Assembly: GCF_036860695.1 (NCBI RefSeq)
Contig: NZ_JAYKGJ010000001.1
Span: forward strand, 496,001-560,000
From: Rosettibacter firmus
GTDB lineage: Bacteria; Bacteroidota; Ignavibacteria; Ignavibacteriales; Melioribacteraceae
Length of the DNA stretch: 64,000 bases
Direction: 5' to 3'
A program made the position numbers and the translations under genes. Position 1 is the first letter of the stretch. Each line of letters opens with the position of its first letter. The notes below the pieces were generated by a model that made no database searches, was not told the origin of the DNA, and saw nothing but the letters and a program-made list of their open reading frames with translations. Of the stretch, positions 1 to 64,000 are shown piece after piece.

Positions 1-2
1 TT

Positions 3-344
3 ATTAAAAAAACTTATTCTTTAGTATGCCATCAGGATTCTAAAAAATTAATTGAGCTTAGTTGCGGCAATTTACTCGTATGTTCAAGATGTACTGGAAT
101 TTATGCAGGATCACTAATCATTTCATTTGTTTTGCTTTTTACAAAAAAGATTCCTTCTGTTAATAAAAGATATTTTTATTTAGCATTAATTCTATTAGTT
201 ACAGATGCACTATCAACAACAATTCATTTGTACAATTATTCCAGAACTTTAGCTTTTTTTACAGGTCTATTTTTTGGTTCAATTCTATTTTTATATTTTT
301 ACAAAAGTTTGATAAATCTTTTTAGTGAATCTATTAACAAATGA
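3..344 (+). CDS. DUF2085 family membrane protein (5' end outside window)
   Basis: The reading frame is open to the left edge, so the gene is cut at its start. The visible part has a CHQ motif, then CSRCTGIYAG, then three hydrophobic segments; this Cys/His plus CxxC-TGIY arrangement is characteristic of DUF2085 predicted membrane proteins. An internal TTG at 132 could be mistaken for a start but would remove the motif. The stop overlaps the next start (ATGA), so the three genes at this end are probably one operon. The biochemical role of the family is not known to me; the conserved cysteines suggest metal or redox chemistry, which is inference. Confidence 0.75.
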   Translation: MKKTYSLVCHQDSKKLIELSCGNLLVCSRCTGIYAGSLIISFVLLFTKKIPSVNKRYFYLALILLVTDALSTTIHLYNYSRTLAFFTGLFFGSILFLYFYKSLINLFSESINK

Positions 345-838
345 AAAAATATCTTTCCTCATTCGTAGCAGGATTTGGAGCTGGAGTATTACAGGTCGTA
401 CCTTTCATAAAAAGTTTTACCTGTTGTTTAATAATACCAATAGCATCATATGTTGCCATTCTATTAGATAGGAAAGCAACAAAAAATTTTGGTATTGTAC
501 GTACCAAGCACGCTTTTATGATTGGCTTAATGACTGGTATTTATGCAGCATTGTTTGGGACAATGTTTGACATAATCATTACTTTCATCACAAAGAATAA
601 TGATATTGTTGAAATGCTTCCCGAGTTGCAGAGAATGATTAATAATTTCCCTTTTGATGAAAATGTAAAAACTCAGGTAATAAGTTTATTACAAATTGTT
701 AGAGATGAAATTATTCAATATGGATTTTCTTTTATTTACACTCTTTCTATAATAATCAATAATTTTATCATAAATACAATTTTTGGTATTATTGGCGGTT
801 TAATAAGTGCACAAATAATAAACAGTAGAATAAAATGA
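341..838 (+). CDS. Small polytopic membrane protein, function unknown
   Basis: 165 residues with hydrophobic segments around 8-40, 60-85 and 125-160, and Gly-rich helices (GFGAGVLQ, GIIGGLISA). The layout is loosely like the DUF4199-type membrane proteins common in Bacteroidota, but I cannot confirm membership. It overlaps both the upstream DUF2085 gene and the downstream small membrane gene by 4 nt (ATGA), which implies translational coupling and a shared membrane role. Confidence 0.6.
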   Translation: MKKYLSSFVAGFGAGVLQVVPFIKSFTCCLIIPIASYVAILLDRKATKNFGIVRTKHAFMIGLMTGIYAALFGTMFDIIITFITKNNDIVEMLPELQRMINNFPFDENVKTQVISLLQIVRDEIIQYGFSFIYTLSIIINNFIINTIFGIIGGLISAQIINSRIK

Positions 839-1131
839 TCTCAGCAATAATTTTAGCAGCACATCTAATTTTTATTACTTATATATTCACAAAAAAATGG
901 CAGGAAGAATCTTTAAGTGCTGGTTTGATCAATGTGGCTTTAATAATCATTCTTTTTTCTGTAGGCTGGTCAATTAGTACAACTGTTGTTAAAATATTTT
1001 TTGACGAAAAAGGTTTAGGCATACATTTTAATGCAGATACAATTTCGCTTACATTACTTTCAATTGCAGAATTCTTTTTCTATCGCTTTTATTATAAAGA
1101 TGAATCTATTGAAGACGATAAGGAAATGTAA
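835..1131 (+). CDS. Small membrane protein, function unknown
   Basis: 98 residues, mostly hydrophobic, with about three membrane segments (3-18, 29-50, 70-88) and an acidic tail. It starts inside the stop codon of the previous gene (ATGA). I do not recognise the family. Its 3' end overlaps the 3' end of the convergent tonB gene by 26 nt, so both coding sequences share their last codons on opposite strands. Confidence 0.55.
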   Translation: MISAIILAAHLIFITYIFTKKWQEESLSAGLINVALIIILFSVGWSISTTVVKIFFDEKGLGIHFNADTISLTLLSIAEFFFYRFYYKDESIEDDKEM

Positions 1132-1783
1132 TAATTGCTGTTTGTTCAACTTGTTTAGCATTAGGTGGTAGTGGCTCAAATCTCCATTGTCTTAAAGAAT
1201 TGATAGCAGCCATTTCTAAACGTGCATCTGCTTTTATTAAAGGAAATATTTTTCCAACTGTTCCATCAGGTAAAATAGTAAACTTTAATTTAACATCAAT
1301 TTCTTTTGATACTCCTTCTGGATATTCTGGTAAAATGTAACTATAAATTTTGCGTATCCCTTTACCACCAAAATCAAGTTCAAAACCAAATCCTCCAATT
1401 CCTTGACCTGAGTTTTCTGTACCTCCGGATTTTTGTTGATTATTATTTAGCGATCTTATTTTTTCTTTAGCTAAATCTTTTTGATTTTTCTTATCAGTTT
1501 TTGTTATTACGTTTTCTTCATCATATGTTCGAGCTTTTGGTAATTCAACTTTTTGTTGTTCGTCTTTTTTTAATGGTTCTTGTTTTGGTTGTTGCTGAAG
1601 TGTTCCAATATCCTGCCCCGGTGGACCAGAAGTTCCAGCACTTATTCCACTTCCAAAACCAATTGTAACGTATTCCTCTTCACCCAATCCAGTAGAAAAA
1701 TTAATAAATGCAAAAACCACGATTAGTATTGCATGTAGAATTATTGAAATAATATATGAAATATTTCTTGGATTTTTATTCAT
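1106..1783 (-). CDS. Energy transducer TonB family protein
   Basis: TonB carries proton-motive-force energy from the ExbB/ExbD complex to outer-membrane partners. The 225-residue protein has one N-terminal membrane helix (about 8-30), a low-complexity linker rich in G, Q, K and E, and a TonB C-terminal domain (about 145-225: YPEG, LKFTILPDGTVG, AINSLRQWRFEPLP). It is the last gene of the operon that begins with the 990-residue TPR protein, one base after exbD. Whether the partner is the barrel protein of the same operon or another receptor cannot be decided from sequence. Confidence 0.9.
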   Translation of the reverse strand: MNKNPRNISYIISIILHAILIVVFAFINFSTGLGEEEYVTIGFGSGISAGTSGPPGQDIGTLQQQPKQEPLKKDEQQKVELPKARTYDEENVITKTDKKNQKDLAKEKIRSLNNNQQKSGGTENSGQGIGGFGFELDFGGKGIRKIYSYILPEYPEGVSKEIDVKLKFTILPDGTVGKIFPLIKADARLEMAAINSLRQWRFEPLPPNAKQVEQTAIITFPYRLQ

Positions 1784-1784
1784 A

Positions 1785-2189
1785 TCAGAATGTTTCTTTT
1801 TCTGTTTCTATTGTAAATCTATCGATACCAATACCTTTAGCTGCATCAATTACTCGAATTATTAAATCGATTTTTACAGATTTATCTGCTCGTATTATTA
1901 AATTATTTTCTCTGGTTGTTCGTTTTGTTAATTCAAGTTTACCAGCAAGTTTATCAATACCGATTTCTTCACTACCTAAAAATATTCTACCCTGTTCAGT
2001 TATTGTAACAATCATTTTAGCCGGAGCAATTTGTTCATTATTCTTAGCACCGGGTAATTTAACCTTTACCCCTGTTTGAATAACAAATTGAGAAGTTAGT
2101 AAGAAAAATATTAAAAGTAACATTACAATATCAGTTAAAGAAGAATAAGCAAAAATACTTAATGGTTTATTTGATGTTTCAAATTTCAT
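1785..2189 (-). CDS. exbD: Biopolymer transport protein ExbD/TolR
   Basis: 134 residues with a single N-terminal membrane helix (about 18-38). That helix starts with the family's conserved membrane aspartate (D20 in SLTDIVMLLLIFFLL), which carries protons in the ExbB-ExbD channel. The periplasmic ExbD/TolR domain follows (VTITEQGRIFLG, IRADKSVKIDLIIRVIDAAK). It lies 9 nt after exbB and 1 nt before tonB, giving a complete ExbB-ExbD-TonB motor. TolR is the alternative name; the TonB neighbour favours ExbD. Confidence 0.9.
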   Translation of the reverse strand: MKFETSNKPLSIFAYSSLTDIVMLLLIFFLLTSQFVIQTGVKVKLPGAKNNEQIAPAKMIVTITEQGRIFLGSEEIGIDKLAGKLELTKRTTRENNLIIRADKSVKIDLIIRVIDAAKGIGIDRFTIETEKETF

Positions 2190-2198
2190 TATAAACTC

Positions 2199-2855
2199 CT
2201 ATAAATTAATTTCTTCCTCATCTTCTTCGGTGCTACCATGTTTAGATGTATCATCCAGAACATCTATAATATCATTTGTAATAAGTTCGATATCCATTAC
2301 TAATTTGTTTATAGCATTAACAAAATAATTATAAAACGCCAGTGCAGGAATTCCAACAATTAAACCAAATGCTGTTGTTATTAATGCTTCCCAAATACCT
2401 CCAGCTAAATCAGCTGGACTCACTGAACCTTGAAGTTCCTGTATTTTCATAAATGCATTTATCATACCGGTAACTGTGCCCAAAAAACCAAGTAATGGAG
2501 CTATGCCCGAAATAGTTGCTAAAGTAGAAAGTCCTTTTTCGAGCTTACCAATTTCTTGTCTCCCTGCACTCTCTATAGCTTCTACGACTCTTTGATGTCC
2601 AAATCTAAATTTCCTGAGTCCCTTTCGAACAATATTTGAAACTGGAGTTCTTTCTTGCATACAAAAATTTATAGCACCTTCAATATCTTTCTTCTTTAAT
2701 AATGTTCTAATTTTAATCAGAAAAGCTGGCACATTTATTTTTGCTTTTCGAAGAACTATAAATTTTTCAATTACTACAGCTACAGCAATTATTGAGCAAA
2801 GAAGGATAAAATACATTACCCATCCGCCTTTAAGAAAAATTGAGAGTAAATCCAT
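2199..2855 (-). CDS. exbB: MotA/TolQ/ExbB proton channel family protein
   Basis: 218 residues with three membrane helices (about 12-33, 113-134, 152-178) and the family signature GIAPLLGFLGTVTGMI at 117-132. A cytoplasmic region lies between helices 1 and 2 and the tail is acidic. It forms the stator channel with ExbD. The order exbB-exbD-tonB with gaps of 9 and 1 nt fixes the assignment. The gene sits 17 nt downstream of the HU/SPOR gene. Confidence 0.92.
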   Translation of the reverse strand: MDLLSIFLKGGWVMYFILLCSIIAVAVVIEKFIVLRKAKINVPAFLIKIRTLLKKKDIEGAINFCMQERTPVSNIVRKGLRKFRFGHQRVVEAIESAGRQEIGKLEKGLSTLATISGIAPLLGFLGTVTGMINAFMKIQELQGSVSPADLAGGIWEALITTAFGLIVGIPALAFYNYFVNAINKLVMDIELITNDIIDVLDDTSKHGSTEEDEEEINL

Positions 2856-2872
2856 AGTTACCTTCCGTTTTA

Positions 2873-4783
2873 TTAATAATTATTTTTAGAAGAAAATTCT
2901 TTTGCTTCGTCAAGTGATTTAAATGAACCAATTCTAACACGATACCATATGCCACCTTTTTCAGGAAGATTAGCTATTAAAACAAAAGCATCGTAACCTT
3001 CGTTGCGTAATCTTTTAACTTCTTGTTCTGCTTTTAATCTGTTTCTCCAGGAAGAAACCTGTACATTATAACTCTTACCATCAAAATAGATATTCTTATT
3101 TATTCTGGTATCATTTAATATATTTCTGTATAAACTTTTGTCTGTAGTTTCTAATATTTCTGATGTATACGTCGAAACTTCCTGTTCATTTTTTTTAGTA
3201 GATGGTAAAACTGGAACTCTTGGGAAATCGTTCTCTTCAGGTACTACAATTTCTGTTTTAGATAAATCCGTTTCTGGTAATGCAGTAACTAATTCTTCTG
3301 ATTTATTTGAGCTATCAACATTTTGTTTAGATGTTATTAAAGAATTATTTGCATTTTTATTTGGTAAAAATAGATAAACAATTAAACCACTCAATATTAC
3401 AAAAGATAAAAACAAAATTATAAATGTTTTACCAAAGTAGTTTTCTTTGTTACCATACTCACGTGAATAATATCTTTTCTCTTCTTCTTCATCAAAAGTT
3501 CGATGAGTAATTTTATCTAAGTGTTTATCTTCATTTTCTACTTCAACAAATTCATATTTAGTTCGATTAATTGGTTTTTCTGAATCTGATATTTCTTTTG
3601 TTACTTTTTCTATTTCCTTTTTAATAGTACTTTCTAATTCTTCAAATAGTTTCGATGATACTGGTCTTGTTGTCTTTAATATATCATCAACTTTTTCGTT
3701 TTCAATCTCTTTTCTTTTAAAATCTACTGGTTCTTTCATCAATTTTTTATCAGAATAATATTCATTAGAATAAGATTCAAGTTCTTCTCGAAGTTCATCT
3801 CCCCAATTCCACTCAATTTTTTGTGGAGTTTTCTTTTTCAGGCCAAGATAAGAATCAATAATTTCATCATAATCAGATTTAGGTTTTCTATCATCGTCGA
3901 TTACATCATGATTTGTGTTTATTGAATTGATTTCAGAATCATAAAATATTTCATCATCAATTGTCTTTCTGTGTTTACCGAGTTCAATTTCTATTTCATT
4001 ATTCTCAGTATCATCACTTGTTTCTTTACTGGATACTTCCTGCGAAATCGATTTTTCATCTTCACTTTTGTTATCAAACTTATAATCCTGTAGTAAATCT
4101 GTAGGTGTTAATTCTAAATTTTCATCTTTACTTTCATCTATTTTTTCTGTTACAGAATTGCTCCTTTCATCTTCAAGAATACTCTTTGTAATACTTTCTG
4201 CCAGGATATCTTCTTTTACTTCAGTTAATTTTTCTTCAAACTGTAGATCCGATGTAAGTTCAGAAAGTTTTTCTTGAGTTGATATTTCTGGTTCACTTTC
4301 GGAATGTTTCTCATATTCTTCAATTAAATTCAATCCTGGAATATTCTCTGCTTCCGAAATAATTTCTTCTACTCTTTCTTCTATAGATTTTCTTAAAGAT
4401 AAAAATGAAGCTTCAATATTATTATCAACTTTTTCTTCTAAAGGGATATAAGGTTTTCCCACTCCTATACTAAATATATCTTCTAAATTTTCATCATTAT
4501 TTTTAAATGATAAACTATCAGGAACTTCAAGCTCTATGTAGGTATTTTTTACATCAGTAAAATAATTCTCTTGCAATGGTATATAAATAATTTCTGGTTT
4601 ATGCTGTTGTGTGCTTTTTTTTAATTGAAAGAAACCAATGCCAGGTATTTTAATAGTCAGTTCATTAGTTAATAGACTTGCTATTCTGGAAATAAAAATT
4701 TCATATGCTAATTCCTTCTCAGAAACAGAAACACCCAATGCTTCAGCTATTTTTGTTTGCAAATCACTAATAGTCATCTTCAC
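2873..4783 (-). CDS. Membrane-anchored protein with N-terminal HU-like domain and C-terminal SPOR domain
   Basis: 636 residues in four parts. Residues 1-75 look like an HU/IHF-type fold (HU-CCDC81-like: LQTKIAEALGVSVSEKELAYE..., IPGIGFFQLK). Residues 95-445 form a very acidic E/D/K/S-rich linker. One membrane helix lies at about 452-473. The periplasmic tail ends in a SPOR domain (about 570-636: SYNVQVSSWRNRLKAEQEVKRL, WYRVRIGSF), which in known proteins binds denuded septal peptidoglycan. Topology would place the HU-like part in the cytoplasm. The start used is GTG; ATG at 4777 is equally possible. It lies between the barrel gene and exbB in one operon. Related HU-CCDC81/SPOR proteins occur in Bacteroidota, but their role is unsettled. 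Confidence 0.8.
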   Translation of the reverse strand: MKMTISDLQTKIAEALGVSVSEKELAYEIFISRIASLLTNELTIKIPGIGFFQLKKSTQQHKPEIIYIPLQENYFTDVKNTYIELEVPDSLSFKNNDENLEDIFSIGVGKPYIPLEEKVDNNIEASFLSLRKSIEERVEEIISEAENIPGLNLIEEYEKHSESEPEISTQEKLSELTSDLQFEEKLTEVKEDILAESITKSILEDERSNSVTEKIDESKDENLELTPTDLLQDYKFDNKSEDEKSISQEVSSKETSDDTENNEIEIELGKHRKTIDDEIFYDSEINSINTNHDVIDDDRKPKSDYDEIIDSYLGLKKKTPQKIEWNWGDELREELESYSNEYYSDKKLMKEPVDFKRKEIENEKVDDILKTTRPVSSKLFEELESTIKKEIEKVTKEISDSEKPINRTKYEFVEVENEDKHLDKITHRTFDEEEEKRYYSREYGNKENYFGKTFIILFLSFVILSGLIVYLFLPNKNANNSLITSKQNVDSSNKSEELVTALPETDLSKTEIVVPEENDFPRVPVLPSTKKNEQEVSTYTSEILETTDKSLYRNILNDTRINKNIYFDGKSYNVQVSSWRNRLKAEQEVKRLRNEGYDAFVLIANLPEKGGIWYRVRIGSFKSLDEAKEFSSKNNY

Positions 4784-4792
4784 TTTTCATTA

Positions 4793-6382
4793 TTATTGCC
4801 AGCGATATTCAACTCCTAAAATTATATCAAAGAGTTTTTCTTGATATCCGTCAAATACAAAATTACTTCTATTCAAAATATTATGAAAGTCTGCTTTGAA
4901 AGACAAATTACTAATATTATAATTTATTCCAAATGATAGATTGTGGTAATCAGGAATTAATTTACTGTTATTCAAATCAGCATAATAATGCTTCATAAAA
5001 TTATATTTTATATTGATCCCGATATTAATCGGAAAGTTATAGCCATAAGTAATATTAAAATTATAAAGTGGTTTGTAAGGAATATATTTATTATCCTCAT
5101 TTTTAATACTGCTAAGCCTAAAAGTCGCATCAATAAAACCATATATTGAAGAATTTAATAAAATATCAGTTCCAAGTTCATATGATTGTATATTATCTTG
5201 CGTATAAACATTGAAAAATCCTTTTTGCTTATTATCTTCAAAATATGGATAGTTTTTAATTGATTTATATGCACTCCATATTTTTAGTATCATTTGATTT
5301 TTATATTCATATTTTAAAGATGCATTAAGATCGATTGGAACTTTCATAAAGACATTATCTAAAGAATCATTAGTAGTTATATAAAGATTTCGTTCCAAAA
5401 AATTTGATATAGTTAAAAATTCCGAATGCGGATTAAATTCAACATTAAAAGCAAGTTCATTATTAATCTTAATATTTGCAGATGCAAAAGGAGAAATAAA
5501 ATTATCATTATCTGTACTTGAATAACTTACTCCTAATTTAAGAATAATATTTTTTAGTGCATTAATTTTTGAATACCCTTCAACTAAATAATTGTTATAG
5601 CTATCAATCCCACTTAAATTATTTGTAAGAATTTGCTTTTGATAGATAAAGTTTCCACCAATTAAGAATCTTTGTATTCTTGATTCAAAATAACCAGAAC
5701 CAAATAATAATTTTTCTTTGAAATTATTCTCTCTGATATTCAGGAAGTTTGCTTTAAGATTAATACCAGCATTAACCCATTTATTATAATTATTAGTAAA
5801 AGAAAAATTAAATGAGCTTTTACCTGTATTACGTATAGAATCAGGGGAATTTGAACCAAAGAAATGATATGAATCTCTTGTATATATTCCATTTAATTTT
5901 ATTTCGCTACCTGGAAGTAAATTTGAATTTGTGCTTACAAAAAAATTATTGTCAATACTAATACCCGAAACGTTATAACCTGCAAATGGGATGTATTCTT
6001 TAATATTAGTTCCCCAAACTTTAACATGCAATAAATAATAATTTAGCATTTTGTTAAGATTTAATTCACCCAATGGATAAGTATATCTACCTAATCCAAA
6101 ATTCACATTTCCAAAGAATGAATTATCAAGATCATCAATTACTGGAATAACAGGTTTAGGAAAATTGGAGATAAGTAATGGTAATTCTTCAGGAGAATAT
6201 TTAGGTAATAAAAAATCTTCGGATACAATTCCAACTAATTCTGGTTTGTTTTTACTGATTGTTGGAACATCAATTCGTTGTCTACCCAATATTACAAAAT
6301 CAGGCAGTTCAACACTTTTCTGTTCAGATTGAGCAAATAAACAGATATTAGCAATTAACAAAATGAATAAAAATTTTTTCAT
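4793..6382 (-). CDS. Outer-membrane beta-barrel protein, TonB-receptor-like, no plug domain
   Basis: 529 residues with a signal peptide (about 1-17, ending LFAQ). A short motif VELPDFVILGRQ follows, then alternating polar/aromatic strands to an aromatic C-terminus (ILGVEYRWQ), as expected for a barrel inserted by BamA. The late part (LSFKADFHNILNRSNF) resembles the last strands of TonB-dependent receptors. No plug domain is visible, and the length is short for a full receptor (usually 650-1000). It overlaps the TPR gene by 4 nt and lies 9 nt before the HU/SPOR gene. Function is unassigned; partnership with the TPR protein and TonB is inference. Confidence 0.7.
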   Translation of the reverse strand: MKKFLFILLIANICLFAQSEQKSVELPDFVILGRQRIDVPTISKNKPELVGIVSEDFLLPKYSPEELPLLISNFPKPVIPVIDDLDNSFFGNVNFGLGRYTYPLGELNLNKMLNYYLLHVKVWGTNIKEYIPFAGYNVSGISIDNNFFVSTNSNLLPGSEIKLNGIYTRDSYHFFGSNSPDSIRNTGKSSFNFSFTNNYNKWVNAGINLKANFLNIRENNFKEKLLFGSGYFESRIQRFLIGGNFIYQKQILTNNLSGIDSYNNYLVEGYSKINALKNIILKLGVSYSSTDNDNFISPFASANIKINNELAFNVEFNPHSEFLTISNFLERNLYITTNDSLDNVFMKVPIDLNASLKYEYKNQMILKIWSAYKSIKNYPYFEDNKQKGFFNVYTQDNIQSYELGTDILLNSSIYGFIDATFRLSSIKNEDNKYIPYKPLYNFNITYGYNFPINIGINIKYNFMKHYYADLNNSKLIPDYHNLSFGINYNISNLSFKADFHNILNRSNFVFDGYQEKLFDIILGVEYRWQ

Positions 6383-9351
6383 AGTTGTTTCAACTTTTTA
6401 TTAGCTTCTACTGCGAATTCACCTTTTGGATGTCTAATAAGAACTGCTCTATACATTTCACGAGCAAGTTTTTTATCATTTAATTTTACATAGCAATCTC
6501 CAAGTCTAAGTAATGCTTTTGTATACCACTCATCATAAGCAGAAAAAATTGATCTAACTCTCACAAATGCAGTAATGGCTTCTTCAAATTTATTTTGATT
6601 AAACAATGCCAGTCCATAATAATATTGAGCCTGTGCACCAATATCATCAATTCTATTTTCAGCTGCTTCTTTTAATAATTGAATTGCATTTTCGTAATTA
6701 TTTCTTTGTAGTTCAAGAATTCCCAATTCAACTTTTGATTTAGCTGCAAATATATTTCCTTCATAATATGTAATAATCTGTTCAAATGTTGAGTAAGCAG
6801 ATTGAAGATCTCCATTCTTTGCTTCAGCTACTCCTCTTAAATATAAAAGCTCAGGGACACGATTGGATGTTGGAGCAGCATCAATTGAAGAATTAAGTAC
6901 TTTTATAGCAGAAGAATATTGCTTTTTATTCGAATAAATATTTGCAAGTTCAATTGTAGCAGAAATTCCAATATCAGATTTCTTTGAGATTTCCAGAACT
7001 TTGTTGAAATTTTCAATTGCTTCATTATCTTTTTTCATATTAGCAAAACTTTTAGCTATCCAGAAATAAGCATTCGGAACAAGTTCACTCTTGGGATACA
7101 ATTGTATAAAATCTCTATATGAACTTATAGCATTATTAAAATCATTGATGCTGTAGTAAATATCTCCTTTCTTAAAATAAATTTGATCGCTCAGTTTTAA
7201 ATTTGGATTTTGCTTAATAAAATGATCAATAAAATTTATTGCTTCAACAGGTTGATCTTTAGCTATATAAGAATATTGAATTCCATTTACAGCATCTATT
7301 ACATATTGTGTATAAGGGAATTCATCAAGAACTTTATTATAAAAAACAATTGCTGAATCGTAATTACCAAGATTATAATATGAATCTCCTATTGAATAGT
7401 ATGCTACAGGAATTAAATCTGATTTAGGAAATTTTTCGATTAAATGAAAATAATTTGCAATTGCTTTATAAAAATTACCTTGTTGAAAATATATCCATCC
7501 AACAACATATTGAGAAACATCCGAGTATTTTGAATTTGGAAATCTTTTCTGAAGATTAGAAAATTCCTTTATAGCATCATTAATTTTACCTGCTTTATAC
7601 AATGATTGACAGTATTGATAATAAGCCTGATCATTTTCAAGAAAAGTTTTATTACTTGAGAATAACTGACTGTAAATCATACTTGCTTTTTCAAAATTCT
7701 TAAGTGCATAGTAGCTATCAGCAAGTCTTAGTTTTATTTCATTTATATTTTTATCGTTACGATATTTATTCACATAATCGTTAAAGAAGTAGACGGCATT
7801 AGCAAAATCTTTTAAGTTAAAATATGCATATGCTTTACCTAACAATGTTTGCTTAATTATCAAATTATTTGAAGAATTGATTTTATTATAATGCTTTAAT
7901 GATGCAGCATATTCTTTTTTTGCAAAATAAGTTTCTGCCAGATAAAAATTAACTTTGTCATTTTCAAAATCATTATACTTTTTAAATAATTCTTCGAGAT
8001 ATATCAAAGCAGCATTAAAATTATTGAGATAAAATTCACTTATAGCAAGTCCAAGTTTAGCACGATTAGCAAGCTGGATGTCATTCGTAAAATATTTCAA
8101 TGCTGAAGTAAAATAATTTTTTGCTTCGATGTAATTATTTGCATTTAATTTCATTTCGCCAAGTAATGTATAAGCTCTACACTTTGTAGCATTATCACCA
8201 AGCACAGTAGCATTTATTAAAGATGATTCAGCTTCCTTTGATTGATTTGAAGTAAAATAGACAGTCCCTTTACCCAATTGTGCCTTCGAAGCTAAAGGAT
8301 GCGATGGATATTTTTCTAAAAACTTCTTATAAATTTCATCTGCTGTTTTTATATCGCCCAAGTATCTTTTACATTCACCGCTCCAGAAGTAAGCATTTAT
8401 AGAAATCGTATCAATTTCTGGTTCAGATAATTGTGAAAATATTTTGAATGCATTTTCATAATCATTAAGCTGGAATTTAGCCCAGGCAATGTTATAATTA
8501 ATTTTTCTCGTTAATTCTAATGATAAGTTTTCTTTTGAAAGTTCATTTAAAATCGAAATTGCATTTTGATAATCTTTAAGACGAAGATATGAGTTTGCCA
8601 GATAATATTTTGCTTGAATTAAATCATCCTTTGATAAATTTTTAATCAGAGGATTTGTTAGTTCCAGAATAGCACTATCATATTCTTTTAGATTGAAATA
8701 TGATATCCCTATTCTAAATTGTGCTTTTGGTGCAAGAGTATCTGTCTTGTAATATGATAATAATTGATCATAATAATCAACTGCCTTTCTATAATTTCCC
8801 ATATTTTCATAAAGCTGACCAAATGAATAAATAGTATTCACAATAAATTCATTACTACTATCATATTCAATTGCTTTTTGAAAATATTCTTCTGCTTCAA
8901 GATATCTTTTTTCTGCAGCAAAAGATTCTGCAATCCAGTAATATGCAGAGCCTTTAAATTTTGTTTGTGGATAAGTTATTGTTAATGTTAATAATCTTTC
9001 CCTGCATTTTCTATAGCTACCAATTTTAAAATATATTTCACCTAACTTATATAAAGTTTCTTCACGTAAGTAGGAGATAATTAGTTCATCATTTAAAAGT
9101 GATTCAAATGTAATGGCAGCTGCATCGAATTGTTTCATCTTTAAAAGGCAATCACCAGCATAGAATTTAGAAGTAAGCCTTTTTATCTCGTTAGTGTTAT
9201 CATCTAAATAATATTTTTCAAAAATCTTAAAAGCATTAGCATACTCTTTCTTATCATAAAACTTAAGTGCTTTATAAAACAAATCTTCATTTGATGCAGC
9301 TTGAAGATTAAGTAAAATTAGGGAGAAAAAAACTATTAATATTCTACGCAT
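6379..9351 (-). CDS. Large tetratricopeptide-repeat protein, exported
   Basis: 990 residues: a signal peptide (about 1-19) followed almost entirely by TPR units of 34-37 residues (recurring A..Y..IG.SYFNLKEYDSAI and FP.S...A.A.Y.IG patterns), some 20 or more by eye. Such solenoids act as periplasmic or outer-membrane scaffolds. The C-terminal part (LRLGDCYVKLNDKKLAREMYRAV) resembles the YbgF/BamD style of TPR. It is the first gene of the operon leading to the barrel, HU/SPOR, ExbB, ExbD and TonB genes, so it probably assembles or regulates that envelope complex (inference). Confidence 0.8.
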   Translation of the reverse strand: MRRILIVFFSLILLNLQAASNEDLFYKALKFYDKKEYANAFKIFEKYYLDDNTNEIKRLTSKFYAGDCLLKMKQFDAAAITFESLLNDELIISYLREETLYKLGEIYFKIGSYRKCRERLLTLTITYPQTKFKGSAYYWIAESFAAEKRYLEAEEYFQKAIEYDSSNEFIVNTIYSFGQLYENMGNYRKAVDYYDQLLSYYKTDTLAPKAQFRIGISYFNLKEYDSAILELTNPLIKNLSKDDLIQAKYYLANSYLRLKDYQNAISILNELSKENLSLELTRKINYNIAWAKFQLNDYENAFKIFSQLSEPEIDTISINAYFWSGECKRYLGDIKTADEIYKKFLEKYPSHPLASKAQLGKGTVYFTSNQSKEAESSLINATVLGDNATKCRAYTLLGEMKLNANNYIEAKNYFTSALKYFTNDIQLANRAKLGLAISEFYLNNFNAALIYLEELFKKYNDFENDKVNFYLAETYFAKKEYAASLKHYNKINSSNNLIIKQTLLGKAYAYFNLKDFANAVYFFNDYVNKYRNDKNINEIKLRLADSYYALKNFEKASMIYSQLFSSNKTFLENDQAYYQYCQSLYKAGKINDAIKEFSNLQKRFPNSKYSDVSQYVVGWIYFQQGNFYKAIANYFHLIEKFPKSDLIPVAYYSIGDSYYNLGNYDSAIVFYNKVLDEFPYTQYVIDAVNGIQYSYIAKDQPVEAINFIDHFIKQNPNLKLSDQIYFKKGDIYYSINDFNNAISSYRDFIQLYPKSELVPNAYFWIAKSFANMKKDNEAIENFNKVLEISKKSDIGISATIELANIYSNKKQYSSAIKVLNSSIDAAPTSNRVPELLYLRGVAEAKNGDLQSAYSTFEQIITYYEGNIFAAKSKVELGILELQRNNYENAIQLLKEAAENRIDDIGAQAQYYYGLALFNQNKFEEAITAFVRVRSIFSAYDEWYTKALLRLGDCYVKLNDKKLAREMYRAVLIRHPKGEFAVEANKKLKQL

Positions 9352-9468
9352 AATTATGATTTAATCTCTTATCAAAAATTTATGTATTTATAAAAAATAA
9401 TTTATAGAAAGTTCTAATTTTATTCTAAAAAAATATAAAAAGGGAATAAATGAAAGAGAATATTAAAA

Positions 9469-9487
9469 AGCCCTCTTAACGAGGGCT
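9469..9487 (-). terminator. Intrinsic terminator after the 252-residue TPR gene
   Basis: On the minus strand AGCCCTC, a 5-nt loop and GAGGGCT form a perfect 7-bp GC-rich stem followed by a run of T. It lies 4 nt past the stop of the TPR gene at 9492 and separates it from the large envelope operon, whose first gene starts at 9351. Confidence 0.9.
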
Positions 9488-9491
9488 AATT

Positions 9492-10250
9492 TTATTTAAG
9501 GAGTTTTAATTCATATTCAACTAATCGCTTATATTGTGGATCTCGTTTGGCAAGTTCAAAATTTTCTTTTGCTTTTGTGATATCATTTTTTTGTTTGAAT
9601 GCAAGACCTTTATAATAATAAGCTGCCCCTTTAAGTTTTGTTGTTTTCATATTTATGACAATATCTGCATTTTCAATAGCTTTATCGTAATCGCCATTTT
9701 CGTAATAAGTTGTAGCTAATAATACATATGCAGCATCAAGCTTATTATATTTGATAGCCTCATTTAAATTTTCTATTGCTTTTTGATAGTTGCCATCTTT
9801 TTTATTTGCTTCTGCCAGTTTTACATACGAACGAGCAATATTTAATTGTGCCTGTTCCTTAATAGCTTTTTGTTTTGTCAATTGCTCAAACTTTTTAAAG
9901 CTTTCTACTGCCTCCTGATATTTACCAGCCTGGAAATATGTTCCTCCCAAACCATTATATGCTAAATCAAAATTAGGATTGCTTTCAATAGAAGATTTAA
10001 AGGCAGCTTCGGCTTCGTCAAGTTTATTTTGTTTCTTTAATGTTACACCCAGTTGATAATAGATTCTATAATCTTTTGAGTGATTAAGTGCTTCTTTATA
10101 TTTTTTTACTGCTTCATCATAATTACCAGATTTAAGAAACTGATTTCCCTCATTATAAGCTTTAGCTGCTTCAGGTGGCATTTCTTGTGGGAGTATAACT
10201 GATACAAATAAAATTAATAGAGGGAAAATTAATAATGTTTTTTTAATCAT
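9492..10250 (-). CDS. Exported tetratricopeptide-repeat protein
   Basis: 252 residues: a signal peptide (about 1-21, ending ILPQ) and five to six TPR units (for example EGNQFLKSGNYDEAVKKYKEAL, AYYYKGLAFKQKNDITKAKENFELA). It is monocistronic, bounded by a strong terminator downstream and tRNA-Leu upstream on the same strand. It is likely a periplasmic protein-protein interaction scaffold with unknown partner. TPR repeats are certain; the role is not. Confidence 0.8.
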   Translation of the reverse strand: MIKKTLLIFPLLILFVSVILPQEMPPEAAKAYNEGNQFLKSGNYDEAVKKYKEALNHSKDYRIYYQLGVTLKKQNKLDEAEAAFKSSIESNPNFDLAYNGLGGTYFQAGKYQEAVESFKKFEQLTKQKAIKEQAQLNIARSYVKLAEANKKDGNYQKAIENLNEAIKYNKLDAAYVLLATTYYENGDYDKAIENADIVINMKTTKLKGAAYYYKGLAFKQKNDITKAKENFELAKRDPQYKRLVEYELKLLK

Positions 10251-10276
10251 ATTATATCCTTTTATTAAATAATTTG

Positions 10277-10360
10277 TGCGGAAGGCGGGACTCGAACCCG
10301 CACGCCCTTACGGGCACTACCCCCTCAAAGTAGCGTGTATACCAATTTCACCACTTCCGC
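10277..10360 (-). tRNA. tRNA-Leu (anticodon GAG)
   Basis: Read on the minus strand, GCGGAAG (10360-10354) pairs with CTTCCGC to close the acceptor stem, with discriminator A at 10277. There is a D-arm with GGTA, an anticodon stem CTACT/GGTAG around loop TTGAGGG (anticodon GAG), a long class II variable arm (TGCCCGTAAGGGCG) and a T-arm GCGGG-TTCGAGT-CCCGC. The long variable arm fits leucine. CCA is not encoded. A reading frame on the opposite strand starting MRKAGLEPARPYGH is an artefact of this tRNA. Confidence 0.97.
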
Positions 10361-10424
10361 AAATTTGGTGTTGCAAGATATACTGCACAGAAAAAAAATG
10401 CAATAGAAACTTTCGGAACATAGT

Positions 10425-10910
10425 TTATTCTTTCGGAATTCTCTTAATAATTGTATGCGTCAATTCCCTTCTAAACATAAATTCAAATACAGCTAATTTT
10501 GCAATCTGTTTGGGAGTTAAAATTGCTGATAATGAATTATAATAATTTTCTCGTTCGTTGTTCATCTTATCATCAAAGCTTAATAATTTACTTAATTGCT
10601 CTTTATAATAACTATCACTGCCTTTATTATTTTCTATACTGTTTTTTAAATCTTTAATTAGTTTCTCTCTCTCATCAAATATATCTCTCATCTTCTTTAA
10701 ATGTTCATTCCTTCGAGCAAAAAATTTTATAGAAGTCTCTTCGTCTAAATCTAATAATTCGATTAATTTCGACTTTTCTAATAGCTCTAATTTTTTCAAT
10801 GCTTTTTTATCATGAAACATTCTCTTTTCAAATATTCCTTTCCCTTCCTGTGCGTTTATAAAATTATAAGTTATAAAAAATACAAATAGTATGTATACTA
10901 ACTTTTTCAT
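10425..10910 (-). CDS. Small exported Spy/CpxP-like periplasmic protein
   Basis: 161 residues: a signal peptide (about 1-20, ending INAQ) followed by an all-helical, charged mature part (LLDLDEETSIKFFARRNEHLKKM, then a late LTPKQIAKLAVFEF segment). The layout resembles Spy/CpxP/CnrX-type periplasmic stress proteins with LTxxQ-like motifs. It overlaps the anti-sigma gene by 4 nt and is third in the sigma operon, so it is probably a periplasmic sensor or chaperone tied to the ECF system. Family membership is by pattern only. Confidence 0.6.
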   Translation of the reverse strand: MKKLVYILFVFFITYNFINAQEGKGIFEKRMFHDKKALKKLELLEKSKLIELLDLDEETSIKFFARRNEHLKKMRDIFDEREKLIKDLKNSIENNKGSDSYYKEQLSKLLSFDDKMNNERENYYNSLSAILTPKQIAKLAVFEFMFRRELTHTIIKRIPKE

Positions 10911-11512
10911 TTATTCACCTGTGTAATATTAAACTTATCTAAGTTATTATAGATTAAATATATTTCATCATCAGTAAAATTATGCAGAAATTGTGATTCT
11001 TCATATATACCAGGAATATATTTTTGAACATATTCTCCTGGAATTTTTAATTCTTCAAGATAAGCTGCATCAAAATTATTTACATCCTGTAATTTAATCA
11101 TCTGTTCATCCGTTATGTCTTCAATATATTCTGGATTTTCAGAATCATTGTAATATGAAATCATTTCCTGTGTTAGTGATTGTAATTGTTCATCAAAATT
11201 TTCTGAAGAATTATGATAGAATAAATATACAAGCAAAGTTATTATTACAGGTATTACATAAGCAATTCTTCTTATTAAATGTTTATTAACAGATGATACT
11301 TTTTGATAAACTTTTGGTAACAAAGTATTAAAATATCTTTCGTCAAGTTTTATTTCTTCAGGTTTTGGAAAGTTCTCCAGTATATTTGATATTTCATCAA
11401 ATTCATTTTTTAATTCTTCAGATACTTTTAATTGGTTTTCAAATTCCAACTTCTCTTTTTCGTCCATTAAATCGGCTAAGTATCTTAAAATCAATTCTTT
11501 ATTCTTTTTCAT
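10907..11512 (-). CDS. Probable membrane anti-sigma factor
   Basis: About 201 residues. An N-terminal helical cytoplasmic domain (LILRYLADLMDEKEKLEFENQL...ELKNEFDEI) resembles anti-sigma domains without a zinc motif; a single membrane helix lies at about 82-101 and a periplasmic tail of about 100 residues follows. It overlaps the ECF sigma gene. I chose ATG at 11512 over ATG at 11518 because GGAG then sits 6-7 nt upstream. It probably holds the sigma factor at the membrane and responds to the periplasmic partner encoded next. This is inferred from position and topology. Confidence 0.65.
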   Translation of the reverse strand: MKKNKELILRYLADLMDEKEKLEFENQLKVSEELKNEFDEISNILENFPKPEEIKLDERYFNTLLPKVYQKVSSVNKHLIRRIAYVIPVIITLLVYLFYHNSSENFDEQLQSLTQEMISYYNDSENPEYIEDITDEQMIKLQDVNNFDAAYLEELKIPGEYVQKYIPGIYEESQFLHNFTDDEIYLIYNNLDKFNITQVNK

Positions 11513-12047
11513 TTGCATACTCCAGCACTTTTTTCAATGCATGAAAATAATTTGCTTTTAAACCGCCAATACTTTTACCTGTAATCTTGGATATTTCTTC
11601 GTAAGAAAGTTGTTCAAAATTTCTGAGTATAAAAATTTGTCGTTGTTTTGGTGGAATCTTTTGCAATATTTTATTTAATCTTTCCAACTTTTCTTTATTA
11701 ATAATATCATCAATTATATCTTTTTTCTCTGTTAATTCAGATTCATTAGTATTTTCAAAAGGTATATATTTTTTTAATTGGTTTCTTTTTATTTGATTCA
11801 AACTCCTGGTAGTTACAATTCTATAAATCCATGTAAAAAGTGATGATCTGAAATTAAAAGTCTTTAACTTTTTATACAATACAATTAATACTTCCTGTGT
11901 TACTTCATCTGCATCTAAATGGTCTCCAAGCATTTGCCTGGCATGCCAGTAAATCTTTTTTTGATACTTTCGAACAATCTCGTTAAATGCAGATTCATCA
12001 CCTGCATTAAATTTACGAACAAGTTCAAAATCGTTATCTAAACTCAT
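11499..12047 (-). CDS. ECF-family RNA polymerase sigma factor
   Basis: 182 residues with sigma region 2 (IYWHARQMLGDHLDADEVTQEV) and region 4 (IPPKQRQIFILRNFEQLSYEEISKITGKS), and without regions 1 and 3, as usual for extracytoplasmic-function sigma factors. The anti-sigma gene follows with overlapping ends. A CpxP-like gene lies at each side of the module. Target genes are unknown; the divergent Spy-like gene at 12212 is the obvious candidate. Confidence 0.9.
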   Translation of the reverse strand: MSLDNDFELVRKFNAGDESAFNEIVRKYQKKIYWHARQMLGDHLDADEVTQEVLIVLYKKLKTFNFRSSLFTWIYRIVTTRSLNQIKRNQLKKYIPFENTNESELTEKKDIIDDIINKEKLERLNKILQKIPPKQRQIFILRNFEQLSYEEISKITGKSIGGLKANYFHALKKVLEYANEKE

Positions 12048-12095
12048 TTATACCTTTAGTTCAAATTTATAGACAATTATATTTTTAATAAGGTT

Positions 12096-12125
12096 TAAAA
12101 ATAATCTTTAATAAAATGTTTCCAA
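12096..12125 (-). promoter_or_regulatory. Candidate housekeeping promoter of the ECF sigma operon
   Basis: On the minus strand TTG (12125-12123), a 19-nt spacer and TATTTTTA (12103-12096) match the Bacteroidota pattern TTTG/TAnnTTTG in 7 of 8 bases at the -7 element. It lies about 50 nt upstream of the sigma start. Found by eye in AT-rich DNA, so tentative. Confidence 0.35.
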
Positions 12126-12211
12126 CAATTAAAAATAATTAAACCAGGTTAATAAGAACTGATGTCAAAGTCGTGTAAAAAGATTATCCAATCAAATAAG
12201 GAGAAGTAGTT

Positions 12212-12799
12212 ATGAAAAAGTTAACATATCTTTCAGTTGTATTATTTTTTCTTTTTGCAATAAGAAGTTATTCACAACCTTTACCTTTTGAAAACATTGA
12301 TGAAGATTTTGATCATGAATTTGTTGAAAGCGAAGAAGAATTTATTGATAATCCTATTGATACTGATGAATCAGTAATTGAATTTTCTCTGCCAGGTGGA
12401 ATGCAAATTCATAAAGGATTAATGCGTGAAAGATTAATTAATAAGCTTAATTTAACAGATGAACAGAAGAAACAATTTTCAAATTTGCAAAATGAACATC
12501 AGAAAAAAATGATTGATTTAAGAGCACAAATACAAAAGAATAGACTCGATATTAAAAATATGATGTTGCAGAATAAGATCGATGAGAAAAAACTTTTAGA
12601 CCTTGTACAGGCTAATAATAAATTATTATCTGATATTAGAACTGCTTCAATTAATCACTGGCTTGCTGTTTATAAAATATTAAATGACGAACAAAAAGAA
12701 ATCTGGGCAAAACATTGGGCTTATGGTGCTGGATTTGGCAAGAAAGTGATAATTAAAAACAAAATTTTTGATAGACAAAGAATGAAAGGTTGTCGTTAA
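12212..12799 (+). CDS. Exported Spy/CpxP-like periplasmic stress protein
   Basis: 195 residues: a signal peptide (about 1-21, ending SYSQ), an acidic N-terminal stretch, and a helical core starting LNLTDEQKKQFSNLQNEHQKKM with DLRAQIQKNRLDIKNMM. This is typical of the Spy/CpxP/heavy-metal-resistance periplasmic superfamily. It is transcribed divergently from the ECF sigma operon, with 164 nt between them. The ribosome site GGAGAAG precedes the ATG. It may be a target or a sensor of the sigma system; metal, oxidative and misfolding stress are all possible triggers. Confidence 0.7.
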   Translation: MKKLTYLSVVLFFLFAIRSYSQPLPFENIDEDFDHEFVESEEEFIDNPIDTDESVIEFSLPGGMQIHKGLMRERLINKLNLTDEQKKQFSNLQNEHQKKMIDLRAQIQKNRLDIKNMMLQNKIDEKKLLDLVQANNKLLSDIRTASINHWLAVYKILNDEQKEIWAKHWAYGAGFGKKVIIKNKIFDRQRMKGCR

Positions 12800-12805
12800 A
12801 AAAAG

Positions 12806-12825
12806 AGCCCTGCTAATGCAGGGCT
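12806..12825. terminator. Bidirectional intrinsic terminator between convergent genes
   Basis: AGCCCTGC-TAAT-GCAGGGCT forms a perfect 8-bp stem with a 4-nt loop. It is followed by T on the plus strand and preceded by A (T on the minus strand), so it can serve both the Spy-like gene ending at 12799 and the SDR gene ending at 12828. Confidence 0.9.
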
Positions 12826-12827
12826 TT

Positions 12828-13541
12828 TTAATTTAAATCTCCTTCAATAGGTCTTATTACTATTTCTTCTGTTACTATGTTGTTCTTAATAGAATAAATC
12901 TGATAAATTAATTTTGCAATATCTTCTGGAGACATCATTCTGTGTGAATATTTTTCCAGAACTTTACTATCCCAGATTGGAGTTTTTGTAGCACCGGGAA
13001 TTACATTAATTACTCTTATATTATTTTTTCTTACTTCTTCTCGTAATGAATTTGAATATGCCAATAATCCAGATTTTGCTGCTGAATATGCACTGCTTCC
13101 GGAAAATATTTTTTGTGTAACTACAGAAAGAATATTTATTATAGTTCCATTATTCATCTCGATCATCTTAGGAAGAACTTTTTTAATTGAGTAAATAGCT
13201 CCAAGTAAATTAACTTCTATAATCTTTTTAATATCTTCAAGGGAATCATCCAAAGCATTTTTGAATGATGAAATGCCTGCATTGTTAATTAAGGTATTAA
13301 AAAAGTATTTCCCGGAATATTTATTATAAAAATTCTCTATTGAATTTAAGTCAGCTAAATTTACTTCTTCTGGTATAATATTTAATGAATTATCACCAAA
13401 TTCTTGTTTGTAATTTTCAATTAAATTAACTCTACGAGAAGTAGCAATTACAATTTCACCATTGCGAGCAAATTCAAGTGTTAAAGCTTTTCCTATACCA
13501 GAACTTGCCCCGGTAATCCAGATTGCTTTTTTTAGATTCAT
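12828..13541 (-). CDS. Short-chain dehydrogenase, probably sepiapterin-reductase-like
   Basis: 237 residues with a Rossmann TGASSGIG motif (10-17), NNAG and the catalytic S...YSAAK set of classical SDRs. The C-terminal stretch (PGATKTPIW, MMSPEDIA, EEIVIRPIEGD) resembles what I recall of the Chlorobaculum tepidum sepiapterin reductase. The gene starts one base inside the stop of folE, and folE follows a PTPS gene. Together these give the three steps GTP, 7,8-dihydroneopterin triphosphate, 6-pyruvoyl-tetrahydropterin, tetrahydrobiopterin. SDR identity is firm; the substrate is inferred from the operon and the C-terminal signature. Confidence 0.75.
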   Translation of the reverse strand: MNLKKAIWITGASSGIGKALTLEFARNGEIVIATSRRVNLIENYKQEFGDNSLNIIPEEVNLADLNSIENFYNKYSGKYFFNTLINNAGISSFKNALDDSLEDIKKIIEVNLLGAIYSIKKVLPKMIEMNNGTIINILSVVTQKIFSGSSAYSAAKSGLLAYSNSLREEVRKNNIRVINVIPGATKTPIWDSKVLEKYSHRMMSPEDIAKLIYQIYSIKNNIVTEEIVIRPIEGDLN

Positions 13542-14107
13542 TATATTCTTTTTTGAGCTATTAAGTTTAAAAATTCTGCACGTGTTCTTGTATCTTCAGC
13601 AAAAACACCATGCATTGCACTTGTAGTTGTAATTGAATTTTGCTTTTGAACACCTCGCATCATCATACACATATGATATGCTTCGATTACAACTGCTACA
13701 CCTTTTGGTGCAAGATATTTATCAATAGTATCAGCAATTTCCTGTGTCATTCGCTCCTGAACCTGGAGTCGCCTTGCAAATACATCAACAATTCTTGGAA
13801 GTTTACTTAAGCCAATTATTTTACCATCAGGGATATATGCAATATGTGCTTTCCCAAAAAAAGGTAAAAGATGATGTTCACACATACTATAAAAATCGAT
13901 ATCCTTAACCATAACCATTTCATCATATTTTTCTTCAAAGATTGCACCATTTAGAATTTCTTCAACATTTTTATGATATCCCTGTGTTAAGAACTCATAA
14001 GCTTTTGCTACCCTGTGGGGAGTTCTTAATAATCCTGGTCTATTTATATCTTCACCAATTTCGGTAAGTAATGTCCTTATGCTTTCTTCAACTAATTCGT
14101 GATTCAA
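13541..14107 (-). CDS. folE: GTP cyclohydrolase I
   Basis: FolE converts GTP to 7,8-dihydroneopterin triphosphate, the entry step to folate and pterins. The 188-residue protein has the zinc ligands C76 and H79 in [10 protein letters not shown] and C147 in MCMMMRGVQ, plus the [17 protein letters not shown] motif near residue 28 and [16 protein letters not shown]. It lies 2 nt after the PTPS gene and abuts the SDR gene, so it may serve a dedicated biopterin pathway in addition to or instead of folate. Confidence 0.96.
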
Positions 14108-14109
14108 TT

Positions 14110-14517
14110 TTATTCTCCTCGATATTCTACATAATTATTTTCTGTTTCATAAAGTTTAATAGAATATAACTTACCATCAGGAATTTTATCTTTTAGTTGT
14201 TCCCATATTGCAATCAATATATTTTCTGCAGTTGGTATTTTACCTTTTAAAAAATCGACATCTACATTTAAATTTTTGTGATCTAATTTTTCTATAACAT
14301 ATTCACGAATAATTTCTTTTAAGTGATTGAGATCAATTACATAACCTGTTTCTGGATTAACTTCGCCAGCTACAGTAACTTCAATTTCATAATTATGCCC
14401 GTGTCCATTAGGATTACTGCATTTGCCATAAAGCTTAAAATTTTCTTCGTCAGAAAGTTCTGGATTATAAATTCTATGAGAAGCACTAAATACTTCTCTT
14501 CTGGTTAAATAAATCAT
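14110..14517 (-). CDS. 6-pyruvoyl-tetrahydropterin synthase (PTPS/QueD family)
   Basis: 135 residues. Zinc ligands are H14, H39 and H41, and the catalytic cysteine C33 sits in [13 protein letters not shown]. That spacing, CxxxxxHGH, is the form of eukaryotic-type PTPS; queuosine QueD enzymes usually have a shorter CxxxHGH spacing. Product would be 6-pyruvoyl-tetrahydropterin. It is the first gene of the PTPS-folE-SDR operon, which also favours biopterin. A role in queuosine (queD) is the alternative and both activities can coexist in this family. Confidence 0.85.
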
Positions 14518-14525
14518 TACTGTTA

Positions 14526-14981
14526 CTATCCTAATATTTTTAATATTTCTTCAACGTGTCCATTCACTTTAACTTTTGGAAAGATATGCATTATCTTCCC
14601 ATTTTCATCAATAATAAATGTAGTCCGTTCAACACCCATATATTTTTTCCCATATAAAGATTTTTCTTTCCAGACACCATATTTTTGAACAACTTCTTTC
14701 TTTTCATCACTAAGTAATATAAAAGGTAAATTATATTTTTCCACAAACTTTTTATGTGAAGCAACCGAATCTGGACTAATTCCTATTACTTGCACATTAA
14801 GCTTTTCAAAATTAGGGAAATTATCTCTGAAATCACATGCTTCTTTTGTGCATCCACTTGTCATATCTTTGGGATAAAAGTATAAGATAAGTTTCTGTCC
14901 CAAGAAATCTTTAAGTGATACTTTTTTCCCATTGGAATCTGGTAAAGAAAATGAAGGTGCTTTTTTACCTACCTCAAGCAT
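14526..14981 (-). CDS. bcp: Thioredoxin-dependent peroxiredoxin, Bcp type
   Basis: 151-residue AhpC/TSA-fold protein with the Bcp motif YPKDMTSGCTKEACDFRD. C44 is the peroxidatic and C49 the resolving cysteine. It reduces hydrogen and organic peroxides at the expense of thioredoxin. It follows a second peroxiredoxin gene (15015-15497) on the same strand, and the two form an oxidative-stress pair next to a Fur-type regulator. Confidence 0.93.
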   Translation of the reverse strand: MLEVGKKAPSFSLPDSNGKKVSLKDFLGQKLILYFYPKDMTSGCTKEACDFRDNFPNFEKLNVQVIGISPDSVASHKKFVEKYNLPFILLSDEKKEVVQKYGVWKEKSLYGKKYMGVERTTFIIDENGKIMHIFPKVKVNGHVEEILKILG

Positions 14982-15014
14982 TGTTACTCCAATAACTTCT
15001 TCTACAGATAAATC

Positions 15015-15497
15015 TTAAGATAAATTTTTCAGTGTATTCTTAATTGCCTCATAGTTTGGTTCTTCTCCTGCATTTTCTAAAACTTCAGCATATTGAATAA
15101 CACCATTTTTATCAACAACAAATGCAGCTCTTTTTGATACCCCTTTGAGATTAAATTTATCTGGAAGCCAAACATCATAAAATGCTCCATATAACTGAGA
15201 GACCTCTTTATTAAAATCACTCAATAAAGGAAAATTAAATTGATGCTTCTCTGCCCATAATTTTTGGGCAAAAGGACCATCAACACTTATTGCAAAAACC
15301 TGTGCATCTAAATTTTCATAATCTTTCATACTGTCTCTTGTAGAACACAATTCTTTTTCACAAACAGATGTTCCTACTGCAGGGAAAAATAAAATAACTA
15401 CATTTTTTTTGCCTCTATAATCTGAAAGTGAAAAAGATTCATTATTAAAGTTTTTTAGTGTGAAATTCGGTGCGATGTCTCCTATTTTCAGTGCCAT
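15015..15497 (-). CDS. Peroxiredoxin, AhpC/TSA family (AhpE-like)
   Basis: 160 residues with the motif FFPAVGTSVCEKELCSTRD (peroxidatic C46, second cysteine C51). The Val before the peroxidatic Cys and the closely spaced second Cys recall the AhpE/PrxQ-like branch rather than canonical AhpC. It has a clear ribosome site (GGAG 5 nt before ATG). Its 5' end faces the fur gene across 228 nt, so the regulator could control it. Confidence 0.88.
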   Translation of the reverse strand: MALKIGDIAPNFTLKNFNNESFSLSDYRGKKNVVILFFPAVGTSVCEKELCSTRDSMKDYENLDAQVFAISVDGPFAQKLWAEKHQFNFPLLSDFNKEVSQLYGAFYDVWLPDKFNLKGVSKRAAFVVDKNGVIQYAEVLENAGEEPNYEAIKNTLKNLS

Positions 15498-15667
15498 GTT
15501 TTTCTCCTTTTTTTAATTGCAAATTTTATTTAATAGTATTCGACTAAAATGTAAGTTAAATTTAAAAAATATCATAATGTTTATTTACAAAAGTTAACAG
15601 AAATTGAACAATTTAAGTTTCATTCCTACTCTTTTACCAAAAAAAATTAAAGAAATATTTTTAAAAC

Positions 15668-15713
15668 TTGCTAAATTTCCACTCTCTTTGTATGTTTATG
15701 TAGACTTAATCTA
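15668..15713 (+). promoter_or_regulatory. Candidate promoter and operator of the fur-feo operon
   Basis: TTG at 15668-15670, a 20-nt spacer and TATGTTTA at 15691-15698 match the TTTG/TAnnTTTG promoter pattern (7 of 8 at -7). Just downstream, near the expected transcription start, TAGACTTAATCTA (15701-15713) has 4-bp inverted arms around a 5-nt centre and could be an autoregulatory site. Both are visual matches in AT-rich DNA; the leader to the ATG at 15726 would be short. Confidence 0.3.
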
Positions 15714-15725
15714 AATTATAGACAA

Positions 15726-16196
15726 ATGAACATTGATCACAACTCGGCACATGAAGAATTTCGAAAATTTCTAAAAAAAGAGAACCACAGAATTACGCCA
15801 GAAAGGTTCGAAGTACTGGACTATGCCTTAGAGTATGATGGTCATTTTGGTGCAGATGAGTTATTTCTGAAAATGAAAAATAATAATTCGAATGTTTCGA
15901 GAGCTACTGTTTATAATACACTCGAACTTCTGGCAGCATGTAATTTACTTTCCAAAAGAAATTTCGGTGAGAACAAAACACGTTACGAAGCAAAATATGG
16001 CAAAAAAAGTCATGACCATTTAATATGTACAACCTGTGGTAAAATAGTAGAATTTTCTGAACCAACAATAGAAATTATTGTAAAAGAAATTTCTGCTAAA
16101 TTAGGATTCGAACCCAGTGGACATTCTTTCAATATTTTTGGTAAATGCACAAACATAAATTGCAAACACAGAATAGATAATAAAAATGACACTTGA
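15726..16196 (+). CDS. fur: Fur-family transcriptional regulator (ferric uptake type)
   Basis: 156 residues: an N-terminal winged helix (ISRATVYNTLELL type, here NVSRATVYNTLELL) and a metal-binding C-terminal domain with HDHLICTTCGKIVEF (C101, C104) and CTNINC (C141, C146) as the structural zinc site. The position that is Asp in PerR (the peroxide-sensing ligand) is Glu here (E109 in IVEF), as in Fur. Context agrees: feoA and feoB follow directly, with feoA overlapping by 11 nt. It may also influence the divergent peroxiredoxins. Confidence 0.85.
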   Translation: MNIDHNSAHEEFRKFLKKENHRITPERFEVLDYALEYDGHFGADELFLKMKNNNSNVSRATVYNTLELLAACNLLSKRNFGENKTRYEAKYGKKSHDHLICTTCGKIVEFSEPTIEIIVKEISAKLGFEPSGHSFNIFGKCTNINCKHRIDNKNDT

Positions 16197-16404
16197 TAAA
16201 GCAAAAAAAGGAAATAGAGTAACCATAGTAAATTTACCACCAGGAAAATTAAAAGCTCAATTTATTCGGCTTGGTATTTCTGAAGGAGATTCTGTTTTAT
16301 GTTCTGAAAGATTACCTGGTGGTACAATTGTAGTTAAAAAAAATAGACAGGAAATAGCAATTGGTTATGATTTAGCTAAAAAAATTAAAATTATCTTAGA
16401 GTAA
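16186..16404 (+). CDS. feoA: Ferrous iron transport protein A
   Basis: 72-residue SH3-like FeoA protein (LDKAKKGNRVTIVNLPPGKLKAQFIRLGI, then GGTIVVKKNRQEIAIGYDLAKKI). It is a small cytoplasmic partner of FeoB thought to help transport or GTPase control. It starts inside the end of fur and ends 5 nt before feoB, so the three genes are one transcript. Length and glycine pattern fit the family. Confidence 0.9.
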   Translation: MTLDKAKKGNRVTIVNLPPGKLKAQFIRLGISEGDSVLCSERLPGGTIVVKKNRQEIAIGYDLAKKIKIILE

Positions 16405-16409
16405 AAGCT

Positions 16410-18437
16410 ATGAAATATGATAAACCAGAATATATAAGTTCACAAGAACAATTAACATATAATCATTCAACAAAAACACATAGAAAGAAAGTTGTTTTAG
16501 TTGGAAATCCAAATGTTGGTAAATCCTGTGTATTTAACTATATGAGTGGAATGTATGTAGATGTATCTAATTATCCTGGAACAACAATCTCAATTAATAA
16601 AAGTAATTATAAAGATAAAGAGATTTACGATACACCTGGCATATATGGAGTTTCATCTTTTAATGACGAAGAAAAAGTAGCAAAAGAAATAATCCTTTCA
16701 GCAGATATTATTTTAAATGTTGTTAATGCATTACATCTTGAAAGAGATCTTTTCCTTACACTTCAGTTAATTGATATGGGAAAAAAAGTCTCTGTACTTC
16801 TAAATTTTTCTGATGAGTTGAAAAAAAGAAAAATCAAAATAAATACTAATCTGCTTTCCAAACTTCTTGGTGTCGAAGTAATTGAAACAGCAGCAGTATC
16901 AAAATATGGCTTTGATAAAATCGATTATGCAATTGAAAAAGCAAGAACAGGAAATCAACAGCTTGAGCTTTATCCATTATTACAACAGCTAATAGAAAAA
17001 TCAATACCACAAGACGAAGCCCTTTTAATCTTAGAAGGAGATGAAGATACTGCACAAAAATATAATATTAAAATCGATACACACGAATCACGAGAAAAAA
17101 TTTATATAAGTAGAAGAAATAGAGTTAATGATATAGTAGATCAGGTAGAATATGAAGATTCAAAAAAGGGAGAGATATTCAGTCATTTAGGAAGATTATC
17201 ACTTAATCCTAAAACTGGCATTCCAATCCTGGCTGTAATGCTTTTTCTTGTTTACTTATTTATTGGAGATTTTATATCGCAAAGAGTTGTGAATTTTACT
17301 GAAAATACGCTTGGTAAACGATATTTCGAATATAATTTAAAATCTTTTATAGCTGATTATTCTAATTGTAAAATCACTGTAGATATCCTAAACAATAACG
17401 GAGAAAAAATAAATACAAAGAGTTTTTACTTCCCTGAAGGTATGCACAAAAATTATGTATTACGAAATGAATTTAAAAATTTATCAAACTCTACTAATAC
17501 GGAAACAAATTTCCATTTCTATAATCCTGTCTTAAGATTATTATTTGGTGAATTTGGTATTATCACAATGACTACAACTTATCTGCTCTTTCTTCTTTTA
17601 CCTCTGGTTATTGGATTCTACTTTGTTATGGCATTTCTGGAAGATAGTGGTTATTTACCAAGATTAGCAACAATGCTCGATAGAACATTTAATAAAATTG
17701 GATTGAATGGGAAAGCAGTAATTCCAATTATACTTGGATTTGGTTGCATTACAATGGCAAATATAACAACAAGATTACTTGGAAGTGAAAGAGAAAAATC
17801 AATAGTAACTGCGATACTTCAATTCGTTATTCCCTGTTCAGCTCAGTTAGCAGTAATTACTGTATTATTAAGCGGTGCTGGTATTACACCACTTCTAATT
17901 TATGTATCTGTTATTGGAACTGTTTTAATATTACTTTCAACTATTCTAAATAAATTAATACCAGGTGAAAGCTCCCCACTTTTAATTGACTTGCCCATGA
18001 TGAGATTTCCAAGACTTAGTAATGTTTTCAAAAAAACTTTTTATCGTAGTTATGGTTTTATGAAAGAAGCAGGATTCTGGTTTTTTGTTGGGGCACTTGG
18101 AATAGGCTTAATGGAAATTACTGGTTTATTAACTGTATGGCAAAATTTATTAGCACCACTTACAGTTTATTGGTTGAAACTTCCAAAAGAAGCTGCTAAT
18201 GCTTTTGTAATGGGAATGGTTAGAAGAGATTTTGGTGCAGCTGGACTTTTTGATCTAAATTTAAATGCCATGCAGATTACAGTAGCAATAATTACTATAA
18301 CTTTATTTGTACCTTGCATTGCATCGTTTGTTGTTATGTTAAAAGAAAGGGGATGGAAAGAAGGTCTTTCAATATGGATTGGAACATGGATCAGTGCATT
18401 TCTAATTGGTGGAATAATAGCACAAATAATTGTATAA
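16410..18437 (+). CDS. feoB: Ferrous iron transport protein B
   Basis: 675-residue Fe(II) transporter with an N-terminal G domain: G1 GNPNVGKS (32-39), G3 DTPG (74-77) and G4 NFSD (132-135). A helical linker and the membrane part with two Gate domains follow. The conserved membrane cysteines appear in GFGCITM and VIPCSAQ. Residues of about 295-370, between the first and second membrane helices, form an extra polar loop. The GFGCITM version differs from the GxGCNVPA motif of E. coli FeoB and is like short FeoB variants of anaerobes. It imports ferrous iron under Fur control. Confidence 0.93.
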   Translation: MKYDKPEYISSQEQLTYNHSTKTHRKKVVLVGNPNVGKSCVFNYMSGMYVDVSNYPGTTISINKSNYKDKEIYDTPGIYGVSSFNDEEKVAKEIILSADIILNVVNALHLERDLFLTLQLIDMGKKVSVLLNFSDELKKRKIKINTNLLSKLLGVEVIETAAVSKYGFDKIDYAIEKARTGNQQLELYPLLQQLIEKSIPQDEALLILEGDEDTAQKYNIKIDTHESREKIYISRRNRVNDIVDQVEYEDSKKGEIFSHLGRLSLNPKTGIPILAVMLFLVYLFIGDFISQRVVNFTENTLGKRYFEYNLKSFIADYSNCKITVDILNNNGEKINTKSFYFPEGMHKNYVLRNEFKNLSNSTNTETNFHFYNPVLRLLFGEFGIITMTTTYLLFLLLPLVIGFYFVMAFLEDSGYLPRLATMLDRTFNKIGLNGKAVIPIILGFGCITMANITTRLLGSEREKSIVTAILQFVIPCSAQLAVITVLLSGAGITPLLIYVSVIGTVLILLSTILNKLIPGESSPLLIDLPMMRFPRLSNVFKKTFYRSYGFMKEAGFWFFVGALGIGLMEITGLLTVWQNLLAPLTVYWLKLPKEAANAFVMGMVRRDFGAAGLFDLNLNAMQITVAIITITLFVPCIASFVVMLKERGWKEGLSIWIGTWISAFLIGGIIAQIIV

Positions 18438-18443
18438 ATCATT

Positions 18444-19163
18444 ATGACTCAAACTAATTTGCATAAATATCCCCTCGTCTGGCGAAAAGATGATTTCTTT
18501 ATAAAAATTTATAGTTCAATTCCTAATGTATCTACAGGCATTTTGCTTACTACAAGCAAAACTACTTTTATTATTGATCCCGGGGATGGAATTCTAAGAG
18601 ATCTAAATCAAGATGTAGGGGCAGAAACTATATTAAGAGTTTCGGATATATTCATAAGTCATGGTCACCATGATCACGTTGGTGGTGTATGGTCACTTTT
18701 AACATATTTATCTGTTTTAAGAAGAAGACAACCTCTTTCAATTTATTATCCTAAAGGTTGTATTGAAATTGAAAGTATTTATAAAGCATTCCTGAAAGTT
18801 TATAAAAAAGAACTTTCATACGAAATAATTCTAAAACCTATTAATGACGAAAAATTATTTACACGACACTCAGTAAAAATCAAACCATTCAAAGTTAACC
18901 ATAGAGAAATTAGTCCAGATGGAAAATATGTAAGTGTTCCTTCACTCGGTTTTAAATTTTTCTATGATTCTAAATCAATTTGTTATGGTGGCGATACTGC
19001 ATTTTGTGAAAATCTTGTAAAAATGGCTAAAGGATCAGATTTAGCAATAATAGAAGCAGGAGCTCACGATGAATCTACAACCGAACTCCATATGACAATT
19101 GAACAGGCTTCTACAATTGGAAAAACTGCAAAAGAATATTTTTTAGTTCATGTACCCCAATAA
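18444..19163 (+). CDS. Metallo-beta-lactamase-fold hydrolase (RNase Z-like)
   Basis: 239 residues with the zinc motif SHGHHDHVGG (HxHxDH), a second-site YGGDTAF aspartate and a late HMTIEQA histidine, a complete MBL metal set. The layout with a long middle segment recalls ribonuclease Z-like and ComA2-like hydrolases. No signal peptide, so cytoplasmic. It starts 6 nt after feoB and is probably co-transcribed. Substrate is unknown. Confidence 0.75.
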   Translation: MTQTNLHKYPLVWRKDDFFIKIYSSIPNVSTGILLTTSKTTFIIDPGDGILRDLNQDVGAETILRVSDIFISHGHHDHVGGVWSLLTYLSVLRRRQPLSIYYPKGCIEIESIYKAFLKVYKKELSYEIILKPINDEKLFTRHSVKIKPFKVNHREISPDGKYVSVPSLGFKFFYDSKSICYGGDTAFCENLVKMAKGSDLAIIEAGAHDESTTELHMTIEQASTIGKTAKEYFLVHVPQ

Positions 19164-19190
19164 TTTTTTTATAAATCTTAGAAAAACGAT

Positions 19191-20987
19191 ATGAAAAAAT
19201 TTTCATTCCTATTTTTAACATTTATTCTTTCCGCATCTCTTTTAGCACAAAAGAATTGGCTCAATTCAGAAATATCTCCTGAAGATATTAAAGCACACTT
19301 ATTTTACTTAGCTTCTGATGAAATGAAAGGAAGATTTTCAGGAACTAAAGAAGAAAAGAAGGCTGGCAATTATATAAAAGAGCAATTTTCTACTTATGGA
19401 TTAAAGCCTTTATTCAAAAACTCCTATTTCCAGGAATTTCAATTTATAGAAAAAATTGAATTAACAAAAAACAACAATGTTACAATTAAAATAAAGAATA
19501 AAGAAATTAAGTTAATTCCAAAAAAAGATTTTATAACAGCACCTTTTTCCGGGAAAGCCAAGAAAGAATCAAATCTTGTATTTGCAGGCTATGGTATATC
19601 TGCTCCAAAATTAAATTATAATGATTACGAAGGACTGGATGTAAAAAATAAAATTGTTCTTATTATGCGTGGACATCCTGAGCATGATAGCAGTCAATCT
19701 GAATTTGATAATTATTCTTCACTTAGATATAAAGCTTTAACTGCCAAAGAAAATGGTGCAATAGGAGTAATATTTGTTAATGGAATTTTATCTGAAAAAG
19801 AAGATAATTTCATTAAACTTCAATATGATGGTGCACCAGCTATAAAAGATTTCCCTGTTATTCAAATCAAAAGAGATATTATAAACAATATTCTGGAAAG
19901 AGAAGGTTTTGAATTTCAAAAAATTCAGGAACAAATAGATAAACAAAAAATACCTAATTCATTTGAGTTGAGTAACATAAAAATATCATTAAGTACAGAG
20001 ATTAAAGAAATAGAAAATACTGCAAGAAATGTAGCAGGTTATTTAGAAGGGAATGATTCATTATTAAAGAATGAATATATTGTAATAGGTGCTCATTATG
20101 ACCATCTGGGAATTGATCAACTACTTTCTTCATCACTTTACAAAGGTAAAGATAAACAAATTCACAATGGAGCTGATGACAATGCTTCTGGAACAAGTGG
20201 TTTACTTGAACTTGCAGAAAAATTTTGCTCACAGAAAGAACATTTGAAAAGAAGTATAATATTTATTGCATTCTCTGGAGAAGAATTAGGAATTCTTGGT
20301 TCTACATACTTCACAAATAATTTACCCATACCAAAAGAAAATATAATTGCAATGTTGAATATGGATATGATTGGGAGATTAGATTCAATAAAAAAACTTA
20401 CTATTATTGGAGCTGGAACATCTTCAATCTGGAAAGAGTTGCTAAAAAAATATAACAAATATGGTTTTGAATTATCTCTCAGCGATGCAGGTTCTGGTGG
20501 TAGTGATCATCAAGCATTTTTAAATAAAAATATTCCTGTTCTATTCTTCTTTACTGGAATACATTCGGACTATCACAAACCCAGCGATGACCCAGATAAA
20601 ATTAATTATGAAGGGGAAGCAGAAATTCTAAAATTTGTATTTGACATAGCAAACGAAATTCAATCCAGTGAAATTAAACCTGACTTTGTAAAAGTTGAAC
20701 AACTTAATCGCAACACTGCTCGTTCAAGAGTAACAGTAGGTACGATTCCAGAATTTGGTTATAACGGAGAAGGTTATAAAATTTCTGGCGTTACCGAAGG
20801 TGGACCTGCTGAAAAAGCTGGCTTAAAAGGTGGTGATATAATAATTAAATTTGGTTCGAAAAAGATTAATAACATTTATGATTTTATGTATGCATTATCA
20901 AGTTATAAAGCTGGTGATATAGTTGAGATTACTGTTTTAAGAGACGGCAATGAATTAATGTTTAATGTAGAGTTAATTGAAAAGTAA
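19191..20987 (+). CDS. Exported M28-family zinc aminopeptidase with PA and PDZ domains
   Basis: 598 residues: a signal peptide (about 1-20, ending LLAQ), an inserted PA-like domain (about 120-250), and the M28 catalytic core with zinc and catalytic residues in GAHYDHLG (H302), HNGADDNASG (D329), SGEELG (E364/E365), NMDMIGR (D392) and HSDYHKPSDD (H462). A C-terminal PDZ domain (about 512-597: EGGPAEKAGLKGGDIIIKFG) follows. It likely trims peptides in the periplasm or outside the cell. It ends the plus-strand run that begins with fur, 27 nt after the MBL gene. Confidence 0.9.
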   Translation: MKKFSFLFLTFILSASLLAQKNWLNSEISPEDIKAHLFYLASDEMKGRFSGTKEEKKAGNYIKEQFSTYGLKPLFKNSYFQEFQFIEKIELTKNNNVTIKIKNKEIKLIPKKDFITAPFSGKAKKESNLVFAGYGISAPKLNYNDYEGLDVKNKIVLIMRGHPEHDSSQSEFDNYSSLRYKALTAKENGAIGVIFVNGILSEKEDNFIKLQYDGAPAIKDFPVIQIKRDIINNILEREGFEFQKIQEQIDKQKIPNSFELSNIKISLSTEIKEIENTARNVAGYLEGNDSLLKNEYIVIGAHYDHLGIDQLLSSSLYKGKDKQIHNGADDNASGTSGLLELAEKFCSQKEHLKRSIIFIAFSGEELGILGSTYFTNNLPIPKENIIAMLNMDMIGRLDSIKKLTIIGAGTSSIWKELLKKYNKYGFELSLSDAGSGGSDHQAFLNKNIPVLFFFTGIHSDYHKPSDDPDKINYEGEAEILKFVFDIANEIQSSEIKPDFVKVEQLNRNTARSRVTVGTIPEFGYNGEGYKISGVTEGGPAEKAGLKGGDIIIKFGSKKINNIYDFMYALSSYKAGDIVEITVLRDGNELMFNVELIEK

Positions 20988-21034
20988 ACATACCTCGAAA
21001 GAAAAGTTTTAAATTTCTCCTTCAAGGTATGTTT
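20984..21034. terminator. Hairpin between convergent genes, probable terminator
   Basis: TAAACATACCT (20984-20994) is the exact reverse complement of AGGTATGTTTA (21024-21034), with GAA/TTC continuing inside the stem. It lies directly after the M28 peptidase stop and before the 3' end of the chemoreceptor gene. The following T-runs are poor, so termination efficiency is uncertain, but location and 11-bp perfect arms support a role in ending both transcripts. Confidence 0.55.
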
Positions 21035-21041
21035 ACAATAT

Positions 21042-23294
21042 TTATACATTTAAACTCTCAAGCATAAAAGCTCTTTTTGTAGAAGTTAATAAATTCTCAC
21101 CAATATTAAATCTATTAAATAATTCTTCTAAGTGATTTGTCAATTGTGCAAGATTATTAGCAGCACTGGCTATTTGTCCTGTACTTGTAGTACTCTGTTC
21201 AGAAACACTGGCAATGTTTTCTATATTTTTACTTATTTCATCCGCAGCTATTGATTGTTGTTGACTTGCTGCAACAATATTATCAATTAATTCAGAAACA
21301 TTTTTAGCTGACTTATAAATTTCTTGCAATACAGTATCAATTTCTTCTGTTAATTTCATTCCATCATAAACAGAAGATTTAGCATTCGACATCGATTTAT
21401 CTGCTTCTTTAACTTCGGATTGAATTGATTTAATTGTCTCTGCAATTTCTTTAGTAGCTTTAGTAGTTCTTTCGGCAAGTTTTCTTACTTCATCTGCAAC
21501 AACTGCAAAACCACGACCCTGCTCACCGGCTCTTGCAGCTTCAATTGCAGCATTTAATGCAAGAAGATTTGTTTGATTTGCTATATCATCTATTACTTTA
21601 GTTATTTCCCCAATCTGATCTGTTTTATTTGCAAGTGATGCAATGATATCGGCAGCTTCCTGAGAAGCATTTACTATCTTATTCATTCCTTCTTTAGTAT
21701 TTTGTGTTTTTTCAGTTCCTTCTTTTGCAGCCTGACTGGATTTTTGCGACATTTGAGCAACTTCAGTTATATTTTTTGACATTTCTATTATTGCTTTTGT
21801 CATATGCTCAATTGAACGAGATATTTCATTGACCTGTAAATTTTGTTCCTGTGCTCCTGCTGCCATTTCTTCTGATGATGATGATATTTGTTCTGCAGCA
21901 CTTGCTGTTGACTGGATTGCTTCTTTTACATTTCCCAAAGCATTTCTTAATTCAACTATCATTTTATTAATCTTCAATCCTAATTCATACAAAACATCAT
22001 CAGATTTTAATTCTAATTCCTGTGTAAAATCTCCATTAGCCAATCGTTCAATTATTTCTGCAATTGGTTTGATTTGCTCTCTTAAATATTCTTTATTTTT
22101 TTCCTCAATTTCTCTAAGATCAGTAAAGAATACAAAACTTCCATCAAATTCTTTTTTACTATTATAAATTGGTCCAGATTGAACTAAAACCGGAAATTCT
22201 TCACCTCTTCTATTTCTTAAAGAAATTTTCTCTCCTTTTAAGAATATACCTTCAATTGCTCTTCTACTAACTGAGTCCGTTCCAAAAACTTCTTTAACTT
22301 TCATTTTACCAATAATTTCTTCTGGTGTCTTTTCAAGACCTATTATATCACAGGCTGCTTGATTTATAAATCTAAGATTTAAATCTTTATCAACAATAAA
22401 GAATGCACCATTCACACCAATTTGAAAACTTGTTGCTCGTGCAATTTCATCCTGAATTTTATTAATCATTATTTCAAATGATTTATTTAAATCACCAATT
22501 TCATCCTTACGATCTTTATTACTAATCGTTATATCATAGTTGCCTTCTATTATTTTTTTTGCCTCTTTATCCAGAGTATTAATAGGTTCAACAATTGTTT
22601 TCTTTATAATTGGAATAAAAGAAAATACAATTACAGAAGAGATCAAAATGAATATTAATGTTCTTGACTTAGCAGTTGAGACTTCATTAAGTGTTGATTC
22701 TGTATAACTTTTTGCTCTTTCTTCATTTATTCTTACAAGTTCTTTTAGATTCATCTTTGCAATATCAAATCTTTCCAGTGCTTTTATGGATAAATTACTT
22801 GCTTCCTGACGTAATGCTAAAATTTCTGGACTATTTTCATCTACATTTTGAGATCTTAAATTATCAATCTTTTTTAAAGTATTAATAACAGATTCATGAG
22901 CATCTTTCCAAACATTCCAATCATTTACAAACTTCTGCCATATTTTTTGTTCTTCTTCAGATTTTTCTAAAGATTCATAAATTTTCCACGCATCTTCTGC
23001 TCTTTTAAATGCTGCTGGAATGGACTCATAAATCGACTTTCTTACAGTTTCATTTTTTAAGTCATAATTCAAAACTCCTCTTTCACCTGCTAACACCGAA
23101 GTTTCTGCTTGATAAAGTGTAATTAATGAATGTACACCCGGTAAGATATTATATCCCATATTATGAATAACTTTTTCTTCTCTGTTTAAATTCATATAGA
23201 CAAGGTAAGCATTAATCCCGGTTATTATAACAACAATAATAAACAGAATAATAATCTTATTAATAATTTTTAGATCATGAAACTTTTTAAGCAT
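21042..23294 (-). CDS. Methyl-accepting chemotaxis protein with PAS domain
   Basis: About 750 residues: a first membrane helix (about 9-32), a helical periplasmic sensor, a second helix (about 213-232), HAMP, a PAS domain ([27 protein letters not shown]), a second HAMP-like segment, and the MCP signalling domain with the conserved tip [21 protein letters not shown] place the start at ATG 23294 because GGAGG lies 5 nt upstream; the longer frame from 23327 would translate through that ribosome site. There is no CheR-tethering pentapeptide at the C-terminus. No chemotaxis kinase genes are nearby. Confidence 0.93.
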
Positions 23295-23396
23295 TTTTCC
23301 TCCAATAATAAAAAACAGTAATTCCAAGTCTATTATCGAATTAGAAAAATATTTTTGAATGGAAATGTGAAAAATTTTTAATTAGGAAGTGAAAAT

Positions 23397-23951
23397 TTAA
23401 TCCCAGGGATTTCTTTTATACAAATTATTGAGAGGATGTAAATCTTTTCTACCATCAACAAAAACAGCAACCCACTCTGCTAATCTTTTTCCAAGTCTAC
23501 GACATGCTTCAATTTCCTTATCCTGTCTTGGTTCGCCAGCTTGAGTTACACCATAATGAGCAGTAAATTGTTTACCTGAATAATCTGTTACACCAAAGAC
23601 AAGAAATCCATAATTTATTAAAATATTTAATAGAGTTTGACATGTTAATTCTGCTCCTCCGCCCCATCCTCCTTGTGAGCTAAAAGCACATCCAATTTTT
23701 CCATCTAACTTTTGCCAATCTGGTAATAATGATTCCCAGAATTTTTTCATTTCAGCTGCAACAGTACCAAGATAAGTCGGTGAACCCAATGCCAGTCCAT
23801 CACACCAGAAAATATCATCACGATTAGCTTCGTTTACTGATTTAATACGCACTTCTGTATCAGGAACTTCCTTTGCACCTTCGCAGACATACTCTGCCAT
23901 CTTTTTTGTATGTCCTTCATTCGAATAATAGAGAATTAATACTTTCCCCAT
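23397..23951 (-). CDS. Flavodoxin/WrbA-like NAD(P)H:quinone oxidoreductase
   Basis: 184 residues with a flavodoxin fold: the phosphate loop YYSNEGHTKKMAEYV at 8-22, GSPTYLGTVAAEMKKF, and a GGWGGGAE loop as in WrbA-type enzymes. It would bind FMN and reduce quinones by two electrons. It follows nuoF by 13 nt in the nuo operon, which is unusual and suggests a link to NADH or quinone metabolism. A general flavodoxin is the alternative. Confidence 0.8.
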   Translation of the reverse strand: MGKVLILYYSNEGHTKKMAEYVCEGAKEVPDTEVRIKSVNEANRDDIFWCDGLALGSPTYLGTVAAEMKKFWESLLPDWQKLDGKIGCAFSSQGGWGGGAELTCQTLLNILINYGFLVFGVTDYSGKQFTAHYGVTQAGEPRQDKEIEACRRLGKRLAEWVAVFVDGRKDLHPLNNLYKRNPWD

Positions 23952-23964
23952 AATTATTCGTTTA

Positions 23965-25275
23965 TTAATTAAGTGGTAATTTAGTATTTCTTAATGAATG
24001 AACTTTATTTGGTATTGTAATTTTAATATCAGGTTTTACATATTTTTCAAATTCATCACGAAAGCGTTGAATCATAAATTTTACTGGCCAGGCTGCCGCA
24101 TCACCAAGAGCACAAATTGTATTTCCTTCAATATTATTTGCAACACTAATTAATAAATCCAGATCTTTTGAAGTGCCATTCCCTTCAGCAATTCTATGTA
24201 AAATTTTTTCCATCCATCCAGTCCCTTCGCGACAAGGAGTACATTGGCCACAACTTTCATGATGATAAAAACGAGTAATTCTTAATAACACTTTTAATAA
24301 ATTAGTATCTTCATCCATAACAATAACTCCAGCAGTACCAATTGCTGAACCTGCTTGTTTAAGTGATTCAGCATCCATTCTTACACCTTCGAGCTGATCG
24401 CCTCTTAATGGTGGCATCGAAGTTCCACCGGGAATTACACATTTTATTTTTTTATTTCCTGGAATTCCACCAGCATAGTTATAAATTAAATCTGTTAATA
24501 AAATACCAGTTGGTAATTCATAAACTCCAGGTTTATTTACATGACCACTCACACCATATAAAAGTGTACCTGGATGTTTTGGTTCACCAATTTTTGAGAA
24601 CCATTCCCATCCTTTTAAGATAATTGGAGGAACATTAGTTATAGTTTCAACATTATTAATTGTAGTTGGACAACCCCACAGACCACGTTGTGCAGGAAAT
24701 GGCGGTTTAACTCTTGGATATCCTCTCAATCCTTCTATTGAATTCATCAGAGCTGATTCTTCTCCACAAATATAAGCCCCAGCTCCTTTATGAATATAAA
24801 GATTGCAATAAAAATCTGTATTAAAAGTTTCTTTCATTCGTTCGCCAAGAAAACCTTTTTCATAAGCGGTATCAATTGCCTTTTGCATTAATTTAATCCA
24901 CTTATGATATTCACCTCTAATGTATAGATAAGCAGTTTGTGCACCGATAGCATAGCAAGTAATAATAATTCCTTCAATTAATTGAAATGGATTATATTCA
25001 AAAATTTGTCTATCCTTAAATGAGCCCGGTTCGCTTTCATCCCCATTTATACAGAGGTATTTTGGTTTATCTGTAGTCCTGGGCATAAAACTCCATTTCA
25101 AACCCGTTAAAAATGCAGCACCACCTCTACCACGCAAACCAGATTTTTTAACCTGATCAATAATATCTTCAGGTGTTTGAGAAAAAGCTTTCTTTGCGGC
25201 TTCGAAACCACCATTTGACAAATAAACTTCAATATGATTCAGGTTTGGTATATCAGGTAATACTATTCTTTCCAT
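23965..25275 (-). CDS. nuoF: NADH-quinone oxidoreductase subunit F (NADH/FMN-binding)
   Basis: 436 residues. Nucleotide-binding glycine loop RGRGGAAF (48-55), GDESEPGSFKDR, and the N3 [4Fe-4S] ligands C342, C345, C348 (SCGQCTPC) and C388 (NTICALGD). NuoF oxidises NADH and passes electrons through FMN to the iron-sulfur chain. It lies 3 nt after nuoE. NuoG, the normal next gene, is replaced here by a flavodoxin-like gene. Confidence 0.96.
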   Translation of the reverse strand: MERIVLPDIPNLNHIEVYLSNGGFEAAKKAFSQTPEDIIDQVKKSGLRGRGGAAFLTGLKWSFMPRTTDKPKYLCINGDESEPGSFKDRQIFEYNPFQLIEGIIITCYAIGAQTAYLYIRGEYHKWIKLMQKAIDTAYEKGFLGERMKETFNTDFYCNLYIHKGAGAYICGEESALMNSIEGLRGYPRVKPPFPAQRGLWGCPTTINNVETITNVPPIILKGWEWFSKIGEPKHPGTLLYGVSGHVNKPGVYELPTGILLTDLIYNYAGGIPGNKKIKCVIPGGTSMPPLRGDQLEGVRMDAESLKQAGSAIGTAGVIVMDEDTNLLKVLLRITRFYHHESCGQCTPCREGTGWMEKILHRIAEGNGTSKDLDLLISVANNIEGNTICALGDAAAWPVKFMIQRFRDEFEKYVKPDIKITIPNKVHSLRNTKLPLN

Positions 25276-25278
25276 TTA

Positions 25279-25761
25279 TTACTCATTATTTAAAAGTGAA
25301 TTTAATATCTCTTCGACTTTTTCTAATGTAAGATTTTCATAATAATCTTCATTAATTGCAATCATAGGAGCATAACCACAAGCACCCATGCATTCAACTT
25401 CCTCGATTGAAAATTTTCCATCAGGGGTTACTTCCATATTATATATTCCAAGTTTATTTCTAATTAAATCCCATATATCATACGCACCACGTAACATACA
25501 TGAAACATTTGTACAAACTTGAATGTGATACTTACCTACTGGTTTTGTATGATACATAGTATAAAAAGTAACAACACTCAGAATATCTACTTTATCAATT
25601 CCAAGTACTTCAGCAATTTCATCAATTACTTCATTTGATATATAACCATTTTGTTCCTGAGCTATATAAAGTGTTGGCATTACAGCAGCTAATGAAGTAG
25701 GATATTTTTTTCGTGCTTCTTCAATTTTTTTTAGATTTTCTTCTGTAAACTTAAAACTCAT
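25279..25761 (-). CDS. nuoE: NADH-quinone oxidoreductase subunit E
   Basis: 160-residue thioredoxin-like [2Fe-2S] subunit with ligands C83, C88 (VCTNVSC), C124 and C128 (ECMGACGYAP). It forms the NADH dehydrogenase module with NuoF. It lies 29 nt after nuoD. Length and cysteine spacing are normal. Confidence 0.96.
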   Translation of the reverse strand: MSFKFTEENLKKIEEARKKYPTSLAAVMPTLYIAQEQNGYISNEVIDEIAEVLGIDKVDILSVVTFYTMYHTKPVGKYHIQVCTNVSCMLRGAYDIWDLIRNKLGIYNMEVTPDGKFSIEEVECMGACGYAPMIAINEDYYENLTLEKVEEILNSLLNNE

Positions 25762-25790
25762 ACTACACTCTTTAATTACATTACAAAAAT

Positions 25791-27041
25791 TTATTTGTCT
25801 GCTTCTCCCATAACAGGATCTAAACTTCCGATGATGGCAATAACATCAGAAATCATTGCACCTTTACAAACGACAGGCAATGCCTGCAAATTGCAGAATG
25901 ATGGTGAACGTATTTTTAATTTCCAGGGATAGCCTGTTCCATTGCTTACAATATAAAAACCCAATTCACCTTTTGGATTTTCTGCTGAGAAAAACACATC
26001 ACCTTCAGGAGGATTAATGCCATAATTAATCAACATAAAATCGTGAATTAATTCTTCCATTTTAGTATAAATTTCAGTTTTATGTGGAAGTACATGTTTT
26101 GGAACATTTGCAAGGACTTCTCCCCCAGGCATTTTATCAAGAATCTGGTATAAAATTTTTACACTTTCTCTTACCTCTTCACCTCTCTGATAATATCGAG
26201 CAAGACAATCTCCTTCTGATTGAGTAGGAATATTAAAATCAATTTCATCATAAAATAAATATGGTTTTGCTCTACGAACATCGTACTCGACACCAGATGC
26301 ACGTAGATTTGGTCCAGTTATTCCAAGTTTAATAGCATCTTCTTTTGGAAGAATACCAATTCCATCTAATCGATTAATAAAAATTTTATTTCTTAGAAGT
26401 AGTTTATCCATTTCATCAAGAGCTGATTGATGTTGATCAAGAAAATCACGAACCATTTTCAGAGTAACATCATCTGCATCATTTGCAACACCACCAATTC
26501 TTGTATAGCTTGTAGTAAATCTTGCACCAGCCAGTCTATCGAAAATATTTTGAATTTTTTCTCGTTCCCGGAAAGTCCACATAACCATTGTAACAGCACC
26601 CACATCCATTGCATAAGTACCAATTGCTACCATGTGAGCAGCAATACGAGAAAGTTCAGCAACCATCATTCTAATATATTGTGCTCTTTTAGGAGCTTCT
26701 ATTCCAAGTAATTTTTCTACAGCTAAAACATAAGCCACATTATTACACATAGTAGCAGTATAATCAAGTCTATCTGTATGAGGTATATATTCAATATAGC
26801 TCATGTTTTCTGCCATCTTTTCATAACCACGATGTAGATAACCGAGTTCTGGAATAACACTTAAAACTGTTTCACCATCTAATCTTAATACTAATCTTAA
26901 AACTCCATGAGTTGCTGGATGTTGCGGCCCCATGTTTATCACCATCTCATTTTCTAATGCATCTTCGATGGTGATATTTTTATCTTCGAGCAATTTTTTT
27001 AATAATTTTTCGTCGGAGTAGACGTTCTTTTTATTTTCCAT
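25791..27041 (-). CDS. nuoD: NADH-quinone oxidoreductase subunit D
   Basis: 416-residue 49-kDa-type subunit (NMGPQHPATHGVLRL, YLHRGYEK, DRLDY near the quinone site, GSLDPVMGEADK at the C-terminus as in the family). With NuoB it forms the quinone pocket of complex I. It is separated from nuoC by 2 nt; NuoC and NuoD are separate proteins here, not a fusion. Confidence 0.97.
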   Translation of the reverse strand: MENKKNVYSDEKLLKKLLEDKNITIEDALENEMVINMGPQHPATHGVLRLVLRLDGETVLSVIPELGYLHRGYEKMAENMSYIEYIPHTDRLDYTATMCNNVAYVLAVEKLLGIEAPKRAQYIRMMVAELSRIAAHMVAIGTYAMDVGAVTMVMWTFREREKIQNIFDRLAGARFTTSYTRIGGVANDADDVTLKMVRDFLDQHQSALDEMDKLLLRNKIFINRLDGIGILPKEDAIKLGITGPNLRASGVEYDVRRAKPYLFYDEIDFNIPTQSEGDCLARYYQRGEEVRESVKILYQILDKMPGGEVLANVPKHVLPHKTEIYTKMEELIHDFMLINYGINPPEGDVFFSAENPKGELGFYIVSNGTGYPWKLKIRSPSFCNLQALPVVCKGAMISDVIAIIGSLDPVMGEADK

Positions 27042-27043
27042 AA

Positions 27044-27538
27044 TTATTCTAACTTATCTGGTAATGGTAATGATCCAGGTATACCTAAAAGAGGAAAATC
27101 TTTTCTTAAAGGATAATATTCAAAACCTTCTGGCATATACATTCTTCTTAAATCAGGATGATTTAGAAAAACAATTCCATACATATCATAAGTTTCTCTT
27201 TCGTACCAGTTAGCACCTGGCCATATAGATGATACGGTTTCGATTTGAGGTGGTTCGCCATCTATATTAGCTTTTATTCTGAGTGTAAAATTATTTTTGA
27301 ATGAATAAACATGATAAACAACTGTAAACCTATTTTTTCTTGTTGCCCAGTCAATTGCTGTTACATCAAGACAGGTTTCAAAACAAAGTTCATCATCATC
27401 TCTTAAAAATCTTGCAAGTTCTACAATTTTATCTTTCGCAATTGTTATTGATAAATCACCTCGAAATTCTTTTACTTCTTCAATTGACTTTTCGAATTGC
27501 TTTTTGATTTTCTCGATGATAAGATCTTTAAAAGCCAT
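27044..27538 (-). CDS. nuoC: NADH-quinone oxidoreductase subunit C
   Basis: 164-residue 30-kDa-type subunit with the family core WPGANWYERETYDMYGIVFLNHPDLRRM and YPLRKDFPL. It is a peripheral-arm subunit beside NuoD. It sits 2 nt from both nuoB and nuoD. Confidence 0.96.
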   Translation of the reverse strand: MAFKDLIIEKIKKQFEKSIEEVKEFRGDLSITIAKDKIVELARFLRDDDELCFETCLDVTAIDWATRKNRFTVVYHVYSFKNNFTLRIKANIDGEPPQIETVSSIWPGANWYERETYDMYGIVFLNHPDLRRMYMPEGFEYYPLRKDFPLLGIPGSLPLPDKLE

Positions 27539-27540
27539 AT

Positions 27541-28053
27541 TTATTTATCAATAGTTTCTAAAAGAGGTTTATCCTGAAAATCTCTTGCTTTAGTTTTAGA
27601 AATTTTTTGCTGAATAGTCATTATAGCATTAATCAAATTTTCTGGTCGTGGAGGGCAACCTGCAACATAAGCATCTATAGGTAAAAATTGATCAATTCCC
27701 TGAACAACATTATAAGAGCGATACATTCCACCTGTAGATGTACAGGCACCCATAGCAATAACCCATTTAGGCTCTGGCATTTGATCATAAATTCTTCTTA
27801 CAACCTGAGCCATTTTATAAGTTACTGTTCCTGCAACTATCATCAAATCACATTGACGTGGTGTAAATCTCATAACTTCTGAACCAAAACGTGCAAGATC
27901 ATATTTTGGATCGGCTGCTGCAATCAATTCAATAGCACAACAAGAGATACCCATTGGCATTGGCCAAACAGAACTTTTACGTGCCCATGCAATAACAGCA
28001 TCAATTGTAGTAGTAATGAAACCATCACTGTTTAATTTTGCTTCTAATCCCAT
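27541..28053 (-). CDS. nuoB: NADH-quinone oxidoreductase subunit B
   Basis: 170 residues carrying the N2 [4Fe-4S] ligands C38, C39 (SCCAIEL), C104 (GACTSTGG) and C133 (AGCPPRPE). N2 is the last cluster and donates to quinone. It overlaps nuoA by 10 nt. Confidence 0.97.
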
Positions 28054-28412
28054 TTTAGTGCCCCTTTCATCAAAATGTAAAAAAATCCTAACTCAAGTAC
28101 TATTAAAAAAACAAACATTGGAAAGAAAGCAAAAATTCCATACTGATTGTAAAGAGATTTAAACTGGACTGCCCATGGATAAACAAAAATTACTTCTATA
28201 TCAAAAATAATGAACAACATAGCTACAAGGTAATATTTAACAGAAATTCTTTCGTGAGTTGTACCAACGGGATCTTTTCCGCTTTCATAAGGCATTAATT
28301 TTACTTTATTTGGACGATATGGCCCAAATATTCTGGATGATAGAATAATTGCTCCACCAACTATTCCAGAAAAAATCAATACAAGAAAAATAGGTATATA
28401 ATCTAATATCAT
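28044..28412 (-). CDS. nuoA: NADH-quinone oxidoreductase subunit A
   Basis: 122-residue membrane subunit with three helices and the conserved YESGKDPVG loop and [12 protein letters not shown]. It is the first gene of the nuoABCDEF-flavodoxin operon, with an AT-rich leader containing a candidate promoter. Other membrane subunits (H, J-N) are not in the window. Confidence 0.96.
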
Positions 28413-28439
28413 AATTACATTTTTTACTTTTTTATAAAT

Positions 28440-28472
28440 GAAAAATAATCTAATTAGATTTATAATGCAAAA
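28440..28472 (-). promoter_or_regulatory. Candidate promoter of the nuo operon
   Basis: On the minus strand TTTTG (28472-28468), a 20-nt spacer and TATTTTTC (28447-28440) match TTTG/TAnnTTTG with one mismatch. It lies about 30 nt upstream of the nuoA start, in a 295-nt AT-rich gap in which I see no other gene. Confidence 0.4.
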
Positions 28473-28707
28473 GAGATATTAAGAAGTGATATATAATTAA
28501 ACAAAATAAATTGAGTAAAAGATTATTTATGATAGCAAGGTTTTTACTTTTATAATACAAAATTTATACTGATTGCAACACTAATTTATAAAAGCCTTCC
28601 TCAAACAAAAAAAGCATTAACTTTGAAATACATAAAGAAATCATTTTTAGTTTTTATGGAAAATTAACTTTAATAAAATGAAATTCTTAATTGAAATAAT
28701 TTTTTAA

Positions 28708-29862
28708 TTAATTGAGAACCTCTGCTATTCTCTCAATTGCAATATCTAAATCTTCGTAACTTATAACTAAAGGTGGAAGTAATCTTAACACTGTAGTACC
28801 ACCAGGCAATGTTACAATACCTTTTTTTAATAATTCAACAATAACAGGCTGCGACTTTTCTTTAAGTTCAATGCCAATCATTAAACCTATCTGACGAATT
28901 TCTCTAACTTTTGATAAAGGATATTTACTTAATTTTTCTTTAAAGTAATTCCCCTTTTGTTCAGCTTGTTCCCATAATTTATTTTCGAGCATAAAATCTA
29001 TTGCAGCAATTCCTGCAGCACATGCTAATGGATTACCTCCAAATGTAGAACCGTGTTTGCTTTTTTCTATTTTAATTTTATCTGAACATAAAACTGCACC
29101 CATAGGAAATCCACCTGCAATTGACTTTGCAAGAGTCATAATATCTGCTTCGATATCAAAATGTTCTATTGCAAACATTTTTCCTGTTCTACAAAAACCT
29201 GTTTGAATTTCATCAATAATTAAAATAATTCCTTTCTCATCACATAACTTTCTTACATTTTGAAAATATTCTTTTTTGCCAATATTTATTCCACCTTCGC
29301 CCTGCACCAATTCAAGAATAATTCCTGCAGTATCATCATCAACAGCTTCAGAGAGTTTTTCAAAATTATTATAAGGTACAAAAGTAAAACCTGGCACTAA
29401 TGGTTCAAATCCTTCTCGATATTCACTTTTGTATGTAGCACTCAAAGCACCCATAGTGCGTCCATGAAAACCTTTCATTGCAGCTATGAATTTTGTCTTC
29501 TTTGTTGTAAATCTTGCAAACTTAATTGCACCTTCTATTGCTTCAGTACCAGAATTTGTTAGAAATGCTTTCTTCAAATTTTTTGGTGCAATACTAAAAA
29601 GTTTTTCTAAGAATAAAGCCCTTTTATCATTATAAAAAGTATTAGCACATGTAATAAGTGTAGATGCTTGTTTAGAGATAGCATCAACAACTTTATCATT
29701 ACAGTGACCAACATTAGCAACACTAATACCTGCTGCCATATCAATATATTCATTCCCCTGATCATCCCATAAGCGTGCATCTTTCCCTTTAACAAAGACA
29801 ACATCACGCATTGGATAAACTTCTAATTCATATTGTTGCTGAAGCGTTTTATAATCTGTCAT
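28708..29862 (-). CDS. lysJ: LysW-gamma-L-lysine / acetylornithine aminotransferase (LysJ-ArgD type)
   Basis: 384-residue class III PLP aminotransferase (GTEAIEGAIKFAR, KGFHGRTMGALSAT, IIDEIQTGFCRTG, LAKSIAGGFPMGAV with the PLP lysine, GSTFGGNPLACAA). In a LysW cluster it would aminate the LysW-bound semialdehyde to LysW-gamma-lysine; homologous ArgD makes acetylornithine. I place the start at ATG 29862 (GAGG 6 nt upstream) instead of 29901, which lies inside lysZ and has no ribosome site. Being the last gene of the lysW operon favours LysJ; dual use for arginine is possible. Confidence 0.85.
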   Translation of the reverse strand: MTDYKTLQQQYELEVYPMRDVVFVKGKDARLWDDQGNEYIDMAAGISVANVGHCNDKVVDAISKQASTLITCANTFYNDKRALFLEKLFSIAPKNLKKAFLTNSGTEAIEGAIKFARFTTKKTKFIAAMKGFHGRTMGALSATYKSEYREGFEPLVPGFTFVPYNNFEKLSEAVDDDTAGIILELVQGEGGINIGKKEYFQNVRKLCDEKGIILIIDEIQTGFCRTGKMFAIEHFDIEADIMTLAKSIAGGFPMGAVLCSDKIKIEKSKHGSTFGGNPLACAAGIAAIDFMLENKLWEQAEQKGNYFKEKLSKYPLSKVREIRQIGLMIGIELKEKSQPVIVELLKKGIVTLPGGTTVLRLLPPLVISYEDLDIAIERIAEVLN

Positions 29863-29875
29863 ATAAACCTCATTT

Positions 29876-30667
29876 CTATGAAATAATTGTTCCTTTTCCA
29901 TTTAGAGCATCCAGAACAGGATGTTCGGTTCGCCCATCAGATATAATGACTGTAGTATTTCCATTTTCAAATAATTTTCTGAGTGCCAGAATTTTTCTTT
30001 TCATTCTGCCTTCAACTTTTTGTTCCATAGCTTCAAGTTCTTCTTTAGATAATTTAGATACCAATGAATTTTCATCATTTTTATCGAGTAAAAATCCTGG
30101 AGCTTCTATTAATGAAATAATTTTTTCTGCTTTAAATTCGCTTTGTAAGAGTGCAACTATGTCATCATTTTCTGAGTTTATTGCAAAATTATTTTCATCT
30201 ATTAAAGGGACACTTAAAACTGGTGTATATCCATTTTCAAGTAACAAATTCAATAAATGTTTATTTACAGATTTAGGTTTTCCAGAAAAATCGCGAAGTA
30301 ATAGAGTTTTTCCACCTTCACGAACTTTGATTCCACTATTTCTTTTTCCAACAATAATTTTTCCATCGAGTCCAGATAGTCCAACAGCATTTATTCCATT
30401 TTGCTGACATAATTCAACGATCCTTTTATTTTTTAATCCAGCATAAGCCATCATCATTAAATCAATTGTCTCTTCGTTACTCAATACAGAATCGTAACCA
30501 GATAGCGATGTTACAACTTTTTTCTGAATATTTAATTTTTGTGCTAATTCATCTCTCAATGCATTTGCACCATGAACGATTATTAATTTTTCATTCAAAG
30601 ATGCAAGATCGGATATAATTCCTTTCAGATTAATCTCTTTTCCTCCACCAATTTTAATCAAATACAT
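29876..30667 (-). CDS. lysZ: LysW-aminoadipate / LysW-glutamate kinase (LysZ, ArgB family)
   Basis: 263-residue amino-acid kinase (LIKIGGGKEIN at the N-terminus, LIIVHGANAL, GLSGLDGKIIVGKR, INSENDDIVALL, EGRMKRKI). The GLSGLDG and GRMKRK stretches match what I recall of Thermus LysZ better than typical acetylglutamate kinases. It phosphorylates the side-chain carboxylate of LysW-bound alpha-aminoadipate. It overlaps the amidotransferase gene by 10 nt. ArgB is the alternative name if the pathway were for arginine. Confidence 0.87.
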   Translation of the reverse strand: MYLIKIGGGKEINLKGIISDLASLNEKLIIVHGANALRDELAQKLNIQKKVVTSLSGYDSVLSNEETIDLMMMAYAGLKNKRIVELCQQNGINAVGLSGLDGKIIVGKRNSGIKVREGGKTLLLRDFSGKPKSVNKHLLNLLLENGYTPVLSVPLIDENNFAINSENDDIVALLQSEFKAEKIISLIEAPGFLLDKNDENSLVSKLSKEELEAMEQKVEGRMKRKILALRKLFENGNTTVIISDGRTEHPVLDALNGKGTIIS

Positions 30668-31302
30668 TTGAACTCCATTAATGATTTATTTGGTATTGGT
30701 TGCCAGTCTTTTTCATCTATAAATTTTTCTGAACAGACTAAAATTGTATTATCCAGAATTTTTTTATGCATAGTAAAATAATCAGGGTCTTCATTGAAAA
30801 ATGAATAAACATAAGCATAATTATTATCTGCGATTATAAAATTCATTGCTCTTACATAAGATGATTTCTTTTTAATTATATCAGTTCCTTTATTAATTGC
30901 ATCTTTTATATTTCCTTTATCAAAACGTTTTATATAATTAAAAATTTTTTCTGCACCAATTCTTCCTTCTTCTTTTATTTTAACACCACGTAATTCGCCA
31001 TTAAAAATAAAAATATACTTATCATCATAGAATGGCATATTGTTTTCTACAACAATGCCTTCATCTCTAAAAGCACTGCGAGCATGAGCAATTAATCTTT
31101 TTGTTTTACCAAATTGATTTAAGTTATCTTCCCATATTGGTTTTATATTTTTATAAAACTTCCAGTTTCCATTTTGTAAAAATGCACAACCCCAGCCGTG
31201 TCCCTGATATTCTTTACTTCTTTTAGAAATTTCAGCAAACTTTGTAAGATATTCTTCTACACTAAATTCTTCACTTGAATTTACATAAAGTAATCGACAC
31301 AT
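30658..31302 (-). CDS. Class II glutamine amidotransferase, YafJ-like
   Basis: 214 residues. After Met removal the N-terminal residue is Cys (MCRLLYV), the catalytic nucleophile of Ntn-type glutamine amidotransferases. HARSAFRDEGIVVENNMPFY and FIFNGELRG are the family's active-site stretches. No synthase domain is attached, so it is a stand-alone domain like YafJ/Gat-type proteins. It sits between lysY and lysZ (10-nt overlap with lysZ), which suggests a role tied to lysine synthesis or nitrogen supply; that role is unknown. Confidence 0.8.
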   Translation of the reverse strand: MCRLLYVNSSEEFSVEEYLTKFAEISKRSKEYQGHGWGCAFLQNGNWKFYKNIKPIWEDNLNQFGKTKRLIAHARSAFRDEGIVVENNMPFYDDKYIFIFNGELRGVKIKEEGRIGAEKIFNYIKRFDKGNIKDAINKGTDIIKKKSSYVRAMNFIIADNNYAYVYSFFNEDPDYFTMHKKILDNTILVCSEKFIDEKDWQPIPNKSLMEFKCI

Positions 31303-31343
31303 TTTAAGCCAGAAAAGTTATAGTTATTATGAATAACAATAAA

Positions 31344-32390
31344 TTAAATTGGATGAAGACCTGGAAATTCAAGTCCAGTTTTTTCATCAAAACCAAACAT
31401 AATATTAAATGCCTGTAAAGCCTGTCCTGCAGCTCCCTTCATTAAATTATCAATAGCACTTATTACAACTAAACGATTTGAAAATTCATCTTTTTTAAAT
31501 CCAATATCACAATAATTAGTACCAATTAATAATTTGGGCTCAGGATAGCGATAAATTCCTTCACTTTCTTTAACAATACGAATAAATGGTTCATTACCGT
31601 AAGCTTCGCGATAAATTTTCCAGATATCTTTTTCATTTAAATTTTCTTTAAGAAAAACGTGGCATGTTGCAAGTAATCCTCTTACAATATCAATTGCAGT
31701 AGCAGAAAAATGAATCTGAATTTTTTTACCAAAAGATAACTCCTGTAAAATTTCAGCTGTATGTCTATGTTGAGTTGGCATGTATGATCTTACAACTCCA
31801 CTTCTTTCAGGATGATGAGAGCCTTCGTTTACTTTATTACCACCTTCACTTGAACCAACTTTTACTTCAATCACTGTTCTATCTTCTTCAACCAAACCAT
31901 TTTTATACAATGGATATAAACCAAGTATACTTGCAGTTGCATTACATCCAGCACTTGAGATATAATTAGATTTTTTCATTTCTTCGCGGTGAAGTTCAGG
32001 AATACCATAAACAAATTCATTTAATAAATCTGGGCGAGCATGTTTATGACCATACCATTTTTCATATTCAGCAGGATCTTTTAATCTAAAATCTGCACTT
32101 AAATCAATAATTCTTGGAGCAATTTTTTTGAAAGAATCAATTTTATTTTGAGAACTATTATGAGGTAGACAAAGGAATAATAAATCACATTCCTCAAGTT
32201 CATTTATAGAATTAAATTTAAGAGTTGTTGATTTACGTAAATTAGGATGAATTTTGTGAACAAATTTGCCTGTATTACTTTCTGATGTTACTTGTTTAAT
32301 TTCAACAAAAGGATGAAATAGGAGTAATCTTAATAATTCACCACCAGTATAGCCAGAAGCACCTACAATTGATACTTTAATTTTTTCCAT
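31344..32390 (-). CDS. lysY: LysW-aminoadipyl-phosphate reductase (LysY, ArgC family)
   Basis: 348 residues: NAD(P)-binding GASGYTGGELLRLL (10-23) and the catalytic cysteine C149 in SSAGCNATASILGLYP. ArgC enzymes usually have a PGCYPT version; the GCNAT form is that of LysY. SHHPERSGVVRSYMPTQHRH carries the family's active-site histidine. It reduces the LysW-bound acyl phosphate to the semialdehyde. It directly follows lysX with no gap. Confidence 0.88.
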   Translation of the reverse strand: MEKIKVSIVGASGYTGGELLRLLLFHPFVEIKQVTSESNTGKFVHKIHPNLRKSTTLKFNSINELEECDLLFLCLPHNSSQNKIDSFKKIAPRIIDLSADFRLKDPAEYEKWYGHKHARPDLLNEFVYGIPELHREEMKKSNYISSAGCNATASILGLYPLYKNGLVEEDRTVIEVKVGSSEGGNKVNEGSHHPERSGVVRSYMPTQHRHTAEILQELSFGKKIQIHFSATAIDIVRGLLATCHVFLKENLNEKDIWKIYREAYGNEPFIRIVKESEGIYRYPEPKLLIGTNYCDIGFKKDEFSNRLVVISAIDNLMKGAAGQALQAFNIMFGFDEKTGLEFPGLHPI

Positions 32391-33236
32391 TTACTTCTCC
32401 TCTGCAACTCTCAAAATATATTCAACCATTTTTTTAGGAATATTAACACCTGTGGTATGGATACTATTTTTATATTCCATAGTATAATTAACTTCATTTA
32501 CCATCAATCCATTTTCTGTTTCAAAAATATCGATAGCAACAATACCTCCACCAACAGCTTTAGCAGCTCTTAATGAAATATCTCGCAATTCATCAGTAAC
32601 AGGACAATTAGTAGCAATTCCACCTCTTGCAGTGTTTGTTATCCAGTGAGGAGAATTTCTATAAATTGCAGCAATGCATTCATCACCAACAACAAAGCTA
32701 CGAATATCTCTACCTTTCTTTTCAACATATTTCTGAATATAAAAGATTGAATGATGATAAGAGCCAAGAATAGTTTTATGTTCAAGTATAGCTTCTGCAG
32801 CATCACGATCATTTATTTTGGATAGTAATCTACCCCATGATCCAACAGCTGGTTTAAGAACTACTGGATAACCCATTTCTTCAATTGCCTTAAGAGCAGA
32901 TTCTTCTGTAAAAGCTACTCTAACTTCAGGTTGTGGGACGTTATGCTCTGCCAAGGCTATAGAAGTTAAAAGTTTATCACCACAAATAGTTGCAACACTA
33001 TATGAATTTACACATTTAACACCTGCTGCTTCAAAAAGTCTCAAGCCATGAAGTGCTCGTGAATGATTGATGCATCTTTCTACAAGAACATCAATGTCAA
33101 ATTTATCTTTGCCGAGTGTGAAAGTTATTTCACGGTCATCAATCATTACTAATTCTACACCTTTTATTGCATTAAATTCATCGATTAATAACTTTTCATC
33201 TTTTCTTAATAATGAATGAAGCAATCCTATTTTCAT
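32391..33236 (-). CDS. lysX: LysW--alpha-aminoadipate ligase (LysX, RimK-type ATP-grasp)
   Basis: 281-residue ATP-grasp ligase that attaches aminoadipate to the C-terminal Glu of LysW. Visible family features are [45 protein letters not shown], and the metal/substrate motif [11 protein letters not shown]. These match Thermus LysX as I recall it along most of the length. Substrate (aminoadipate versus glutamate) cannot be settled by eye; homocitrate synthase upstream favours aminoadipate. Confidence 0.9.
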
Positions 33237-33277
33237 TTTTTCTTCTCCTGATTAAATTTATAAGAGCTATTAATAAA

Positions 33278-34435
33278 TCAGTCTTGTTTATAGGTTTGAT
33301 GATGTTTAACAGCATCGACGATGTGTTTAAGCTCGGTAAGATCAACAGTTCGTCCACGTTGACCAACGGATTTTACTTCCTGCAAAATATCAAACTGAAT
33401 TGTTTCATCGAGTTCTGATTCACCAATCAATTTCAGAGCATACCTTAAAGATGCAATACCAGACATATGATCTAAAGCAAAACTTCTTTCTCTTCCTACG
33501 ACTGCAGGGTTCAAGCTTTCATAATGCATTGGATTAATAGAAGCAGCATGAGTGTGTACACCAGCACAATGTGTAAATGCATTCTTACCAGTAATCGGGA
33601 AATTAGAAGGGATTGGAATTCCAGAATGTTTACTTACAAGATCATAGAGTTCTATCAATTTAGGGAGATTCCATCTATTTTCCCCAAAATCCACAGATAG
33701 AACAACTAATAGTTGAGCAAGATCAACAATACCTGCTCTTTCACCAAGACCAAGAGCAGTTGCATCAATAATATCTACTCCAGCACGATATGCATCAAGA
33801 GCATTTGCTAATGCTAAGCCTCTATCGTTATGGCAATGTACAGCAACTTTAGGATTTAAATTTCGTTTATTAAATTCTTCTTTCAATCTTGATATATAAT
33901 CATACATACTTCTCTTACCGGGTATCATAAAGCCAGTTGTGTCTGCCACACTAATAATGTCTGCACCTGCTTCAACAGCAGCTACAGATGCTTTAACAAC
34001 ATTATCGAATTGCGATCTTACAGTATCTTCAGGTGTATAACGAATTAATAAATCTGGCTTCTGAGACTTTGCATATTTGATTATATCTGTAATTTGTTTA
34101 ATTGCTTCATCCAAATCTTTTTTAAAGACATTATTTAATCTTTCATCAGAAACACAATAAAACACACCTATAAACTTTACCCCGCATTCAAGAGCAAGAT
34201 CAACATCTTGTTTTAAGGATCTGGAATGAGCACCAACAATAGCATTAAAATTTTTCTGTGCTATGGCTTTTACAGCTGCATGAATTTCGGGTGTAACCAT
34301 GGGATGACCGGCTTCGATAATATCAACGCCAATCTCATCTAAAAGATTTGCTATAGCGAGCTTGATGTGCTTATCAAAATAAACCCCAGGGGTTTGTTCC
34401 CCTTCTCTTAAAGTTGAATCTAATACCCAGACCAA
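33278..34435 (-). CDS. Homocitrate synthase (isopropylmalate/homocitrate synthase family)
   Basis: 385-residue DRE-TIM barrel enzyme: STLREGEQTPGV at the N-terminus (catalytic Arg and Asp region), VHCHNDRGLALANALDA (metal-binding HxH), and GxNAFTHCAGVHTHA. It condenses acetyl-CoA with 2-oxoglutarate to homocitrate, the first step of the alpha-aminoadipate pathway. The start is TTG directly after the lysW stop, with GGGGAG about 6 nt upstream inside the lysW tail. The family also contains 2-isopropylmalate and citramalate synthases; the lysWXYZ context decides for homocitrate synthase. Confidence 0.82.
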   Translation of the reverse strand: MVWVLDSTLREGEQTPGVYFDKHIKLAIANLLDEIGVDIIEAGHPMVTPEIHAAVKAIAQKNFNAIVGAHSRSLKQDVDLALECGVKFIGVFYCVSDERLNNVFKKDLDEAIKQITDIIKYAKSQKPDLLIRYTPEDTVRSQFDNVVKASVAAVEAGADIISVADTTGFMIPGKRSMYDYISRLKEEFNKRNLNPKVAVHCHNDRGLALANALDAYRAGVDIIDATALGLGERAGIVDLAQLLVVLSVDFGENRWNLPKLIELYDLVSKHSGIPIPSNFPITGKNAFTHCAGVHTHAASINPMHYESLNPAVVGRERSFALDHMSGIASLRYALKLIGESELDETIQFDILQEVKSVGQRGRTVDLTELKHIVDAVKHHQTYKQD

Positions 34436-34603
34436 TTATTCTCCCCAATCTTCTTCTTCTTGAGGTGCTTCTTTTAATGTAGGCGGGTTTAGAGAAACAA
34501 CTTCAAGTTCAGTTCCACAATCAGGACATTCGAGTAACTCACCAACAATTGTCCCTTCTTTTAATTCAATCATTGCACCACATACAGGGCATTCTGCTTT
34601 CAT
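34436..34603 (-). CDS. lysW: Amino-group carrier protein LysW
   Basis: 55 residues: a zinc ribbon (C5, C8, C26, C29 in ECPVCG and ECPDCG), an acidic surface, and the invariant C-terminus EDWGE whose last Glu carries the substrate. LysW protects and delivers aminoadipate intermediates to LysX, LysZ, LysY and LysJ. I use ATG 34603, which has GGGAG 5 nt upstream; a longer frame to 34654 adds an unrelated N-terminus and would cross the promoter. It is the first gene of the lysine operon. Confidence 0.95.
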   Translation of the reverse strand: MKAECPVCGAMIELKEGTIVGELLECPDCGTELEVVSLNPPTLKEAPQEEEDWGE

Positions 34604-34623
34604 ATTTCTCCCAAAATTTTTTG

Positions 34624-34654
34624 CGAAGATAAAAAATATTTTGCGGCTTTGCAA
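34624..34654 (-). promoter_or_regulatory. Candidate promoter of the lysW operon
   Basis: On the minus strand TTG (34654-34652), a 20-nt spacer and TATCTTCG (34631-34624) match the Bacteroidota-type TTG/TAnnTTTG promoter with one mismatch. The leader to the lysW ATG would be about 15 nt and contains GGGAG. Confidence 0.5.
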
Positions 34655-35036
34655 TAAATATCAAACTTTATAAAATGTTTTTTTAAATATTATACATAAT
34701 TATGCATAATTATAAATTATTTAATTACTGATTATGTTAATTAATTTATGAGTTCTGTAAAAAATCTTAATTATTCTTATGCAAGAAATTATATAAATAA
34801 AATTTTCCTAATGCAAAAATTTGATCCTACAATTTAAGATACTGGATAGGTTTATTTTAATTCATGAAAAAAATAGTGTTTAAAGAATATCATAATTAAG
34901 TAAAATTGTTATTTAATGTTTGAAAACAAAACATTTTTTAAGAAAGATAAGATAATCAGTACACAAAATTATAATTTTAATCTACTCGGTAATAAATAAC
35001 AATATAAAATTTCAGCTTTCTTATATCGTGCTTTAT
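34655..35036. other. AT-rich intergenic region between lysW and moxR
   Basis: 382 nt between the 5' end of the lysW operon and the 3' end of moxR, both on the minus strand. I see no reading frame of interest and no RNA gene. It contains an 18-bp perfect palindrome, ATAATTATGCATAATTAT, at 34696-34713, roughly 40 nt upstream of the candidate -33 element. In DNA this AT-rich a palindrome of this length may occur by chance. Confidence 0.5.
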
Positions 35037-36029
35037 TTATTCAATATTCGATTTTAGTTTTTCAATAATTTCAACTGAATCAATTCCTTCGGCTTGCGCA
35101 GAAAAATTAGGAATTAATCTATGGCGAAGAACAGGAATTAGAAAATTTCTTACATCTTCTATTGATGGTGTATATCTTCCATCAATTACTGCTTTTGTTT
35201 TTGCAGCGAGTATTAAATATTGAGATGCACGTGGACCTGCACCCCAGCTTATCCAATCTTTAATAAATTTCAAAGTTCCATCTGCGGGTCTGGTTGATTT
35301 AACAAATTTCACAGCATATTCAATTACATTATCTGCAACCGGTACTTTAGCAATAAAATCCTGGAAAAATATTATATCATTAGCACTAAGTATTTTTTTT
35401 AATTCAGGTTTATAATCACTTGTAGTTTGTTTAATAATTTTTATCTCTTCGTCAAAAGATGGATAGTCAAGCCAGAGGCTGAACATAAATCGATCCAGTT
35501 GAGCTTCGGGTAAAGGATAAGTTCCTTCCTGTTCAATAGGATTTTGAGTTGCCAGAACAAAAAATGGTTCTTCAAGTTTATACGTGATTCCGGCAGCTGT
35601 TACTCTGTGTTCCTGCATTGCTTCTAATAATGCAGATTGAGTTTTAGGAGGTGTTCTATTAATCTCATCTGCCAATATGATATTTGCAAAGACGGGTCCT
35701 TTAATAAATTTAAAATCTCGCTTTTTAGTAATTGCATCTTCTTCAATAATTTCTGTACCTGTAATATCACTTGGCATCAAATCAGGTGTAAATTGAATAC
35801 GGCTAAACTTTAAGTCGAGAACTTCTGCAAGTGTTTTGATTAAAAGAGTTTTAGCCAATCCAGGTACACCAATTAATAGACAGTGTCCTCTAGATAACAG
35901 ACTTACAATTAAGTTATCAATTATTTCATCCTGTCCAACAATAACCTTCGAGATTTCCTTTTTAATTTCTTTGAAAGAATGAGATAATTTTTCTACAATT
36001 TCGATATCGCTTATATTTTTGTTAATCAC
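35037..36029 (-). CDS. MoxR-family AAA+ ATPase
   Basis: About 330 residues: Walker A GVPGLAKT, Walker B ILADEINRTPP, sensor motif LATQNPIEQEGTYPLPEAQLDRF, and a C-terminal lid (GPRASQYLILAAK...DGRY). MoxR ATPases act as chaperones for assembly or maturation of envelope and metal proteins. I place the start at GTG 36029 because AAGGAC lies 6 nt upstream; the longer TTG frame to 36059 overlaps the surA-like gene. Common MoxR partners (DUF58, VWA proteins) are not adjacent; here it follows three foldase genes. Confidence 0.9.
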   Translation of the reverse strand: MINKNISDIEIVEKLSHSFKEIKKEISKVIVGQDEIIDNLIVSLLSRGHCLLIGVPGLAKTLLIKTLAEVLDLKFSRIQFTPDLMPSDITGTEIIEEDAITKKRDFKFIKGPVFANIILADEINRTPPKTQSALLEAMQEHRVTAAGITYKLEEPFFVLATQNPIEQEGTYPLPEAQLDRFMFSLWLDYPSFDEEIKIIKQTTSDYKPELKKILSANDIIFFQDFIAKVPVADNVIEYAVKFVKSTRPADGTLKFIKDWISWGAGPRASQYLILAAKTKAVIDGRYTPSIEDVRNFLIPVLRHRLIPNFSAQAEGIDSVEIIEKLKSNIE

Positions 36030-36040
36030 TTTTAGGTCCT

Positions 36041-37306
36041 TTATAATCTTATTTCCCAATAAATTTTTTCTTTTAATTCATTCATCCAGTTTTTATAGAG
36101 TTTTTGTTTCTTATAATATTCTGCTAACTTTTTAATTTCATCATAATCGAGTTCAAGATTGGCTCTGTGCTGTGGTATTCTTTTAATTAATTTAAAAATA
36201 TGATAGCCATAATTATTTCTATCAATTTCCATACGTTTAGGAAAACTAATATCTCCTTCTTTCATTTTATAAATCTGATCCATAATTGATTTATCAAGTT
36301 GATTTGCTTCAAAAGTTCCAAGTAGTCCCCCAAACTTTGCTGTTTCCTTATCATCACTATACTTCTTTGCATAATATTCAAAAGTATTTTTGCCTGAAAG
36401 TATACTATCTCTCAAATCATTCAAGAATTCAATTGCTTGAAGGTCAGATTCGTCATCAGATTTCATTTTGATTAAGATATGTCTGGTATGAATCGATTCA
36501 CCTCTTCTTTCGAGCATTTGAATAATGTGGAATCCAACAGGAGACTCAACAATGCCAGATAATTGATTTGGAGCTAAAGAAAATGCTGCAGCTTCAAATT
36601 CTGGATAGAATACACCACGTTTAACAAAACCTAAATCACCTCCCTGAGATGCGCTACCGGGATCATCAGAATATTTTTTAGCAAGTTCAGAAAAATCTGC
36701 CCCTTTTTTAAGTGAATCCAGTAATTTATTTGCAAGTTCAATTGCCTTCTTTCTTGCTCTTTCACCTGTTTTGGGGTTTAGAAAGATATGTGCAATTTCA
36801 TATTTCTCTGGAACAATCCCAAGTGAATCTTTATACAATTCAAAGAAATCTTCAACTTCTTTTCGAGATATCTGAATCTCTCCAAACTTTTTTTGTTGAA
36901 GCATTTGAGCCATTATATTTTTACGTGTATCTTCTCTTAATGCTCGTTTTATTTTTTCAACTGGCATTCCATAAATCTGTTCCAGTTTTTCTTGTGAACC
37001 ATATTGTTGTATAAAATAATTTATTTGATAATCAAGTTGACTTTTCACCTGCTCATCAGTAACAACAATAGAATCGAGTTCTGCCTGTGCATACAAAAGT
37101 TTTTCTTCTATCATTTGCATTAAAATATTTCTTAGCATAGCTGAATCTGGTGCAGGTATATTTCTTTGTGCAGCTTCGTATGATGCACGAAAGTCAAGTT
37201 CAGATTTTAAAATTATTTCTTTATCAACCACTGCAACAATTTTATCGAGTACCTGTTGAGCATTAATTGAAATGCAGATAAAAATCATGATAATAATTTT
37301 TCTCAT
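36041..37306 (-). CDS. SurA-like periplasmic peptidyl-prolyl isomerase
   Basis: About 421 residues: a signal peptide (ending INAQ), SurA N-domain (VLDKIVAVVDKEIILKSEL), and two parvulin domains (first: YEIAHIFLNP...YSDDPGSASQGGDLGFVKRG; second: IHTRHILIKMK...YSDDKETAKFGGLLG). SurA-type proteins escort outer-membrane proteins to the Bam complex. ATG at 37306 follows AAGG; a TTG two codons upstream is the alternative. It is the third foldase gene of the cassette and precedes moxR. Confidence 0.9.
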   Translation of the reverse strand: MRKIIIMIFICISINAQQVLDKIVAVVDKEIILKSELDFRASYEAAQRNIPAPDSAMLRNILMQMIEEKLLYAQAELDSIVVTDEQVKSQLDYQINYFIQQYGSQEKLEQIYGMPVEKIKRALREDTRKNIMAQMLQQKKFGEIQISRKEVEDFFELYKDSLGIVPEKYEIAHIFLNPKTGERARKKAIELANKLLDSLKKGADFSELAKKYSDDPGSASQGGDLGFVKRGVFYPEFEAAAFSLAPNQLSGIVESPVGFHIIQMLERRGESIHTRHILIKMKSDDESDLQAIEFLNDLRDSILSGKNTFEYYAKKYSDDKETAKFGGLLGTFEANQLDKSIMDQIYKMKEGDISFPKRMEIDRNNYGYHIFKLIKRIPQHRANLELDYDEIKKLAEYYKKQKLYKNWMNELKEKIYWEIRL

Positions 37307-37308
37307 AC

Positions 37309-38139
37309 TCAATACCTTTTTATTTCAATTTCATAGTCTGAAATTAATTCTTGAATATAATTCTGTATAAACTCTTTTTTCTTCAATGTCTTAAATTGTT
37401 CTTTTACTTTTTCTTTAACTATCTCGAAAGGAGGTATAATTCCTTTTTCCAATTTTTCAATTAATTGAACTACAGCATATTTATTTTTTTCTATTTCAAT
37501 AACCACACTTACTTCGTTAGGTAACATAAATGAAATTATTCTTGTTAATGGAACAGGCTGCAATTGATATCCAGAATACAAATTGCCTGTTTCATAACTG
37601 ATTATTGACGTAGCACCTTTAAATGCATTTAAGGCTTTATTCCAATCACTTTCTAATAAAATTTTTCTAAATTTTACTGCTTCATCGAAGTTATTAAAAT
37701 AGATAATATTTATACGATACAAATCGTCAACTAATCTAAAATCTTCTACAACAGATTCATAGTAATTTCTCAGTTCATCTTCTGTTAAAGATATCGGGTT
37801 TTCAGATAATATTTTCTCAATAAGAAATGCTGCAGCCAGTTCCTTTTTAGTTCTTTCGAGTATTGAATTATATTCTTTATCTTTAGTTATACCTTCTTCT
37901 ATTGCTTTTTGAAATAATATTTCTTTTTCTATCCATTCGTTAATATACTGTTCTCTTAATTTCGCATTGTTTGCTTTTTCTCCCAGAGCAATTTTTAAAT
38001 CGTCTTCAGTAAGAACATTACCATTAATTCTAACTATTTCGTTCGGTAATTCTTCTTTCTTTGAACATCCATAAAAGAATAGAAAAAGAAAAAAAAGAAT
38101 TAACAGATTATTGCTTGAAAGCTTGATTAAGTGCTTCAT
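37309..38139 (-). CDS. Lipoprotein of the SurA/PpiC foldase type, degenerate parvulin
   Basis: 276 residues with a lipobox (FFYGC, lipidated Cys about residue 25) and a SurA-like N-terminal helical domain (VLTEDDLKIALGE..., YINEWIEKEILFQKA). A C-terminal region in parvulin position lacks the recognisable GGDLG and HIL motifs of the neighbours. It probably acts as a chaperone more than an isomerase. It overlaps the upstream PPIase gene by 32 nt. Confidence 0.7.
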   Translation of the reverse strand: MKHLIKLSSNNLLILFFLFLFFYGCSKKEELPNEIVRINGNVLTEDDLKIALGEKANNAKLREQYINEWIEKEILFQKAIEEGITKDKEYNSILERTKKELAAAFLIEKILSENPISLTEDELRNYYESVVEDFRLVDDLYRINIIYFNNFDEAVKFRKILLESDWNKALNAFKGATSIISYETGNLYSGYQLQPVPLTRIISFMLPNEVSVVIEIEKNKYAVVQLIEKLEKGIIPPFEIVKEKVKEQFKTLKKKEFIQNYIQELISDYEIEIKRY

Positions 38140-40081
38140 AATTATATTCTGGTTTATATAACTTCTTTAATTTATTAATATAAACTTCTTCAAGACGTTT
38201 ACTTTCTTGTTCTTGCAGAATTCCCATTATTTCGTTCCGTACTTCTTCAAAAGTTTTTATTCGTGCAGGTTCTTTTTTTGTAAGTTGTATTATATACCAG
38301 TTACTACCACTTTTAAATGGTTTGGTCACTTCTCCAATATTTTGAAGTTTATTAGCTTCGTCAGCTAATTCATTAGTTCCTACCTCAACCAGTTCACTTT
38401 TATTACTTTTAACTTGAGATTTATATTTTGCAATCAGAGAATCAAATTCCAATCCACTTGTTGCAAGTGAATATAATACCTGAGCAAGAGAATCATTGTT
38501 AACGCTAATAAACTTATATGATACTCTATCTTTCCATCTAAAATTATTCTTATTCTTTTCATAATAATCTTTTGCCATAATGCTATCAACTTTTACTTTC
38601 GACCAGACTTCTTCTTCGAGAATTTTAAAGAGATAAATTCCATTTTCATAATCTTTTATTAATGAAGCAAATTCTGGATTGACTTTATCGTATTCGAGTG
38701 CTTTCTTTCTAATTAATATTTCTCCAGCATAATCATTAATAGCTTCTGTTAACAAACTTTCATTAAGTTTTTTAAATATATATTCTCCCTTATTCTTAAT
38801 GTAATTAAACAGTGAATCTATAATTACTTTATCGTTATCAACTGTAAATATAACCTCCTTACCTAATTCATTTTGAAATTTACTCCCAAAATACTCATTA
38901 ATATTTTTTAATGAGTCTGAGTATGAAATAATTTTTTCTAAAAATTCTTTATTAGTCTGCAATGTTGCATTTTTAAGTAAATCTTGTTTTAATTTCATCA
39001 GATCCTTTTTATAACGAGTATTTTTATACATTTCTTCGAGTTCATTTTTACTTTCTTCAAAAGATGGTAATTCTTTTTCTTCTGTAACTTTAATTATATG
39101 ATATCCATAATCAGTTTTCACTATTGGTGATATTTCTCCTACTTTCAGTTTAAATGCTGCATATTCAAATTCCGGAACCATACGATGGCGCTGGAAAAAA
39201 CCAAGATCACCATTCCTCTTTGCACTGTATTTATCATCTGAATATTGTTCAGCAAGTTTACCAAAGTCTTCACCTTGTTTAATTTTATTTTCGACTTCAA
39301 GAATTTTCTGATATGCTTTTGCTGAGTCTACATTACCAAGAGAATCTTTAAAGCTGGCAAGAATATGTTGTGCTCTAATCATATATCTTCTTGGTACTTT
39401 TTCAATTACTTTTATTATGTGATATGCAAAATTTGATTTTAGCAATTTGGGATAAATTGAGCCGGGTTCTGTAGAATAGATTGCATCTTCAAATTCTGGA
39501 ATTGTAATTTCACCAGCTGTTACAAATCCAACATCTCCCCCTCTATTTTTTGAATAGTTATCTTTTGAATATTCTTTAGCTAATTTTTCAAAACTTTCTC
39601 CATTCAATATTCTATTAATTAATTCATTGCCTAAATTAATAGTTTGTTCTTCATTCATTGAGGTATCTGGTCTTAGCATAATATGAGCAGCATGATACTC
39701 ATATTTTCTTCGTTCATAAAGTTGATTTACTGCTGGTTTAATAAGTTCATTATTCAAGAAAAACATTGTACCTATATTAACTTTATAATCTTTTAATTCT
39801 TTTTGAAGATCTTCGTCTGTATGATAACCTCTTACAAAAGCATCACGAAGTTTCATTCTGTAGTTAACATAAAGGTCTAAAAATTTTTTATAATTGGAAA
39901 TAGAATCTACTTTTGCTTTTTCGTAGCCACCTGAATTTTTAGCATACGCTTTTTCAAATTCATCCATATAGATTTTGTTTTTACCAAATTCAGCAACTAC
40001 AATTTTTGAATGTTCGGTTGCACAGGAAGTAATCAAAAATATAATAGCAGGGATTATCAGAAATATCTTTTTGTAATGCAT
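38108..40081 (-). CDS. Lipoprotein peptidyl-prolyl isomerase with tandem parvulin domains
   Basis: 657 residues: a lipobox LITSC (Cys about 20), an N-terminal chaperone helix region, then two clear parvulin domains (AAHIMLRPD...YSKDNYSKNRGGDVGFVTAG and RAQHILASF...YSDDKYSAKRNGDLGFFQRH), and a third, more divergent PPIase-like region towards the end (YYEKNKNNFRWKDRVSYKFI). It is likely a periplasm-facing folding factor for outer-membrane or secreted proteins, including T9SS cargo of this organism (inference). It is the first gene of the foldase-moxR operon. Confidence 0.88.
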   Translation of the reverse strand: MHYKKIFLIIPAIIFLITSCATEHSKIVVAEFGKNKIYMDEFEKAYAKNSGGYEKAKVDSISNYKKFLDLYVNYRMKLRDAFVRGYHTDEDLQKELKDYKVNIGTMFFLNNELIKPAVNQLYERRKYEYHAAHIMLRPDTSMNEEQTINLGNELINRILNGESFEKLAKEYSKDNYSKNRGGDVGFVTAGEITIPEFEDAIYSTEPGSIYPKLLKSNFAYHIIKVIEKVPRRYMIRAQHILASFKDSLGNVDSAKAYQKILEVENKIKQGEDFGKLAEQYSDDKYSAKRNGDLGFFQRHRMVPEFEYAAFKLKVGEISPIVKTDYGYHIIKVTEEKELPSFEESKNELEEMYKNTRYKKDLMKLKQDLLKNATLQTNKEFLEKIISYSDSLKNINEYFGSKFQNELGKEVIFTVDNDKVIIDSLFNYIKNKGEYIFKKLNESLLTEAINDYAGEILIRKKALEYDKVNPEFASLIKDYENGIYLFKILEEEVWSKVKVDSIMAKDYYEKNKNNFRWKDRVSYKFISVNNDSLAQVLYSLATSGLEFDSLIAKYKSQVKSNKSELVEVGTNELADEANKLQNIGEVTKPFKSGSNWYIIQLTKKEPARIKTFEEVRNEIMGILQEQESKRLEEVYINKLKKLYKPEYNYEALNQAFKQ

Positions 40082-40146
40082 ACCAGAATCCTCCTCAATG
40101 ATTATAATTTTATTTTATTGTAATGCTAAAATCTATAAAAAGTTTC

Positions 40147-41133
40147 TTATTCTAAAGGAAATGGTTTAGTATTTCTTTCCCAGAAAACACCGTATTCAAA
40201 TCCTTGAATTTTTTTATTTTCATCTGCAAGGTAAAGTCTTTTTTCTGCAAGTGCTGCAAAGTATTTATCTTTTTCAATGCCCACATAATTTCTTCCAAGT
40301 TTTTTTGCAACAACTGAAGTAGTTCCTGAACCTAAAAAAGGATCCAATATTATATCATTTTCGTTAGAACTTGCTAAAATAATTTTAGCAATTAACTTTT
40401 CAGGTTTTTGAGTTGGATGAATAGTATTTTCAGGCATCGACCAGAATGGAATAGAAATATCTGTCCATATATTTGATGGATGCGTCAATCTATATTTACC
40501 ATTCAATGAATCAGACCAATCCTTTGGTTTACCATTCTCATCTCGATAAGGTGCAATAACTTTTTTCATTAATTTAACTGCATCTACATTAAATGTATAT
40601 TTATTTGAAACTGTACAAAACCAGATATCTTCTGAACTATTTTTCCAGTTAGATTTTGCACCTCTTCCTTTTTCTCTCTCCCAAGTAATTCTATTTCTAA
40701 TGATAAAATGTTTTTCTAAAGCCAGAGGTATTGAAATTGAGGTATGCCAGTCACCACAAAAATAAATTGAAGCAGTTGGTTTTAATGTTCTTTTCAATTT
40801 AATAATAAATTTCTCAATCCATTCTGAGTAATCAAAAATTGATTGTTCCTTAAACTTTATTGAATTAAAAGATTTATTCAGATTGTATGGGGGATCTACT
40901 ATTAATAAGTCAACAAACGCATCTGGCAAATAATCTAAAACTGTAAATAAATCCTGACAAATAGTTTTATTCAAAATATCACTTAGCTCGGCTTTATTAT
41001 TCAATTTAATTAACTTTTTTGAAAACTTTTTTAATTCATCATCTGATAAAAAGATTGTTTTATTTCTTGTTGCAACTCTTTTATTCTTCATAAATGAGAA
41101 AATTGATTTGTTCAAATAGATAATGTCATGCAA
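40147..41133 (-). CDS. Beta-class DNA methyltransferase, probably N6-adenine, solitary
   Basis: 328 residues. The catalytic motif DPPYNL (80-85) precedes the AdoMet-binding motif DPFLGSGTTSVVAKKLGRNYVGIE (about 265 on), which is the beta-class order; DPPY favours adenine over cytosine-N4 (SPPY). No restriction enzyme gene is adjacent, so it is an orphan. The start is TTG overlapping the metG stop region; ATG at 41091 is a good alternative. Recognition sequence unknown. It is downstream of metG and probably co-transcribed. Confidence 0.88.
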   Translation of the reverse strand: MHDIIYLNKSIFSFMKNKRVATRNKTIFLSDDELKKFSKKLIKLNNKAELSDILNKTICQDLFTVLDYLPDAFVDLLIVDPPYNLNKSFNSIKFKEQSIFDYSEWIEKFIIKLKRTLKPTASIYFCGDWHTSISIPLALEKHFIIRNRITWEREKGRGAKSNWKNSSEDIWFCTVSNKYTFNVDAVKLMKKVIAPYRDENGKPKDWSDSLNGKYRLTHPSNIWTDISIPFWSMPENTIHPTQKPEKLIAKIILASSNENDIILDPFLGSGTTSVVAKKLGRNYVGIEKDKYFAALAEKRLYLADENKKIQGFEYGVFWERNTKPFPLE

Positions 41134-43170
41134 TTACTTTGCGAGAGTGCCAGGTTTAACTGAGTTATCAATCTCAATAATTTTTACTTTCCCTTCTTCG
41201 GAATCAACTGCAAGTATCATCCCTTGAGAATCGAGTCCAAACAACTTAGCAGGTTTCAAATTAGCAACGATAAGAACATTTTTTCCAATTAATTCTTCTG
41301 GATTATAACTCTTAGCAATTCCAGCAACTACCTGTCTTTTCTCATTTCCTAAGTCGAGTTGAAGTTTAAGTAGCTTTTCACTTTTATTAACTTTTTCTGC
41401 AGAAATTATTTTTGCTACTTTTAGTTTAATCCGCTTGAACTCTTCGATAGTAATTTCTTCATCCTGTTGGGTTTGTTCACCTACAACGCCAAGTTTATTA
41501 ATCTGTTCTTCAATAACTTTATCTTCAATTTTATTAAATAATATTTCAGGTTGATTGAGTTTATGTCCTTCTTTTAGATTTAATTTACCTGATTGTTCCC
41601 ATTCACATTTTTTTGCATTAAGCATATTAAAAATCTTTTCGGATGTAAATGGAATTACAGGTTCAAATAATTCGGCAAGTGTATAAATTGTGTTCAAACA
41701 GATGTTAATTGTTGTACTACATTTTTCTGGATTTTTTTTGATTGTAATCCAGGGTTCAGAGTCGTTAAAATATTTATTTGCGGCTCGTGCAAGATTCATC
41801 ATTTCAAAAACTGCATCTTTAATTTTAAAATGCTCAATTAAATTACCAACTTTTTTTGGATATGACTCAAGAAGTTCAATCATATTTTTATCAATTTCTT
41901 CTAATGAATAAAGTTGCGGCACTTTACCATCAAAATGTTTGAATGCAAAGGTAAAAGTTCTATTGATGAAATTACCGAGTATATCTGCAAGTTCTCCATT
42001 ATTTCTTGCTTGAAATTCCTTCCAGTAAAAATCTGTATCTTTATTTTCTGGCAGATTAGCAGCGAGTGTATAACGAAGTGGATCTGGAGGAAAAATTTCA
42101 AGGAAATCGATAACATCAATTCCCCATCCACGAGATTTTGAAAACTTTTTCCCTTCAAAATTCAAAAATTCATTTGCTGGAACATTCTGTGGTAATACAT
42201 ATTTATCTTCGTTAAAGTCATTCCAAGCCATTAGCATTGCAGGAAAAATTATTGTGTGAAAAACAACATTATCTTTTCCAATAAATGCAATATATTTTGT
42301 ATTTGGATCCTGCCAGTATCTTCTCCATAAATCCGGATCATTTCTTTTTTCAGATAGATCTTTTGTAGCAGAAATATAACCAAGAACTGCTTCGAACCAG
42401 ACATAAAGAACTTTTCCTTCAGCATTTTCGAGAGGAACTTTTATTCCCCAATCTAAGTCCCGTGTTACTGCTCTATCTTTCAAGCCCTCTGTAAACCATC
42501 CTTTACAGTATTGAAGTACATTATCCTTCCATCCATATTTTTTATTCATCTCATCAATATATTTTTCTAATCTTGCTTGATACTTGCCTAATGGGAAATA
42601 CCAGTGTGAAGTTTCTTTTAATACAGGTGTTTCGCCACTAATTTTACTTTTTGGATTTTTAAGTTCAGATGGTTCATAAAGAGAGCCACATTTTTCGCAT
42701 TCATCACTTCTTGCTTCTTCATATCCACATCGAGGACATGTACCTTCTACATATCTATCTGGTAAGAACATTTTTACTTTTTCATCATAAAACTGCATTG
42801 ATTTTTTTTCGATTAACAAACCATTATCATAATAACACTTAAAAAATTCCTGTCCTGTTTTATGATGAATTGGAAGGCTTGTTCTTGAATAAATATCGAA
42901 GCTCATCCCAAATTTTTCAAAAGCTTTTTTATTTAGTTCATGATATCTATCAATAACAACTTTTGGATGAACTTTTTCTTTATCTGCAGTTATTGTGATG
43001 GGCACTCCATGTTCATCTGAACCACAAATGTAAATTACATCATCACCATTAAGTCTTTTATAACGTACATAAATATCTGCAGGTAAATAAGCACCACTTA
43101 AATGACCAAGATGAATATTTCCATTAGCATATGGAAGTGCAGAAGTAACAAGTACTTTCTCTTTTGCCAA
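41134..43170 (-). CDS. metG: Methionyl-tRNA synthetase
   Basis: 678 residues: class I HIGH-type motif PYANGNIHLGHL (13-24), a zinc knuckle CPRCGYEEARSDECEKCG near 140-160, the KFSKS version of KMSKS, an anticodon-binding helical domain, and a C-terminal EMAP-like tRNA-binding domain (KVAKIISAEKVNKSEKLLKL to the end). It charges tRNA-Met. It follows a candidate promoter and leads the methyltransferase gene. Confidence 0.97.
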   Translation of the reverse strand: MAKEKVLVTSALPYANGNIHLGHLSGAYLPADIYVRYKRLNGDDVIYICGSDEHGVPITITADKEKVHPKVVIDRYHELNKKAFEKFGMSFDIYSRTSLPIHHKTGQEFFKCYYDNGLLIEKKSMQFYDEKVKMFLPDRYVEGTCPRCGYEEARSDECEKCGSLYEPSELKNPKSKISGETPVLKETSHWYFPLGKYQARLEKYIDEMNKKYGWKDNVLQYCKGWFTEGLKDRAVTRDLDWGIKVPLENAEGKVLYVWFEAVLGYISATKDLSEKRNDPDLWRRYWQDPNTKYIAFIGKDNVVFHTIIFPAMLMAWNDFNEDKYVLPQNVPANEFLNFEGKKFSKSRGWGIDVIDFLEIFPPDPLRYTLAANLPENKDTDFYWKEFQARNNGELADILGNFINRTFTFAFKHFDGKVPQLYSLEEIDKNMIELLESYPKKVGNLIEHFKIKDAVFEMMNLARAANKYFNDSEPWITIKKNPEKCSTTINICLNTIYTLAELFEPVIPFTSEKIFNMLNAKKCEWEQSGKLNLKEGHKLNQPEILFNKIEDKVIEEQINKLGVVGEQTQQDEEITIEEFKRIKLKVAKIISAEKVNKSEKLLKLQLDLGNEKRQVVAGIAKSYNPEELIGKNVLIVANLKPAKLFGLDSQGMILAVDSEEGKVKIIEIDNSVKPGTLAK

Positions 43171-43201
43171 TTTTTTCTCACTATTATTTAATAATTATTA
43201 A

Positions 43202-43209
43202 CAAATATA
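43202..43209 (-). promoter_or_regulatory. Candidate -7 promoter element upstream of metG
   Basis: On the minus strand TATATTTG is an exact match to TAnnTTTG, 31 nt upstream of the metG start. No good TTG is present 19-21 nt further upstream, so only the -7 element is reported. Confidence 0.35.
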
Positions 43210-43349
43210 AGAAAAATCTAATTTGTAAAATGATATAAAAGTTCTCTTTGCTCATTTTGTATAAATATTGATAAGTATAAATAAATAATTATTGAATAAA
43301 AAATAATTTTAATATCTTATTAATATCAAAAACTCAAGAGGGTTAATAA

Positions 43350-43625
43350 ATGAAAAAATTTATGAGTACAATAATCTTTGCATTAGTTGATATAGTTTGT
43401 TTTGTACAGGGGAGTGTAATTTTAAGTTATGCTCTTCTACATTTTCAATATAAAGTTGAAATAGCAAGGGGCGAGGGTTTTACTTCTGTAGAAATGCAAA
43501 ATGTACCTGTTGCTATAGGTGGTTTTTATTATTATTCAGAATCGTACATTAAAATAGCATTAATTGGAATAGCATTAATAATAACAGGATTTTTAATGCG
43601 TAGCTGGCGAAAAAGTTTTGAATAA
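43350..43625 (+). CDS. Small two-helix membrane protein, function unknown
   Basis: 91 residues with two membrane helices (about 5-29 and 66-84) and a polar loop between them (KVEIARGEGFTSVEMQN). A ribosome site (GAGGG, 7 nt before ATG) supports translation. It is a single gene in its own transcription unit, with its 3' end meeting mgtE 6 nt away on the other strand. I do not recognise the family. Confidence 0.55.
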   Translation: MKKFMSTIIFALVDIVCFVQGSVILSYALLHFQYKVEIARGEGFTSVEMQNVPVAIGGFYYYSESYIKIALIGIALIITGFLMRSWRKSFE

Positions 43626-43631
43626 AAAAGA

Positions 43632-45011
43632 TTAAAGCAAAGTACCTCGTAAAATTATTGAAGCAATAGAAAAATAAATTATTATTCCTGTCACATCAAC
43701 GAGTGTAGCAACAAAAGGAGCAGATGAAGTTGCAGGATCAAATCCCAACTTTTTTAATAATAAAGGTAGCATCGAACCCATTAAAGTACCCCAACATACA
43801 ACTCCAATCAATGCTGATGCTACAGTAATACCAATCAGGAACCAGTGTTCCCCATATACATGCCCAGTAAATTGCCAGAGTGAGATTCTTAAAAATCCAA
43901 TAATTGCTAAAATTATTCCCAGTGATAGCCCAGTTAAAATTTCTCTTCTAAAAACATAAAACCAATCTTTAAGACTAATTTCGTTGAGAGCAAGTGAACG
44001 AATTATCAATGTAGACGCCTGAGAACCTGAATTACCACCACTAGATATAATTAATGGTACAAATAATGCAAGCACTACTGCTCTAGCAATTTCATGTTCA
44101 AAATATCCCATAGCTGTAGCAGTAAACATTTCACTTATAAATAAAATACTTAACCAACCTGCTCTTTTCTTTATCATTTGAAAAATTGATGTATTTGGAT
44201 ATGGTTCTTCAAGTACCTGTACTGCTGCGATTTTATGAATATCTTCTGTGGTTTCTTCTTCTGCAATATCAAGAACATCATCAACTGTTACAATGCCTAC
44301 TAAAATTCCTGTACTATCTGTAACAGGTAATGCAACTCTGTCATATTTCTTAAATAATTCGATTGCATATTCCTGGTCATCTGTAACACTTAGCGAAACA
44401 AAATTACCATCCATTAATTCAATAATTTTAGTTTCTGGAGAGGCAAGTAAAATTTCACGGATTCGTATATCATCTATTAATCTACCAAAATCATCAATCA
44501 CAAAGAGAATATTAAGAGTTTCTTTATCCTGACCATATTTACGAATATAATCTAATGTATCCTGAACAGTCCAGTAATCTTTAATAGCAATATAATCCGG
44601 AGTCATTAAACGACCGACACTATTTTCAGGATAGCCAAGCAATTGTTGAGCAATTTTTCTTTCTTCGAAAGAGAGATAATTTAACATCTGTTTAACAACA
44701 TTCGGGGGCATTTCTTCAAATAGTGCAGTACGGTCGTCTGGCGACATTTCGTTCAATAATTCTGAAATCTTTTCATGACTCATTGAACGAATTAATTCGA
44801 TTTGTGTATCATAATCCAGGTATTCAAATACATCTGCAGCTAATTCTTTAGGTAAAAGTCTGAACAATAAAACTCTCTCGTCTTCACTAAGAGTTAAGAT
44901 TAAATCTGCGATGTCAGTTGGTGTCCAATCCATTAAAATTTCTTTAAGATCAAGGAATTGTCTATTTTGAATTAATTCTTTGATTTCGGGGCTGATTAGC
45001 ATGCTCAGCAT
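43632..45011 (-). CDS. mgtE: Magnesium transporter MgtE
   Basis: 459 residues: the N-terminal helical superhelix domain (LLPKELAADVFEYLD, MSPDDRTALFEEMP), two CBS domains (about 135-255) and five membrane helices with SGGNSGSQASTLIIRSLAL and the C-terminal ATLVDVTG pore region. It is a Mg2+ channel gated by cytosolic Mg2+ through the N and CBS domains. The start is ATG 45011, with GGAGG 5 nt upstream; an upstream GTG at 45017 lies too close to it. No Mg riboswitch is apparent in the short leader. Confidence 0.95.
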   Translation of the reverse strand: MLSMLISPEIKELIQNRQFLDLKEILMDWTPTDIADLILTLSEDERVLLFRLLPKELAADVFEYLDYDTQIELIRSMSHEKISELLNEMSPDDRTALFEEMPPNVVKQMLNYLSFEERKIAQQLLGYPENSVGRLMTPDYIAIKDYWTVQDTLDYIRKYGQDKETLNILFVIDDFGRLIDDIRIREILLASPETKIIELMDGNFVSLSVTDDQEYAIELFKKYDRVALPVTDSTGILVGIVTVDDVLDIAEEETTEDIHKIAAVQVLEEPYPNTSIFQMIKKRAGWLSILFISEMFTATAMGYFEHEIARAVVLALFVPLIISSGGNSGSQASTLIIRSLALNEISLKDWFYVFRREILTGLSLGIILAIIGFLRISLWQFTGHVYGEHWFLIGITVASALIGVVCWGTLMGSMLPLLLKKLGFDPATSSAPFVATLVDVTGIIIYFSIASIILRGTLL

Positions 45012-45156
45012 GGGCACCTCCTTTTTGAAGGATGATGTAAGGATTGAGTTATTAGGTTTACAAATTTACTACTTTATATTTAATTCTCAATAAAGATTAA
45101 GAATTTTTCGAGATATTTATTATGTTAGTGCCCATCAATCATTTAAAGAACAAGAT

Positions 45157-47688
45157 TTATTTCATTAATATCATTTTACCAATTTTCTTCATTTGACCAG
45201 CTTTTATTTCATAAAAATATGTTCCACTTGAAACAAATAAACCACTTTCACTTTTCCCATCCCAGCTTATAAAATAACTCCCGGGTCGAAGTTCTTCGTT
45301 TAATAACTGTTTTATTTTTTCCCCATTTATCGTATATATATTAAGCTCTACATATACTCTCCCATATTTTGAAGGAATAACAAAATTAATCACCGTAGAA
45401 TTATTAAAAGGGTTAGGAAAATTTTGAATAAATATTTCTTGAGGAATTTTTAAGTAAGTTTGATTTTTATCTTTAATACCTGTTATAAGATTTATTCCTT
45501 CCTGTTTAATATTACCATTTATATCTGCAAGATAGATATTAACCCAATCTGGACGAGATGATGATTTTAAATAGTTATTTATCCAATCATTATCTGTAAT
45601 TCTATAAAAATTATTTGTTGTTATTTCATAATATGAATTAACAGGACCTGCAAAAGCAATCATACCTTTATCTGGGTGTTCTGCAACGAGTATTATTAAA
45701 TTTCTTTTACCAGTACCAGAATGTTTTATCCATCCTACAACGTTACCAGCTTCATCACTAGGACTTGTATGATAATCAGCTACTACGAAATCTATTTTAT
45801 TTTCATAATTACTGTATTGGCTTTTATAAATTAGATCATAATACCAACCTGTTAAAGTAGTTCCACAAAGAGGAATATCATAAACAACACGTTTTAAGAA
45901 ATTAGTTTCAAAATTATTAAATGGCATTTTATGTAATTCTTTTTCTGCCAATGTTTTTAAGGTATCCATTACATTAGAGAAATTTTCAAAATAATCTTTA
46001 AGTGAAGCATCAGATAAGGATAAAGAATTCAATTTACTAAGTGTCTCAGCAGAAATTAATTTCATTGAAGAATAAAATTCAGGAATTGGTTCTACAAAAC
46101 CATAAGGATAAGAGCAAATTACATTACCTGTATAAGACTGTTTTGCGTATAATAAATTATCGTGTCTTAATTCGGTCCACGAAGCAAGTTGAGTATTCAA
46201 CTTTTGCTGCCACCAAGCAGCTGTTTGCATAAATTCTGGATAAACACTTCTCTCATAAGGTGGATTCAAAGTTCTGATTGCATTCAACCATAGGTTATAT
46301 ATTGAATTTTTCCAGAAATTATTATCATAGGAATCGATTAAATATCTTAACGAAGCTAAGTTTGATGAATAATTATATAACTCAAGCTCTTTTCTAAGCA
46401 ATTGAGCAGCAGCAGAATTACCAAGCGCAAACATTATGTCAAGCAAAGAAGGAAGCATACGAAGTACTTTTTTACCATTAAAAATAATTCTATCAAATGT
46501 GACATTGTTTGTAATATAAGAATCAATTACAAACCTTTGTCCAAATAATAAAAAAGCTGAAGCTGGTTTAATTATCTCGGGATTCAAAGGGTTGCTATTC
46601 AATATTTGTGATAATATTTTCTGGTCAGAGTAATTTTTCGTCAACAATAATTCTTGAAACTCTTTTATAATTAGTGTATCGAGTAATTGTGATGCAGAAT
46701 TTATATTTAACTCTTGAAATAATTCTCGCAATTGATATAGTTCAACATTATCTTGTTCTCCTACAAAAGTTTTAATAGTATTTTCAATTTCTTCATAAAG
46801 ATTAATTGAATTAGAAATTTCGATAAGTTTTAATAAAAAATATGAATCAATAATCTGTCGTTGTTCATCAATAATTGAATAATTTATATTTTCTTCGGAC
46901 TCAGGTGCTATTAAATAAAATTCTGTTCTTCCCAGCCAGGTCATTGTTTTAAAATAATTTGCCAGCTGAGGAAATCGTTCATCATCATAATGACCCCTAA
47001 CTTTAAATTGTGAAAAATCAATTTTTCGACTTCTTGAACTAAATAAGGAATACGATTCTATATTCTGGTTTTCAATAAGATTTAATAGCTCATCAATTTT
47101 ATTTTTATTTTCATAAAAATGTAACGGGTAATTATCACCTAATAATTCTCTTGCTACTGATAAGTATAAATCAACATCTTTAATCATTATATCAAGTTCA
47201 GAACTCTCATAAATGTTTTTTAAATCTACTACAGAATTATGCATATTCTTTAATAATTCTTTCAATTTAGGAATCAAAAATTCGACTTCAACTTTTTTAA
47301 GTATTGCATCATAAGATTTATGAAAAGCATTCAAAATGGCATCTGTTGTAATTAACACTGGCAAATCTTTGTGATAAATATCTAAATACATGTCTATAAA
47401 ATCATTAAAACTAATCCTTTCAGTTACAACAAAACCATTTTTCTTCAATAATGATATTTCATCTTCAGTTAACTTGAATTTAATTATAACGGAATCGAGA
47501 TATTTTGCACTGGATATATCGTAGTTTATTTCATATTTAAATAGACCTGCGTTATAAAGAGAAAGCAATTCACTTGCTTTCATGTTGGAATGTTCTTTAA
47601 GAAAGTTTTTATAATTACTAACATTAAATGATTGGGGGGATAAATTCACTGAAAAAATCAAAGATATTATTAAAATAAATTTTTTCAT
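45157..47688 (-). CDS. Secreted DUF3160 protein with type IX secretion sorting domain
   Basis: About 843 residues: a signal peptide (ending NLSPQ), a large DUF3160 region (LTEDEISLLKKNGFVVTE, LPVLITTDAILNAFHKSYDAILKKVE, VADYHTSPSDEAGNVVG), and a C-terminal T9SS sorting domain of about 80 residues (NFPNPFNNSTVINF, SSGTYFYEI, KKIGKMILMK). ATG 47688 has GAGGG upstream and is preferred over 47709. The function of DUF3160 is not known to me; the sorting domain predicts export through the outer membrane and surface attachment or release. Confidence 0.87.
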   Translation of the reverse strand: MKKFILIISLIFSVNLSPQSFNVSNYKNFLKEHSNMKASELLSLYNAGLFKYEINYDISSAKYLDSVIIKFKLTEDEISLLKKNGFVVTERISFNDFIDMYLDIYHKDLPVLITTDAILNAFHKSYDAILKKVEVEFLIPKLKELLKNMHNSVVDLKNIYESSELDIMIKDVDLYLSVARELLGDNYPLHFYENKNKIDELLNLIENQNIESYSLFSSRSRKIDFSQFKVRGHYDDERFPQLANYFKTMTWLGRTEFYLIAPESEENINYSIIDEQRQIIDSYFLLKLIEISNSINLYEEIENTIKTFVGEQDNVELYQLRELFQELNINSASQLLDTLIIKEFQELLLTKNYSDQKILSQILNSNPLNPEIIKPASAFLLFGQRFVIDSYITNNVTFDRIIFNGKKVLRMLPSLLDIMFALGNSAAAQLLRKELELYNYSSNLASLRYLIDSYDNNFWKNSIYNLWLNAIRTLNPPYERSVYPEFMQTAAWWQQKLNTQLASWTELRHDNLLYAKQSYTGNVICSYPYGFVEPIPEFYSSMKLISAETLSKLNSLSLSDASLKDYFENFSNVMDTLKTLAEKELHKMPFNNFETNFLKRVVYDIPLCGTTLTGWYYDLIYKSQYSNYENKIDFVVADYHTSPSDEAGNVVGWIKHSGTGKRNLIILVAEHPDKGMIAFAGPVNSYYEITTNNFYRITDNDWINNYLKSSSRPDWVNIYLADINGNIKQEGINLITGIKDKNQTYLKIPQEIFIQNFPNPFNNSTVINFVIPSKYGRVYVELNIYTINGEKIKQLLNEELRPGSYFISWDGKSESGLFVSSGTYFYEIKAGQMKKIGKMILMK

Positions 47689-47747
47689 TTTACCCTCAAT
47701 AATACTCAAATAAAACTACCTTTTATTTACATCAATTTCAATTTACC

Positions 47748-48644
47748 TTAAAGGTTTAATTCTTCTTTCATAAGTTCAAAAGTTTCTTCGATTGTGTGTG
47801 GCTTAAAATCTAATTCGGTCATTGCCTTAAGGATAATTAATCCTGATTTTAATGGGCGAGGTGCAGATTGATTCAAATCCTTTGTAAGAACTGGTTCAAT
47901 TAATTTTTTATTTAAGCCAAAAAAATCTGCAATTCTCATTGTAAAATCGTAACGAGATAAAATTTCTGTACCTGCAATATTGTAGATTCCTTCTTTCCTA
48001 TATAAAATAATTTTATCAATAGCACTCACTATGTCATCTAAATAAGTTGGATTATTAAATTGGTCTGTAACAATTTTTATCTTTTCTCCATTGCGTAAAG
48101 AATTTATAACCCATCTAACAAAGTCTGGTTTACCAAACTTTGCTGGTCCATATAAAACATTCGTTCTAATAATTGTGTAATTAACACCACTGGTTCTAAT
48201 TGAATTTTCACCAGCTAATTTTGTTCTACCATAATAACTGAGTGGACATGGTTTATCGTTTTCTGTATAGGGTCCTTTTTTACCATCAAAAATATAATCT
48301 GTTGAGATATGAATTAAGTGTGCATCAACTGTCCATGAATAAAGAGCAATATTTTCAACTCCAGTAACATTTATTTTCCAGGCAAGTTCTCTTTCTTTTT
48401 CAGCTTTATCTACATTTGTATAGCCTGCAGCATTTATTACAAAATCTGGAAAGAAATCAAGAATTAATTCTCGCACTTTGTTTTTTTGTGTTATATCAAC
48501 ACATTTATAATTAACATCAGGAAAAAATGATTTAGGTTCTATAGAAGCACACATTAATTCATAGTTGTTATTAGAAAAATAAGTTGTTAACCTTTGTCCA
48601 AGCATTCCATTTGAACCAATAATAAGAATTCTGGTTTTAATCAA
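47748..48644 (-). CDS. rfbD: dTDP-4-dehydrorhamnose reductase
   Basis: About 298-residue extended SDR (RILIIGSNGMLGQRL at the start, STDYIFDGKKGPY, YYGRTKLAGE with the catalytic Tyr-Lys). It makes dTDP-L-rhamnose. The start is uncertain: TTG 48644 follows AGGTGG with good spacing, while ATG 48671 lies inside the PfkB gene; I use TTG. Its usual partner rfbC is 3.6 kb away, and rfbA/rfbB are not in the window. Confidence 0.88.
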   Translation of the reverse strand: MIKTRILIIGSNGMLGQRLTTYFSNNNYELMCASIEPKSFFPDVNYKCVDITQKNKVRELILDFFPDFVINAAGYTNVDKAEKERELAWKINVTGVENIALYSWTVDAHLIHISTDYIFDGKKGPYTENDKPCPLSYYGRTKLAGENSIRTSGVNYTIIRTNVLYGPAKFGKPDFVRWVINSLRNGEKIKIVTDQFNNPTYLDDIVSAIDKIILYRKEGIYNIAGTEILSRYDFTMRIADFFGLNKKLIEPVLTKDLNQSAPRPLKSGLIILKAMTELDFKPHTIEETFELMKEELNL

Positions 48645-48652
48645 GTTACCAC

Positions 48653-49519
48653 CTAACATAGCTTTAACCAATCTTCAATGTTGACTGATGAAACTGAAAG
48701 TGCTGCAATTTTATTTGCTATTTTTAAAGAATTCATTATGTCGTGTGTCCTAAGATATAAATAAAAGAAGACTGACCCAAAAATATCACCACATCCTACT
48801 TTATTTTTAACAACAACTTTTTCTGCCTGTATAGAATATTTACCAATTTGGTGATTATCTTTGAAATAAACTTCAGCACCATTCATACCCTTAGTTAAGA
48901 CAAGTAATTCAGGTTTTAATGTCATTACTTTTTTGATAATCATATAGTCATCTTCATAATTAAAAAGTGTCTTTAATTCATTTTCATTACATTGAACAAT
49001 ATCGATGTTCGAAAGCCATTCTTCTGCTTGTGGAATTAATCTAAAATTTCTTTTCAAGTTCTCATCAACACCACGCGATAGTGTATGAATATCCAGGTAA
49101 ATTAAGCCATTAAAATTTTTTCTGATATATTTAAGTTGGTCAAGTGAAATATCAAAACCAGTTATCATATTTATTAATATTCCATTAAATAAATTCCAGT
49201 CATTAATTTTATCAAGTGAAAGAGGAGAAGAAATATTTTTATAAAATTCATCTCTCTCTTGATGTTCATATATTTTCAAACTTACTTCTGGCATATTATC
49301 CAGTTCAGTAGACAAAGTAAGATTTAATTTTGAATAAACTTTTTCAAATAAATTATAACTATTCTTGTTAATCCCGGTTAGCAAAAAGAGATTATCTTCA
49401 TTATTTTTTATATATAGCATCCCGGCAGCAGAATAATAGATTCCACCTGGTTTTATTAATTCAATATTTTCTATTTTGTAGTGGTCAATAATTGAATGAC
49501 CAATTAATAAAATATTCAT
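48653..49519 (-). CDS. PfkB-family carbohydrate kinase
   Basis: 288 residues of ribokinase-like fold: an N-terminal substrate site with PGGIYYSAAGML, then the ATP/anion-hole motif VGCGDIFGSVFF with the catalytic Asp (GAGDxF family motif, here GCGD). Substrate is unknown; the neighbours point to a sugar or nucleotide-sugar precursor. It is directly upstream of rfbD in one transcript. Confidence 0.8.
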   Translation of the reverse strand: MNILLIGHSIIDHYKIENIELIKPGGIYYSAAGMLYIKNNEDNLFLLTGINKNSYNLFEKVYSKLNLTLSTELDNMPEVSLKIYEHQERDEFYKNISSPLSLDKINDWNLFNGILINMITGFDISLDQLKYIRKNFNGLIYLDIHTLSRGVDENLKRNFRLIPQAEEWLSNIDIVQCNENELKTLFNYEDDYMIIKKVMTLKPELLVLTKGMNGAEVYFKDNHQIGKYSIQAEKVVVKNKVGCGDIFGSVFFYLYLRTHDIMNSLKIANKIAALSVSSVNIEDWLKLC

Positions 49520-49605
49520 ATTAAAATTTTATATTATGAACTATAGAATAATAATTTCATGTTATATTCAAAAATAATAATGTTGATTCAAAAGGATAAA
49601 TTTAT

Positions 49606-50736
49606 ATGAGAATCGGAATAACATGCTATCCAACTTATGGTGGAAGTGGAGTTGTTGCAACTGAGTTAGGATTAGCACTTGCCTCAATGGGGCATCAGGT
49701 GCACTTTATTAGTTATGCTATGCCACAAAGGTTAAATCGTTTTGTAGAAAATATATTTTTCCACGAAGTTGAAATTGCAAGTTATCCATTATTCGAACAT
49801 TCTCTCTATGGACTTTCTCTTACCAGTAAAATGCTGGAAGTAATTGAATATGAAAAACTTGATTTAATGCATGTTCATTATGCAATACCGCATGCAGTAA
49901 GTGCATATCTTGCAAAACAAATTCGTAAAAAAACAAATAAAGACATAAAATTTATTACAACACTTCATGGAACTGATATAACATTAATGGGTTTAGAACC
50001 TTCTTTTATGCCACTTGTAAAATTTAGTATTGAAGAAAGTGATGGTGTTACAGCTGTATCAAGATTTTTGAAGGAAAAAACTCTAACAAATTTTAATGTC
50101 AATAGAGATATCGAAGTAATTTACAATTTTATTGACACAGAAAAATTCAAGCCATTAGATGATAAACCTTATCACGAAAAATTTGCAACTCATGGCGAAA
50201 AAATTCTGGTACATACATCAAATTTCAGAGCAGTTAAAAGAGTTCCCGATACAATAAGAATTCTTCAAAAGGTTAAAAAAGAAGTACCTGCAAAATTAGT
50301 TCTTATTGGTGATGGACCTGATAGATCTGAATGTGAAAGACTTACAAGAGAATTAGATTTACAAAAAGATGTAATTTTTCTTGGCAAGCAAGATGCACTA
50401 CCAGAAATATTAAATGCAGCAGATATTTTTTTAATGCCTTCACAGTCAGAAAGTTTTGGCTTATCAGCACTCGAAGCAATGGCATGTGGAATTCCAGTTG
50501 TCAGTTCTTCTGTTGGTGGTTTACCCGAATTAATAATTCATAACGAAACTGGTTATATAGCAGAAATTGGTGATATCGATAGAATGGCAAAGTATGTAAT
50601 TGATTTATTAACTAATGAAAAGAAATACAAAATATTCTCTAAAAATTCACGTGAAAGAGCAGTAAAATATTTCGACAAAAATATAATTGTGCCAAAGTAT
50701 ATTGAGTATTATGAACGAATTTTAAATACCCCTTAA
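49606..50736 (+). CDS. bshA: N-acetyl-alpha-D-glucosaminyl L-malate synthase
   Basis: 376-residue GT4 glycosyltransferase: TCYPTYGGSGVVATELG at the N-terminus, MHVHYAIPHAV, LHGTDITLMG, and the donor site MPSQSESFGLSALEAMACGIPVVSS. These are the BshA signature stretches. It joins GlcNAc from UDP-GlcNAc to L-malate, the first step of bacillithiol, a low-molecular thiol. bshB and bshC are not in the window. It stands alone on the plus strand between minus-strand genes. Confidence 0.92.
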   Translation: MRIGITCYPTYGGSGVVATELGLALASMGHQVHFISYAMPQRLNRFVENIFFHEVEIASYPLFEHSLYGLSLTSKMLEVIEYEKLDLMHVHYAIPHAVSAYLAKQIRKKTNKDIKFITTLHGTDITLMGLEPSFMPLVKFSIEESDGVTAVSRFLKEKTLTNFNVNRDIEVIYNFIDTEKFKPLDDKPYHEKFATHGEKILVHTSNFRAVKRVPDTIRILQKVKKEVPAKLVLIGDGPDRSECERLTRELDLQKDVIFLGKQDALPEILNAADIFLMPSQSESFGLSALEAMACGIPVVSSSVGGLPELIIHNETGYIAEIGDIDRMAKYVIDLLTNEKKYKIFSKNSRERAVKYFDKNIIVPKYIEYYERILNTP

Positions 50737-50744
50737 AATAAATT

Positions 50745-52073
50745 TTATAAGCCTATTGTTTTTCTACCAATGCTATAATAAATAAAACCAAGTTCTTCCA
50801 TTTTATGAAGGTCGAATATATTTCTGCCATCAAAAATCAGTTTTGATTTTAATAAAGATTTAATTTTATCATAATCTGGATTACGAAATTCATTCCATTC
50901 AGTCAATATTAAAAGTGCATCAGCATCTTTTAAGGCTTCGTATTGTTCATCAACATATTCAAAAATTTCACCGAGATAATATTTTGCATTTTCTTTTGCT
51001 GCCGGGTCGTAACCTTTAACTTTTGCACCAAGCTCAACTAATTTTTTAATAATTGTAATCGATGGAGCTTCTCGCATATCATCTGTATTAGGCTTGAATG
51101 CTAATCCCCACACAGCAAATATTTTTCCTTTTATATCATTATTAAAATGTTGAAGAATTTTTTTCACGAGAATTAATTTTTGAGAGTTATTAACTTCATC
51201 AACAACTTTAAGAATTTTTATTGGCGAACCAGATTCTTCTGAAGTTTTAATCAATGCTTTTACATCTTTAGGAAAACAAGAGCCACCATAACCAATACCA
51301 GGAAACAAAAATCTTTTTCCAATTCTTGTGTCAGCCCCCATTGCTTTACGAACCATATCTACATTAGCTCCAACAGATTCACAAAAATTAGCTATCTCGT
51401 TCATATAAGTTATACGCATTGCTAAATATGAATTTGCTGCATACTTTGTTACTTCAGCACTCTCTGGGTCCATATCATAAATTGGATTTCCCTGACGAAC
51501 AAATGGTTCATAAAGTTCATGAAGTTTTTCAAAAACTTTTTTACTTCTTGCTCCAATTACAATTCTATCTGGCTTCATAAAATCTTCTACAGCAAATCCT
51601 TCTCTTAAAAATTCAGGATTAGAAACTACTTCAAAATTTTTAATATCATATTTTTGTAAAATTTTTGTTATTTCTTTAGAAGTACCAACTGGCACTGTGC
51701 TTTTATTCACGATAATCTTAAACTCATCAGTTTTTGCTTCCTGCAAAATTTTGCCAATTTCTTCTGCTACACCAAATACATATTTCAAATCTGCTGAACC
51801 ATCATCATCTTGTGGTGTGGGCAAGCACAAAAAAATAATCTCGGATTCCAGAACGGCTTTTTTCAAATCATCTGTAAAAATCAATCTTTGCTTATCGATA
51901 TTACGATGAAATAAAATTTCTAATCCAGGTTCATAAATTGGGACAATTCTTTTGTTAAGCTTCTCAAGTTTTTCTTTGTTGTTATCAACACAAATTACTC
52001 TATTCCCCATTTCTGCAAAACAAGTTCCACTTACCAATCCAACATAACCTGTTCCAATTACTGCTAATTCCAT
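50745..52073 (-). CDS. ugd: UDP-glucose 6-dehydrogenase
   Basis: 442 residues: an NAD-binding GTGYVGLVSGTCFAEMGN start, catalytic Cys in GYGGSCFPKDVKAL, and the C-terminal GLAFKPNTDDMREAPS. It oxidises UDP-glucose twice to UDP-glucuronate for polysaccharide synthesis. It lies 8 nt from the 3' end of the convergent bshA. Confidence 0.95.
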   Translation of the reverse strand: MELAVIGTGYVGLVSGTCFAEMGNRVICVDNNKEKLEKLNKRIVPIYEPGLEILFHRNIDKQRLIFTDDLKKAVLESEIIFLCLPTPQDDDGSADLKYVFGVAEEIGKILQEAKTDEFKIIVNKSTVPVGTSKEITKILQKYDIKNFEVVSNPEFLREGFAVEDFMKPDRIVIGARSKKVFEKLHELYEPFVRQGNPIYDMDPESAEVTKYAANSYLAMRITYMNEIANFCESVGANVDMVRKAMGADTRIGKRFLFPGIGYGGSCFPKDVKALIKTSEESGSPIKILKVVDEVNNSQKLILVKKILQHFNNDIKGKIFAVWGLAFKPNTDDMREAPSITIIKKLVELGAKVKGYDPAAKENAKYYLGEIFEYVDEQYEALKDADALLILTEWNEFRNPDYDKIKSLLKSKLIFDGRNIFDLHKMEELGFIYYSIGRKTIGL

Positions 52074-52206
52074 TTTTCCCTCTCTAATTTTTTTAAAATT
52101 TTATTTTGTACTTAAGTCAGGATTATAATTAAAAAACCATTTTGTATTTAGTTTAATGGATATGAATAATTTACATTATCATTAGTGGAAAAGACCCTCA
52201 AATCTC

Positions 52207-52755
52207 TCAATAAAAAAAATCTTTGTCTATATCTTTAAATCTTTTAGCTGCTAAGTCTTTCTTAGAAACTATAGGATTTTCAACTTTCCAATCAATATTT
52301 AAATGTTCATCGTTAAATAAGATACTTCTTTCATGTTCTTTGCTATAAAGTGCTGTACATTTGTAATAAAAAATTGTATCATCAGACAAAACAGAAAAAC
52401 CATGTGCAAAGCCTGGTGGTATCCATAATTGAATTTTATTTTCTTCACTAAGTTCACAGGAAAAATATTTCCCGAAAGTTGGTGAACCAAAACGAATATC
52501 AACTGCTACATCAAGAACTTTACCTGCAATAACATAACAGAGTTTCCCCTGTGCAAAATCCCCTACCTGATAATGTAACCCTCTGATTGTTCCTTTTTTT
52601 GATTTTGAAATATTATCCTGAACAAAATTAAAATCAATGCCTGCTTCAAAATATCTTTTTTGATTAAATGATTCGAAAAAAAATCCTCTTTCGTCAAAAT
52701 AGACATCGGGCTTAATAATTAATAAACCATCTATAAAAGTTTTCTCAACTAACAA
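52207..52755 (-). CDS. rfbC: dTDP-4-dehydrorhamnose 3,5-epimerase
   Basis: 182-residue cupin-fold epimerase (DERGFFFESFNQKRY, GTIRGLHYQ with catalytic His, WIPPGFAHGF). It acts before RfbD in dTDP-rhamnose synthesis. TTG at 52755 has GAGGA 4 nt upstream and is accepted as start. It sits 9 nt after galE. Confidence 0.95.
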   Translation of the reverse strand: MLVEKTFIDGLLIIKPDVYFDERGFFFESFNQKRYFEAGIDFNFVQDNISKSKKGTIRGLHYQVGDFAQGKLCYVIAGKVLDVAVDIRFGSPTFGKYFSCELSEENKIQLWIPPGFAHGFSVLSDDTIFYYKCTALYSKEHERSILFNDEHLNIDWKVENPIVSKKDLAAKRFKDIDKDFFY

Positions 52756-52764
52756 TTATTCCTC

Positions 52765-53739
52765 TTAATACTTTTGATTAAGATGCCATTTCCAGGCAGA
52801 CTCAATAATTTCTTCAATTGAATACTTGGGAGACCATGCCAGTACTTCTTTAGCTTTTTTATTATCAGCAACAAGTATTGCTGGATCTCCAGCTCGTCTA
52901 CCTGTAATTTCATAAGGAATTTTTCGACCGGTTATTTGTTCTGATTTTTTAATTATCTCAAGTACAGAATTTCCTTTACCTGTTCCAAGATTAATTATTG
53001 TTGAATCATTTCCATCATTTAAATACTGTAATGCTTTTAAGTGTGCATCTGCAAGATCCATCACATGAATATAATCTCTTATGCATGTACCATCTTGAGT
53101 ATCATAATCATTTCCATATACAAATAATTTATCTCTTTTTCCCATTGCAGTGTAAAGAACAAGCGGGATTAAATGTGTTTCAGGATTATGACTCTCTCCT
53201 ATTTCACCATCTTGATGAGCTCCTGCAGCATTAAAATATCTTAGAGCAACAAATTTAAGTCCATATGCATTATCAAAATCTTTTAGCATTGTTTCTATTA
53301 TCAATTTTGTGTTAGCATATGGATTAATTGGTTTTGAAGATTCTTTTTCTGAAATTGGAATAATTAATGGATTTCCATAAATAGAACATGTAGATGAAAA
53401 AACAAATTTTTTTATGTCAGATTCTGTCACAGCTCTTATCAGATTATAACTTCCAACAACATTATTTAAATAATAAAGTTGTGGATTTTCTACTGATTCA
53501 CCAACATACGCTAAAGCAGCAAAATGAACAACTGCTTCTGGTTTATGTTTTTTAATTACTGTTAATAATTTTTCGTAGTCTAATAAATCCACAATCTCAA
53601 GTGGAATATTTGTAGGTATAGCTTCTTTGTGCCCTCGAAATAAATTATCGATAACTATTGGTTCATAATTATTTTCATATAGAAATTTTACGAAATGAGA
53701 ACCAATATAACCTGCACCGCCTGTAACAAGTATTTTCAT
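52765..53739 (-). CDS. galE: UDP-glucose 4-epimerase
   Basis: 324-residue extended SDR: GGAGYIGSHFV at the start, STCSIYG and YANTK (catalytic Tyr-Lys), and TGKGNSVLEII. It interconverts UDP-glucose and UDP-galactose. Start ATG 53739 (AAGG 4 nt upstream) is preferred to 53763, which adds an unusual MYKKFKGF prefix. First gene of the galE-rfbC pair. Confidence 0.94.
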   Translation of the reverse strand: MKILVTGGAGYIGSHFVKFLYENNYEPIVIDNLFRGHKEAIPTNIPLEIVDLLDYEKLLTVIKKHKPEAVVHFAALAYVGESVENPQLYYLNNVVGSYNLIRAVTESDIKKFVFSSTCSIYGNPLIIPISEKESSKPINPYANTKLIIETMLKDFDNAYGLKFVALRYFNAAGAHQDGEIGESHNPETHLIPLVLYTAMGKRDKLFVYGNDYDTQDGTCIRDYIHVMDLADAHLKALQYLNDGNDSTIINLGTGKGNSVLEIIKKSEQITGRKIPYEITGRRAGDPAILVADNKKAKEVLAWSPKYSIEEIIESAWKWHLNQKY

Positions 53740-53841
53740 AAAGCCTTTAAATTTTTTATACAAAAATATGAAATAAAATGATATGACTATTATAAAATTT
53801 TGAAAAAAATCAATAAAAATATTTCTTAAGCAAAATTTTTA

Positions 53842-53872
53842 TTGAAGATGCGGATATATAACCTTAATTTTC
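53842..53872 (+). promoter_or_regulatory. Candidate promoter of the CMD-like/membrane/NTPase operon
   Basis: TTG (53842-53844), a 20-nt spacer and TAATTTTC (53865-53872) match the TTG/TAnnTTTG pattern with one mismatch, about 25 nt upstream of the start at 53898. Same spacing as the lysW, nuo and fur candidates. Confidence 0.4.
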
Positions 53873-53897
53873 ATAATAAAAATAGAGGGATAAGAAA

Positions 53898-54176
53898 ATG
53901 GCTAAACTCTCAAAACGGTTTGAAAAATTTTTAAAAGAATTTCCTGAAATTGCTGGTGCTTATGAAAACTTTGGTAGTGTTTATAACTCGCATCTAAACA
54001 AGAAAACTAAAATCCCGATTAAACTTGCAATTTCAGCTGGTGCAAGAATAGAAGATACAAATCATGCTCGAGTTTATAAAGCTTCTAAAGCCAAAATTAA
54101 AAAAGAAAATATCGAGTTTACAATTATTGATACACTACAATTGGTTTTTCCAGCTACAATTACAAAACTTAGTTGA
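53898..54176 (+). CDS. Small carboxymuconolactone-decarboxylase-like protein without active-site cysteines
   Basis: 92 residues with the CMD/AhpD-like helical layout (FPEIAGAYENFGSVY, then KIPIKLAISAGARIEDTNHARVYKASKAKI). The place where active AhpD-type proteins carry CxxC/H has no Cys, only the E.xxH-type pattern seen in non-redox relatives. Clear ribosome site (GAGGG). It precedes the membrane protein gene by 41 nt. A redox function is unlikely; the real role is unknown. Confidence 0.6.
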   Translation: MAKLSKRFEKFLKEFPEIAGAYENFGSVYNSHLNKKTKIPIKLAISAGARIEDTNHARVYKASKAKIKKENIEFTIIDTLQLVFPATITKLS

Positions 54177-54217
54177 ATTGTTGATTTAATTAGATTAAAA
54201 AAGGAGGAAAATAATTT

Positions 54218-55306
54218 TTGAAAGAAAACACATTACAATTTCACAACACACTATATATTGATACAAAAAGATTTACCGCACTCTGGGCTTTTAGCGAGGC
54301 AGTCTTTGGAGGAATACTCGGCATACTAAAAGTTCCTTTCGCTGGTCTTCTTCTAAGTGGTGCAGCTACTATATTTATTTCATTAATAGGCAGATACTCA
54401 GAAAATAAAAATGAAATTCTTCACTCAACATTACTTGTTATCCTTGTAAAAGCTGTTGTAAGTCCATATAGTTCTTTAAGTTCCTATTTTGCTATTGCAT
54501 TACAGGGAATGATGGGATACATTTTCTTTAAGCATATAAAGAACATAAAAGTCAGTAGTATATTACTTGGTTTTTTTTCAGAAACATTTTCTGCTGTTCA
54601 AAGAGTACTTGTTTTAACAATATTATTTGGATTTACATTCTGGGAGGCACTCGATTCATTTACCCATTATATATTTAATCAAATTGGTGTTGAAAGATAT
54701 CTTTATCCTTTCAGCCTGAGTATATTTTCAGTTATGTTTTATATAATAATTCATATGATTGCTGGAATTTATATTGGTTCTAAAGTTGTAAAAATACCTG
54801 AATGGATTGAAAGTAGAACAGACATAGTATATCCATTGCATTCTTCTTTTTATTATAAAATGGATGCATTCAAATTAAATCTGAAAAAAAAGAAAAAAAG
54901 ATGGTGGAAAAAACCCAGTGGAATGGCAATTATTGCATTCTCAATTTTATATATGATTTTATCTTATTACTCGAAAGAATTAGGACTATATCGTTCGTAT
55001 GAAATTTTGATGATGTTAATTCGTTCAGTTATTATCACATTTGTATGGTTTTCAATTATTTCACCATATATTCAGAAAAGATTCAGCAAGTTTTTAGAAA
55101 AAAATAAATTCGATCATGCACCAGAAATTAACAAAATAATCGTTCTATTCCCGAGTATAAAAAGACTGATTAATTATGCATGGTTTATGTCTAAAGGTGA
55201 AATTGGAATTTTTAGAATAATAAAATTTCTTTCAGATACAACAGCTCTATTATTATCTGCAGAAATAGATGAAGAACAAGATTTATATCATAACTGGATT
55301 GAGTAA
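54218..55306 (+). CDS. Polytopic membrane protein paired with an NTPase, function unknown
   Basis: 362 residues with six or more membrane helices (24-58, 67-105, 112-146, 165-195, 236-256, 265-290), many Gly/Ala-rich as in energy-coupling (ECF-type) substrate-binding components, and a strongly basic loop (KLNLKKKKKRWWKKP). TTG at 54218 is used as start; GGAGG lies about 10 nt upstream. Its last 38 nt overlap the start of a THEP1-like NTPase, so the two are translated together and probably work together. No family name can be given with confidence. Confidence 0.6.
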   Translation: MKENTLQFHNTLYIDTKRFTALWAFSEAVFGGILGILKVPFAGLLLSGAATIFISLIGRYSENKNEILHSTLLVILVKAVVSPYSSLSSYFAIALQGMMGYIFFKHIKNIKVSSILLGFFSETFSAVQRVLVLTILFGFTFWEALDSFTHYIFNQIGVERYLYPFSLSIFSVMFYIIIHMIAGIYIGSKVVKIPEWIESRTDIVYPLHSSFYYKMDAFKLNLKKKKKRWWKKPSGMAIIAFSILYMILSYYSKELGLYRSYEILMMLIRSVIITFVWFSIISPYIQKRFSKFLEKNKFDHAPEINKIIVLFPSIKRLINYAWFMSKGEIGIFRIIKFLSDTTALLLSAEIDEEQDLYHNWIE

Positions 55307-55724
55307 AACTGGTAAAACAACTCGACTGATGAATTGGGCTTTAAATCAAAAAAGCATTGATGGAATTTTACAGCCTGTGGTAGATGGTAAGAGATGTTTT
55401 TATCATATATCTTCCAGAACTTTAATGTTACTTGGAAGTGATGATGATTTCAATACTATTAAAGTTGGAAAATATAAATTCAATCAAGAAGCATTTAAAT
55501 GGGCAAATGAAAAACTTATAAACACATCAGATAAAAATTATGAGTGGTTAGTGATTGACGAAATTGGATTACTTGAGCTGCAAGGGAAAGGACTGGATAA
55601 ATCAATAAAAATCATTTTGAAGAATTCTACTTCGATGAATTTAATTTTTGTTATAAGAGAATCCTTATTAAACAAAGCTTTACAACACTACAATATAAAA
55701 GATTACCAAATTTTAGAACTATAA
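55269..55724 (+). CDS. Nucleoside-triphosphatase, THEP1/DUF265-like
   Basis: 151 residues: Walker A GLSKTGKTT (9-17), Walker B WLVIDEIGLLEL near 98-109 with the conserved Glu, and a short C-terminal strand pair. The size and DEIGxxEL motif match THEP1-type NTPases, which hydrolyse nucleoside triphosphates slowly in vitro. It overlaps the membrane protein gene by 38 nt, implying a complex with it. Confidence 0.75.
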   Translation: MKNKIYIITGLSKTGKTTRLMNWALNQKSIDGILQPVVDGKRCFYHISSRTLMLLGSDDDFNTIKVGKYKFNQEAFKWANEKLINTSDKNYEWLVIDEIGLLELQGKGLDKSIKIILKNSTSMNLIFVIRESLLNKALQHYNIKDYQILEL

Positions 55725-55969
55725 GTTTATTGATCAACTAAAAATTATTTAATTCTTAGGATTATTCAATTGCAGAAAATGCTAATGATGAATTTATACA
55801 GATCAATCAGAATAATTATCACTCTTTATTCAATTTTATCAAAGTATGGCTTATTAGCATTCTTAACAAATAACCAATTATAAGTTAATTTAGAAATAAT
55901 TCATAAATCAAATAATCACTAAAAATTCATTACAATAATTTTCTTAATTAATTACAAGGAAGTTGTCGG

Positions 55970-58072
55970 ATGAAGAAATTATTATCAATAATATTTCTAA
56001 TAACAATCATCACTTCAGGAAAAGATAAAAACAATTTTTGTAAAATCTACACAACTGGTATTAATGATGATGTAGTTATTGAAATTATCAGTCAAGAATT
56101 AAAAAATAATTTAAAAATCTTTCCTAATGAAACTATTGGCAAAGGAAGTATATTCTTTGAAACACCTGCAGGAAAAACATGGTTACGGGGCAAACCAGTA
56201 AAAATTGAAGAGGAAGAAAATTCACTAAAAGCTGTTTGGTCTTTAAACAATCAAAATATTTTATTCTACATTAAAAAAGAGAATAACAGTTTTAAAATCA
56301 AACTTTCAATGTTAGATAATGATAAAAGTAATTCAATTAACATAATAAAATGGGGCTTTAATCTTAATGCTACAAACGATGAATATTTTACTGGTTTATT
56401 TGAACGAGTTGTAGATGGAAATCAAAAAGAATCATGGCGAAAAGGTATTACAGAAGCATTGAATCTTCGTGGACAAACAGTTGAAATGATAATTAAACCA
56501 ACTCTTTCACTTTATACTCCATTTTATATTTCTTCAAATGGATATGGATTATTTGTAGAAGGAACGTGGCCTGGACGATATGATTTTTGTAAAGAAGCTG
56601 AAAATTATGTACAAATTGAATTTGAGGGACCAGCACTCAGTTTCATTATTTATACTGCAAAAAATCCTCTCGATTTAGTAAAAGCACATACATTGCATGC
56701 TGGACCTCCAATTTTACCTCCTAAGTGGGCATTTATGCCTTATAGATGGAAAGATAATCATACCAATTTGAAAAAATATTTCGATAGCACAGAAGTTACA
56801 GCTCCATACAACAGTATGGTTGTTGAAGATATATTAATGATGAAAGCTTTAGATATACCACTTGGAGTTTATTGGGTTGATAGACCATGGGCAAAAGGTG
56901 AAGAAGGTTATGAAGATTTTGAATGGGACACAACAAGATTTCCAAATGCAGAAGCAATGATAAAATGGCTCAATAAAAAAGATATAAAATTTTTACTGTG
57001 GATAGCTCCATGGATTCATGGTAAAATGGCAGAAGAAGCAAAAGTTAAAGGATATGAGCTTCCTCCAAAAATTAATACTAAAAGAGTTCTAATTGATTTC
57101 ACAAATCCAGATGCGGTAAAATGGTGGCAGGAAAATGGTCTTGCTAAAGTTTTAAAACAGGGTGTAAAAGGATTTAAACTTGATCGTGGAGAAGAAATTG
57201 TTCCAGAATCTATGAACATCAAAGTATTTGATGGCAGAACAGCAAGAGAAAATCGTAATGATTATGTTGTTCAATACGTAAAAGCTACTCATGATATTGC
57301 AAAAAAAATTCATGGTGATGATTTTATATTATTCCCAAGAGCTGGATATACAGGTAGTTCAAAGTATAGTGCATTCTGGGGTGGAGATATTGGTTCGCCA
57401 CCTGAAGGTTTAAGATGTGCAATCATTGCTCAACAACGTGCTTCAATAATTGGTTTTCCAATATGGGGTTCAGATACTGGTGGATACTGGCAAGGAGATT
57501 TAGATCGCGAAGTCCTTGCTCGATGGCTTGCATTTAGTTGCTTCTCACCAATTATGGAAGTTGGTCCAACTGAAGATCGTGGATTATGGGATATGAAAAA
57601 GGAACCTCATTACGATACTGAAATTCTTGCTATATGGAGATTATATTCAAAAATTCATGTTATGCTGGTTGATTATTCATTTAAAGCTGCTCAATTAGCT
57701 CATAAAGAAGGAATTCCTATTGTAAGACCATTATTTTTAATTTATCCAGAACAAAAACAATCTTGGGAAGAATGGCAAACATATTTATATGGCTCTGATA
57801 TTCTCGTATCTGCTATATGGAAGAAAAATCAATCTTCTCAAAAAGTTTATTTACCTGCTGGCGAAGAATGGATCGATGCATGGAATCCAGAAAAAATTTA
57901 TAAAGGTGGACAATTCATAGATGTTAATACTCCTCTTTACAAAATTCCTATCTTTATTCGCAAAGGATCAGAAGTAAATTTAGGTGACCTGAATAAATTA
58001 TATGAAGAATCATTAAAAATCGTTCAAACAAAACCTGATTTAAAATCATTACAGGAAAAAGAAGAATGGTAA
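55970..58072 (+). CDS. Glycoside hydrolase family 31 enzyme, exported
   Basis: 700 residues: a short signal peptide, an N-terminal beta-sandwich, a GH31 (beta/alpha)8 barrel and C-terminal beta domains. The nucleophile D405 lies in GFKLDRGEE and the acid/base D473 in WGGDIGSPPEGL; GVYWVDRPWA and FLLWIAPW are barrel strands of the family. GH31 includes alpha-glucosidases, alpha-xylosidases and sulfoquinovosidases; the exact substrate cannot be read. A strong terminator follows. It heads the carbohydrate-use region. Confidence 0.9.
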   Translation: MKKLLSIIFLITIITSGKDKNNFCKIYTTGINDDVVIEIISQELKNNLKIFPNETIGKGSIFFETPAGKTWLRGKPVKIEEEENSLKAVWSLNNQNILFYIKKENNSFKIKLSMLDNDKSNSINIIKWGFNLNATNDEYFTGLFERVVDGNQKESWRKGITEALNLRGQTVEMIIKPTLSLYTPFYISSNGYGLFVEGTWPGRYDFCKEAENYVQIEFEGPALSFIIYTAKNPLDLVKAHTLHAGPPILPPKWAFMPYRWKDNHTNLKKYFDSTEVTAPYNSMVVEDILMMKALDIPLGVYWVDRPWAKGEEGYEDFEWDTTRFPNAEAMIKWLNKKDIKFLLWIAPWIHGKMAEEAKVKGYELPPKINTKRVLIDFTNPDAVKWWQENGLAKVLKQGVKGFKLDRGEEIVPESMNIKVFDGRTARENRNDYVVQYVKATHDIAKKIHGDDFILFPRAGYTGSSKYSAFWGGDIGSPPEGLRCAIIAQQRASIIGFPIWGSDTGGYWQGDLDREVLARWLAFSCFSPIMEVGPTEDRGLWDMKKEPHYDTEILAIWRLYSKIHVMLVDYSFKAAQLAHKEGIPIVRPLFLIYPEQKQSWEEWQTYLYGSDILVSAIWKKNQSSQKVYLPAGEEWIDAWNPEKIYKGGQFIDVNTPLYKIPIFIRKGSEVNLGDLNKLYEESLKIVQTKPDLKSLQEKEEW

Positions 58073-58095
58073 TTAATTAGTTCTGAATAATTTTT

Positions 58096-58128
58096 AAGGA
58101 AGCAGAGAAAAGATAACTCTGCTTCCTT
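58096..58128 (+). terminator. Strong intrinsic terminator after the GH31 gene
   Basis: AAGGAAGCAGAG (58096-58107), a 9-nt loop and CTCTGCTTCCTT (58117-58128) form a perfect 12-bp stem followed by TT and an AT-rich stretch, 24 nt past the stop. The inverse orientation is also plausible for readthrough from the minus strand. Confidence 0.85.
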
Positions 58129-58235
58129 TTGTTATATATTAATTGATGATTTGATATTTATATATCATTCCCTCAGATTCCAAACCATTAAGACTCAATT
58201 TACAAAATAACAAAACTATTAAAACACAAAACCAT

Positions 58236-59261
58236 TCAATATTCTATTTTGAAATTCCTACCTGCTTCTATAAATGCTTTTATATTCTCAACAGGAACTT
58301 CTTTTGGTAAATCGCAACCTGTACTTAAAATAAAATTTTTATATGGATTCATTTGAATCAAAAGATTATTAACTTCATTACACACATCTTCTGGTTTGCC
58401 AATAAGGATATTTCCTGTGGGACAAATATTTCCAATAATTATAATATTCTCAGGAACTTTTTTAGCAACTGCAACTAAATCTACACCAGCTTCTTTTGAA
58501 TCCAGACTTAATGCATCAACTCCAGACTCACACATTTTATCAATTAAATGCATTGAATTTCCACAGATATGATAAACCACTGAAATTTCTGTATCGATGC
58601 AAAGATTACAAATTTTATTAACATAATTTTTTGAAAATAAATTAAACTGCTCTGGCCCAAGCATTACAGCACTTGGTTCCAGAACGCAAATAATTTGTGC
58701 TCCAGCGTTAATTAGAAGTTTTACATAATTGAGAATCTTTTCAGTAACTATTTCGCAAACTTGTTTAAGATAATCAGGATTGGTTATTGAAAGAGTTGCT
58801 GCATTACTCGCCCCTAAAAGGAGTCCTGCAAGCGTATAAGGACCAGTAACATATGCACCAATTAGAATTTTATTAGAAAAATTTATTCTCATAAGTTTTA
58901 TAGTTTCAACATAACCAAGTAGACGTGAATCATATCGTATATCAATTTCTTTCATCTTTTCCAGTTCATCATTTGTTATTTCTTCTGTTACTACAGTTGC
59001 TGAGTCATCAACTGGAAATAATGTGTATCTACCAAGTGCATTAGCTTCAACAGATAAATCCATCAATGGAAAAATTGCATCAGGCTGGAAAGTTTCTGCA
59101 ATTGATTTTAAAGCTTTATAATGTTCATAATAATTTTGTTGAGCAAGTTTAATTGTTGAGTTAATTAATTTTAATGCAGGAAATCCTAACAAAGGGGCAA
59201 TTAATCTTTTCTTTTCATTATAAGCTTTTTCGAGATAATGAAATAAAATTTTCCCTTTCAT
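58236..59261 (-). CDS. Uroporphyrinogen-decarboxylase-family protein, methylcobamide:thiol methyltransferase-like
   Basis: 341 residues of UroD fold. The zinc set HxC...C of the MtaA/MtbA/CmuA branch is visible (H231, C233 in YHICGN and C316 in STGCDLP). Heme-pathway HemE enzymes lack this set, so a corrinoid-linked methyl transfer is more likely than heme synthesis. It lies among carbohydrate genes, with no corrinoid protein in sight. Substrate unknown; the methyltransferase role rests on the zinc residues. Confidence 0.72.
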   Translation of the reverse strand: MKGKILFHYLEKAYNEKKRLIAPLLGFPALKLINSTIKLAQQNYYEHYKALKSIAETFQPDAIFPLMDLSVEANALGRYTLFPVDDSATVVTEEITNDELEKMKEIDIRYDSRLLGYVETIKLMRINFSNKILIGAYVTGPYTLAGLLLGASNAATLSITNPDYLKQVCEIVTEKILNYVKLLINAGAQIICVLEPSAVMLGPEQFNLFSKNYVNKICNLCIDTEISVVYHICGNSMHLIDKMCESGVDALSLDSKEAGVDLVAVAKKVPENIIIIGNICPTGNILIGKPEDVCNEVNNLLIQMNPYKNFILSTGCDLPKEVPVENIKAFIEAGRNFKIEY

Positions 59262-59312
59262 ATTTAATCCAGCAATTGTTTTTGATATGAAGAAAAGCAG
59301 ATGTATACTTTT

Positions 59313-60701
59313 TTATTTCTGTAGAATCATCTTTTTTGCATCATAAAAATTTTGTGTGGTAATTCTATAGAAATAAATTCCAGAAGATAAATTATCTGCA
59401 TCAAAAACAATCTCATGATAACCAGCAGAAATTTCTTTATTAATAATTTTTTTAATCTCTCTTCCTGTTATGTCATAAACTCTTAAATCAACAAATTCAT
59501 TTTTTGGAATATAAAAACCAATTCTTGTGGAAGGATTAAATGGATTGGGAAAATTTTGCATCAGTTGATATTCATCAGGTAAAGAAATATTTACTTCTTC
59601 TTTAAGAGAAGTAATTAAATCTTTTCCATCACCTACAATATCAATTTCATTAAGATTATTTATTCCATAACCTTTTTGATTTAACATATAAAGGTAGTTA
59701 TCGCATTCTCCACCTGCAGGCAATTGTAACTTTGATTTCGATGGATCTCGTCCCATCACAAAAGCACCCACGCTATCTGTTGCAACTGCATCTTTTCCAG
59801 CTATTAAAACATTATACTCAGCAGGTTCAAATGTGGGATTCCAGACACCTTCGCCACCAATAGCATTTTTAATTCCATCAATTACAGATAAATGAATTGG
59901 TCGTGCGATTAATAAATCACTTATTGATTTTGGCAGATGAGTATTTGAAGGTCCTCCTTCTTGATGCAAAGCACCTCTTCTTGACCTATCATTAGGTAAT
60001 TCATAAAGTTGTTTTGGAACAATTCCAACATGATTTTTAATTGCTCCCGTGTAACCAGCTTCGAAATGATGTTTTAATTTTGGTATAGAAACAAATAAAT
60101 CAACTTCACTTAAAATTCTGTTGGATTTAAAAGAGCTATAATAAAATTTATTATCACCAACAGGTAGTTCAGCAAAATCTGAATACGGTTCAGGTTTATT
60201 CAGGTTAATAAAATTAACGCCAAGATTATCTTTTATATCTTTATAACCAAAATTGTTGAATGAACTATCATCCCATAAAGCTTCTACTATAAAGATATCT
60301 TTTGGATTAACTCCACTATCAATTATTAACTCAATTACTGCTCGCATTACTTCAGGATGTGTCCACATTGCTTCACGTATATCAGTCCCTTTCAATCTCG
60401 AACTATAAGCAGAGCCTGAACCACCTGTAAGATTTATTTTAATTGCAACTCTTTTCCCATTATAAAATAAATCTTTAATTCCATCGAGTTGTTCAAATAA
60501 ATATTGCACTTTTTGTTTAATAAAATTTCGTTCATAATTATTAGCTCTGGTAATTGCTACCTTTGCTTTATAATCAAACATCTTAAAGGAAGGAAAAGCA
60601 AATAATTTTTTTGGATATAATTGAGTTAACATTAATCCTGTTGAAGTAATACCAACAGTTTTAATAAAATCTCTACGAGTAAAACCTTTGTGATTTTTCA
60701 T
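59313..60701 (-). CDS. Tat-exported DUF362 protein with type IX secretion sorting domain
   Basis: 462 residues: a twin-arginine signal (FTRRDFIKTVGITSTGLML, 8-26), a DUF362 domain (ITRANNYERNFIKQKV, KINLTGG, SIPKLKHHFEAGYTGAIKNHVGIVP, TDSVGAFVMGRDP) and a C-terminal T9SS sorting domain (NFPNPFNPSTRIGFYI, LSSGIYFYRI, AKKMILQK). DUF362 proteins are linked to iron-sulfur or aromatic-acid processes in other bacteria. The Tat signal implies folding with a cofactor in the cytoplasm, then transfer through T9SS. It precedes the UroD-like gene by 51 nt, probably one transcript with the GH genes. Confidence 0.87.
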   Translation of the reverse strand: MKNHKGFTRRDFIKTVGITSTGLMLTQLYPKKLFAFPSFKMFDYKAKVAITRANNYERNFIKQKVQYLFEQLDGIKDLFYNGKRVAIKINLTGGSGSAYSSRLKGTDIREAMWTHPEVMRAVIELIIDSGVNPKDIFIVEALWDDSSFNNFGYKDIKDNLGVNFINLNKPEPYSDFAELPVGDNKFYYSSFKSNRILSEVDLFVSIPKLKHHFEAGYTGAIKNHVGIVPKQLYELPNDRSRRGALHQEGGPSNTHLPKSISDLLIARPIHLSVIDGIKNAIGGEGVWNPTFEPAEYNVLIAGKDAVATDSVGAFVMGRDPSKSKLQLPAGGECDNYLYMLNQKGYGINNLNEIDIVGDGKDLITSLKEEVNISLPDEYQLMQNFPNPFNPSTRIGFYIPKNEFVDLRVYDITGREIKKIINKEISAGYHEIVFDADNLSSGIYFYRITTQNFYDAKKMILQK

Positions 60702-60722
60702 TATTAAATCCCTTTATTTTTT

Positions 60723-62843
60723 TTAAAGTAGGGGCATAATTCCTTCGACCTTTATTTTCCATTTACCGTTTTTGGGAAAACCAGGAGCAAAAATTTTATT
60801 TTTATTCCAGCCTGAAGCCATCATGGCAACAGCAGTTAACAATCCACCATTACCTGGTAGATAAATAGGCAATCTTTCATCCTGATAATTGTGACCATTA
60901 TTTAAATATGTATTTTTCTTCACACTCATCTTCAAACATTTAATGGCTAATTCTGGCTCACCAATTCTTGCAGCTGTCATTGCCATCATTGGATAATCCC
61001 ATCCCCATGTGCTTTCCCAATCCCATAACTCTAAAACTTTTTTGAGTGTCTTTCTCATAATTGATTTATTTATTGATTCATCAGGAATCATACCCAATGG
61101 GGCAAGTAAAGTTGGATGGTCTTTACAATTTTTCACATCTTCAAAAGTGTTTAATGCATTTTCTGCATTTTGATATAAACTATCTTTTAGAGGAATTTCA
61201 GATAAATTTTCTAAAACATGTTTCCAGTTTTTATCAATTGATAACCTTAGGCGTTTTTTCCATTCTAATGCAGTTTTTAATCCAAATTTCCAGTATGATA
61301 ATTCAAAAGCAGGATTGTATGTTGTTGCAGGTTTATATATTTCCTGTGCAGGTATTAAAGGTGGACCCAGAACATATCTTTTATTTTTCTCATCCCAGTG
61401 AGCAAAAGAAGAAAGAAAATCTGCTGTTTCAAAAACTAAATCTTTATATTTATGAAGTATAGAATCATTCCTGTAATATTGATATAAGAGTTCTGCAAAA
61501 TAAATAATATGAGGTTGTTGCCAGATTAAAAACACTCCAACTTTTGATGGACTTTCTCTTCCATCTGGAGAAACCATTTTGGGAAACTTAGCACCTTTGA
61601 ATCCCTGTAACAAAGAATTTTTTTTAGCAAGTGGTAATATCTGTTTGTACCAATCCATCTTATCTTCGAGAAATTCTGGTTTACCCCATAATACAAAATG
61701 CACCAGATGCCACCACGCCATTTCAAGATGAAATTTTCCATACCAGCTATTAAAAGTTAGACCAGTTTCCTGAGGTGGATATTTACCCCCACATTGAATT
61801 GCAGTTAAATATCGAGATAAGATAATTCTTCTTTCCAGTTCATTTGCAAATTCATCTGTGCATTCTGAAAAATCGATTGCTCCGCCTGTTTCCCAGAAAT
61901 TTTTCCAGTGAATTTTTGATGCATTAAAAGTTTCATTTATATCAGGTAACTTTAAATCACTTTGATTTTTAGAAAACAACACACTGAATTCAAATTTTTC
62001 TGCAGGTTCAACACTCAACAAAAAAGTATGTTTAGATTTTTGATTTAATTTTGCCCCGCTAAACTTAATTGTAACAAAATAATTTGTTGTATCTAAAGTT
62101 CTTTTTATAATAACATAATTCGAATCGTGATAAATTATATCCGAAGAATGTTTATCATTGCTTTCCCAATCAGATGCATTTTTGCCCCACTGTGTAGAAC
62201 CATAAGGGAAACTGAATTCAATAGCCACTCTTCTTTCCTGTATTAAATCTGATTGAATGCTCACCGCAATTAAATCAAGTTCTGGATGTACAGCAGTTTT
62301 GACAAATACTTTTTTATTATTTATATCAAAAGAACTTTTAATTATCCCTTCCCATATATCTTCTTTCTGTAAAATATTTTTTATATGATTAATACTGATT
62401 TCTGTAGAGTCATCATTAAAAATCTTCAAGCCGATTCTTGCTAAATTAAGTCTGTGTGGATTTGCTCTCAACCATTCAGCAGCTTTTGAATTTTGATTTG
62501 ATGCAAAAGGAATTTTTCTACCATAATAATCATAATATTCAAATGTATCTTCGAGTTTATAATTAAACTCATCAGGAAGAGAGTGCCATCCCCATTCAGA
62601 TTGTGTGCACAAAGGAATTCCTTTTTCATAATATTCAGGAAAAGATTGTAGACCAGTGAAGTCAACAGTAAAAGCGAATTTACCATTCCCAACTGTAAAA
62701 GGTGAAAGCGAATCTAATTTTGTATTGATAGGGATATGGCGATGAACTAATTCATATCTATTAATCTTTTCTTTACCTGAACAAACAGAATGAATTAATG
62801 TAAATGATAAAACAAACAAAAATATTTTCTTGTAGATACTCAT
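60723..62843 (-). CDS. Exported six-hairpin glycosidase-like protein
   Basis: 706 residues: a signal peptide (about 1-23), an N-terminal beta-sandwich (PFTVGNGKFAFTVDFTGLQSFP) and an alpha-helical (alpha/alpha)6 barrel (WYGKFHLEMAWWHLVHFVLWG, GWDYPMMAMTAARIGEPELAI). The two-domain order is that of clan GH-L families such as GH65 and GH95. The Glu in KFHLEMAWW could be a catalytic acid, but I cannot place the family. It is 2 nt downstream of the gluconolactonase-like gene. Confidence 0.65.
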   Translation of the reverse strand: MSIYKKIFLFVLSFTLIHSVCSGKEKINRYELVHRHIPINTKLDSLSPFTVGNGKFAFTVDFTGLQSFPEYYEKGIPLCTQSEWGWHSLPDEFNYKLEDTFEYYDYYGRKIPFASNQNSKAAEWLRANPHRLNLARIGLKIFNDDSTEISINHIKNILQKEDIWEGIIKSSFDINNKKVFVKTAVHPELDLIAVSIQSDLIQERRVAIEFSFPYGSTQWGKNASDWESNDKHSSDIIYHDSNYVIIKRTLDTTNYFVTIKFSGAKLNQKSKHTFLLSVEPAEKFEFSVLFSKNQSDLKLPDINETFNASKIHWKNFWETGGAIDFSECTDEFANELERRIILSRYLTAIQCGGKYPPQETGLTFNSWYGKFHLEMAWWHLVHFVLWGKPEFLEDKMDWYKQILPLAKKNSLLQGFKGAKFPKMVSPDGRESPSKVGVFLIWQQPHIIYFAELLYQYYRNDSILHKYKDLVFETADFLSSFAHWDEKNKRYVLGPPLIPAQEIYKPATTYNPAFELSYWKFGLKTALEWKKRLRLSIDKNWKHVLENLSEIPLKDSLYQNAENALNTFEDVKNCKDHPTLLAPLGMIPDESINKSIMRKTLKKVLELWDWESTWGWDYPMMAMTAARIGEPELAIKCLKMSVKKNTYLNNGHNYQDERLPIYLPGNGGLLTAVAMMASGWNKNKIFAPGFPKNGKWKIKVEGIMPLL

Positions 62844-62845
62844 TC

Positions 62846-64000
62846 TTATCTCAATAAAATCATTTTTTTGGTATCAATATATTTGTTACCAGTAAGTAAT
62901 TGATAAAAATATACACCGCTTGAAAGATTTTCGGCATTAAATAAAATTCTATAATTATCAGGATTTTGATATGCATCAACAAGCGTACGAACTTTACAAC
63001 CCAATTCATCAAACAAAGTAAGTTTAACGTAAGTAGGTTCATCAATAGAATATGAAATTATTGTTGTAGAATTAAAAGGATTAGGATAATTATAGTTTAG
63101 ACGAAATGACTTTTGTGGGATTTTTTCTTTATCTCTAATATCAGTATAAATATTTTTTACTCTATAAACTGAATTACCTGATGTTACAAATAGAGTTTTT
63201 CCGTCTTCACCAAAACAACAATTTGTGGTTTGACCAGGGATAGGAATTGTATCAATTACACTTCCATCTGGACTAAAAATCCATATACCAGTTGGTCCAG
63301 AAGCAAATATAAAACCATATTTATCTACTTTCATTCCATCTGCATAACCTTGAGGAGGCATATAAGCAAACTTCTTTTTGTTTGTAATCATTGAATCATC
63401 AACCACATCCCATTCATAAATAGTTCTTGCTTCTGAATCACTTACATATAATTTTTTTTCATCAGGAGAAAAAGCAATTCCATTTGGTCGAGATAAAGTT
63501 TTATCAAGCAATTGTAAATTACCCTGTGGACTAATTCGATAAATTCCATAAAAATGAAGTTCTTCCTGACTGGAATTAATTCCATAAGGAGGATCAGTAA
63601 AGAAAATTGAACCGTCTGATTTCAAAGCAATATCGTTTGGACTATTCAATCTTTTACCATCATAATGTGTTGCAAGTGAAGTTAATTTACCATCTTTTTC
63701 TAATCTTGCAACCTGTCTTAATCCATGTTGAGCTAATAATAAATTTCCATTTTTGTCCAATGCCAATCCATTAGAATTTCCTGAAGGTCTTAAAAAAATT
63801 TTAATGCCCGAATCAGGAGCCCATTTATAAACTGTATTAGCTGGTATATCGCTGAACAATAAACTTCCATCTTTCCATACAGGTCCCTCAACAAACTGAA
63901 ATCCCCCTGCTATTATTTCTACAATAATTCCTTTTGAATTAATAATCTGAGCAATTGTAACAAAATTAATGAACAACAAAAAATATATTACCAATAAAAA
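62846..64000 (-). CDS. SMP-30/gluconolactonase-like protein with type IX secretion sorting domain (5' end at window edge)
   Basis: At least 384 residues. The frame stays open to the right edge, and the TTG at 63994 is within the hydrophobic signal segment, so the true start may lie outside. A six-bladed propeller of the SMP-30/gluconolactonase/LRE type (FQFVEGPVWKDGSLLFSDIP, LNSPNDIALKSDGSIFFTDPPYG, RPNGIAFSPDEKKLYVSD) is followed by a T9SS sorting domain (NYPNPFNSTTIISY, LSSGVYFYQL, KKMILLR). It would hydrolyse sugar lactones outside the cell. It leads the minus-strand carbohydrate cluster. Confidence 0.87.
   Translation of the reverse strand, partial: FLLVIYFLLFINFVTIAQIINSKGIIVEIIAGGFQFVEGPVWKDGSLLFSDIPANTVYKWAPDSGIKIFLRPSGNSNGLALDKNGNLLLAQHGLRQVARLEKDGKLTSLATHYDGKRLNSPNDIALKSDGSIFFTDPPYGINSSQEELHFYGIYRISPQGNLQLLDKTLSRPNGIAFSPDEKKLYVSDSEARTIYEWDVVDDSMITNKKKFAYMPPQGYADGMKVDKYGFIFASGPTGIWIFSPDGSVIDTIPIPGQTTNCCFGEDGKTLFVTSGNSVYRVKNIYTDIRDKEKIPQKSFRLNYNYPNPFNSTTIISYSIDEPTYVKLTLFDELGCKVRTLVDAYQNPDNYRILFNAENLSSGVYFYQLLTGNKYIDTKKMILLR

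Follow-up and report, generated by a model that had tools for sequence, protein, structure and literature searches.

A class II amidotransferase-fold amidohydrolase in the LysW gene clusters of bacteria and archaea as a probable non-homologous replacement of LysK

The release of products from the LysW carrier protein is the step of LysK/ArgE, a [LysW]-lysine/ornithine hydrolase belonging to the M20 metallopeptidases, whose mechanism is metal-dependent. LysW carries its cargo on the γ-carboxyl group of its C-terminal Glu, in a tail ending in EDWGE (PMC10433800). Two enzymes described outside this pathway offer points of comparison for the locus reported here. EgtC is described as an Ntn amidohydrolase that takes the glutamyl residue off a γ-glutamyl intermediate in ergothioneine biosynthesis (PMC9103826). 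Dop, in turn, is the deamidase and depupylase of Pup, which some species encode with Gln at its C-terminus, and is described as a glutamine-synthetase-like, ATP-primed enzyme (PMC8599861).

The window, i.e., the whole stretch of 64,000 nucleotides from Rosettibacter firmus that was analysed, harbored a LysW operon on the minus strand (Table 1), in the order lysW, a homocitrate-synthase-like gene, lysX, lysY, an amidohydrolase gene, lysZ and lysJ, followed by ORFs that resembled nuo genes by eye. No lysK was present in this operon. LysW, LysX, LysY, LysZ and LysJ each scored above some curated cut-off, LysY as argC and LysJ as argD, and the homocitrate synthase fell below its own; the aminotransferase also remained below the cut-off of the LysJ model NF042418 (456.5 bits, cut-off 700). 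Since a LysW with the EDWGE tail (C-terminus ...EEDWGE) and LysX/LysY/LysZ/LysJ were found within one cluster, the operon was assigned to the LysW-dependent pathway, and it is assumed to supply the lysine of the cell. The γ-carboxyl group of the terminal Glu of LysW is expected to be the attachment site, which would make LysW the substrate protein of the amidohydrolase. The first-pass annotation had described a stand-alone gene of the Ntn amidotransferase type, with Cys2 as its catalytic residue, located between lysY and lysZ and overlapping lysZ by 10 nt. The ORF, its Pfam match and the coordinates confirmed this description: the ORF started with ATG, encoded a single-domain protein of 214 aa with the N-terminus Met-Cys2-Arg-Leu-Leu, and its 3′ end shared positions 30658-30667 with the start of lysZ.

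Table 1. Features of the LysW operon in the window.
Feature	Position	Strand	Remark
LysW carrier protein, 55 aa	34436..34603	-	TIGR01206 82.5 bits, cut-off 53.2; ATG chosen by eye
Homocitrate-synthase-like enzyme (LysS/Hcs)	33278..34435	-	HMGL-like and HCS_D2; TIGR02146 349.4 bits, below cut-off 413.55
LysX, loads amino acid on LysW	32391..33236	-	TIGR02144 363.8 bits, cut-off 275.6
LysY (ArgC-like reductase)	31344..32390	-	TIGR01850 419.1 bits, cut-off 233.6
LysW-cluster Ntn amidohydrolase (class II GATase fold)	30658..31302	-	Proposed non-homologous LysK replacement
LysZ, [LysW]-aminoadipate kinase	29876..30667	-	NF010659 247.6 bits, cut-off 223
LysJ-like aminotransferase	28708..29901	-	TIGR00707 435.1 bits, cut-off 410.05

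At E<=0.001, the Pfam matches of the window protein were GATase_4 (PF13230; 25.0 bits, cut-off 23) and a sub-cut-off RNase_T, with none to M20, which places the protein outside the LysK family (TIGR01902, M20). Its sole NCBIfam match at the same threshold was EgtC (TIGR03442), with 48.2 bits against a curated cut-off of 218.65, a score that also leaves it outside the EgtC family. EgtC entries were likewise the nearest solved structures by sequence, weakly so (phmmer E 0.0068, profile E 0.0012). The AlphaFold2 model of the protein (pLDDT 93.0) gave EgtC as the best structural match over nearly the full length (Foldseek E 5.9e-12; VIA-align Z 24.3, rmsd 2.1, 201 aligned), at an identity of only 17-18%, with GlmS and PurF among the class II enzymes that followed. 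This model, together with the occurrence of Cys2 in 81 of 81 family members, indicated a class II GATase/Ntn hydrolase fold with an N-terminal Cys. Like the window protein, EgtC (PDB 4zfj/4zfk/4zfl) presents the Ntn fold and the N-terminal Cys nucleophile, and it is a stand-alone hydrolase cutting a γ-glutamyl amide. Unlike it, EgtC acts on a small-molecule substrate and keeps, by eye, an Asp (...TVDSAILA) where the LysW-cluster family has Gly, and no egt gene was found among the proteins of the window's operon.

The residues of the active site were compared between the LysW-cluster family, comprising the window protein and 80 relatives (n=81), and ten other class II proteins, of which seven were plasmid-borne and three were GATase_6 proteins of the window's genome. 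Cys2, His73, Arg75, Asn101, Gly102 and Glu118 were identical in all 81 members of the family, and Arg75, Asn101 and Gly102 were also found in 10/10 of the other proteins. Where 10/10 of the latter had the Asp of a D-S/T-E motif, 81/81 of the LysW-cluster family had Gly116; the His of H-N-G (10/10) was replaced by Phe100, and the His preceding Pro90 (8/10) by Met89. These three substitutions also set the family apart from the GATase_4 class II glutamine amidotransferases, such as PDB 3mdn and 1te5, with which it has the G-W-G, H-x-R, N-G and Glu118 positions in common. In GlmS, an Asp (Asp123) holds the α-amine of free glutamine and an Arg holds its α-carboxylate. We take Asn101-Gly102 to be the Asn-Gly of the oxyanion hole and Arg75 to be the Arg for the α-carboxylate, and Gly116 presumably occupies the position of the Asp that binds the α-amine of free glutamine. 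By this alignment, the Asp expected of an amidotransferase using free glutamine is replaced throughout the family. Because the contact on the amine side alone was lost, the active site would suit a γ-glutamyl group with a free α-carboxylate and a peptide-bonded α-amine, as found at the C-terminus of LysW, and the Asp-to-Gly change fits, as far as sequences can tell, an adaptation to a peptide-bound γ-glutamyl group at this terminus.

The placement of the gene was found to be conserved far beyond the window. A scan of genome contigs with a profile of 19 sequences was used to keep the best 80 of 245 relatives, nearly all of them from MAGs, whose taxon names may be loose. All 80 of these best-scoring loci had at least one LysW-pathway neighbour, which was lysJ only in L175, and, where the stretch permitted, LysZ lay directly downstream in 76/77 and LysY directly upstream in 72/78. 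Thus, the recurrence in other lysW clusters, which the first-pass annotation had proposed to survey, was evident among these best 80 of 245 relatives. By record title, the kept loci belonged to nine named phyla, i.e., Ignavibacteriota (30), Pseudomonadota (13), Bacteroidota (8), Calditrichota (7), Myxococcota (4), Woesearchaeota (3), Binatota (2), Chlorobiota (1) and Planctomycetota (1), with 11 unplaced. In L175 (KSB1; 7923-9799), the gene was found directly before lysJ, and no lysZ, lysY, lysX or lysW occurred within the fetched 16.6 kb.

Among 116 genomes sampled from the order of the window, LysW scored above the cut-off in 35, and the amidohydrolase gene was found in all 35. The gene was also present in G369, in which the contig stops within the homocitrate-synthase gene, and one TAA was observed inside the matched stretch of the gene in G363 and in G371. 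Three genomes of the order presented a sub-cut-off LysW and no amidohydrolase gene: G312, with a lone LysW, and G322 and G373, with lysJ and lysW remnants, accompanied in G373 by a short piece of lysZ. The remnants of the pathway in the latter two indicate that the gene was lost together with the pathway. In these two genomes, which belong to one genus, only lysJ and lysW of the cluster were left (L194 of G322, 7039-8665; L195 of G373, 8367-9954); G336, G379 and G383, of the same genus, carry the gene, G336 with the whole cluster, which points to a recent loss of the pathway. A survey of 296 genomes of the phylum revealed the gene in 15, of which 14 belonged to the order and one (G014) shared only the class, with the same cluster order of lysW, homocitrate-synthase gene, lysX, lysY, amidohydrolase gene, lysZ and lysJ. 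In the phylum of the archaeon AR15, LysW was detected in 5 of 279 genomes and the gene in all five, two of which (G416 and G418) were known beforehand. Among 398 Pseudomonadota genomes, LysW occurred in one, namely the chosen centre of the survey, so that this survey carries no independent weight.

LysK showed the opposite distribution. In the window's genome, which is listed as 99.98% complete, TIGR01902 gave no match at E<=1e-5, and the seven Pfam M20 hits were a dipeptidase, two beta-Ala-His dipeptidases, PepT and three M28 peptidases. Above its cut-off, this model matched none of the 116 genomes of the order, versus 4 of 14 control genomes, and none of the 40 genomes behind other loci. When the ORFs of the 80 kept loci were compared with a query set that included a LysK of Deinococcus sp. 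NW-56 and four further M20 stretches, none was matched best by an M20 protein (E<=1e-5). Positions 19191-20987 of the window, on the plus strand, encode a peptidase of the M28 family that carries PA and PDZ domains and was weakly matched by the M20 model.

In Planctomycetota, a LysW match was obtained in 25 of 294 genomes, of which 21 were tested further, G1163, G1177, G1183 and G1353, with matches of 25-29 bits, being left out. Both models were applied to 27 genomes (20 Planctomycetota, the gene-bearing G405, five archaeal genomes and one gammaproteobacterium), and LysK without the gene was found in 18, the gene without LysK in 7, both in none and neither in 2. Within Planctomycetota, 18 of 20 LysW genomes had LysK and 0 of 20 the gene, in contrast to G405, which had the gene and no LysK. 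The genomes with neither were G1276, which contained a 156.9-bit LysK piece, and G1147, with a lone LysW ending in WSE. For 12 of the 20 Planctomycetota, the sequence fetched around the cluster contained LysK; wherever both lysY and lysZ were found they were adjacent, leaving the amidohydrolase gene no room, as was also the case in Deinococcus NW-56. An unusual LysK-type cluster was observed in L255 (G1122, Planctomycetota), whose LysY fell on a long branch (0.77) inside the amidohydrolase-type part of the LysY tree, possibly reflecting a switch of the release enzyme.

Matches of M20 proteins to TIGR01902 below the cut-off were frequent. They were found at E<=1e-5 in 98 of the 116 genomes of the order, whether or not these carried the gene, at E<=1e-20 in 14 of the 40 other genomes (best 115.9 bits, cut-off 163.1), and in three of the seven gene-bearing genomes (G441; G473, best 117.4 bits; G390), and it is possible that such a protein acts on LysW in the genomes that hold one. 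A loose first look, in turn, yielded zero LysK candidates in G416 (Archaeon GW2011_AR15) and G527. The first-pass annotation had suggested checking whether the genomes with the gene lack lysK, and had named a normal LysK elsewhere in the genome, together with no recurrence in other lysW clusters, as the outcome that would refute its reading. Neither was observed, as the gene and an above-cut-off LysK were never found in the same genome and the gene recurs. The annotation's proposal that the protein releases products from LysW by amide hydrolysis, i.e., the role of LysK, is therefore strongly supported by both the recurrence and the LysK exclusion. The two enzymes would share the same step, the same pathway and the same kind of cluster, but they belong to unrelated sequence families, one being an M20 metallopeptidase and the other a Cys-dependent Ntn hydrolase, and were never found together in the tested genomes.

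The carrier itself provided a further clue. LysW ended in Gln in 17 of the 60 clusters with the gene and in Glu in the other 43, as opposed to none ending in Gln among 23 LysW without the gene, a narrow contrast because the latter come mostly from one phylum (20 Planctomycetota, one of them the lone LysW ending in WSE, one Deinococcus and two Streptomyces plasmid loci; the Streptomyces locus L203 and five plasmid LysW hits, H42-H46, were left out of the count). The three solved LysW sequences end in Glu. Among the rows of the LysY tree (n=81), Gln-ended LysW occurred in 17/60 with the gene versus 0/21 without it (Fisher p 0.004), and a separate count in the order, with genomes partly overlapping those of the main count, gave 7/30. 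The Gln codons were CAA or CAG and preceded different stops. Gln-ended LysW was found in records named Ignavibacteria, Calditrichota, KSB1 and Gammaproteobacteria and in two genomes of archaeal phyla, as well as in Stygiobacter electus 09-Me (L148). At least 10 changes between Glu and Gln were counted on the LysY tree, six of them forced by starred branches, and all among gene-bearing rows. As the gene-less rows span about the same tree length (14.1 versus 13.3), the chance of such a pattern would be ~0.001 for 10 changes and 0.02 for six, rough figures since the rows are related, the gene-less L255 lies among gene-bearing rows and the tree is partly open.

From the conservation and clustering of the gene, its exclusion of LysK, the predicted fold, the active-site substitution and the Gln-ended carriers, we infer one reaction on two substrates. 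The amidohydrolase very probably replaces LysK, hydrolysing LysW-γ-lysine (perhaps also the ornithine form), and it probably deamidates Gln-ended LysW where this is present. Cys2 would attack the amide between the γ-carboxyl group of the C-terminal Glu of LysW and the α-amine of lysine; lysine, or perhaps ornithine in some lineages, would leave, and water would then free LysW-Glu for another round. A Gln-ended LysW is presumably not loadable before its deamidation, and in the lineages that encode it the same enzyme would turn LysW-Gln into LysW-Glu, because the bond is the same, with ammonia as the leaving group. This deamidation of the carrier is, on the evidence of the tails, a likely second role. 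The proposed logic resembles that of Dop, in which one enzyme both deamidates a small protein at its C-terminal Gln and severs its bond to the cargo; however, Dop is glutamine-synthetase-like and ATP-primed, and no homology with the LysW-cluster amidohydrolase is claimed. We consider the chances evenly balanced that these clusters represent a widespread second LysW pathway of bacteria and archaea, in which a single Ntn amidohydrolase, following a Dop-like logic with an unrelated fold, both matures LysW-Gln and releases lysine or ornithine.

If LysK is indeed replaced in this way, the missing last step of lysine (perhaps arginine) synthesis would be filled in many LysK-less genomes with LysW clusters, a conserved family for which the scanned libraries contain no dedicated curated model would receive a function, and carrier release in the LysW pathway would have been solved twice by unrelated enzymes. 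The Gln-ended LysW also leads to a measurable prediction on the mass of LysW before versus after the enzyme, including in Stygiobacter electus 09-Me.

Other readings of the same gene were considered. The enzyme could act solely as a deamidase that makes a ligatable LysW-Glu, the product being released by another, unrecognised hydrolase; the restriction of Gln-ended LysW to clusters with the gene and its repeated changes on the LysY tree agree with this. However, most LysW of the gene clusters (43/60), the window's included, already end in Glu, so that no deamidase is needed there, and neither the mutual exclusion with LysK nor the want of any LysK-like candidate in G416 and G527 favours a deamidase working beside a separate hydrolase, a scheme that we regard as very unlikely. 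A division of labour of another kind, in which the amidohydrolase recycles wrongly loaded LysW as a quality control and a cryptic M20 enzyme is the true product hydrolase, could draw on the sub-cut-off relatives of LysK that many of these genomes contain. It meets the same two genomes with zero first-look candidates, and in the window's genome the M20 hits of Pfam were other peptidases and TIGR01902 matched nothing at E<=1e-5, which makes this division highly unlikely.

The first-pass annotation had also contemplated ammonia supply, i.e., a glutaminase feeding an enzyme of the LysW pathway or of its neighbourhood. The class II amidotransferase fold and the kept Cys2 are what such an enzyme would have, but no synthase domain and no ammonia-taking partner were evident among the proteins of the operon, the closest relative with a solved structure is a hydrolase, the Asp that would bind the α-amine of free glutamine is Gly in the whole family, and the exclusion of LysK would be left unexplained; a supplier of ammonia thus has a very slight chance of being correct. 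The annotation's last option, a passenger gene in the operon, is contradicted by the same placement in bacteria and archaea and because G322 and G373 lost the gene along with the pathway, and it is scarcely credible.

In 41 of the 80 loci (L105-L184), no homocitrate-synthase gene was seen within the sequence fetched, which was short in some cases, and the pathway product there may be lysine or ornithine. Ten proteins neighbouring clusters without homocitrate synthase (L137, L143, L170 and L172) gave no link to arginine genes at E<=1e-30; they were two amidases, an EutA-like protein, a PEP carboxykinase, a formate-THF ligase and an MFS transporter, the remaining four having no match. Searches of an open-access library, which lacks most subscription papers, brought up no report of the LysW-cluster amidohydrolase. 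The available text on the Caldithrix abyssi genome places LysWXZYJ and Hcs in one locus and the remaining genes of the pathway at scattered positions, with no mention of the amidohydrolase gene (PMC5317091), and the 'lysW' of a paper on lysine riboswitches is an antiporter and not the LysW carrier (PMC5584792). Finally, two tandem LysX-like genes were observed in three amidohydrolase clusters (L166, 5146-6944; L217, 4193-5889; L218, 9557-11465). They resemble the separate LysX and ArgX of Sulfolobus, and by this analogy a single carrier may be used for lysine as well as for ornithine in these clusters.
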